Below are positions 1 through 24,965 of a DNA stretch of 24,965 bases, piece after piece. The notes below the pieces were generated by a model that had not been told where the DNA came from, did no database searches, and was given only the letters and a program-made list of their open reading frames with translations. The stretch lies in the IMG/VR virus record IMGVR_UViG_3300036771_000095, positions 1 to 24,965 of that record; one strand, 5' to 3'. Made by a program: the position numbers and the translations under genes. The stretch comes from a virus. Each line of letters begins with the position of its first letter. Position 1 is the stretch's first letter.

Positions 1-1
1 G

Positions 2-49
2 CGTAGCTCGGACAAGAAGGCCGAAAGCGACTACTGTTCGTCGTTTTAG
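2..49 (+). CDS. C-terminal fragment of an upstream gene (partial)
   Basis: An open frame enters from the left edge and reads RSSDKKAESDYCSSF before a TAG stop. The charged, codon-like composition resembles the end of a hydrophilic protein. Only 15 residues are visible, so no function can be given and chance openness is possible. Confidence 0.25.
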   Translation, partial: RSSDKKAESDYCSSF

Positions 50-97
50 TGGTGGTTTGTCCGGTTCGATTTTACCTATTTGCTGGGTTTGGGCAAG

Positions 98-232
98 ATG
101 GGTATTTGGGTGTTACCTTTTCGTCCTATTTGGCTGGCGTGGAACGGTCGTTGGCTTGTGACGCCAGTGGTGCGTGCCTGGCACCAGCGGTTTTGGGCAC
201 GGTCGTGTCGATGGGTGGGGCATGGGTCATGA
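98..232 (+). CDS. Possible 44 aa Trp/Arg-rich peptide
   Basis: The ATG at 98 opens a 44-codon frame unusually rich in Trp and Arg (for example FRPIWLAWNGRW near the N-terminus), which could be a basic, membrane-interacting peptide. There is no convincing Shine-Dalgarno site or promoter. Third codon positions are more AT-rich than in neighbouring genes. It overlaps the next candidate by 11 bp, in the style of the other genes here. Function unknown; it may be a chance frame. Confidence 0.3.
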   Translation: MGIWVLPFRPIWLAWNGRWLVTPVVRAWHQRFWARSCRWVGHGS

Positions 233-425
233 CGCTCGTGGTGTGGAGGAGTCGGTGGAGTTGCTGCTCCGCCCGTGGCGGACGGGGAGGCGTGTGGGTC
301 GGAACATCTACGCTCAGGTGGGAGACGACCCGTCCGACGACGACGTGATCATTGGGCAGATGGACACCGCGGAGCTCGCCCAAGGGGCAGTGGACAGCCA
401 CAACGTGGCTTACGACGTGGCGTGA
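222..425 (+). CDS. Small acidic hypothetical protein
   Basis: 67 aa from an internal ATG at 222; an upstream in-frame ATG at 174 is less likely because it would overlap the preceding small frame heavily. The C-terminal half is acidic and soluble (GDDPSDDDVIIGQMDTAEL), as expected of a real protein rather than a shadow frame. No family recognised. A non-coding gap of about 190 bp follows and carries the promoter of the next operon. Confidence 0.45.
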   Translation: MGHDARGVEESVELLLRPWRTGRRVGRNIYAQVGDDPSDDDVIIGQMDTAELAQGAVDSHNVAYDVA

Positions 426-581
426 CGGTGGTCGGTGCGGTAGCTAGCGCCCTTTGCCGTACGCACCCGTTACGGGCTACTCCACCACCAAGGTATGACG
501 TGGCTCATCCCCTACCGCTTCAACCGACTGTCGTCGGTGAACGACGGCGGAGTCTACACACGCCTGTCAAGCGATGGTGGT

Positions 582-609
582 TTGACCTGACCGAGGGCTG
601 TCATACACT
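582..609 (+). promoter_or_regulatory. Sigma70-type promoter, -35 TTGACC / -10 TACACT
   Basis: TTGACC (582-587) and TACACT (604-609) are separated by 16 bp, close to the housekeeping consensus. Transcription should start about 7 nt after the -10, at or next to the ATG at 616, so the first gene would be leaderless. Positions 426-615 are otherwise without a supported gene. Confidence 0.6.
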
Positions 610-615
610 CCGGGG

Positions 616-795
616 ATGGTGACCAAAGCCACCCGGACGACGTGGATCATCGATGCTCTCCGGGAAGCTCTCGATGAAACGGTCGTGCCGTCGAAGGGCC
701 GGTCGAAGGCGGCGAAAACCGGTGAGGAACGGTGTCGGCATCCTGTGAACCGGCGGATCGGCGGGATGTGCGCGGTGTGCGGGGAGAAGCCATGA
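616..795 (+). CDS. Small zinc-binding-type protein, first gene of a leaderless operon
   Basis: 59 aa. The N-terminal helix (TTWIIDALREALDE) is followed by a basic linker and a C-terminal C40-x-H42 ... C52-x2-C55 arrangement that could bind one zinc ion. There is no ribosome-binding site; the ATG lies at the predicted transcription start of the TTGACC/TACACT promoter. Its stop overlaps the next start (ATGA at 792-795), which supports translational coupling. Function unknown; a small DNA-, RNA- or protein-binding early protein is plausible. Confidence 0.65.
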   Translation: MVTKATRTTWIIDALREALDETVVPSKGRSKAAKTGEERCRHPVNRRIGGMCAVCGEKP

Positions 796-1109
796 ATAAG
801 CAGATCGCCGATGATGTACGTCTCATCCTGGTGCGAGAGGCGTCGGCGTACCTCCGGGTGTCGAACATGACGGTCTACCGACTCATCAAGACGGGCGAGC
901 TTCCAGCCACCCGAGTGGGCAAGAACTACCGGCTTCGATACGCCGACCTCTACGCCTACCTGCGGCGACACAACGACGGGGCTGACGACACGGATATGAC
1001 GAACGAGGAGTTCGATCAGGCGATGGCCGAGAGCCTGCCGGTCAAGATCATCACCGAGTCTCCAAACCGTAACCCCAGCGCACAGTCCGATGGAGGCGAC
1101 CGTGGCTGA
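792..1109 (+). CDS. Excisionase-family helix-turn-helix DNA-binding protein
   Basis: 105 aa. Residues 12-60 match the excisionase/MerR-like HTH_17 pattern: LVREASAYLRVSNMTVYRLI is the helix-turn-helix, followed by the typical small wing 'GELPATRVGKNYRLRYADLY'. The acidic tail (residues 61-105) is family-variable. The start is fixed by GGGGAG about 5 nt upstream and by the 4-bp overlap with the previous stop. In this family such proteins act as excisionases or small transcription regulators. No integrase is in the window, so a regulatory role is as likely as excision. Confidence 0.85.
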   Translation: MNKQIADDVRLILVREASAYLRVSNMTVYRLIKTGELPATRVGKNYRLRYADLYAYLRRHNDGADDTDMTNEEFDQAMAESLPVKIITESPNRNPSAQSDGGDRG

Positions 1110-1278
1110 CGACGAGATGGTCATGGTTCGCAGGGCCGACATCAGACTGGTCGTTCGTCACGGAGACGACTGCGGGAAGTGGAGCGGAGAGGCATGGTCA
1201 GCCAGGTGGCGGCTCCTTGAAGCGGCCTCTCTGGGTACGCCAGTGGCCTCCGAACAGTCTGACGGGCAGAACGCATGA
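1102..1278 (+). CDS. Small hypothetical phage protein
   Basis: 58 aa from GTG at 1102, chosen because GGAGG at 1092-1096 lies 5 nt upstream; an in-frame ATG at 1090 precedes that site. It overlaps the previous stop by 8 bp. The N-terminus (VMVRRADIRLVV) looks like a beta-strand/helix seen in small actinophage proteins, followed by a Trp-containing helix. No function can be assigned. Confidence 0.6.
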   Translation: MADDEMVMVRRADIRLVVRHGDDCGKWSGEAWSARWRLLEAASLGTPVASEQSDGQNA

Positions 1279-1385
1279 TCTGGGACCTGTTCATGTGGGT
1301 CTCGACGGTTGTCTATCTCGTCGGCATCGCCCTCTTGAAAGCTGACCGGCTGGAACGACAGATCGACGGTGACGATCATGTGTAA
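1275..1385 (+). CDS. 36 aa single-pass membrane peptide
   Basis: Starts with an ATGA overlap on the preceding stop. Residues 2-22 (IWDLFMWVSTVVYLVGIALL) form one clear membrane helix, followed by a charged cytosolic-type tail. The hydrophobic frame, overlaps at both ends and tandem position with another membrane peptide support it as a real gene. Function unknown. Confidence 0.55.
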   Translation: MIWDLFMWVSTVVYLVGIALLKADRLERQIDGDDHV

Positions 1386-1467
1386 GGGCTGGGTTCTCGC
1401 CTTCATGTTCATGTCGCTGGGTCTCATGTTCATGTCAATCGCCTACCTGCTCGGCGGGCGGCGATGA
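1378..1467 (+). CDS. 29 aa Met-rich membrane peptide
   Basis: ATG at 1378 overlaps the previous gene by 8 bp and the stop overlaps the next start. Almost the whole peptide is one hydrophobic helix (WVLAFMFMSLGLMFMSIAYL) capped by GGRR, which would be positive-inside. A direct repeat of CATGTTCATGTC within the gene produces the Met/Phe pattern. Another 29 aa membrane peptide occurs at 6066. Function unknown. Confidence 0.5.
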   Translation: MCKGWVLAFMFMSLGLMFMSIAYLLGGRR

Positions 1468-1706
1468 TGGGTGACTACGCCGTGCATCTCTTGATGCTGC
1501 CAAGCGACGAACCCGGCGAGATGCCCACCGTCGTCGCGGCGATGGATCAGTACACCGTCGAGATCTGGGGCGGTTGCCCCGACTTCTGGGTGGAAGCGAA
1601 AAAGCTGTATCCGCAAGCGAGGGAAATCGTTGTCCACGTTCCCGACGACCGGATCGTCAGACTGTTCGCCGTACCGCACGTTCGTGTCACCGATCGGGAG
1701 GGATGA
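1464..1706 (+). CDS. Small hypothetical soluble protein
   Basis: 80 aa (79 if the second ATG at 1467 is used). Mixed alpha/beta composition with conserved-looking segments VVAAMDQYTVEIWGG and REIVVHVPDD. The start overlaps the stop of the membrane peptide (ATGATG) and the end overlaps the next gene, so it belongs to one polycistronic unit. No domain recognised. Confidence 0.65.
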   Translation: MMGDYAVHLLMLPSDEPGEMPTVVAAMDQYTVEIWGGCPDFWVEAKKLYPQAREIVVHVPDDRIVRLFAVPHVRVTDREG

Positions 1707-1981
1707 TGTCTCGGGCGAGTGAACACACCTGCCACGCCGTCGCCTGCGGAACTCGTGTTCCGCCTCGGATGTTCATGTGCAAGAAGCACTGGTACATGCT
1801 CCCCAAGACGATGCGAGACGCGGTCTGGGACGAGTACATCCCAGGGCAGGAAGAGCGGATGGACCCAACCGGTGACTACCTCACTGTCGCTACCCGGGCG
1901 GTTCGTTGGCTCGCCATCAAAGAAGGACACGAAGACCCGGTCGCTCTTCCCGTGGTTCCTAGCGACGGGAGCGCGCCATGA
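1706..1981 (+). CDS. Conserved Cys/His phage protein ('VPPRMFMCxxHW' type)
   Basis: 91 aa. C9, C14, C25 and H28 within HAVACGTRVPPRMFMCKKHW form a probable zinc site, followed by the LPK ... VWDEYIPGQE pattern found in small proteins of many phages and plasmids. GGGAGGG at 1696-1702 favours the second ATG (1706) over 1703. The C-terminal helix (YLTVATRAVRWLAIKEG) fits the same family. I know of no established role for the family. Confidence 0.75.
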   Translation: MSRASEHTCHAVACGTRVPPRMFMCKKHWYMLPKTMRDAVWDEYIPGQEERMDPTGDYLTVATRAVRWLAIKEGHEDPVALPVVPSDGSAP

Positions 1982-2136
1982 CACCCGTCGAGTTGGCGCG
2001 ACCCCGATGGCCCTACCGATTGCAGGCGATCACTGCTTTGGCCTGGTTCTCGATTGGGAGTCATCTGCCTGACACTGCCCGGGGAGCGATGATCATCACC
2101 CTGGTGGTGTCCAGCGTCTGGGTGCTCTTCCGATGA
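1978..2136 (+). CDS. 52 aa two-helix membrane protein
   Basis: The ATGA overlap with the preceding stop sets the start. Residues 14-30 (RLQAITALAWFSIGSHL) and 37-51 (GAMIITLVVSSVWVLF) are two hydrophobic helices joined by a short polar turn. The C-terminal Arg codon overlaps the next start (ATGA). Function unknown; one of several tiny membrane proteins in this early region. Confidence 0.55.
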   Translation: MTPVELARPRWPYRLQAITALAWFSIGSHLPDTARGAMIITLVVSSVWVLFR

Positions 2137-2264
2137 GCGCTGGAGGCTACCGAATCCGGTGCCGGTGTGGATGGGAGTCGCCTCGTTACTCCAAACGCAG
2201 ACATGCGTATCGGCAGTGGGGAAGACACATCTGGCCGCTCTGGCTGCGAAGGGTCGGTGCGTGA
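2133..2264 (+). CDS. 43 aa basic Cys-containing peptide
   Basis: Starts in an ATGA overlap and ends in a TGATG overlap. The sequence YRIRCRCGWESPRYSKRRHA is strongly basic, with C10-x-C12 and a WES motif; similar short 'RCxCGWxS' proteins occur in actinophages. Probably nucleic-acid or zinc binding, but that is inference. Confidence 0.5.
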   Translation: MSAGGYRIRCRCGWESPRYSKRRHAYRQWGRHIWPLWLRRVGA

Positions 2265-2473
2265 TGGTCGACATGCCCGACGAAGAAGCCGATCTCGATC
2301 GCGAGGTCCGCCGCCTCAACGAAGTAGTCGAAGATCTCCAACTGGCCGGGAATCAGCTGTCCTACCTTGCGGGACTCGCCGCTGCAGGGAAACGAGTCGG
2401 CACCGCCGAGTTCCACATGGCCTGTATTCACTGGGGTAACGCTCTCGAACGCCACGGGCTGGAACGACCATGA
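2264..2473 (+). CDS. Small helical hypothetical protein
   Basis: 69 aa. Residues 8-40 form a charged coiled-coil-like helix (DLDREVRRLNEVVEDLQLAG), followed by an AAAGKRVGTAEFHMA segment and a second helix. Start by TGATG overlap with the upstream stop. Soluble; no known domain. Confidence 0.6.
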   Translation: MVDMPDEEADLDREVRRLNEVVEDLQLAGNQLSYLAGLAAAGKRVGTAEFHMACIHWGNALERHGLERP

Positions 2474-2485
2474 CGCTGCGGGAAG

Positions 2486-2704
2486 ATGCCTGAAACCGAA
2501 ACCGATGTCATCGGCACCGACGGACCGACTCCTGTGGTCAGAACGGCCGTTGGGACCGAACCGGAATGTGAACGGTGCGGCGACCCGGCCTACCTCACGT
2601 CGTACTGGCACGAAGATCTCTGCCAGCTATGTGTCCATGCCTTGGCGGAAATCTTCGATGAGCGGGGCGAGTGGCCGTCGCGAGACGACTCCCCGGCGGA
2701 GTAG
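2486..2704 (+). CDS. Small zinc-ribbon protein
   Basis: 72 aa with C28-x2-C31 and C46-x2-C49 forming a compact four-Cys zinc ribbon (CERCGDPAYLTSYWHEDLCQLC spans them). The following helix (VHALAEIFDERGEW) completes a typical small ribbon domain. Last gene of the operon that begins at 616: its final codons and stop lie inside a strong terminator hairpin. Partner and target unknown. Confidence 0.7.
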   Translation: MPETETDVIGTDGPTPVVRTAVGTEPECERCGDPAYLTSYWHEDLCQLCVHALAEIFDERGEWPSRDDSPAE

Positions 2705-2720
2705 GGGGAGTCGTCTCGCG
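2679..2720. terminator. Bidirectional 16-bp-stem terminator between convergent genes
   Basis: The left arm 2679-2694 (CGCGAGACGACTCCCC) is perfectly complementary to 2705-2720, with a 10-nt loop. It straddles the stop codon of the upstream + gene and lies before the end of the convergent minus gene. No T-tract follows, so it would be an I-shaped terminator of the kind described in Actinobacteria. Confidence 0.75.
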
Positions 2721-2762
2721 GTCCTGTCTGGTTCGGTCCTCCGATTCTCGCAGGCGGGACGG

Positions 2763-2987
2763 TTACTCCAGAACGGGGAGCTTGGTTGCTTCCAACATCC
2801 ACCGCAGGTCGAGTCGCAGATCGTCCAGGCTGTCGCCGATGGGGTAGGCCGGGTCGCGGGCGTACTCGGTGCCGTCGGCGTTGTAGATGATCTCCATGAT
2901 CGTGTAGTAGTTCTCGGGGCCGACACCGGTTTCGTCCATGACGATCGGCCCTGGGGTCATCTCAACTCGGTAGCGGGGTTTGCTCAT
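2763..2987 (-). CDS. Conserved hypothetical phage protein
   Basis: 74 aa, alone on the minus strand. AGAAAGG lies 9 nt before the ATG. Features: MSKPRYRVEMTPGPIV start, IYNADGTEYARDPAYPIGDS centre, and a C-terminal helix (LDDLRLDLRWMLEATKLP). A beta-hairpin plus helix fold is likely. Divergent from the ribbon-helix-helix gene at 3138, so it could be co-regulated with that protein. Function unknown. Confidence 0.75.
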   Translation of the reverse strand: MSKPRYRVEMTPGPIVMDETGVGPENYYTIMEIIYNADGTEYARDPAYPIGDSLDDLRLDLRWMLEATKLPVLE

Positions 2988-3100
2988 CTGTTGGTGCCTT
3001 TCTCGTGGCAGTGGCTACGAGAAGAGGATGCACACAGAGTCTGGGACACGCAAAGAAGCGACCGGAGAAGCGACAGTTCGCCGACCCGAACACCAGTTTC

Positions 3101-3131
3101 TTGTCATGACCGTTGACTCGATGGGTAATCT
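3101..3131 (+). promoter_or_regulatory. Promoter for the ribbon-helix-helix gene (TTGTCA / TAATCT)
   Basis: TAATCT (3126-3131) ends 7 nt before the A of the ATG at 3138, so transcription would begin at the start codon. TTGTCA (3101-3106) is 19 bp upstream, a long spacer. The GAAGG close to the ATG leaves too little room for ribosome-binding use. The 150-bp divergent intergenic region 2988-3137 holds no other supported gene. Confidence 0.45.
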
Positions 3132-3137
3132 GAAGGC

Positions 3138-3353
3138 ATGGCACGAAAGGGACCCCGTCCGGGAAGGGCGACACCGAAAGCATCGATCTCGATCCAGATC
3201 CCCGTGGATCTCCTCGATGAGGTGAACAGTTCAGCAAATTCGCTCAACATCAGCCGAGCGAAGTGGTTCGAACTCGTCGCCCGAGACGCTCTGGAACCCG
3301 TCGAACGGAAAGGCCCCCGCCAAGTCGTGTGGGGCGCTGAGCTCGCCAGCTGA
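3138..3353 (+). CDS. Ribbon-helix-helix (CopG/Arc-type) DNA-binding protein
   Basis: 71 aa. After a basic arm (MARKGPRPGRATPKA) comes the beta-strand SISIQIPVDL, then two helices (DLLDEVNSSANSLNIS and RAKWFELVARDAL), the standard RHH arrangement in which the strand inserts in the major groove as a dimer. Probably a transcriptional regulator of this or neighbouring transcripts. It follows a predicted leaderless promoter and lies just upstream of a second promoter with a small palindrome at about 3404-3415. Confidence 0.75.
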   Translation: MARKGPRPGRATPKASISIQIPVDLLDEVNSSANSLNISRAKWFELVARDALEPVERKGPRQVVWGAELAS

Positions 3354-3355
3354 CT

Positions 3356-3371
3356 AGAAAGAGCGCTTTCT
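3356..3371 (+). terminator. Weak hairpin after the RHH gene
   Basis: AGAAAG (3356-3361), loop AGCG, CTTTCT (3366-3371), followed by the T-rich stretch TGTTCTT. The short AT-rich stem would be a weak intrinsic terminator and abuts the next promoter. Confidence 0.3.
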
Positions 3372-3374
3372 TGT

Positions 3375-3403
3375 TCTTGGTAGCGTTCAACGGGGAGTAC
3401 AGT
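3375..3403 (+). promoter_or_regulatory. Promoter with -10 TACAGT and palindrome at +1
   Basis: TACAGT (3398-3403) is preceded by TTCTTG 17 bp upstream (3375-3380) or TTGGTA 15 bp upstream. The inverted repeat CCCAA-AA-TTGGG (3404-3415) lies at the predicted transcription start and could be a repressor site. The leader of about 60 nt before 3474 contains only a 10-codon frame (3419-3451). Confidence 0.45.
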
Positions 3404-3473
3404 CCCAAAATTGGGGTTATGAAGGCAATAGACCAGCGTAAAGCCTGCTAGACGAGCCTAGAGAGACCGAACG

Positions 3474-3881
3474 ATGGGGCGCTCCCGAAACGACCGTTGC
3501 ACAGGCTGCGGGAAACCCGTAGATCGCGGTCGCTGCCTGAACTGCCGACGAACCGAACACCGGGAACACTGGCACATCATTCAGCCGCGACGAGGGCGTG
3601 CCCGCACCTTCCGCGAGACCGAACTCGAACTGCAAAACGGCACACGCCGCTGCTCGAAATGCGGATCGTGGAAACCACTCGACTGCTTCTACCTGCATAG
3701 CTGCCGCGGGATGCGATCCGCTTGCAAGGACTGCCTCCGCGAAGCGGCTAGAGCCCAAGCAGCGAGTTACCGGGAGCGTCGCAGGGCTGGGGACGAGTAT
3801 TTGCGAGCTCTCAGGAAGGCCCAGAAACGCCGCGCAAGAGCTAGGAAAGCTGCTCTGAAGGCAGGAACTTCAGTCAGCTAG
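3474..3881 (+). CDS. Double zinc-knuckle basic DNA-binding-type protein
   Basis: 135 aa. The first knuckle uses C9/C12 and C21/C24. The second uses C60-x2-C63 and C84-x2-C87 in the pattern 'RRCSKCGSWKPLDCFY ... CKDC', which I associate with the N-terminal zinc region of phage HNH/endonuclease VII-like proteins. No HNH motif follows; instead the C-terminus (residues 88-135) is a Lys/Arg/Ala-rich helix. It may be a nuclease-derived or stand-alone nucleic-acid-binding protein. Its end overlaps the convergent minus gene by 12 bp. Confidence 0.65.
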   Translation: MGRSRNDRCTGCGKPVDRGRCLNCRRTEHREHWHIIQPRRGRARTFRETELELQNGTRRCSKCGSWKPLDCFYLHSCRGMRSACKDCLREAARAQAASYRERRRAGDEYLRALRKAQKRRARARKAALKAGTSVS

Positions 3882-4151
3882 CTTCCCGAACTTGGCAACT
3901 CCAGGGAACTTCTGGGCTTCCCGCTCTCGTAGTTTCTTCGTCGCTTCGCTCGTCTTTGGCTTCGGCGGATCGAATCTGCGCTTGCAGACATAGCAGTACC
4001 AGCGCAAGGTGCCGCTCGGGTGGTATAGCCATGTGTCGGGGTTGTCGCAGTGGGGGCAGGGCGGAGCGACTGCTCGCCAGGGGTTGGTCTCTTCCGACAG
4101 CCAAGGCGACTTCTGTTCGACAGGTTCGGGCGGTTTCGCCTCGGTGGTCAT
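3870..4151 (-). CDS. Zinc-ribbon protein, predicted leaderless
   Basis: 93 aa. C32-x2-C35 and C53-x2-C56 with an aromatic-rich hairpin between them (TWLYHPSGTLRWYC) form a classical zinc ribbon, followed by a basic tail. The start at 4151 is chosen because TACAGT on the minus strand (4164 to 4159) lies 7 nt upstream, placing transcription start at the ATG; there is no Shine-Dalgarno. Such ribbons bind nucleic acid or RNA polymerase partners; the target here is unknown. Confidence 0.7.
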   Translation of the reverse strand: MTTEAKPPEPVEQKSPWLSEETNPWRAVAPPCPHCDNPDTWLYHPSGTLRWYCYVCKRRFDPPKPKTSEATKKLREREAQKFPGVAKFGKLAD

Positions 4152-4158
4152 CGCAGGG

Positions 4159-4179
4159 ACTGTACACCCCTGATACAGT
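4159..4179. promoter_or_regulatory. Symmetric divergent promoter/operator ACTGTA-n9-TACAGT
   Basis: A perfect 6-bp inverted repeat with a 9-nt centre gives a TACAGT -10-like hexamer on each strand. The minus copy fits the gene at 4151 without a leader; the plus copy fits the gene at 4214 with a leader of about 28 nt. No good -35 is visible on either side, so it could also be an operator. Confidence 0.5.
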
Positions 4180-4213
4180 GATCTTGCCAACTGTTCAAGG
4201 AATGGGAGTTGCG

Positions 4214-4543
4214 ATGCCCCGACGGAGGAAAGAAACGGACGGCGCTCTCTTCGGCTACGACGAGACCTGGCTGTTGTGCCGTGACGTTCGACACGCCTGG
4301 GCTGTGGAGGGTTACTACCGCGAGGGAACCAACGTCAGGCGCAAGCTTCACTGCCTCCGGTGCTCCACGACTCGCACGGACACGTGGACAGCGCGGGGTG
4401 GGCGGATCCGGAACCAGTACCAGCATCCCGAGGGTTATCGGATCACGGGCGGGATCAAATTGCAGGACGTCCGCGAGGAGGAGCTCCGCCGGGTCGAGAT
4501 TTACGAGGACGAACAGGCCCTCATGGAATCCCTCTTCGAATGA
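4214..4543 (+). CDS. Conserved Cys-rich phage protein
   Basis: 109 aa. C22, H27, C47 and C50 are likely zinc ligands (LLCRDVRHAW and LHCLRCSTTR), followed by a TDTWTARGGRIRNQYQHPEGY segment split by Gly and then an acidic tail. Small proteins with the 'RxYxYPxGY' ending are common in actinophages. GGGAG at 4204-4208, 5 nt upstream, selects the ATG at 4214 over 4202. Probably nucleic-acid binding; role unknown. Confidence 0.7.
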   Translation: MPRRRKETDGALFGYDETWLLCRDVRHAWAVEGYYREGTNVRRKLHCLRCSTTRTDTWTARGGRIRNQYQHPEGYRITGGIKLQDVREEELRRVEIYEDEQALMESLFE

Positions 4544-5019
4544 TGACCCACTATTTCGAGCTCGGCGCAGCGATGAGCGGCCGGGAAAGTGAGCATGCTG
4601 TGGCAGCCCAGAAGGTCAGTACGAGCCAGCGAGTCCGAGAGCTCCTTCTGAGCGGGCAGCTGGTGAATCAGTCGGCCGTGTCGGAGGAGTTTGGCTGTTC
4701 CACCAGTCTGCTCGCCATCGTCCGGAAGGGCCTCGAAGAGGCGGGTTACGAGTTCGAGTCGTTCGAGCGCCGCGAGGGCCGGAAGGTGTTTGTGGATTGG
4801 CAGTTGGTGCGGACCAAGCCGAAGGGCAAGACGTCGGAGGAGAAGGTGGCTGAGGTCGAGCAGGTGGAGGCTCCGAGTAAGAACGGCACCCCGCTCCCGG
4901 TGTTGGGGCAGACGGTGACGGTGAGTCTCCTGTCGATGTCTGACAGTGGTGTGATCTCGATTGGTCTGCGGGACGGGTCGAAGACGTGGCTGTGTCAGCT
5001 AGTCGGGCAGACCAAGTAG
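4540..5019 (+). CDS. HTH-containing regulatory-type protein
   Basis: 159 aa from the ATGATG overlapping the previous stop; ATG 4573 is an alternative. Residues 28-70 form a winged-helix-like segment (QRVRELLLSGQLVNQSAVSEE, then FGCSTSLLAIVRKGLEEAGY). A strand-rich region (residues 72-90), a charged linker and a C-terminal beta-rich region (TVTVSLLSMSDSGVISIG) follow. The fold suggests an HTH linked to a small beta domain. Possible transcription or DNA-binding role; the family is not identified. Confidence 0.65.
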   Translation: MMTHYFELGAAMSGRESEHAVAAQKVSTSQRVRELLLSGQLVNQSAVSEEFGCSTSLLAIVRKGLEEAGYEFESFERREGRKVFVDWQLVRTKPKGKTSEEKVAEVEQVEAPSKNGTPLPVLGQTVTVSLLSMSDSGVISIGLRDGSKTWLCQLVGQTK

Positions 5020-5094
5020 TCGCACGCCTGTTCGGGTCAGACTGGGTAGGGTGAACTCCGAGAACAGATGAGAGAAATCCCCCAGGAGGCGACA

Positions 5095-5385
5095 GTGAAT
5101 CGGACGGATCTGGTTCGGGCGATCAGCAACAAGGATGACCTGGATGAACAGATCGTCGGTCGTGTCCTGGACTCGTTCCTCGAAGTGGTGAAGATGAGCC
5201 TCTCCATCGGAGAGGAGGTCTCTCTGCGCGGGTTCGGCAGGTTCGAGACGAAGACGATGACCAGCACGGTCCGTCGCGTCCCGAAAACGAGAACGATCGT
5301 GCAGGTCCCCGCCCGATCATCGGTGCGGTTCATCCCATCAGGTGTGCTCCGACAGCATCTGAACGACCGTGCCAATGGCCGATAG
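5095..5385 (+). CDS. HU/IHF-family nucleoid-associated protein
   Basis: 96 aa. VNRTDLVRAISNKDDL is the usual HU N-terminal helix; GFGRFE (residues 46-51) is the family signature; the beta-arm region ends in a VRFIPS strand (residues 77-82) with a C-terminal helix, all at normal HU length. GTG at 5095 is chosen because GGAGG sits 5 nt upstream and the protein then starts like HU. HU proteins bend and compact DNA and assist replication, recombination or promoter control. The following gene overlaps its 3' end. Confidence 0.9.
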   Translation: MNRTDLVRAISNKDDLDEQIVGRVLDSFLEVVKMSLSIGEEVSLRGFGRFETKTMTSTVRRVPKTRTIVQVPARSSVRFIPSGVLRQHLNDRANGR

Positions 5386-5506
5386 CGTCCCGATCGATCA
5401 CCTTCGGGCCTACATCAACATCGTCTACCCCGAGGAGATGACCCCTCAGGCGAAACGGATCCTGGAGCAGATCATCGAGCACTACGAGAAGGAAACCGAT
5501 GGATGA
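5375..5506 (+). CDS. 43 aa acidic helical hypothetical protein
   Basis: Starts inside the HU gene (11-bp overlap) and ends overlapping the next start. The sequence (MADSVPIDHLRAYINIVYPE, then a helix ending in IIEHYEKETDG) is helix-rich and soluble with normal codon use. No family known; it could be a small partner of the neighbouring gene. Confidence 0.55.
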   Translation: MADSVPIDHLRAYINIVYPEEMTPQAKRILEQIIEHYEKETDG

Positions 5507-5732
5507 GCAGCTGGTACGGCAGCTTGCCGCCTACGAACAGGTGCTGTCGGCCATCGCCTTCTACGCCGATCAGGAGACCTACCACGCCGTCGCGTTCCTG
5601 TTCGATCCGCCGTGCGGCGAGTTTGACGACGACTTCGAGGAAGACCACGGTCATCCCGACTACGAGCGGCCGATGCCCGGGAAGCGGGCGAGAGCGGCCT
5701 TGAAGGCGTGGAGCGACGCTACGCATGGCTGA
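5499..5732 (+). CDS. Small acidic hypothetical protein
   Basis: 77 aa. Helical N-terminus (MDEQLVRQLAAYEQVLSAIA), an acidic centre (CGEFDDDFEEDHGHPDYERP) and a basic C-terminal helix. Flanked by 8-bp overlaps. No recognisable domain; soluble, cytosolic. Confidence 0.6.
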   Translation: MDEQLVRQLAAYEQVLSAIAFYADQETYHAVAFLFDPPCGEFDDDFEEDHGHPDYERPMPGKRARAALKAWSDATHG

Positions 5733-6069
5733 CGAAGCGCACGGAAATATGCCGGAATCCATACCGCCTGTCGACTATGAGCGGCTCCGGGCGGGCCTCG
5801 ACTGGTGGTGGTCCCTCACCGACGAGGAGCGTCGAGCAGAGCAGGAGCGGCTGATCGAGGAGTTCGTGGAGGGCGAGCGCCACGGCTCCGACGCCGAAGT
5901 GTTCGGTACTCGCCCGATACAGAACGACGGCCCCGAGGCGGGAACAGGGCTTTCGGGGTCCAGTCCCGGCGTGGCTTCTACTGCGCCGTGCCGAGAGAAC
6001 TTTCCGCCCGCCTCTGGGGCCGTCACGCCTCTTGTCGCGAGCGAGGACGAAAACGAAAGCGGACCATGA
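5725..6069 (+). CDS. Hypothetical protein with disordered tail
   Basis: 114 aa. Residues 15-50 form a highly charged helix (RLRAGLDWWWSLTDEERRAE onward), a pattern of small phage proteins. Residues 65-114 are Gly/Ser/Pro rich and probably disordered. Overlaps both neighbours. Function unknown. Confidence 0.55.
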   Translation: MADEAHGNMPESIPPVDYERLRAGLDWWWSLTDEERRAEQERLIEEFVEGERHGSDAEVFGTRPIQNDGPEAGTGLSGSSPGVASTAPCRENFPPASGAVTPLVASEDENESGP

Positions 6070-6155
6070 AGGATGAGCGCTGGATGTTCTTCTTCCTGGG
6101 CGTGATTATGAGCCTGCTCGTTGCCCATCTCTACCTCGGGGTCGGCTGCCAGTGA
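6066..6155 (+). CDS. 29 aa single-pass membrane peptide
   Basis: ATGA overlap with the preceding stop; ends in a TGATG overlap with the next gene. MKDER is followed by one hydrophobic helix (WMFFFLGVIMSLLVAHLYL) and a terminal GVGCQ. It has the same length and role-less context as the membrane peptide at 1378. Function unknown. Confidence 0.5.
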   Translation: MKDERWMFFFLGVIMSLLVAHLYLGVGCQ

Positions 6156-6484
6156 TGGAACTCAGCCCAGCTGAAGAGCCGGGCGGGATGACTTGGCAGG
6201 AAGTCAAAGACTTCCTCGACCACATCCGCGTGACGTGCGTGGAAGAGCGTCAGATGTGGAAGGAACGAGCTCGTCGCGCCGAAACACTCGTGGCGGAGTT
6301 GGCGAAGGGGCTTCACGAAGCCTACGAGATGGTGGATTCGTGGGGTGCGTACGCCGGGGACTACTTCCAGGAGAAGTGGGACCTCGAAGGGGACCTTCGG
6401 CAGCTAGCCGAGACGTACGCCAAGTACGAAGCATGGGCGGGACGCGAGAGAGGCGGGGGAGCCTCCCCGCCTCTCATCCCTTAG
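6155..6484 (+). CDS. Coiled-coil hypothetical protein
   Basis: 109 aa from ATG 6155 (TGATG overlap). Residues 13-60 are a long charged helix (MTWQEVKDFLDHIRVTCVEE, then ARRAETLVAELAKGL), followed by an aromatic segment (SWGAYAGDYFQEKWD) and another helix. The last residues (RGGGASPPLIP) are encoded by the terminator hairpin. A small oligomerising protein is likely; function unknown. Confidence 0.6.
   Translation: MELSPAEEPGGMTWQEVKDFLDHIRVTCVEERQMWKERARRAETLVAELAKGLHEAYEMVDSWGAYAGDYFQEKWDLEGDLRQLAETYAKYEAWAGRERGGGASPPLIP
6448..6475 (+). terminator. 11-bp GC hairpin at the 3' end of the early + operon
   Basis: GAGAGGCGGGG (6448-6458) pairs perfectly with 6465-6475 across a 6-nt loop. It lies inside the last codons of the upstream gene, as at 2679. 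A convergent minus gene ends at 6610; 6485-6609 contains no gene. Confidence 0.65.
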
Positions 6485-6570
6485 AGATCCCCTCTGCCAC
6501 GAGCAGGATTCTGTTCGTAGCGTAACACGAGGCGATGTTTCTGGCTACTGGTCGGTCACTCCCACGTGCA

Positions 6571-6594
6571 GAACGGCGCGCAAATCTGCCGTTC
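6571..6594 (-). terminator. Possible terminator of the minus gene at 6610
   Basis: GAACGGC (6571-6577) and GCCGTTC (6588-6594) form a 7-bp stem with a 10-nt loop, directly after the minus-strand stop at 6610. No T-tract. Confidence 0.35.
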
Positions 6595-6609
6595 CAGATC
6601 GCGGAATGG

Positions 6610-6783
6610 TTATGAGGCGAGCTCCCGGCGCATCTCCACGATCTCGTTCTGCATGACGTCCTGGGCGCAGGAGCGGCAGTAGGGGAGCTCTTCGAGGCGG
6701 ACCACGATGAGGCCGGGGACGATGTCCTCGCAGCGGATGCAGGTCACCCGATCGCCTCGCAGGAACGTAACGGTCGTAGCCAC
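6610..6783 (-). CDS. 57 aa zinc-ribbon protein
   Basis: GTG start at 6783. C15-x2-C18 and C36-x2-C39 are separated by a beta-type segment (VPGLIVVRLEELPY) and followed by a helix (DVMQNEIVEMRRELA): a compact zinc ribbon plus helix. TAGCAT on the minus strand (6796-6791) ends 7 nt upstream, so the gene may be leaderless; no ribosome-binding site is visible. Role unknown; one of about ten Cys-knuckle mini-proteins in the window. Confidence 0.6.
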   Translation of the reverse strand: MATTVTFLRGDRVTCIRCEDIVPGLIVVRLEELPYCRSCAQDVMQNEIVEMRRELAS

Positions 6784-6858
6784 GATGGGAATGCTACCCC
6801 ACCGCGACTACGACCAACCAGCAATTTCCTGAACTGATCGGACGCTTCAGGCGAATTG

Positions 6859-6870
6859 GGGCGATCGCCC
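6859..6870. repeat. 12-bp perfect palindrome GGGCGATCGCCC
   Basis: It lies between two minus-strand genes, just after the stop at 6874, inside a wider imperfect dyad (GAATTGGGGCGA / TCGCCCGATTC). It could be a protein-binding site or part of a short terminator. Confidence 0.4.
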
Positions 6871-6873
6871 GAT

Positions 6874-6987
6874 TCAGGATTCTTTGGGGGTGGGAGGACG
6901 AGGGGTCACGAAGTCCGACGTGACTCCTTCGGACGGTTCCGGCTCAGGTTCGGGTTCGGGTTCGGGCTGAGGTTCGTCCTCGTTCAT
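6874..6987 (-). CDS. 37 aa Glu-Pro repeat peptide
   Basis: Start fixed by a near-perfect AGGAGGGACC just before the ATG on the minus strand. Residues 5-18 alternate Glu/Asp and Pro (EPQPEPEPEPEPEP), then a short tail ends in a Pro-rich run (TPRPPTPKES). EP repeats form extended rigid arms, for example in TonB-like linkers, but no other domain is present here. The run is encoded by a short hexanucleotide repeat. Second gene of a minus operon after 6996-7202. Confidence 0.55.
   Translation of the reverse strand: MNEDEPQPEPEPEPEPEPSEGVTSDFVTPRPPTPKES
6949..6966. repeat. Three tandem TTCGGG hexamers
   Basis: Three exact copies with degenerate copies either side. They encode the Glu-Pro run of the 37 aa minus-strand peptide. 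Unit changes would keep the reading frame. Confidence 0.6.
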
Positions 6988-6995
6988 GGTCCCTC

Positions 6996-7202
6996 CTACG
7001 AGTAGTTGATGATGTGGGGCCAACGTTCCGCTTCTTGGGCAGAGACTTGACTGCCCACATCTTGGTCTTTCCCGTAGGGAGGGTGAAACTCAACCAGCAG
7101 CATCCCTGGGGTCGTCTTGGGGCGGGTGGTTGTGAGCGTGAGGGTCTCGGTGCAGTTGACCCGATGAGCCTCTGGAGTGCACACATGCCAGTACGTGTCC
7201 AT
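6996..7202 (-). CDS. Small hypothetical protein, leaderless
   Basis: 68 aa. Beta-rich sequence (HRVNCTETLTLTTTRPKTTP, then MLLVEFHPPYG). Start at 7202 because TACAAT on the minus strand (7215-7210) ends 7 nt upstream; the ATG at 7211 lies inside that hexamer. The stop is followed 8 bp later by the Glu-Pro peptide, whose Shine-Dalgarno overlaps this stop. Function unknown. Confidence 0.6.
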   Translation of the reverse strand: MDTYWHVCTPEAHRVNCTETLTLTTTRPKTTPGMLLVEFHPPYGKDQDVGSQVSAQEAERWPHIINYS

Positions 7203-7209
7203 GGGAATC

Positions 7210-7219
7210 ATTGTAGGCT
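7210..7219. promoter_or_regulatory. Overlapping divergent -10 elements (TACAAT minus, TAGGCT plus)
   Basis: TACAAT reading left (7215-7210) and TAGGCT reading right (7214-7219) share the central TA. Each ends 6-7 nt before a start codon (7202 minus, 7226 plus), so both transcripts would be leaderless. No -35 element is evident on either strand. Confidence 0.45.
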
Positions 7220-7225
7220 AGTACG

Positions 7226-7444
7226 ATGCCGCGTCTAGTCCGTACCTTCCCTGAGTCAAGCCGCATACGCCGCGGAAGCTACGATCCGGACAAGAAAGTG
7301 CTTGATCTGGAGTTCCGCAGGGACGGGGCGAGGATCGAGTATCTCGGCGTTCCCGCTTCGGTGTGGGCTGGGCTGCTCGAAGCGAAGTCGCCAGGCCGAT
7401 ACGTAGGTGATGCTCTGAGCCGATACAGGTACATCGCCAAGTAA
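7226..7444 (+). CDS. KTSC-domain protein
   Basis: 72 aa, entirely a KTSC-type domain: SSRIRRGSYDPDKKVLDLEF strand pair, RIEYLGVPASVWAGLLEAKS, then SPGRYVGDALSRYRY, matching the family pattern 'S.I...gYd...L.v.F...YeY.gVP..v...l...S.G.y....I...Y'. KTSC domains occur as short single-domain phage and bacterial proteins or fused to lysyl-tRNA synthetases; their function is not established. Predicted leaderless start. The endolysin follows 28 bp downstream and probably shares its transcript. Confidence 0.8.
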   Translation: MPRLVRTFPESSRIRRGSYDPDKKVLDLEFRRDGARIEYLGVPASVWAGLLEAKSPGRYVGDALSRYRYIAK

Positions 7445-7472
7445 GAACAGTTGTTTGGTCGATGTCTATGGC

Positions 7473-8417
7473 ATGGCCTACGCATTCGTCCCTGCCAAGT
7501 ACTTCAAGAGGGGCGGCAATCTCCCGCCGACCCGCGTCGTCATACACGACATGGAAGCGCCCGAGAAGGGCGACACGGCCGAGTCGACAGCGGCGTATTT
7601 CCAGCGGATCACCACGCCCGCCAGCGCCCACTACTGCATCGACAACAACAGTATTGTGCAATGCGTGCATGAGGGGGACGTGGCGTACCACGCTCCGCCC
7701 AACACCGGCTCCATCGGTCTCGAACACGCCGGGTACGCCAACCAGTCCATGACCGACTGGCTCGATGACTACGGCAAGCAGATGCTCGACGTCAGCGCCG
7801 CGCTCACCGCCGACATCTGCAAGCGGTACAGCATCCCGATCCAGTACATCGACGCCGCCGGGCTTCTCGCCGGAAAGCACGGCATCACCACCCACGCCCA
7901 GGTCAGCCAAGCCTGGCACCAGAGCGACCACAGCGACCCCGGCCCGAACTTCCCCATGGCCCAGTACCTCGACATGATCCGCGGTCACGCCGCTCCCCCC
8001 ACCGCCACCGGAACCCCCCAGGAGGTCCGCCCCGTGGTCAATGCCCCTGTCGTAACGACCATTTCGCATCCGACCTGGAACGGCGGCTACATCCAGATCG
8101 GCGCCGACGGTGGCACGTTCTCTTGGGTGGCGCCCAACTTCGGGTCGGCTGGAGGGACACCACTCAATTCTCCTGTCGTTGCCGCAGCCGTTTCCCCATC
8201 AGGTCAGGGCTACTGGCTCGTCGCCGCCGACGGCGGGGTCTTCTCCTACGGTGACGCAGGGTTCCACGGATCGATGGGTGGCACTCGGCTCAACAAGCCG
8301 ATCATCGCCATCACTCCGACCGGAACGGGCCAAGGCTACTGGCTCACGGGCTCCGACGGTGGGGTGTTCTCCTTCGGCGACGCCGTCTATCACGGAGCAG
8401 TGCAGTTCAACGGATGA
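7473..8417 (+). CDS. Endolysin: N-acetylmuramoyl-L-alanine amidase with surface-repeat tail
   Basis: 314 aa. Residues 1-170 are an Amidase_2/PGRP-type domain that cleaves the bond between N-acetylmuramic acid and L-Ala in peptidoglycan. Probable zinc ligands are H25 (VVIHDME), H141 (ITTHAQV) and H153 (HSDPGPNFP); E85 is in the active-site region (GLEHAGY). After a Pro/Thr linker, residues 201-314 hold three repeats of about 42 aa ('GYWLVAADGGVFSYGDAGFH' type), the third cut short; they probably bind the cell wall as a propeller-like lectin. No signal peptide, so export needs a holin. ATG 7473 gives the usual MAYAFVPAKYF start; TTG 7455 is possible. No good Shine-Dalgarno. Confidence 0.92.
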   Translation: MAYAFVPAKYFKRGGNLPPTRVVIHDMEAPEKGDTAESTAAYFQRITTPASAHYCIDNNSIVQCVHEGDVAYHAPPNTGSIGLEHAGYANQSMTDWLDDYGKQMLDVSAALTADICKRYSIPIQYIDAAGLLAGKHGITTHAQVSQAWHQSDHSDPGPNFPMAQYLDMIRGHAAPPTATGTPQEVRPVVNAPVVTTISHPTWNGGYIQIGADGGTFSWVAPNFGSAGGTPLNSPVVAAAVSPSGQGYWLVAADGGVFSYGDAGFHGSMGGTRLNKPIIAITPTGTGQGYWLTGSDGGVFSFGDAVYHGAVQFNG

Positions 8418-8803
8418 CCGGATGGCAGATCGCCTGGGCGTTTGTCATCGCCTCGTGGTGGGTGGCGAACCTTGTCGGTCTCATCGTTTCCGTTGCGAGC
8501 CTGCGGGTGGCTCTCACGTTTCGTCATCTCCAACTGGAACGACGCCGGAACGGCCCAAATCCTTTACGGGTCGCGACCGGTCGGACGATCATGTACGCCG
8601 CCCTGTTCATCGACGCTCCCAACGTTTACATCTTGTTCCGACCGAACCGCACCACCGGGCTCAGCGACCGAGTGCTCACAGGCGGCCCCTTCGCTCTGAT
8701 CTTCTTCTCGGCGATGGTCCTGGCCGGGGCGATCGTCGCGGTCGTTGTACTGGCCTTCCTAGACTTACGGGACATGCGGCGGCAAGCAGGTGAGCCGAGA
8801 TGA
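8414..8803 (+). CDS. Three-helix membrane protein, holin candidate
   Basis: 129 aa, ATGA overlap with the endolysin stop. Hydrophobic helices at about 6-34, 57-75 and 91-116, with basic loops (RHLQLERRRNG) and a short charged tail. Position directly after the endolysin and size fit a class I-type holin, though the long N-terminal helix and loop are unusual. Alternatively a membrane antiholin or an unrelated envelope protein. Confidence 0.6.
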   Translation: MTGWQIAWAFVIASWWVANLVGLIVSVASLRVALTFRHLQLERRRNGPNPLRVATGRTIMYAALFIDAPNVYILFRPNRTTGLSDRVLTGGPFALIFFSAMVLAGAIVAVVVLAFLDLRDMRRQAGEPR

Positions 8804-9075
8804 GCGATCCCTACGACCCGGACGATCTCCCTCGCTCGATGCCTCGGCAAGCGCCCTATGCACCGATGCCACGGTCCGCTCACGCCGACGAGTTGCTCAT
8901 TCGGATTGACGAGCGGACCCGGCAGATGGCTGATGAGATGAAGGGGCTGAAAGAAGTGGTCATCACCAGAGCAGAGTTCGCCCCGGTACGCCTCATCGCC
9001 TACGGACTTGTCGGCCTCATTCTCACCCTTGTCATCACGGCCATGGTCGCTACTGTGATCATCAAGACGAAATGA
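8800..9075 (+). CDS. Tail-anchored membrane protein (XhlA-like topology)
   Basis: 91 aa. Pro/Tyr-rich N-terminus, amphipathic helix at about 28-52 (ELLIRIDERTRQMADEMKGL), then one membrane helix at 64-88 (LIAYGLVGLILTLVITAMVA) with KTK at the end. The 'IDERT..m...l.......eF.PVrliaYGlVGlil' pattern is common in phage proteins encoded near lysins; hemolysin XhlA is a topological parallel. Likely holin partner or lysis regulator. Confidence 0.65.
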   Translation: MSDPYDPDDLPRSMPRQAPYAPMPRSAHADELLIRIDERTRQMADEMKGLKEVVITRAEFAPVRLIAYGLVGLILTLVITAMVATVIIKTK

Positions 9076-9081
9076 GGTGAC

Positions 9082-9489
9082 ATGGCCGAGGAAGATCCAG
9101 TGCTGCTTCAGCTGGAAGCCTTGCAGCATGGGACCAACGAACTGCGCGTTGCCGTCGATGGCTACGCCACGGCTGCCCGGAGAAGCCGACTGCACATCCG
9201 GCTGCTGGCCTTGTCGTTGGTGTTCGACATCTCTCTCTCGGTTGGACTGGGCGCCCTCGCCATCAAGGCCGACAACGCTTCCAAGAAGGCGACGTCTGTC
9301 AGAGCGCAGCAACGCTCTAGTTGCACTGCTGGCAACGAGGCGCGTTCGATCGAGTCGCAGCTCTGGAACTACGTGCTGAATTCCCCGCCGCCTGCGAACC
9401 AGACTCCGGCTGAAGCGGCGACCCTCAAGCAAGAAGTTGATCGATTCAGGACGTTCATCGGCGATGTCTTCCAACCCAGGGTTTGCTGA
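9082..9489 (+). CDS. Single-pass membrane protein with exported Cys domain
   Basis: 135 aa; GAGGTG upstream of the ATG. Helical cytosolic region 1-35, basic RRSRLHIR stop, membrane helix at about 39-61, then an exported domain with C81 and C135 and the motif CTAGNEARSIESQLWNYVL. It resembles a phage membrane-protein group with 'GNE.R..e..LW.YVL'. It shares its layout with 10255 and 10700 (helix, membrane span, outer Cys-containing domain). Spanin-like or holin-associated function is inference. Confidence 0.6.
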   Translation: MAEEDPVLLQLEALQHGTNELRVAVDGYATAARRSRLHIRLLALSLVFDISLSVGLGALAIKADNASKKATSVRAQQRSSCTAGNEARSIESQLWNYVLNSPPPANQTPAEAATLKQEVDRFRTFIGDVFQPRVC

Positions 9490-9490
9490 C

Positions 9491-9649
9491 ATGGGTCTAT
9501 TCAAGAGGCGGCAGCCACCTCCGCCGCCGCCACCGGTAATTCGCTACGTCTATCGGGAAGTTTCCATGGTCGACCGCTTGAACGCTTTGGCAGATTCCAT
9601 GGACGAGGCCATCAAGCAGATCCGATCGACCAGAGTGGGTGTTGGATGA
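9491..9649 (+). CDS. FKRRQPP proline-rich small protein, copy 1
   Basis: 52 aa from ATG 9491, directly after the previous stop. MGLFKRRQPP is followed by a seven-Pro run (PPPPPPP), VIRYVYREVS and an amphipathic helix (MVDRLNALADSMDEAIKQI). A related gene on the other side of the PAS gene (10062) starts with the same FKRRQPP motif, also at DNA level. Cytosolic; a membrane-surface or scaffold peptide is possible. Confidence 0.55.
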   Translation: MGLFKRRQPPPPPPPVIRYVYREVSMVDRLNALADSMDEAIKQIRSTRVGVG

Positions 9650-10065
9650 CTGATCTCGTTCTCTCGATGGACACCATGATGCGGGACCTGGCCCGCGTCC
9701 AGTTCATGCTCCGGGGCATTGAGGCCGACGTCTCGATCTTCGCTGACGACAAGGGTCGCATCCTCTACACGTCACCCGGCGCCGAAAAACTGACCGGTTG
9801 GAAGCTCTCCGAAGTCGTCGGTCGCTCCCTCACCCTCCTGATGCCGAACCGCTACCACAAACTTCACCAGCAAGGATTGGAACGGGTGTCGTCCACCGGT
9901 GGCGGCTTCGATAGCTCCAGGGTGCTGTTCCGGACTCTAGAGATGCCGCTGCTGACCAAGGCTGGACGGGAGGTCGGAATCCATCTCTCGGTGGCTGCCT
10001 GGCGTTCCACTGAGGGACGTCTCTACTTCGTTGCTGGAATGGCGCCAGTGGAGACGGAATCGTGA
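9646..10065 (+). CDS. PAS-domain sensor protein
   Basis: 139 aa; starts in the overlap with 9491-9649 and ends in a GTGA overlap. Residues 1-25 form an amphipathic helix (MMRDLARVQFMLRGI). Residues 28-133 match a PAS fold: 'VSIFADDKGRILYTSPGAEK', LTGWKLSEVVGRSLTLLMP, the RYHKLHQQG helix, TLEMPLLTKAGREVGIHLSV and GRLYFVAGMA at the end. PAS domains bind flavin, heme or small ligands, or mediate dimerisation. No kinase, HTH or other output domain is present, so it must act through a partner; neighbours suggest a membrane protein. No signal peptide. Confidence 0.85.
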   Translation: MTDLVLSMDTMMRDLARVQFMLRGIEADVSIFADDKGRILYTSPGAEKLTGWKLSEVVGRSLTLLMPNRYHKLHQQGLERVSSTGGGFDSSRVLFRTLEMPLLTKAGREVGIHLSVAAWRSTEGRLYFVAGMAPVETES

Positions 10066-10262
10066 AGTTCAAACGGCGGCAGCCACCCGAACCGATCAAG
10101 CCAATGGCGAACGATCCGCAACAGCCGCCCTCGGAGGTCACCGAGTTCATGGCCCGAGAAATGTTCTCGGTAGTTGAGCAATTACGTGGCGCATCAGCGA
10201 GCCTGGAAAATGTGCTGACCGAGATGTCCGAGAAACTGACTGAGGAGCCTAAGGATGAGTGA
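10062..10262 (+). CDS. FKRRQPP small protein, copy 2
   Basis: 66 aa from GTG 10062, overlapping the PAS stop by 4 bp. MKFKRRQPPEPIKP repeats the start of the 9491 protein; a Pro/Gln linker and an amphipathic helix (MAREMFSVVEQLRGASASLE) with an acidic tail follow. Together with 9491 it brackets the PAS gene. Function unknown; a partner of the PAS protein is plausible by context only. Confidence 0.55.
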   Translation: MKFKRRQPPEPIKPMANDPQQPPSEVTEFMAREMFSVVEQLRGASASLENVLTEMSEKLTEEPKDE

Positions 10263-10713
10263 GGGAGAGCGTCTCGACGCCGCCGTCGACCAGGCCGTCG
10301 CGTTGCGCCAATCAGTCGATGCTCTGACTACCGCCATCATGGGGGCGGTCCCGAAACAGGACAAGCGTTTCCGTCAATCCGTCATCCTCCTCCTCATCGG
10401 CGGTCCGGCGCTCTTCGTAGCAACCATGGCCTTCGCTACGTACTCCATCCATCAGGCGCACTCCAATGAGCGGGTGCTCCGTAACGGGGTGGCCTGCCTG
10501 CTGGCCGATCTCGATGATCATCGTCATACCAACCAGAATGCCCACAACACCTTGGCGACGGCGCATCACATCGAGATCATCCAGCCCGACCTCATCCCAC
10601 TCAGCAAGTCTCAGGTAGACGCGCTCAAGCAGTCCTGTGACACCTACGTCCGCGCTGCCGTCGGCCAGGGGCTGCGCTCTGTCGGCGGAAAGGCTGCCAA
10701 TGCCCATCCCTGA
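10255..10713 (+). CDS. Single-pass membrane protein, copy of the 9082 architecture
   Basis: 152 aa; GAGGAG 7 nt before the ATG. Helical cytosolic region 1-35, membrane helix at about 41-63 (QSVILLLIGGPALFVATMAF), then an exported region with C81 (VACLLADLDDHRH), a His-rich stretch and a second Cys in LKQSCDTYVRAAVG. Same topology as 9082 and 10700 but low sequence identity, suggesting old divergence or convergent function at the envelope. Confidence 0.6.
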   Translation: MSEGERLDAAVDQAVALRQSVDALTTAIMGAVPKQDKRFRQSVILLLIGGPALFVATMAFATYSIHQAHSNERVLRNGVACLLADLDDHRHTNQNAHNTLATAHHIEIIQPDLIPLSKSQVDALKQSCDTYVRAAVGQGLRSVGGKAANAHP

Positions 10714-11071
10714 GAACCTTCTCATCGAACTCCGGGCCGAACTGGCCGATGTCCGCGGTCTACTCATCGAGGCCCTGGCCGATTTCACGCTCTACCAGGA
10801 AGGTCTGCTCAAGCTCCACGAGCGAGAACAGACGATCGCCAGGTTCTACCGCAAGGCTTTCATCGGCGTCACGATCGTGCTGGCGTTGTTCATTGGATTC
10901 GGCACCTCCCAAATCATCAGCACGAAGCACATCGCCAGACAGGGCAGACAAGTCAGTGACCAAAACAATCAGCTTCTCCGTGAAGTTGATTGCGTGGTGC
11001 GGGCTTCGGCGACTCTTGTTCCGGGCAGCAAGGAGCAGTCCGCCGCTTTTCTCAAGTGCGTCCAGAAGTGA
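10700..11071 (+). CDS. Single-pass membrane protein with exported Cys pair
   Basis: 123 aa; overlaps the previous gene by 14 bp. Long coiled-coil-like N-terminus (LLIELRAELADVRGLLIEAL), basic RFYRKAF flank, membrane helix at about 52-72, then an exported domain with C98 and C120 that could form one disulfide (LREVDCVVRASATLVPGSKE). Third member of the same layout. Spanin-like role possible, but no lipoprotein partner is established. Confidence 0.6.
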   Translation: MPIPENLLIELRAELADVRGLLIEALADFTLYQEGLLKLHEREQTIARFYRKAFIGVTIVLALFIGFGTSQIISTKHIARQGRQVSDQNNQLLREVDCVVRASATLVPGSKEQSAAFLKCVQK

Positions 11072-11080
11072 GGAGCAGCC

Positions 11081-11473
11081 ATGTCGAATCCGGCACTTTC
11101 TCGTGGCCTACGGAAAGCGGGCCGAGCCATCATCCAACTGGTCGCAGGAGGCGGAGCCACCGCGCTCGTTGATCTCCTGGCTCACGGCCTGGCCCCAGCT
11201 TCCGCGGCGCTCATCATGGCGGCATTCACCGCCGTTGCCAGCTTCCTCCACAACTACCTGGAGACGAACGGCACCATCCCAGCCATCCTGCCTACACCAG
11301 GGCTAATCACCACGTCGCCATCCACGGGAGTTGTTGGCAAGGTGGTGGGCACCGTCGATACGGTGACGGGAGGCGCCGGTCAGGTCGTCGGCGATGTCGT
11401 CAACACGGCTGGGAACGTTGTAGGTGCCATAGCGGGAGCCGCCGGGCTCGCCGCTGACTCTGGAGGTGTCTGA
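11081..11473 (+). CDS. Holin-like membrane protein with Gly/Val tail
   Basis: 130 aa; GAGGAG before the ATG. Helices at about 14-35 (GRAIIQLVAGGGATALVDLL) and 38-57 (APASAALIMAAFTAVASFLH), then NYLETNGTIPAILPTPG, a pattern I associate with actinophage membrane proteins near lysins. The tail (residues 82-130) consists of imperfect repeats such as VVGTVDTVTGGAGQVVGDVV, possibly a third membrane-active segment. Best holin candidate along with 8414. Confidence 0.65.
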   Translation: MSNPALSRGLRKAGRAIIQLVAGGGATALVDLLAHGLAPASAALIMAAFTAVASFLHNYLETNGTIPAILPTPGLITTSPSTGVVGKVVGTVDTVTGGAGQVVGDVVNTAGNVVGAIAGAAGLAADSGGV

Positions 11474-11631
11474 TGGCCTTCGGGCTACCAAACGTTGATC
11501 AGCTAGAGAAGATGTTCGATGAGGATTTCGATCGTCTGATCGCCAAACTGGACGAGCTCTTGGTTGAGGTCAAGGGGATGCGCGGCGATCTGCAAGCGCG
11601 TGGCGAGCCGCAGGGGCAGAAGAAGCAATGA
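11473..11631 (+). CDS. 52 aa coiled-coil peptide
   Basis: Single-base overlap with the previous stop. Residues 8-42 form a continuous amphipathic helix (LEKMFDEDFDRLIAKLDELL), then a polar QGQKKQ end. Its stop overlaps the start of the lipobox peptide at 11628. Small soluble oligomeriser; function unknown. Confidence 0.5.
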   Translation: MAFGLPNVDQLEKMFDEDFDRLIAKLDELLVEVKGMRGDLQARGEPQGQKKQ

Positions 11632-11762
11632 TCCTACCGATTCTCTTTCTGTTGTTCACTGCTTGCGGGAACGGCAACGACACGATCTGGACCGGGTTCT
11701 CCGGGGTAATCATCTTTGGGATCGTGGCGCTCGTAGTTCTTCACTACCTCAAGAAAAAGTAG
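11628..11762 (+). CDS. 44 aa peptide with lipobox and second membrane helix
   Basis: Starts in an ATGA overlap. MILPILFLLFTAC matches a lipoprotein signal with Cys at position 13 (lipobox LFTAC, imperfect at -3), followed by GNGNDT and a second hydrophobic helix (SGVIIFGIVALVVLHYL) ending in KKK. A mature product would be lipid-anchored and membrane-spanning. Tiny lipoproteins are known as outer spanins, but an actinobacterial host lacks an ordinary outer membrane, so that role is doubtful. It may simply be a two-helix peptide. Confidence 0.5.
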   Translation: MILPILFLLFTACGNGNDTIWTGFSGVIIFGIVALVVLHYLKKK

Positions 11763-11770
11763 GAGGAGAG

Positions 11771-11965
11771 ATGACCGACATCTTGGGTGGGATCGGCGGG
11801 GAAATCCTCGGCGGCATCCAGCAGGCCACGAGCATCGTGGCGCAGGCGATCGACCGGATCGGCGAGGGGGTCGAGTGGACCGGCGAGGAGGTTGAGAAGC
11901 TCTCTACGGAAGTGGAAGAGCTCGCGGCGAAGGTCGGCGATCTTCGGGCCAAGCTTTCCCACTAG
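11771..11965 (+). CDS. 64 aa amphipathic/coiled-coil protein
   Basis: AGGAGG at 11761-11766, spaced normally before ATG 11771. Gly-rich amphipathic N-terminus (ILGGIGGEILGGIQQATSIV), then a strict heptad coiled coil (EEVEKLSTEVEELAAKVGDL). It could lie on the membrane surface and oligomerise through the C-terminal helix. Family unknown. Confidence 0.55.
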   Translation: MTDILGGIGGEILGGIQQATSIVAQAIDRIGEGVEWTGEEVEKLSTEVEELAAKVGDLRAKLSH

Positions 11966-12040
11966 ACGTTCATGCGCTCACGCTACGCTCACCCCGAAGT
12001 GCTGAAGGGTTGTCCACATTACTTTCGATTGGGGGCTGAA

Positions 12041-12469
12041 GTGAAGCGTGTAGTGCTCAGCTTGATGCTGGTCGCTGGGATGATGGTGGTTCCGGTGACT
12101 GCTGCGTCGGCGTCACGTCGACACCGGGATGATCGGCACGGTGCTCGTTATCGGCACGACCGTTCTGATTATCAGGATGGCTACCGGTACGACCGTGACG
12201 ATTATCAGGGCCGTGACGAAGACGGCGGGTACAGCTATTCCAGAGGACGGGACCGGAACGGCAACGAAGGTGACTGTCAGTCGGGCGGGTGTGGGAACAG
12301 AAGCCGCCGCTGCGAGGGGAGCTCGGGGGATTGTCGGTCTTCCTTCTCGCCGGGGCCGTTCGATCACTCACCAGTGATCATCTGGTTCTGCCCTCAGCAG
12401 AATTCGTGCAACAACGGAGATGGATCTCAGCCGAGTGATCAGGGCGGCAAGCAGCCGCCTCCGAGGTAG
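12041..12469 (+). CDS. Exported Arg/Asp/Tyr-rich protein with six cysteines
   Basis: 142 aa from GTG 12041; ATG 11972 would add 23 residues before the signal peptide. VKRVVLSLMLVAGMMVVPV plus an ASA cleavage site form a Sec signal peptide. Residues 26-75 are charged, with imperfect repeats of the DYQ/YRYDRD type. Residues 79-123 hold C79, C84, C91, C98, C117 and C123, enough for three disulfides. The Pro-rich C-terminus is likely disordered. Small exported proteins are rare in phages; cell-surface or superinfection-exclusion roles are possible. No family recognised. Confidence 0.6.
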   Translation: MKRVVLSLMLVAGMMVVPVTAASASRRHRDDRHGARYRHDRSDYQDGYRYDRDDYQGRDEDGGYSYSRGRDRNGNEGDCQSGGCGNRSRRCEGSSGDCRSSFSPGPFDHSPVIIWFCPQQNSCNNGDGSQPSDQGGKQPPPR

Positions 12470-12477
12470 GAGGAACG

Positions 12478-12732
12478 ATGGCGACTGACCCTGGCGTGCG
12501 TACCGAGGCGGAGGGGATCCTCGGGAACTTGTTCCACAGCATCGGGCAGCACGCTCAGGGTCAGTCCCCGGGTGTTGCCGGGGGTTTGTTGGGGCAGTTC
12601 CAGGAGTTCGTGGAGATGCCGATGGAACTGGCCCAGGTGTTCCTGGACATGGGCGTTCAGTTGACCGAGCTCGTGCTCCGGTCGCTGGAGGAGGGCGGGA
12701 TCATTCTGACGAAAGGGCTCACACCGCTCTAA
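12478..12732 (+). CDS. Small helical hypothetical protein
   Basis: 84 aa; AGGAGGAACG directly precedes the ATG. Gly-rich helical start (EGILGNLFHSIGQHAQG) and an amphipathic second half (FVEMPMELAQVFLDMGVQLT). Last gene of the long run that begins at the endolysin; 12733-12831 then carries a new promoter and no gene. Function unknown. Confidence 0.6.
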   Translation: MATDPGVRTEAEGILGNLFHSIGQHAQGQSPGVAGGLLGQFQEFVEMPMELAQVFLDMGVQLTELVLRSLEEGGIILTKGLTPL

Positions 12733-12759
12733 TCGACCGAGTCTTTCTTCGATCAGTAC

Positions 12760-12787
12760 TTGCAATCCCACGACGAGGGCGTACACT
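12760..12787 (+). promoter_or_regulatory. Promoter TTGCAA / TACACT for the downstream module
   Basis: TTGCAA (12760-12765) and TACACT (12782-12787), 16-bp spacer: the same spacing and -10 as the promoter at 582-609, including a CGAGGGC block before the -10. Start expected near 12794, giving a leader of about 38 nt that contains GGAGGG before ATG 12832. Confidence 0.55.
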
Positions 12788-12831
12788 GGGGCTCAATCGT
12801 TCCCCCGTACTATTGTTCCCCTCGGAGGGTC

Positions 12832-13158
12832 ATGAGTCTCGAACCGCACGACAACGACTTTGGAGATCTCCACCAGCGGATGGAGAAGCTCGAAGACGCC
12901 GCCCGTCAGATCGGGCTCTACCTCGAACAAGGTGGAGTCGCCGTCGGAGAGGACGGCCAGCAGGCCATTATCGCCAGCTTCAGCATCAATAAGGTGGCCT
13001 TCAGCGAGCGGGTTCAGAACCCCGAGAAGCACTCCATCGACAGCGAGTTCAAGAACATCGCCACCAGCGCGGCGAAGGACGACTTCCTCGACGCCCGCCA
13101 GAAGATCGCCGAAGCGTTGGAACGCGGCGAGGACCCGTTCTTGGAGGACGAGGAGTGA
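12832..13158 (+). CDS. Hypothetical protein, first gene of a new transcript
   Basis: 108 aa; GGAGGG 2-3 nt before the ATG. Helical N-terminus (MEKLEDAARQIGLYLEQGG), a beta segment (AIIASFSINKVAFSERV) and an acidic C-terminal helix ending in EDPFLEDEE. Soluble. Overlaps the next gene by 4 bp. No domain recognised. Confidence 0.65.
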   Translation: MSLEPHDNDFGDLHQRMEKLEDAARQIGLYLEQGGVAVGEDGQQAIIASFSINKVAFSERVQNPEKHSIDSEFKNIATSAAKDDFLDARQKIAEALERGEDPFLEDEE

Positions 13159-13421
13159 AGGTCTACGAGGTTGCCAAAGGAAGCGGGGTCACGCAGCTGT
13201 ACAAGTGTGGGCACTGCGACGGGAAGATCAAGCCCGGCGAGTGGGTTCTCGACTGGCTGAAACTCGACCGTGAGAGCCTGTTCACGAAGCAGCGGGTGGT
13301 CACTCACATCGAGTGTGTTCGCAAGCTGATCGCTGAAGCAGGAGTTCCCGAGGAGTCGGAACGGGCGTTCCGAAGGCTGCGGGAGAAGATGGTCGTCACT
13401 GGCAAAGTGTTTCCGTCGTGA
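13155..13421 (+). CDS. Small zinc-finger protein (CxxC...HxxC)
   Basis: 88 aa from GTG in a GTGA overlap. C18-x2-C21 (YKCGHCDGKIKPGEWVLDW) and H51-x2-C54 (VVTHIECVRKL) form one zinc site of a treble-clef-like type; 'KPGE.VLDWLKLDRE' is conserved in similar phage proteins. The C-terminal helix is basic. Function unknown; nucleic-acid binding likely. Confidence 0.7.
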   Translation: MKVYEVAKGSGVTQLYKCGHCDGKIKPGEWVLDWLKLDRESLFTKQRVVTHIECVRKLIAEAGVPEESERAFRRLREKMVVTGKVFPS

Positions 13422-13624
13422 CTTCGGCGCAGCAGGAGCTCGTGGATGCAGTGAAGACGTTCTGGGCGGAGAACGGGTTCGCTCCGACGGTGCGGGATCT
13501 ATGTCAGGCAACTGGGCGCACTTCGACTTCCACAATCCATGCGCATCTGCAGCGGCTTCGGCGGGCGGGCGTGGTGGATTGGGCGGAGGGTCGGCAACGG
13601 ACGTTGCGGGTGTGCGGTGACTGA
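13418..13624 (+). CDS. LexA-like winged-helix DNA-binding protein without peptidase
   Basis: 68 aa, GTG start in an overlap. The whole protein matches the LexA N-terminal DNA-binding domain: QQELVDAVKTFWAENGFAPT, then VRDLCQATGRTSTSTIHAHLQ with recognition helix STIHAHLQRLRRAG, then the RTLRV wing. The LexA autoproteolytic domain (Ala-Gly cleavage, Ser/Lys dyad) is absent. It may occupy LexA-type operators, or a phage operator, without SOS-triggered cleavage. Confidence 0.8.
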   Translation: MTSAQQELVDAVKTFWAENGFAPTVRDLCQATGRTSTSTIHAHLQRLRRAGVVDWAEGRQRTLRVCGD

Positions 13625-13844
13625 ACGACTTTCCGCCGACTTAGTGCGGCCCTACGTCTACGGCTGGGGACGCACGAAGCACCTTGGCGGCGGTAACCCG
13701 CCGTCGTGGCACGGGGCGGCATACCCAGGAATCTGGGCGTTGTGTGGAGCGTCAGGAGGCAATCCGCTCGAACGTCCGCACCTGCCCGTCTGCCAGCACT
13801 GTCTCAGGATCTCAGCACGTATCGACGGCGAGGTGAGCGAGTGA
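13617..13844 (+). CDS. Small Cys/His phage protein
   Basis: 75 aa from GTG 13617 (8-bp overlap). YVYGWGRTKHLGGGNPPSWH is followed by ALCGASGG and VCQHCLRI, giving a likely zinc site with the Cys and nearby His residues. Similar 'H......ALCG....' small proteins are common among actinophages and hypothetical there as well. Function unknown. Confidence 0.6.
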   Translation: MTERLSADLVRPYVYGWGRTKHLGGGNPPSWHGAAYPGIWALCGASGGNPLERPHLPVCQHCLRISARIDGEVSE

Positions 13845-13948
13845 AGCGGCTGATCATCGCTCTTGCTCTGATTTTTCTCCCAGCGTCTCTTCCGCCGCCG
13901 TCTTGCTTGGTGCCAGTTCCCTTCCACTGCGATCCGCCGCCGCGATGA
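13841..13948 (+). CDS. 35 aa exported peptide
   Basis: GTG start in a GTGA overlap; the stop overlaps the glycosyltransferase start. VKRLIIALALIFLPASL is a signal-peptide-like or membrane-anchor segment; the remainder is Pro-rich with two Cys (PSCLVPVPFHCDPPPR). Possibly a tiny secreted or membrane peptide. Low information content. Confidence 0.4.
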   Translation: MKRLIIALALIFLPASLPPPSCLVPVPFHCDPPPR

Positions 13949-14640
13949 TTGACCTGCTCGTTGGGTGCCCCGTGAGTCAACGGGCATGGATCCTCCCTCG
14001 CTGGCACGACCATGTCGCCGTGGCAGCTGACATCGCCGGAGTCGCATTCAGCTATGCCTTCGTGATCGACCCGCTCGACGTCTTCAGTGTCAGCGTCATC
14101 GAAGCGTTCCCCGTCGATTCAATCCTCGACTTCGTACAAGACGGCAGATCACTCGATGAACGGTCATGGAACCACGACAGGTACTTCCACATGGCGTTTC
14201 TCCGTAACCGCCTTCTGCGGACCGTCAGCCTGTTCGACCCGCCGTTCTTCTTGTCGCTCGACTCTGACATCCTTCTGCACCCCGACGCGATCAAAAACAT
14301 GCTCGAAACAACAAGTACGTACGACGTGGTTGGTGGGAAGACCTTCATGACACCCGGCGGCACAGCCTGTCCAAGCTGGGGGTTCCACACTTACAACGAC
14401 GGGTTGAGACGCAGCGATGCCGACGGCGTGTTCCCTGTCGAAGTCGTGATGGCGGTGAAACTGCTGACCCCGAAAGCGTACGAGATTCCCTACGAGTTCC
14501 ACAGCCACGGCGAAGATCTTGGGTTCTCGATCAACTGCCGAAAGGCAGGGCTGTCGCTGGGAGTGGACGCCCGCGTGACCAACAAGCACGTGATGCGCCA
14601 AGAGGATTTGGAGAAGATCGATGAACGCTGCGGCTTCTAA
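13945..14640 (+). CDS. GT-A fold glycosyltransferase
   Basis: 231 aa. FFLSLDSDILLHPDAI carries the DxD motif (D106, D108) that binds the metal and nucleotide-sugar, and FHSHGEDLGFSINC (E190, D191) is the usual acceptor/catalytic acidic motif near the end of GT-A domains. The N-terminus (MIDLLVGCPVSQRAWILPRW) differs from the common GT2 start, so it is closer to the short GT-A phage enzymes with an ED-x-FS motif. No membrane segment. It probably transfers a sugar to a virion or host-surface acceptor; substrate unknown. Overlaps the next glycosyltransferase. Confidence 0.8.
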   Translation: MIDLLVGCPVSQRAWILPRWHDHVAVAADIAGVAFSYAFVIDPLDVFSVSVIEAFPVDSILDFVQDGRSLDERSWNHDRYFHMAFLRNRLLRTVSLFDPPFFLSLDSDILLHPDAIKNMLETTSTYDVVGGKTFMTPGGTACPSWGFHTYNDGLRRSDADGVFPVEVVMAVKLLTPKAYEIPYEFHSHGEDLGFSINCRKAGLSLGVDARVTNKHVMRQEDLEKIDERCGF

Positions 14641-15430
14641 GTACAAGCCTGGGCTCGATCTCGTGATCGTGAACTACCAGACGGCAATGGACCTCCGCGA
14701 CTGCCTCGCGTCGCTCGTTGAGGTCGCTCCGACCGTGGACTACGACCTTACGCTCGTCAACGTCTCGCCACTCCCAGCCGACAAGCTGGTCCTGAAGGAC
14801 TGGGAACGCAAAGCGAAGATCACGACCTACCTGGAGTACTCCAAGAACGTTGGTTACGCCAGGGCCGTCAACGCCGGGTTGCGCGACGGGCAGCGAGAAG
14901 TGTGCGTGGCGCTCAACGCTGACATCTTGTTCCTGCCTGACGCGTTGGAGCTCTGCCACCAGGCCCTGATGGCGCATGACGACTGGGGGGTGCTGGGGCC
15001 ACGACAGATTGACGATCGGGGCCGGTTCACTCACGCCGGGATCTTCGGAACGAACACTAGACCGCGGCATCGCGGCTGGCATGAAGCGAACCAGGGTCAG
15101 CATCAGGACGTGCAGGATGCGGTGACGGTCGCCGGATCGGCCTACTTCGTGAAACGGTCATTGTGGGAAGAGCTCACGGCGTGTCCGGTCTACCAGGACT
15201 TCTGTGGATCCGAGGGGGCCTTTCTCCCGACGAACCACTACTACGAGGAGACGTGGTGCAGTTACCACGCCGCCAGCCACGGGGCGCGGGTCATGTACTA
15301 CGGGGAGGCCACGCTGGTGCATCGCTGGCACCGGGCCTCTCCGGTGGGCGGAGCGGCGGATCAGCAGATGTCGGCGTCCAGAACCCTATTCAGGGCAGCG
15401 TGTGACGCTCACGGCATCCCCAGGGACTAG
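14621..15430 (+). CDS. Rhamnosyltransferase-like family 2 glycosyltransferase
   Basis: 269 aa. VIVNYQT (15-21) is the GT2 first strand, NVGYARAVNAGL (76-87) the conserved nucleotide-region motif, and LNADILF (98-104) the DxD-equivalent. GSAYFVKRSLWEE and YYEETWCSYHA match the acceptor region of rhamnosyl-type GT2 enzymes (the latter in place of 'edvDlclR'). ATG 14621 follows a GGAG site and overlaps the first glycosyltransferase by 20 bp. The last four bases CTAG hold the stop codons of this gene and the convergent methyltransferase. Donor sugar not provable from sequence. Confidence 0.85.
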   Translation: MNAAASKYKPGLDLVIVNYQTAMDLRDCLASLVEVAPTVDYDLTLVNVSPLPADKLVLKDWERKAKITTYLEYSKNVGYARAVNAGLRDGQREVCVALNADILFLPDALELCHQALMAHDDWGVLGPRQIDDRGRFTHAGIFGTNTRPRHRGWHEANQGQHQDVQDAVTVAGSAYFVKRSLWEELTACPVYQDFCGSEGAFLPTNHYYEETWCSYHAASHGARVMYYGEATLVHRWHRASPVGGAADQQMSASRTLFRAACDAHGIPRD

Positions 15431-16071
15431 CGAGCCACCACGAACACGCCGTCGTGGTTGGAGAAGAGCCAATAGCGACGAAGATCAGCGACGAGGCCGG
15501 GTCGGTTATGCAAACCGGCTTCCTTCAGTCGTTCCGTCCACCACAGACGAGACTTGATCGTGACGTGGGTCGGGTCACTGTCCCACCCCGGCTGGTTCTC
15601 GGTGCAGATCGTCAGGACAGCGTGACCGCCTGGCATGAGAGAGTTACGGATGCACGCCAGGGCAGTGGCGATGCGGTCTGTGGCGATGTGCTCCAACGTC
15701 TCGAAGCAGACCACTATGCTGAATGCCTCCCGGCCGTAGAAGGTGTCGTCGCCAGAAGTGAGGTCATACCATTGCAGTTGGTCTCTCACGTCGTCCGGGG
15801 CGTGAGCTAAGGCAAAATGGCTGGCGTCGACCCCGAATGTTTCGACACCGCGGCGTTGCATGTGGCGGACGAAGAAGCCGAAGGCGCAGCCGATGTCGAG
15901 GCATCGATGTGACGACGACCGGTCCTGATTGGCGCTGCGGTCCGGAACGAGTGTTTCCCAAACGGCGTGGCTGAGATCCTGCCACATCAAGGAATCCTGA
16001 TATCCGGCGCCGCCGTCGAGCGTGTCCCAGTATTCCTGGCCGTACGTCAGGTCGTCAGTCCGGAACTCCAT
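15427..16071 (-). CDS. Class I SAM-dependent methyltransferase
   Basis: 214 aa from ATG 16071, which overlaps the CmcI-like stop. CLDIGCAFGFFVRHM (58-71) is the SAM-binding glycine motif, GVDAS follows as the acidic end of strand 2, then FETLEHI (123-129) and SLMPGGHAVLTICTEN, the motif of O-methyltransferases acting on sugars or small molecules. The C-terminus (TVKS/WWTERLKEAG region) is family-like. Last gene of a three-gene minus operon. Acts probably on a glycan with the other two enzymes. Confidence 0.85.
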   Translation of the reverse strand: MEFRTDDLTYGQEYWDTLDGGAGYQDSLMWQDLSHAVWETLVPDRSANQDRSSSHRCLDIGCAFGFFVRHMQRRGVETFGVDASHFALAHAPDDVRDQLQWYDLTSGDDTFYGREAFSIVVCFETLEHIATDRIATALACIRNSLMPGGHAVLTICTENQPGWDSDPTHVTIKSRLWWTERLKEAGLHNRPGLVADLRRYWLFSNHDGVFVVAR

Positions 16072-16700
16072 CACGTGTGCTTCCGGAGGAACCCGCCGGG
16101 GTTGAACGTCATGAAGAACTTTTCGCATCCGAGGTCGATCTCGTACTCGGGATGCCTCGTCAGGAACTCCTCGATGGCTTCTCCGGGGCCGGGGCCGTGC
16201 TCGATGGCGATCGGATGCCCGTTGACGTTGGAGTCCTCCACGATCAGGTAGCTGTCTGCTGTGACAAGCGGAGCGTAGAGTTCGAGCTCTTGCGCGACGT
16301 GGGCTTGGCGATGGTCCGAATCCAAGATCACCATGACCGTGCCAGCTGCTTGAGAACGAAGCCGGTCTACGATCCCGGGATCGGTGGAGCTCCCATGGAT
16401 GTACTCGATCCGCGGATGGACGGGACGGTCAGGGAAGAATGGTGTCCCGGCGACATCGATGGTGACGACACGACCAGACCCGAGTAGATCGAACAGGCAG
16501 GCGAAGTAGTGGGCGCTACCCCCGAAGGCTGTCCCGGTTTCGATGAGCAGATCGGGGCGGATCTGATGGATGAGCTCTTGGTAGACCCACAGATCGAGCG
16601 GGCATTTCAGGATTTTCGTTCCGAGCCAGTAGGTCTGCTCCCAGGTCTGCTGGAAGCTGTTGTAGTAGAGCCGGTGGAAGTCATCGACGGTCGGGTTCAT
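16071..16700 (-). CDS. CmcI-like (cephalosporin hydroxylase/rhamnosyl O-methyltransferase family) methyltransferase
   Basis: 209 aa, full length for the family. DLWVYQELIHQIRPDLLIET leads into GTAFGGSAHYFACLFD (SAM pocket), HPRIEYIHGSS, VMVILDSDHRQAHVAQELEL (D127, D129, H130 as metal-site residues), YLIVEDSNVNGHP (E155, D156) and GPGPGEAIEEFL, the hallmark series of CmcI/rhamnosyl O-methyltransferases. Members methylate sugar hydroxyls, for instance in mycobacterial glycopeptidolipids. Overlaps both operon neighbours by 1-4 bp. Confidence 0.9.
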   Translation of the reverse strand: MNPTVDDFHRLYYNSFQQTWEQTYWLGTKILKCPLDLWVYQELIHQIRPDLLIETGTAFGGSAHYFACLFDLLGSGRVVTIDVAGTPFFPDRPVHPRIEYIHGSSTDPGIVDRLRSQAAGTVMVILDSDHRQAHVAQELELYAPLVTADSYLIVEDSNVNGHPIAIEHGPGPGEAIEEFLTRHPEYEIDLGCEKFFMTFNPGGFLRKHT

Positions 16701-17191
16701 CGTTCCCCTTCTACGCGCAGGTAGCCAACTTCCCAGCCGCGACCGATGTTCACGATTCGTAGTCCGAGGTTCTCGAAGTCTTCGGTCAGCATTCGTGGGG
16801 TCAACCCGACCATGTGAAAGTCGTACTTGTTGGCTTGACCTCCGAAGATGATCTGTTGGATGGCCCGGTCCATCTCCAACGTGTCGATTTCAAGCACTTG
16901 GCGGCAGGCAGCGAGGAAGTCCGGGGTTTCCACGATCAGTTTCCCGCCGGGACCGACAAGCCGTGCCCATTCTCGCAGGTAGAGCCTGTAGTCAGCCCAG
17001 GGGACGTGCTCGATCATCTCCTGGCTGTAGACCACTGCGGCACAGCCGTTGGGGAGGTTGATGTGGCGGGCGTCGCAGACGAGATCGACGGGGTGGTGGT
17101 GGCCTTCCTCGTCGGTGAGTGGGGTGGAGTCGGCGTCGATGTGGGTCCAGTCGGGACCGAGCCATCTGCGGGTTCCGATCACGAGCTTCAT
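16697..17191 (-). CDS. Methyltransferase-like protein with degenerate motif I
   Basis: 164 aa. MKLVIGTRRWLGPDWTHIDA occupies the place of the usual 'l.lGcG....gwi.vD' motif of methyltransferase type 11 proteins, but the GxG is replaced by GTR. VDLVCDARHINLP, VVYSQEMIEHVPWADYRLYL (EH at 61-62) and LVGPGGKLIVETPDF are intact. It may still bind SAM or serve as a non-catalytic subunit. First gene of the minus operon; no clear promoter or Shine-Dalgarno found. Divergent from the + gene at 17246. Confidence 0.75.
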   Translation of the reverse strand: MKLVIGTRRWLGPDWTHIDADSTPLTDEEGHHHPVDLVCDARHINLPNGCAAVVYSQEMIEHVPWADYRLYLREWARLVGPGGKLIVETPDFLAACRQVLEIDTLEMDRAIQQIIFGGQANKYDFHMVGLTPRMLTEDFENLGLRIVNIGRGWEVGYLRVEGER

Positions 17192-17233
17192 ACGGTCTAG
17201 TCGACACGGAGAGTGGTTGGTCGTAGAGGCGGG

Positions 17234-17239
17234 TACACG
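17234..17239 (+). promoter_or_regulatory. -10 TACACG for leaderless membrane peptide
   Basis: TACACG ends 7 nt before the A of ATG 17246. No matching -35. It fits the TACANT-like pattern at 604, 7215(-) and 12782. The remaining intergenic sequence 17192-17245 shows no other feature. Confidence 0.35.
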
Positions 17240-17245
17240 TCGCCC

Positions 17246-17347
17246 ATGATCGCTGACCAGATTGTGATCGGTGGAGATGTCGTCTCCATCCTCATCGTGA
17301 TCCTCCTCATCCTCTTGATCATTGCCTTGGCGAAACGGATCTTCTAG
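17246..17347 (+). CDS. 33 aa single-pass membrane peptide
   Basis: MIADQIVIGG, then one very hydrophobic helix (VVSILIVILLILLIIALA) and KRIF. Its TAG overlaps the GTG of the next gene by one base. Predicted leaderless start. Function unknown; tiny membrane proteins next to glycosyltransferases can act as anchors or flippase partners, but nothing here proves it. Confidence 0.5.
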   Translation: MIADQIVIGGDVVSILIVILLILLIIALAKRIF

Positions 17348-17568
17348 TGGCGTTCTCGATTCCGGACCCAGACGCGGATCTGTTGGTGAAGTTCCACTTC
17401 GTCATGATGTGCGTCTGGGTCCTACTTCTGATTCCTACGCTGATCTGGTGGAAGCAGTCGATCCTCTGGGTCGCGGCGATGAGTCTGTACGCGAATTTCG
17501 TGGGGCATTTCAGCGCGTGGGACGCGGCGATGGCGGCGCGGGCTGCGAGCACCAAAGGAGAGCCATGA
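17347..17568 (+). CDS. Two-helix membrane protein
   Basis: 73 aa from GTG 17347. DPDADLLVKFHF then helices at about 17-35 (FVMMCVWVLLLIPTLIWW) and 38-55 (SILWVAAMSLYANFVGHF), ending in FSAWDAAMAARAAS. Small proteins of this pattern occur in actinophages near structural genes. Function unknown. Confidence 0.65.
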   Translation: MAFSIPDPDADLLVKFHFVMMCVWVLLLIPTLIWWKQSILWVAAMSLYANFVGHFSAWDAAMAARAASTKGEP

Positions 17569-17600
17569 GTTGAGGCGAACGTCTGGTCGATGCCGTGACC

Positions 17601-18338
17601 ATGCGATTGTTCGCCCTCATGGTCACGAAGAACGAAGCCGACCGGTATCTCGGTCTGGCGCTCTCAGCGTTACGCCCCGTGGTGGACGAAGTCTTCGTCT
17701 TCGATGACATCTCCTCCGACACGACCGTTTCGATCGCGGAGGAGCATGGGTGCGTATGCACCAGTCGACATCCGACCGGACCGTCGTTTCTCGAACACGA
17801 AGGTCGGTTCCGGCAGATGGCGTGGGACGTGTTCGAAGCTGCGCTCGAACCCGAGATCGGCGACTGGATCCTCGCCATCGACGCCGACGAGATCGTCACG
17901 GCCATTGGGAATCCTCGCGAGCTCCTCCTGGAAGCAGCTGAAGCTTCAAACGGCCGTGGGGAGCTCGCCCGTCAGATCCCGATCCCGGAGGTGTTCGATG
18001 TCCGCGACGGTGTTCCGTTCGTGCGGCTCGATGGGTACTGGGGGAAGATCGTCGGGACCCGCTTCTTTGCTTACCAGCCGAACGGGAAGTTCTCCGAGAG
18101 GGCGATGGCGTCAGGCAGCGAGCCGCTCTACATCCGTCCCTACATCGGTCCAATCGTTGAAGGGTTCTGGCTTTTGCATCTCGGCTATGCGAGGAAAGCT
18201 GATCAGATCGCCAAGTCGCAGCGGTATACCGAACGGGTCGGTCATAGCGACGCTCACGTCGCGTCGATACTGAAGGAACCGCGGTTGGCGAAGTGGACCG
18301 GTCCATCAATTCCGAGATTGCATGACTACTTCTCGTAG
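17601..18338 (+). CDS. Glycosyltransferase family 2 protein
   Basis: 245 aa from ATG 17601; GTG 17595 is in frame. MRLFALMVTKNEADRYLGLA is the standard 'KNEa' GT2 start, FVFDDISSDTTVSIAEEHGC the nucleotide-binding strand and turn, WILAIDADEIVT (D94, D96) the DxD metal site, and EGFWLLHLGYA the C-terminal aromatic motif. It belongs to the short GT2 type that uses 'DaDE'. Probably the third sugar-transfer step of this block. The packaging promoter begins within its last codons. Confidence 0.88.
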   Translation: MRLFALMVTKNEADRYLGLALSALRPVVDEVFVFDDISSDTTVSIAEEHGCVCTSRHPTGPSFLEHEGRFRQMAWDVFEAALEPEIGDWILAIDADEIVTAIGNPRELLLEAAEASNGRGELARQIPIPEVFDVRDGVPFVRLDGYWGKIVGTRFFAYQPNGKFSERAMASGSEPLYIRPYIGPIVEGFWLLHLGYARKADQIAKSQRYTERVGHSDAHVASILKEPRLAKWTGPSIPRLHDYFS

Positions 18339-18350
18339 GTTCGCTACAGT
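18322..18350 (+). promoter_or_regulatory. Promoter of the packaging/head operon (ATGACT / TACAGT)
   Basis: TACAGT (18345-18350) with ATGACT 17 bp upstream (18322-18327; four of six matches to TTGACA). Transcription should start near 18357, which is the first base of the stem-loop described next. Confidence 0.45.
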
Positions 18351-18356
18351 CCAGAA

Positions 18357-18383
18357 TTGCCATTCCAAAACGTGGAATGGCAA
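18357..18383 (+). repeat. Perfect 11-bp inverted repeat at the start of the packaging transcript
   Basis: TTGCCATTCCA (18357-18367), loop AAACG, TGGAATGGCAA (18373-18383). No T-tract follows. It coincides with the predicted +1 and contains the ATG at 18377, leaving the GGAGGG plus GTG 18398 start free. Either a 5' RNA stem-loop or a dimer-binding operator. Confidence 0.7.
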
Positions 18384-18397
18384 ATTTCGGAGGGCGT

Positions 18398-19021
18398 GTG
18401 GCGGACACCGAGACGCAAGATCTGAATGTCAGGCTGCCATCTGGAGCGACATTCGTTGTGCTGATCCCGCCAGAGAAGCAGTACATCGAGGAACGCGTCG
18501 CTCGCTATCTCGCTGACAACCATTTCGTCAACGTCTCCGACTACCAAGATCTCGACAGGTTGGTCAGCTTCGAGCTCTTCGTGTACCGCTGGAGCCTGTT
18601 CCTCTCCCGCGGATCGGACTACTACGGCGACGAGATCGACAACCGTGCGCTCGCCAGCCAAATCGAGTCGTACAGCACTGAAGTTCGCCTACTGAAGAGG
18701 GCTTTGGGGGTCGACAAGCCCGCTCGGGACAAAGCCCGAGGCGACGACTCGGTGGTCAACTACCTTACGAAACTCCGTGAGCGCGCCCGCGAGTTCGGCG
18801 TTATGCGCAACAAGCAGTTCGACAAGGCGTTGGAGCTCTTCCAGCAGCTGCACGCACTCGTCGGCTACTACGACCGTTGCGACGAAGTAGAACGACGCGA
18901 GAACCACGCCACTCTGGAGGACATCTTCGGTTGGATCAGAGATGTCGCCCTCCCCGAGTTCGATGAGATCGACCGCTCGTTCCGTCAGAACCAGCAGAAG
19001 CAGTGGGTAAGGGGGCAGTAG
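18398..19021 (+). CDS. Candidate terminase-associated / small terminase protein
   Basis: 207 aa from GTG 18398, chosen because GGAGGG (18389-18394) precedes it; ATG 18377 lies inside the stem-loop. Mostly helical: ELFVYRWSLFLSRGSDYYGD, SYSTEVRLLKRALGVDKPAR, YLTKLRERAREFGVMRNKQF and a C-terminal IFGWIRDVALPEFDEID. I recall similar proteins beside large terminases in phages but cannot name a family. Position two genes before the large terminase suggests a DNA-packaging accessory. Confidence 0.6.
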   Translation: MADTETQDLNVRLPSGATFVVLIPPEKQYIEERVARYLADNHFVNVSDYQDLDRLVSFELFVYRWSLFLSRGSDYYGDEIDNRALASQIESYSTEVRLLKRALGVDKPARDKARGDDSVVNYLTKLRERAREFGVMRNKQFDKALELFQQLHALVGYYDRCDEVERRENHATLEDIFGWIRDVALPEFDEIDRSFRQNQQKQWVRGQ

Positions 19022-19606
19022 ATGGCGCTTGCTGAGGTTCCCACCCGAGTCGAGTCTTTCCTCACTGCTGTTGACGAAGCCTCCCGACGGAAAGGGCGAC
19101 GACTCTCGTGGAATGAACGAGTCGAGATCATCTACGACTTCTTCCCCCGCAGCAAGGACCCAGACTGGAACCTGATCCTCCAAGACCTCGATTCGTTCGG
19201 CGAGATCGTCAGAGACATCCTGCGGCTCGAACAAGCCACCCCCGGAAAGTCCGGGCCACGTCCTTCTCCTGATCTACGGGAAGGGATGAAATCGATCCGG
19301 AAACTGAACGGAGAAGACCACACCATTCTCCGATTCAATGAAGCCTTCAAGGTATTGGCCCAAGGGGTCTCGCTGACTGCTCTGGCGAGGAAGACGCATC
19401 TGTCCCGCACTCAGCTGCACCGGCTGATGCACGGCGAGTGCGACCCGTCCCCTCATGAGCTCAGCCAGGTCGCCAAAGCCTTCGGGAAGGAACCGTCCTA
19501 CTTCCTGGAGTTCCGCAGCGCGTTCATCCTCGCGGCCCTCGGTGCTCGGCTGGAACTGGCCCCCGAAGCGACCATTGGGCTGTTCAGGAAGGTCACGAAG
19601 GCATAG
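19022..19606 (+). CDS. HTH protein, probable small terminase subunit
   Basis: 194 aa, starts directly after the previous TAG. The N-terminal half is helical; residues 115-162 form a Cro/C1-like helix-turn-helix (VSLTALARKTHLSRTQLHRL, then MHGECDPSPHELSQVAKAFG). Its TAG overlaps the GTG of the large terminase, so the two are probably translationally coupled. Small terminase subunits recognise pac/cos sites through an HTH. Alternative: an independent regulator. Confidence 0.65.
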   Translation: MALAEVPTRVESFLTAVDEASRRKGRRLSWNERVEIIYDFFPRSKDPDWNLILQDLDSFGEIVRDILRLEQATPGKSGPRPSPDLREGMKSIRKLNGEDHTILRFNEAFKVLAQGVSLTALARKTHLSRTQLHRLMHGECDPSPHELSQVAKAFGKEPSYFLEFRSAFILAALGARLELAPEATIGLFRKVTKA

Positions 19607-21297
19607 TGGCCCTGGCGGAAAGAATTCTTGAAACCCCTCTGGTTTTCGAAGATCTAACTGACGAGGAATGCGCCCTCTTCTGCATCCTCGAAGACCCTTC
19701 AGGCATCGATCAGGCCGAGTTCCTGTGGGTGGACGAGTCCACTCCTGACTCGTGCTGGCGGGCTTGGGACTTCCAGTGGATGTGGTGGCGCTCCGAAGAT
19801 CCGCTGCAGATCGACCAGTGCGCACGGTCAGTTGGGAAATCCACGTCCATCGTGGCACGGGCATGTGCGTTCCCGTTGAAATACCCCGGCCAAGAGATGA
19901 TTATCACGGCTCCCGAGTTCATCCATTTGGATCCAGTGACATCGCTGGTAGAGCAACGCTTACTCTCAACGCGGCTGTACAGAGAGATGTTGCCGAGCGC
20001 GCGGTTGTCGGTCACCCACCGACCATTCAAGGTCCAATTCTCCAACGGTTCACGGATCATGGGCCGGATCCCGCAGCGGGACGGTCGTGGGATCAAGGGT
20101 ACGCACCCGACGTGTCTGGAAATGGATGAGGCGCAGGACTATCCGCATCCGGGCTGGGTGGAGATCACCGAAACGCTGAAACGAGGCAGTCTCGGCGCGA
20201 CTTGGCGTGTTCATGGCGTAACCAGAGGGATCCGCGACGACTTCTACGAGCGGACCCAGGACGCTCCGGACAATCCATGGAGGGTTCACCGCTACTGCGC
20301 TATGTGGCGGGGAACCTGGACCGACGAGGAGCGCGACGAGAAGATTCAGCAGTACGGCTCCCGTGACGACCCGGACTATCGACGTAACGTCCTCGGGCTC
20401 CACGGCGACAAGTCGAATCCGCTGTTCGTTCTGACTCGGCTGATGAAGTGCGTCGATTCCGACGAGACGTCGGACTACAACACCGACGAGTATGTCCACA
20501 TCACGGTGAAGGCCGAGACGATGTCCTACTACGGGCAGGACATCCTCGACTTCATGGAGTTCCCCGAGCGACACAAGAAGTACCTGGGGACGGGCCGGAA
20601 ACCGAAGGCGTTCTTCTGGGTGGGGATGGACGTCGGCTACACCACCGACCCGTCAGAGATCCTCGTGTTCGTGGAGTACCGGAAACGGCTGTTGGACGAC
20701 GAACCGTCGAAGATGAAGCTCCTAACCCGGATCCACCTGGAACGGATCGGCCACCAGGATCAGGTCAAGGCGATCCTGAAGGTGATCGACTGGTACCGGC
20801 CGCAGGCGTTCGCCATGGACAAGACGGGTCTGGGTCTGCCGCTCTACCAGGACATCCAGCAGACCGTCGCTCCCGACCCCACACGACGATTCATATTGGA
20901 CGTCATCAAGGGGTACAACTTCTCCGAAAAAATTATCGTTGATTTGGACTCGGCGATCGCAGTGAGCGAGTTCGCCGACTCGGAGGAGATCTCCCGAACC
21001 CAGGGAATCCGCCGAACAGTAGTCGAATACGCCTCGGATGTGCTGCGGGATCTGGTGGACGCTCACCGTCTGGAGCTCCCATGGGACGCCGAACTCCTGA
21101 AGCAATTCCAGGGTTCGACGTGGACGCAGGTCCGTTCTATGGACCAATACGGCCGCAAACAATTCTCGCAGCACAACTGCCACACGCTGGACGCCAGTCG
21201 AATGGCCGTGCTGGGGCAGGCCCAACGGCGCATCGAAGAAGTGCTGCAGAGCCACGAAGCTCCGCCAGTTCTCGACGTTTTCATGTCGATGGGCTAG
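19606..21297 (+). CDS. terL: Terminase large subunit (ATPase and nuclease)
   Basis: 563 aa, GTG start overlapping the previous stop. The Walker A-like loop CARSVGKST (72-80, K78) lacks the usual first Gly, as in many terminases. LEMDEAQ (171-177, D174/E175) is Walker B with catalytic Glu. The RNase H-like nuclease region carries VGMDVGYT (D342), FAMDKTG (D405) and CHTLDASRM (D529), a plausible metal-binding acid triad. Packages concatemeric DNA into the prohead through the portal and cuts it. Partners are the upstream HTH protein and the portal at 21701. Length normal. Confidence 0.92.
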   Translation: MALAERILETPLVFEDLTDEECALFCILEDPSGIDQAEFLWVDESTPDSCWRAWDFQWMWWRSEDPLQIDQCARSVGKSTSIVARACAFPLKYPGQEMIITAPEFIHLDPVTSLVEQRLLSTRLYREMLPSARLSVTHRPFKVQFSNGSRIMGRIPQRDGRGIKGTHPTCLEMDEAQDYPHPGWVEITETLKRGSLGATWRVHGVTRGIRDDFYERTQDAPDNPWRVHRYCAMWRGTWTDEERDEKIQQYGSRDDPDYRRNVLGLHGDKSNPLFVLTRLMKCVDSDETSDYNTDEYVHITVKAETMSYYGQDILDFMEFPERHKKYLGTGRKPKAFFWVGMDVGYTTDPSEILVFVEYRKRLLDDEPSKMKLLTRIHLERIGHQDQVKAILKVIDWYRPQAFAMDKTGLGLPLYQDIQQTVAPDPTRRFILDVIKGYNFSEKIIVDLDSAIAVSEFADSEEISRTQGIRRTVVEYASDVLRDLVDAHRLELPWDAELLKQFQGSTWTQVRSMDQYGRKQFSQHNCHTLDASRMAVLGQAQRRIEEVLQSHEAPPVLDVFMSMG

Positions 21298-21338
21298 GAC
21301 GAACCCTCGCGAACTCAGATCAACGCGGAGGAAGTCCG

Positions 21339-21704
21339 TTGAGGTTCATAGTGCAACCCGAACCGGTTTTTCCGAACGACCGTGTCAACGGTCCCGTGCT
21401 CGTCACGAACGACGAACGACGAGCCGTGGAACGACTCCGGGCCGAACTCGGCGAGTACTACGAGATGCTCAAGCTGTTCCATCAGCAAGAGCCCGATCAG
21501 GTGCTGTTGCAGGTCAGCGGCATCAGCGCGCGGTTGGTCGAGATGCGGGCCATTCTCATGCGGAGCGGCAGCCAACGGGCAAACAAGCTGCGCACCAGCG
21601 AGGTTGACCCGCTTCTGGACAATCTGCGACTCCAAGCGCAGCTGCACTCGCGGCTCATCGCGGTCAGGGATCTTGACTTCAGGCTCAGTGGGGGTCAGAC
21701 GTGA
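21339..21704 (+). CDS. Coiled-coil head-region protein
   Basis: 121 aa from TTG 21339, selected because GGAGG (21327-21331) is 7 nt upstream; GTG 21351 is too far. RFIVQPEPVFPNDRVNGPVL then a helical region (NDERRAVERLRAELGEYYEM, then DQVLLQVSGISARLVEMRAI). The stop overlaps the portal start (GTGA). Such proteins between terL and portal are often uncharacterised; function unknown. Confidence 0.7.
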   Translation: MRFIVQPEPVFPNDRVNGPVLVTNDERRAVERLRAELGEYYEMLKLFHQQEPDQVLLQVSGISARLVEMRAILMRSGSQRANKLRTSEVDPLLDNLRLQAQLHSRLIAVRDLDFRLSGGQT

Positions 21705-23503
21705 GCATGACGGGGGAGTTCACAGAGGTCACCGCAGAAGGGATCGAGATCTGGAACTCGTCCAACGTGCCGACGAGCGAGGTTCTCCAGAGCCGCGCCA
21801 TGGAACCGGTCATGGCGGCGTTGGTCCGGTGGAGCAGCGCGATCCACGCGCCGCCGACGCGGCAGGGGAACCTGTTCGACCGGGATCGTTACGTCAACCC
21901 GGGCCACATCTTCGATGAGATGAGATTGGCTTACACCGCAGCGGAACGTGATGACGTTGTTGCTGGGGTGCTCGAAGCTACCGAATCGTTGGCGTTCGCC
22001 AAGATGGACATCTTCGCTGAAGATCCCGACGAAGAGGATGTGTACAACCAGATCGCGGGTGATCTGGACTTGGACTCTCGGCTCCGGGAGATGTGGCGGG
22101 AGCTCTTCATCGTCTCGCAGTTCGCCGTAGCGATCTGGTGGGGACAGAAGACCTACAAGGTTCGAGGCAAGACTGAGAAGGGCGTGTCCCGCAAGAAGGA
22201 GTTCAATCTGCGGGTGCCGCTCGGCATGACCATGCTGGATCCGCTCAAGGTCATTCCGGTCGGGATGCTCGCCTTCGGGCGGGAGCAGCTGGCCTACATG
22301 GCGGACGGCTACGAAGTTCGGGTCTTCGATGACGTATTGGAGAAGCGCAACGGTTCCGACCCGCTCCTCGAACGACTCCTCGTCTCGAAGTACGAACCGA
22401 CTCTGCAGGACATGGAGTGGATGGCGGGGCTCAAGACCGGTACCCGCTTCGCGAACCTGTACCTGTTGAACTCGGCGATGGTGTTCCGTCACACGGCGAC
22501 CCGGCCGCAGTACTCGCCGTTCGCGACGGTGCGGATGAAGAGCGTGTTCGAGCTCCTCGACCTCAAGAGTCAGCTGCGGCAGATGGACCGGGCGCATCTG
22601 ATTGGCGGCACGAACTTCATCGTGGTCGTCACCAAGGGCTCTGATCAGCTGCCCGCAAAACCTCAAGAGATCACGAACTTGCAGGCTCAGGTGCGGACCG
22701 TGGCTCGTCTCCCGGTGCTGGTCGGGGATCACCGGTTGAACGTGGAGATCGTCACGCCGAAGCTCGATAACACGTTGAAGGCGGAGCGGTACAACGCCAT
22801 CGATGGCCGGATCACGGCGCGACTCATGTTGCTGTTGAGCAGCGGTGCGTATCAGGCTGGGACGACCGGCGACGACAGCATCAAGTTGACGAAGGTGATC
22901 GCCAGAGGGCTCGAATCGCGGCGGCACATGCTGCGCCGTACCTTGGAGAAGCGGTTGTTTGATCCGCTGTTCGAAGGTAATGAGTCGTTGACGTCACGAC
23001 CGAAGCTGCGGTTCCACCCGAAGAACATCGCGCTGGACTTCGACATCAACTTCGCCACGTTCCTGGCTGATCTGCGGGCCACGAACGACATCAGCCGGGA
23101 AACACTGCTGTCGCAGTTCGACATCGACCAGGACGACGAAGCGAAGCTCGTTGAACGGGAGCGGGAGTTCTACGACGACATTTTCAGGACGGCACAGCCG
23201 TTTGACTCGCCGGAGAACAACCAGCAGCGGAACCCGCAGGCCGCGCCTGGGTTGCAGCAGATGCCGAAGTTGTCGCAGCCGCAGGTGAAGCAGCCTGGCC
23301 CGGGGAAGACACCTCCGGGTGGGGTGACGGTGCACGTGGCTCCTGCCGCTCAGCCCGCCCAACCCGCCAAAGCAAAACCGACAACGCCCGCTCAACAGCG
23401 GCGGGCTGGGCGGGCTGGCGGCGGGAACCGTTCCGGTGGTGGGGCGGCTCCTGGTACTGGGCAGGGTCAGGCCCCGAAGAACCCCCGCCGGAAGTCTGAC
23501 TGA
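21701..23503 (+). CDS. Portal protein
   Basis: 600 aa from GTG 21701 (4-bp overlap). Pattern typical of actinophage portals: RYVNPGHIFDEMRLAYTAAE, ERDDVVAGVLEATESLAFAK near the N-terminus, then the central alpha/beta body with VPLGMTMLDPLKVIPVGMLA and a C-terminal helical part with NIALDFDINFATFLADLRAT. The last ~90 residues are Gln/Pro/Ala/Gly rich and probably disordered. Forms the dodecameric ring for DNA entry and terminase docking. Function assigned by sequence pattern, length and position after terL. Confidence 0.88.
   Translation: MSMTGEFTEVTAEGIEIWNSSNVPTSEVLQSRAMEPVMAALVRWSSAIHAPPTRQGNLFDRDRYVNPGHIFDEMRLAYTAAERDDVVAGVLEATESLAFAKMDIFAEDPDEEDVYNQIAGDLDLDSRLREMWRELFIVSQFAVAIWWGQKTYKVRGKTEKGVSRKKEFNLRVPLGMTMLDPLKVIPVGMLAFGREQLAYMADGYEVRVFDDVLEKRNGSDPLLERLLVSKYEPTLQDMEWMAGLKTGTRFANLYLLNSAMVFRHTATRPQYSPFATVRMKSVFELLDLKSQLRQMDRAHLIGGTNFIVVVTKGSDQLPAKPQEITNLQAQVRTVARLPVLVGDHRLNVEIVTPKLDNTLKAERYNAIDGRITARLMLLLSSGAYQAGTTGDDSIKLTKVIARGLESRRHMLRRTLEKRLFDPLFEGNESLTSRPKLRFHPKNIALDFDINFATFLADLRATNDISRETLLSQFDIDQDDEAKLVEREREFYDDIFRTAQPFDSPENNQQRNPQAAPGLQQMPKLSQPQVKQPGPGKTPPGGVTVHVAPAAQPAQPAKAKPTTPAQQRRAGRAGGGNRSGGGAAPGTGQGQAPKNPRRKSD
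23351..23417 (+). repeat. Inverted repeat in the 3' end of the portal gene
   Basis: CAGCCCGCCCAACCCGCC (23351-23368) and GGCGGGCTGGGCGGGCTG (23400-23417) pair at 17 of 18 positions around a 31-nt loop. It lies in the Ala/Pro/Gly-rich tail and would form a very stable mRNA hairpin. Confidence 0.6.
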
Positions 23504-23512
23504 GGAGGTCCC

Positions 23513-23665
23513 ATGGAACGTCCCGAACCGTTGAAGGGATCGAAGAACTGGTTTGGTCGCCGTCGCCGTGAAACGGCCGTGCAGATCATCGATGATGCCG
23601 AGATCGAAAAACTCCTCGCCGAAGCCGAGAAAGAGAAGGAGGGTGACGACAAGGAGTCCAAGTGA
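23513..23665 (+). CDS. 50 aa basic/acidic helical protein
   Basis: GAGGAGG before the ATG. MERPEPLKGSKNWFGRRRRE (basic) then a charged helix (DDAEIEKLLAEAEKEKEG) and an acidic end. Soluble; 4-bp overlap with the protease start. It could be a small scaffold- or portal-associated peptide; no family known. Confidence 0.6.
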   Translation: MERPEPLKGSKNWFGRRRRETAVQIIDDAEIEKLLAEAEKEKEGDDKESK

Positions 23666-24606
23666 TCTTCGAAGGCGAGCATTGCATTGTGCTGAGCGCA
23701 ACGCTGCGCGTGCTTCCGGACGACGTGGAATGCGCTTGGGCGGAGCGCCATCTGCGAACAGATCACGATATTGGCTGGATCCTCGGCAATTTCGTTGAGG
23801 CGAACCGAGCGAATGACAATGGGCACATCTTCCCGTTGGATCACCTGAAGGACAGCTACGCCACCGTTCTTTACAAGCCGCTGAACCTGCTCCATCAGGG
23901 TCGGTACATCGTCGGCTCCTACGTCGGGGCGGAGCTCATCGAGCCTCCCGAGGACGCCGCCGAGGAAGACAAGTACCCAATCGTTGAAGCCTTGGCGGGT
24001 TTCTGGCGCAGCCAGTTTCCTGAGGAGTACGAACTCATCAAGCGGGCGCACTCCGAAGGTGCAGCCTTCTACTCGATGGAGTGCGTTCCCGAGGAGATCG
24101 GCTGCACCGCTGAAGGGTGCGGGCAGATCGCCAAGTACGTAGGTCGTCACTCGGACACGTACTGCCAGCACATGTCGGCGGCTGGTGGGCAGAAGCGGCT
24201 GTTGAAGCCGCATTTCTCGGCGGGGGCGCTGATCATCCCTCCGGCACGGCCGGGTTGGAAGCAGGCCGACATCCGCAGCCTGGCCCGGAAGGACGAGCGG
24301 GAGCTCTTCGAGTCGGTGTACGCCAAAGTGGAGGAAGAGACTCCGCATCTGGGGCCGAAGGAGTGGTCCTTCTTCATGGAGCAGATCGTGTTGGAAGGCC
24401 GCGATTTCTCCACTGATCAGCGGAACAAGATGGCGAAGAGCGGCGAGGCGATGTCGCATGGCGGGTTCCCGATCAAGAACGCCCAGGATCTTAAGAATGC
24501 GATTCAGGCGATCGGTCGGGCGAAGAACCCGGCGGCGGCAAAGGCGCACATCAAGAAGCGCGCCGCGGCTCTGGGTTTGACGAAGCTGCTTCCTGAGGGT
24601 TGGTGA
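23662..24606 (+). CDS. Prohead maturation protease with DUF6582-like C-terminal domain
   Basis: 314 aa, GTG start. Residues 50-145 match phage prohead proteases: NDNGHIFPLDHLKDSYATVL, YKPLNLLH (H78), YIVGSYVGAELIEP and GAAFYSME (S138); H78 and S138 are the probable catalytic pair. A Cys-rich insertion follows (C141, C148, C153 and C168) that may bind a metal. Residues 255-314 carry the 'FPIKNAQDLKNAIQAIGRAK ... HIKKRAAALGL' module seen fused to or beside actinophage proteases (DUF6582). Processes capsid or scaffold after assembly. Follows the portal, as usual. Confidence 0.82.
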   Translation: MIFEGEHCIVLSATLRVLPDDVECAWAERHLRTDHDIGWILGNFVEANRANDNGHIFPLDHLKDSYATVLYKPLNLLHQGRYIVGSYVGAELIEPPEDAAEEDKYPIVEALAGFWRSQFPEEYELIKRAHSEGAAFYSMECVPEEIGCTAEGCGQIAKYVGRHSDTYCQHMSAAGGQKRLLKPHFSAGALIIPPARPGWKQADIRSLARKDERELFESVYAKVEEETPHLGPKEWSFFMEQIVLEGRDFSTDQRNKMAKSGEAMSHGGFPIKNAQDLKNAIQAIGRAKNPAAAKAHIKKRAAALGLTKLLPEGW

Positions 24607-24863
24607 TGGACGCTGCCGCCTGGGAGTGGGCGATGGCTGAGGTGTTGGAGGCGGCGAAGAACCCGCCGAATCTGGCTCCGTACAAGATCCTGCCGGATGG
24701 TGATGGGTTCAAGGTCGTGAACAACAAGGGCGAGACGAAGGCCCGGTTCAAGACGCGTGCTGAAGCTCTCAAATACCAGCGGGCGCTGTACGTGAATGTT
24801 CCTGGGGCTCCTGGCAAGGCCGAGAAGAAGCCCTGGTCAGGGACTCAAAAACGAGCGTCGTAG
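24606..24863 (+). CDS. Small head-region protein
   Basis: 85 aa from ATG 24606 (ATG A overlap with the protease stop). Residues 26-60 ('YKILPDGDGFKVVNNKGET ... ALKYQRALYVNVPGAPG') match a short domain found near or within actinophage protease/capsid genes. The ending is basic (KKPWSGTQKRAS). Function unknown, probably prohead or tail-completion related. Confidence 0.65.
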   Translation: MDAAAWEWAMAEVLEAAKNPPNLAPYKILPDGDGFKVVNNKGETKARFKTRAEALKYQRALYVNVPGAPGKAEKKPWSGTQKRAS

Positions 24864-24872
24864 GAGGTTGAC

Positions 24873-24965
24873 GTGGCCGGGAAGGCTCCGCCGATGACGA
24901 AGAAGCCGCATCCGTTTGCCAACAAGACGGATAAGAACGGCGACAACTGCGACACCTGCGGGGAA
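24873..24965 (+). CDS. Start of next gene (partial)
   Basis: GTG 24873 lies 5 nt after GGAGG (24863-24867). The first 31 codons (VAGKAPPMTKKPHPFANKTD, then NGDNCDTCGE) show a C-x2-C knuckle; the gene runs off the window. A small zinc-binding or protease-linked protein is possible. Confidence 0.6.
   Translation, partial: MAGKAPPMTKKPHPFANKTDKNGDNCDTCGE

Follow-up and report, generated by a model that had tools for sequence, protein, structure and literature searches.

Among phage-encoded PAS sensors, the nearest precedent for one tied to lysis is VqmA of vibriophage VP882, in which a PAS domain joined to a DNA-binding domain acts on the transcription of qtip and feeds the lysis-lysogeny decision (PMC8284805). 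The protein described in the present study resembles VqmA in being a phage-encoded PAS protein, but has no output domain and is located in the lysis cassette itself. By sequence and fold comparisons with the PDB, its best matches are the heme-PAS oxygen sensors FixL, DosP, and FG214, from which it differs in having no kinase, phosphodiesterase, or DNA-binding part and in carrying a four-residue insert before the G strand. Small proteins from phages of uncultured Caudovirales listed in BFVD as "PAS domain" proteins (approximately 165-205 aa) share the PAS fold, but are of a different PAS type, with 12-16% identity in structural alignments.

Regarding the surrounding genes, actinobacteriophage cassettes have been described in which several diverse holin-like genes follow lysin A (PMC9671378), and in these phages the timing of lysis is affected by single-TM proteins, LysF1b among them (PMC13056207). 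The present locus is similar in that an endolysin gene is followed by diverse small TM genes with overlapping frames and intervening small genes; on the other hand, the excerpted accounts of those cassettes mention no PAS protein (PMC9671378; PMC13056207), and lysin B was not recognized in our sequence. A literature search for work joining PAS domains with endolysins or holins found nothing relevant.

The window, by which we mean the whole stretch of DNA analyzed, is an IMG/VR virus record of 24,965 bases. The genes of its lysis region are given below; TM segments were called by hydropathy alone.

7455-8417, plus strand: endolysin, Amidase_2 domain with C-terminal repeats (GYWLVAADGGVFSYGDAGFHGS-like); Pfam 2e-21, PHROG endolysin 9.3e-33
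8414-8803, plus strand: membrane protein, at least two TM segments; its position suggests a holin-like protein, with a PHROG holin match only at E 0.02
8800-9075, plus strand: amphipathic helix and C-terminal TM segment by hydropathy, a putatively XhlA-like layout
9082-9489, plus strand: single-TM protein by hydropathy, two Cys in the presumed ectodomain
9491-9649, plus strand: 52-aa basic/proline-rich plus helix protein (FKRRQPP) with no TM segment, overlapping the PAS start
9646-10065, plus strand: stand-alone PAS (S-box) protein of 139 aa, from profiles and predicted fold
10062-10262, plus strand: 66-aa paralogue of the 9491 product (FKRRQPP; blastp 8.6e-5) with no TM segment, its GTG start overlapping the PAS stop
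10255-10713, plus strand: single-TM protein with a two-Cys ectodomain; very weak 9g-type spanin match, E 0.2
10700-11071, plus strand: single-TM protein with a two-Cys ectodomain, by hydropathy
11081-11473, plus strand: small protein, one or two hydrophobic segments by hydropathy
11628-11762, plus strand: 44-aa protein, lipobox-like at its N-terminus (LLFTAC) and with a TM segment at its C-terminus

The PAS gene belongs to the lysis cassette: it is co-directional with its neighbors, overlaps them, and lies near the endolysin, which is encoded four genes upstream, and the TM genes. The overlaps on both sides that the first-pass annotation had described are of four bases each: ATGA (9646-9649) is shared with the gene before it and GTGA (10062-10065) with the gene after it. 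That annotation had also placed the gene among small membrane proteins following the endolysin, which holds for membership of the cassette, but not for the direct neighbors; the PAS gene is flanked on both sides by the paralogous tiny FKRRQPP-plus-helix proteins of 9491 and 10062, neither of which has a TM segment, and the membrane proteins come next out. The TM genes of the window are probably lysis genes because their layout resembles that of actinobacteriophage lysis cassettes; no profile in Pfam, PHROG, or NCBIfam named them with confidence. Searches with the flanking membrane genes 9082 and 10255 returned no relatives, and no conserved copy of the cassette was found in any other contig. 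Promoter and terminator scans remained at the chance level, and there was no Rfam match.

Several further features of the window were noted. Three single-TM proteins (9082-9489, 10255-10713, and 10700-11071) each have two cysteines in the presumed ectodomain, and the product of 11628-11762 resembles a unimolecular spanin in reduced form. The endolysin repeats of the GYWLVAADGGVFSYGDAGFHGS type resemble actinobacterial surface-protein repeats, a possible clue to the host, and a search for a plasmid match to these repeats returned none. Upstream, 5068-5385 encodes an HU/IHF-type DNA-binding protein (2.1e-20).

The open reading frame at 9646-10065 is present and open as annotated, and its assignment as a PAS protein, which had originally been made from sequence pattern, is confirmed far above chance. 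It matched PF00989 (3.2e-11; 43.7 bits against a cut-off of 22.6), PF13426 (6.5e-8), and PF08448 (5.1e-5), all above the curated cut-offs, as well as the NCBIfam S-box model TIGR00229 (8e-13; 48.6 bits against 22.9), and a sequence search of the PDB returned DosP as the best match (4.4e-7) and also FixL. An AlphaFold2 model built from a 24-row alignment of PAS domains from the collected loci reached a mean pLDDT of 84.4 and a pTM of 0.74, while a model built with no alignment (pLDDT 55) was discarded. The elements in the model follow the complete PAS order of helix, two beta strands, four helices, and three beta strands, and a Foldseek search of the PDB with it gave 575 matches with E<=1e-3, among them FG214 (2.6e-8), FixL (3.9e-8), and DosP (7.8e-8). 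The chain consists of an N-terminal helix (residues 2-24) and a PAS core (residues ~28-134), and stops just past the last strand, with no TM segment predicted by hydropathy, no HTH DNA-binding domain of the VqmA type, and, as the first-pass annotation had stated, no output domain in its 139 aa. Its C-terminus reads AGMAPVETES and does not include the DIT-like motif through which 79 of the 99 homologous bacterial domains continue into the output domain. The product is thus a PAS-only member of the bacterial S-box "MPERYRxxHxxG" subfamily that has lost the kinase or effector part and the DIT motif.

The loss of the output domain and DIT motif, together with orthologue searches (INPHARED; IMG/VR peptide patterns) that found none, may be taken to indicate a decaying and functionless fragment of a captured sensor kinase. 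We consider this to be very unlikely in view of the intact frame, the tight overlaps at both ends, the confident predicted fold, and the occurrence in two other phages of PAS proteins truncated in a like manner. Codon usage also matches that of the structural genes of the phage (score 0.248, against -0.06 and -0.28 for the shifted frames), and because it fits the phage's own, the gene is probably not a very recent arrival.

Of the stimuli that had been suggested for this protein, light sensing through LOV or PYP chemistry is ruled out, as judged from the sequence, because the protein contains no cysteine. With respect to heme, His74 aligns with the proximal His77 of DosP, and the distal positions Met95 and Arg97 of DosP are Arg96 and Leu98 in the PAS protein by sequence alignment, positions at which other heme-PAS proteins also vary; the roles of the proximal His and the distal Met/Arg in DosP and FixL are taken here as established. 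His74 makes no particular case for heme because 58 of the 67 generic relatives have a His in the heme-ligand column. Heme binding may be possible, though it is not indicated. The same observations, namely, no decisive cofactor motif, a His at the heme position common to most homologues, and Arg and Leu at the distal positions, would fit a PAS fold that serves as a dimeric scaffold in a lysis complex with no sensing at all, and the short direct neighbors, with their predicted helical stretches and no TM segments, would fit such an adaptor as well. The core positions of the PAS domain are, however, conserved and its fold retained, as shown by the comparison with homologues and the AlphaFold2 model, and we regard a ligand-free adaptor as quite improbable.

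Concerning the origin of the domain, no match to the window PAS was obtained among the 50,697 phage records of INPHARED at E 0.01 (best E 0.8), and no close relatives were found in PHROGs or, by peptide patterns, in IMG/VR. Matches at <=1e-6 were obtained in one bacterial class (62 of 274 genomes) and in another phylum (38 of 251 genomes), the best at 2.7e-16. Since bacterial genomes match the window PAS and phage records do not, its source is likely to be a bacterial S-box PAS domain, usually found within a large sensor protein. A PAS-only protein also occurs in bacteria (L118, 137 aa). A similarity between the PAS protein and 12478 (blastp 0.002) was taken as chance.

The first-pass annotation had proposed looking in related phages for conservation of the gene next to the lysin. 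The terminase encoded at 19606-21297 of the window shares 52% identity with its counterpart in Caudovirales GX15bay, which comes from mangrove soil, and 55 relatives were found for it in IMG/VR. Of the ~56 terminase-related records, most of which are fragments that do not include the lysis region, only three (G012, G013, and G015) contain a PAS gene. The PAS proteins of these three are of a different kind, namely, PAS_4-type; they have the DIT motif and a long helix at the C-terminus, and fall apart from the window PAS in a tree. They are located between RusA (2.2e-18) and a glycosyltransferase, with no recognized lysin nearby, as in the following loci.

L063, 1465-1923: other stand-alone PAS type, 152 aa, between RusA and glycosyltransferase
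L061, 1246-1716: other stand-alone PAS type, 156 aa, between RusA and glycosyltransferase

Conservation beside the lysin was not borne out in this lineage, the three PAS-bearing relatives carrying another type at another site, which goes part of the way toward the refuting outcome named in the first-pass annotation, namely, related phages that have the gene far from lysis genes. The gene appears to be an accessory one in the terminase lineage because only three of ~56 relatives have a PAS, and of another kind. As side observations, 13418-13624 in the window encodes a LexA DNA-binding domain alone (1.8e-16), with similar ORFs in 19 related loci, and 13903-18338, between the lysis region and the terminase, holds glycosyltransferase and methyltransferase-like genes on both strands, a block partly common to GX15bay and other relatives.

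An accessory gene with bacterial relatives may be a moron, the PAS-only product of which would heterodimerize with the PAS domains of host histidine kinases or cyclic-di-GMP enzymes and act as a dominant negative, in a late operon that tolerates cargo. This is consistent with the nearest relatives being the PAS domains found in multi-domain sensors of bacteria (E as low as 2.7e-16), the existence of PAS-only proteins in bacteria, the different PAS held by three related phages between RusA and the glycosyltransferase, and the richness in accessory genes of the interval between lysin and terminase. Repeated placement in the lysis cassettes of unrelated phages would be unexpected for free cargo, as would fusion to a membrane segment of the cassette type; both were found, as described below, and we consider interference with host signaling unlikely, although it deserves serious attention.

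The whole of IMG/VR was scanned, regardless of gene position, with a DNA motif encoding "MP-x-RY-[R/H/Q]...H..G". Of the four contigs that matched, two (G586 and G585) encode a PAS domain of the window subfamily, in both cases within a lysis cassette:

G586: gene order VanY/M15-type endolysin (156 aa), PAS-only protein (150 aa), coiled-coil protein with a C-terminal TM segment (72 aa), overlapping at both joints
L166 (IMGVR_UViG_3300036859_000606), 871-1998, minus strand: the second stand-alone S-box PAS after that of the window, with the M15/VanY-type endolysin on one side and the coiled-coil/TM protein on the other, overlapping both
L172 (G585), 8984-9802, minus strand: protein of 272 aa with three TM segments and a PAS domain, and no output domain

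The G586 contig (37.5 kb) carries portal-, terminase-, tape-measure-, and integrase-like ORFs, as read by eye, and its endolysin matches Pfam at 1.6e-5 and PHROG at 4.5e-4. In G585 (205 kb), the gene for a two-TM protein that matches holins weakly precedes an Amidase_2 endolysin (1.4e-10), which is followed by small membrane genes; the TM-PAS gene lies 2.8 kb downstream of the endolysin on the same strand, and its TM part is paralogous to a neighboring membrane protein at ~10329-10802 (28% over 74 aa, 1e-5). A relationship between 8414 of the window and the G585 TM region was considered and rejected (phmmer 0.009; blastp 0.27).

Two other, unrelated phages therefore carry PAS domains of the same subfamily within their lysis cassettes, likewise with no output domain and in one case as a fusion with a membrane segment, which brings the cases to three in total. 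The three PAS domains are 36-41% identical to one another over 84-106 aa, and the DIT motif present in 79 of 99 bacterial homologues is absent from all of them. Based on simple gene and distance counts, the probability of chance adjacency in both G586 and G585 would be roughly 0.001. The three domains formed a clade in 0% of bootstrap trees, which were poorly resolved with few columns; independent recruitment of PAS domains to lysis cassettes is the simplest reading, and a shared origin is possible. The lysis role had been proposed from position, and the link between the PAS domain and the lysis cassette is now supported by recurrence because a position-blind scan yielded two unrelated phages with a like placement.

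A weaker parallel was obtained from Cellulophaga phages. Foldseek searches of BFVD returned proteins of phages phi19:1 and phi18:3 (E 4e-5 and 1.5e-3), which were taken to be gp108 and gp090 by protein length rather than accession. Three such proteins, annotated as hypothetical and encoded beside or close to endolysin genes, have a hydrophobic helix at the N-terminus and are predicted to adopt a PAS-like fold:

L174, 39102-39620: Cellulophaga phage protein, helix and PAS-like fold
L178, 2911-3546: Cellulophaga phage protein, helix and PAS-like fold
L175, 8203-8925: Cellulophaga phage protein, helix and PAS-like fold

The gp090 gene is two genes ahead of a GH108 endolysin, and its homologue in phi38:2 (gp11) overlaps an M15 endolysin (gp12; Pfam 3.5e-17), while gp108 precedes a lysozyme by ~1.5 kb, an interval that contains two small genes on the opposite strand. 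Pfam did not confirm the PAS assignment of these proteins and hhalign against an S-box profile showed no homology, for which reason PAS-fold proteins near endolysins in Cellulophaga phages may parallel the window as a lead only.

Taken together, the best-supported reading is that of a PAS module in the lysis machinery that would work by contacting other proteins, as a free protein in two of the phages and tethered to the membrane in the third. Phages may have recruited PAS domains to lysis cassettes as protein-binding and probably ligand-responsive modules. In the window, the PAS protein would pair through its N-terminal helix or the face of its sheet with the helical neighbors 9491 and 10062 or, alternatively, with the cytoplasmic helices of the single-TM cassette proteins; a ligand or the redox state would shift this pairing, and the shift would alter how the holin-like proteins assemble or are triggered and, hence, the time of lysis. 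We tentatively favor such a module, one that targets the cassette's membrane and coiled-coil proteins and tunes lysis time, at somewhat less than an even chance, with sensing and the role in timing being the parts that we infer. A wider proposal, that unrelated phages have independently placed PAS domains in the lysis machinery, free or on a holin-like segment, such that oxygen, redox state, or a metabolite would act on the trigger directly through the protein, bypassing transcription, is more doubtful.

Holin timing is usually pictured as an intrinsic clock that collapses with the membrane energy. If the present reading is true, PAS domains in lysis cassettes would represent a dedicated input to the holin clock, the sensing of the state of the cell by a phage before lysis would become testable by the deletion of one small gene, and a ligand-controlled lysis switch would be on offer. 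Even as a mere scaffold, the PAS protein would be a recurrent and hitherto unannotated component of phage lysis cassettes.

What the first reader, a model, noticed from the sequence alone, without database searches (positions are those of the whole stretch)
13945..18338. Phage glycan-modification block: three glycosyltransferases plus three methyltransferases
Two GT-A/GT2 enzymes on + are followed by a minus operon of a methyltransferase-like protein, a CmcI/rhamnosyl O-methyltransferase-like enzyme and a class I methyltransferase, then a third GT2. The set could build and O-methylate a short oligosaccharide, as mycobacteria do on glycopeptidolipids. It sits next to the packaging genes, so a virion protein is a plausible acceptor. 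Enzyme families are recognisable from motifs; acceptor, donor and methylation site are not.
Basis: partly seen in the sequence, partly recalled or inferred. Interest (0 to 1): 0.72.

Follow-up and report, generated by a model that had tools for sequence, protein, structure and literature searches.

The report
Phage sugar-coating enzyme gene block
An uncultured tailed phage carries three sugar-attaching and three methyl-adding enzymes beside its head and packaging genes; the three sugar enzymes form a conserved set found in hundreds of uncultured phages, and most likely build a methylated sugar decoration on the virus particle.

Summary
The block is real and at the stated coordinates. It holds GT1, GT2 and GT3 (GT-A fold glycosyltransferases) and a minus-strand, overlapping operon of MT3, a CmcI/rhamnosyl-O-methyltransferase-family enzyme and MT1 (class I methyltransferases). 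All lie upstream of the HTH-TerL-portal-protease cassette. Relatives show that it is not a random cluster. GT2 and GT3 are linked on one strand in 74 of the best 80 phage contigs with GT2, and GT1-GT2-GT3(-MT1) travels as a unit. In an unrelated large aquatic phage lineage, GT1 follows the portal gene in 67 of 67 testable loci, ahead of the prohead protease. Corndog-like mycobacteriophages, whose capsids are reported to be glycosylated, keep their O-methyltransferase and GTs in that same interval. The most likely role is virion glycosylation with O-methyl capping. The enzyme families differ from the proven mycobacteriophage set, so this is a new variant of a known kind. Acceptor, donor sugar and methylation site are unproven. 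Rhamnose specificity is not supported: the protein lies far below the NCBIfam equivalog cut-off. A capsid C-terminal tail is not a general marker in this lineage. MT3 lacks the usual SAM motif I, but a 50%-identical relative shares this, so it is not decay.

The parts
13945..14640 (+). GT1: GT-A glycosyltransferase, 231 aa; DxD (D106, D108) and GED (189-191) invariant in nine phage sequences
   Evidence: structure model pLDDT 74, GT-A fold, Z about 14 to COLGALT1, mannosylglycerate synthase, Mnn9
14621..15430 (+). GT2: GT2-type glycosyltransferase, 269 aa; NxD (N99, D101) and HxWH (234-237) invariant; overlaps the GT1 end by 20 bases, as in L077
   Evidence: PF00535; alignment A3; 346 viral contigs with a relative
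15427..16071 (-). MT1: class I SAM methyltransferase, 214 aa, intact motif I (DxGCAxG); start corrected from 16128
   Evidence: PF13489; alignment A5; start from stop/start overlap and homologue N-termini
16071..16700 (-). CmcI/rhamnosyl-O-methyltransferase family enzyme, 209 aa; D127, H130, E155, D156 conserved in phage relatives
   Evidence: PF04989 200 bits; relation to CmcI 2bm8/2br3; 24 viral relatives; alignment
16697..17191 (-). MT3: short methyltransferase-like protein, 164 aa; GTR in place of the GxG of motif I, same residues in L138
   Evidence: PF08241; 50% identity to L138:13165-13749
17246..17347 (+). small membrane peptide, 33 aa
   Evidence: sequence, hydropathy peak 3.25
17347..17568 (+). 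small hydrophobic, probably membrane, protein, 73 aa
   Evidence: sequence only; its hydropathy was not correctly tested, as one search used a wrong frame
17595..18338 (+). GT3: GT2-type glycosyltransferase, 247 aa from GTG or 245 aa from ATG 17601; DADE motif invariant in six sequences
   Evidence: PF13704; alignment A6
18377..19021 (+). conserved protein in the position of a small terminase subunit (not proven)
   Evidence: found upstream of TerL in most relatives; no family match
19022..19606 (+). HTH protein
   Evidence: PF01381
19606..21297 (+). terminase large subunit
   Evidence: phrog_5909 E 1e-6; 52% to annotated TerL of MK557849
21701..23503 (+). portal protein
   Evidence: homologue position and GX15bay annotation
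23662..24606 (+). conserved head protein, probable prohead protease (by position)

Best explanation
The block encodes a cytoplasmic glycan pathway. GT1 puts the first sugar (or an early one) on a virion head or tail protein, GT2 and GT3 extend it with host nucleotide sugars, and MT1, CmcI and probably MT3 O-methylate the glycan. The likely benefit is shielding or altered adsorption of the particle. Shown: enzyme families, conserved catalytic motifs, a GT1-GT2-GT3 core shared by many phages with MT1 added in some, and the tie of GT1 to head genes in two lineages. Inferred: a virion acceptor, the order of the enzymes, that the methyltransferases act on the glycan, and the benefit.
For: Catalytic motifs are invariant in GT1, GT2, GT3 and MT1. 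GT1 has a GT-A fold; best matches include protein glycosyltransferases such as COLGALT1 and the PBCV-1 capsid glycosylation enzyme. GT3 lies on the same strand within 5.5 kb of GT2 in 74 of 80 viral loci, and five of the six exceptions end at the contig edge; among 46 cellular GT2 relatives only 3 have GT3 nearby. Complete GT1-GT2-GT3-MT1 sets occur in two further relatives (L084, L085), and L138 and L248 add more. Query by portal gene, so not biased to GT1: 67 of 67 large aquatic phages have GT1 right after the portal gene, and GT1-selected loci show the order portal-GT1-protease-MCP. Cultured relatives KLEB27-3 and MTATph1 have the same head module without a GT. At least six such contigs also hold GT2. 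Firecracker (Corndogvirus) keeps O-methyltransferase, gp34 and two GTs between portal and capsid protease, and papers report glycosylated Che8 and Corndog capsids and OMT plus three GTs in cluster O (PMC12363180; PMC11600133). The six enzymes show no transmembrane segment, and no thymidylate synthase of the ThyA family, which known hydroxymethylase routes need, was found in 18 records.
Against: No acceptor is shown; the window ends before its capsid gene. A Ser/Thr-rich capsid C-terminal extension occurs in L026/G001 and a short one in G046, but not in the other GT-carrying relatives with a readable end; Che8 and Firecracker capsids carry no long tail either, so this test is weak. In the second lineage GT2-GT3 lie among replication genes (ThyX, RNR, DnaB). 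In the window's own lineage the set is accessory: 7 of 38 TerL loci have a member upstream.
Confidence: 0.6

Rival explanations
1. The enzymes modify the host surface (cell-wall glycan or glycolipid) during infection or lysogeny to block superinfection, as serotype-converting phages do.
For: GT and O-methyltransferase sets are typical of actinobacterial surface glycolipids (established knowledge); the CmcI family includes rhamnosyl O-methyltransferases; the methyltransferase operon is on the strand opposite to the structural genes.
Against: No polyprenyl-phosphate GT, flippase or membrane GT was seen among the block's genes, and the six enzymes show no transmembrane segment. The fixed place of GT1 inside a head operon points to late, virion-linked expression. 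No integrase was identified in the window, so lysogeny is unproven.
Confidence: 0.2
2. The glycosyltransferases glycosylate phage DNA bases to escape restriction.
For: Phage GTs that hypermodify DNA are known (literature cited in PMC12619734); in the second lineage GT2-GT3 lie near ThyX, RNR and DnaB.
Against: No ThyA-family enzyme in 18 records, among them the complete GX15bay genome; ThyX is present in the second lineage but is not known as a hydroxymethylase (general knowledge). GT1 is locked into the head operon. O-methyltransferases and, in L138, a sulfotransferase and RmlD suit a glycan rather than a base.
Confidence: 0.08
3. The genes are loosely associated morons, each with its own target, clustered because this site tolerates insertions.
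For: The window lineage shows variable content and position; CmcI is found in none of the other 44 records tested.
Against: GT2-GT3 linkage in 74 of 80 loci, repeated GT1-GT2-GT3 runs and GT2-MT1-GT3-GT1 order.
Confidence: 0.12

Closest known systems
Virion glycosylation sets of mycobacteriophages (Corndogvirus Firecracker gp33-gp36; Che8 gp108-gp110; Courthouse gp15-gp17, gp21)
   Same: Several GT genes in a row with an O-methyltransferase; in Firecracker they lie between portal and capsid protease, as GT1 does in the second lineage here; capsid and tail tube reported glycosylated (PMC12363180, PMC11600133)
   Different: No significant sequence relation of GT1, GT2 or MT1 to those enzymes; only GT3 weakly matches Courthouse gp21 (E 1e-7); their methyltransferase is TylF-like, not CmcI (E 0.19 for the comparison)
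Caudovirales GX15bay (MK557849), mangrove soil
   Same: Same TerL lineage; GT2 and GT3 homologues (50% and 36%) in a run of six GTs and one methyltransferase directly upstream of TerL
   Different: No GT1 or CmcI match found; its methyltransferase is not MT1; function never tested
CmcI / rhamnosyl O-methyltransferase family (PF04989)
   Same: Full-length family match, 200 bits; conserved acidic residues
   Different: Far below the cut-off of the rhamnosyl O-methyltransferase equivalog NF045824; substrate unknown

Membership tests
Mycobacteriophage-type virion glycosylation system | Several phage glycosyltransferase genes adjacent to an O-methyltransferase | tested here: met
Mycobacteriophage-type virion glycosylation system | Enzymes homologous to the proven set (Che8 gp108-110, Corndogvirus gp33-36) | tested here: not met
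   profile searches found no significant match except GT3 with Courthouse gp21; fold-level relation not excluded
Mycobacteriophage-type virion glycosylation system | GT gene inside the head operon between portal and capsid protease | tested here: inconclusive
   met for GT1 in the second lineage but in the window the block is upstream of TerL
Mycobacteriophage-type virion glycosylation system | Glycan on capsid or tail-tube C-terminus | not testable with these tools
   no virion; C-terminal extension survey mixed
GT-A / GT2-type glycosyltransferases | Pfam match over cut-off (or GT-A fold) and DxD-like motif | tested here: met
   GT2 and GT3 by Pfam, GT1 by fold and motif
CmcI/RMNT family PF04989 | curated cut-off 23.2 bits | tested here: met
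   200.3 bits
Rhamnosyl O-methyltransferase (NF045824 equivalog) | curated cut-off 400 bits | tested here: not met
   176.6 bits
Class I SAM methyltransferase | motif I (GxGxG-like) in MT1 | tested here: met
   DIGCAFG in the window; D, G, C, A, G invariant in four sequences
Class I SAM methyltransferase | motif I (GxGxG-like) in MT3 | tested here: not met
   GTR instead; same in L138; single-sequence fold failed, pLDDT 40

The most novel reading that the evidence does not exclude
GT1-GT2-GT3 is a widespread, previously unrecognised virion glycosylation pathway of uncultured phages, present in two unrelated tailed-phage lineages and hundreds of contigs, with GT1 a fixed head-operon gene in one of them, and with add-on methyltransferases (and in L138 a sulfotransferase and RmlD) that diversify the particle's glycan. 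It would have arisen independently of the mycobacteriophage enzyme set.
Probability: 0.45. Interest if true: 0.75.

Novelty: new variant of a known kind. Interest (0 to 1): 0.55.

Why it matters
Protein glycosylation of phage particles has experimental support in only a few phages, mycobacteriophages above all. If this set does the same job, sugar-coated phage heads are common in lakes and soils, and the GT1 position between portal and prohead protease gives a simple genomic marker to predict them and choose candidates to test.

Tried and rejected
Searches with GT1 and MT3 alone in viral contigs found nothing; profiles were needed. The TerL profile found no bacterial genome, so the host is not identified. 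GT2 in bacterial genomes gave mostly weak relatives. CmcI had no match in the phage collection. The capsid C-terminal-tail test gave no consistent signal. DNA modification was tested through the ThyA family and lost weight. No sigma-70 promoter-like site was found in the region. The MT3 fold without an alignment failed. The entry for the 73-aa ORF used a wrong frame and is not relied on. Freeman 2023 could not be read and is cited only through papers that describe it. Moraphages (PMC12619734) were considered as the second lineage but not shown to be the same.

Full report
What is there. The window is a whole 24,965-base virus record, a fragment with no host named. The six genes of the finding are real: all show codon-position GC like the other phage genes and five of six pass Pfam cut-offs. 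GT1 and GT2 overlap by 20 bases on the + strand. MT3, CmcI and MT1 overlap end to start on the - strand, which suggests one operon. MT1 starts at 16071, not 16128, judged by the stop-start overlap and by homologue N-termini. Two small hydrophobic ORFs lie before GT3. The block is followed by a conserved protein, an HTH protein, TerL, portal and a probable protease.

Enzymes. GT2 and GT3 match GT2-type Pfam families. GT1 does not reach its cut-off, but a model from nine sequences (pLDDT 74) has a GT-A fold, Z about 14 to COLGALT1, WrtF, mannosylglycerate synthase and Mnn9. Catalytic motifs are invariant: DxD and GED in GT1, NxD and HxWH in GT2, DADE in GT3, DxGCAxG in MT1. The CmcI-family enzyme has 200 bits to PF04989 but 176.6 against a cut-off of 400 for the rhamnosyl O-methyltransferase equivalog, so its sugar is open. 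MT3 has GTR where motif I has GxG; its 50%-identical relative in L138 has the same residues, so the change is shared rather than a sign of decay, but activity is uncertain.

Relatives. TerL found 55 related loci. In 38 with at least 3.5 kb upstream, 7 hold a member of GT1, GT2, GT3 or MT1 there. Others carry the set elsewhere: after the capsid gene in G017 and G019, with order GT2-MT1-GT3-GT1, and on the opposite strand in G007. The complete genome GX15bay from mangrove soil has GT2, GT3, four further GTs and a methyltransferase directly upstream of TerL. L138 has GT1-GT2-GT3, an RmlD-methyltransferase fusion, another GT, a sulfotransferase, MT3, MT1 and then TerL. So the core is GT1-GT2-GT3, MT1 is frequent in the closest sets, and MT3 and CmcI are additions. 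CmcI was found in none of the other 44 records.

Spread. A GT2 profile found 346 viral contigs; in the best 80, GT3 lies on the same strand within 5.5 kb in 74, and five of the six exceptions are cut by the contig end. Of 46 cellular loci with a GT2 relative, 3 have GT3. A GT1 profile found 375 viral contigs. Of the best 80, 57 lie in a different lineage of large AT-rich aquatic phages, where GT1 sits between portal and prohead protease. To avoid choosing loci by GT1, I searched with the portal instead: 67 of 67 loci with enough sequence have GT1 right after it. Many of these contigs are close relatives, so 67 is not a count of independent events. Cultured phages with a related capsid (KLEB27-3, MTATph1) have the same head module without GT1. 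At least six contigs of this lineage also hold GT2, there near ThyX, RNR and DnaB.

Mechanism. The proven precedent is virion glycosylation in mycobacteriophages: Che8, Corndog and Myrna (PMC12363180), with O-methyltransferase plus three GTs in cluster O (PMC11600133). In Firecracker these genes lie between portal and capsid protease, the same interval as GT1 in the second lineage. The enzymes are not homologous by profile, apart from a weak GT3-Courthouse gp21 match. An unrelated GT set in the same interval of the head operon supports a virion acceptor by analogy. The capsid C-terminus gave no clear answer: L026 has a 20-residue Gly/Ser/Thr tail and G046 a short one; other GT-carrying relatives have none, but the Che8 and Firecracker capsids have no long tail either. 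Lack of ThyA in 18 records speaks against the known route to glycosylated DNA bases; lack of membrane segments in the six enzymes speaks against a classical surface-conversion cassette.

Verdict. The most likely function is virion glycosylation with O-methylation, by a set of enzymes different from the proven one. Acceptor, donor and methylation site remain to be shown by experiment.

Noticed in passing
L034:1657-4398; L077:8288-12163: Terminase genes of relatives hold in-frame insertions that look like inteins (one in L034, two in L077), with Cys at the start and HN at the end of the L034 insert.
   Followed up: no
window 9646-10065; L037:7524-7982: A PAS-domain protein (PF00989) is encoded in the window; a PAS-like protein lies directly before GT1 in L037, L038 and L040.
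   Followed up: partly
L090:7044-8813: In Nocardioides nematodiphilus a protein-kinase-like N-terminal part is fused to a GT2-family domain 44% identical to the phage GT2, near ssb-like and rpsF-like genes.
   Followed up: partly
L138:9612-15103: A phage cassette with an RmlD-methyltransferase fusion, a sulfotransferase (PF13469) and a second protein that resembles one by eye, between GT3 and TerL.
   Followed up: partly
window 13418-13624: A LexA DNA-binding-domain protein (PF01726) without a protease part; relatives occur upstream of TerL in many related phages.
   Followed up: no
L171:10797-11675: A protein that looks like a DNA cytosine methyltransferase lies between GT2 and GT3 in this large phage.
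   Followed up: no
L026:1335-2183: A von Willebrand factor A domain protein (PF00092) lies between GT3 and MT1.
   Followed up: no
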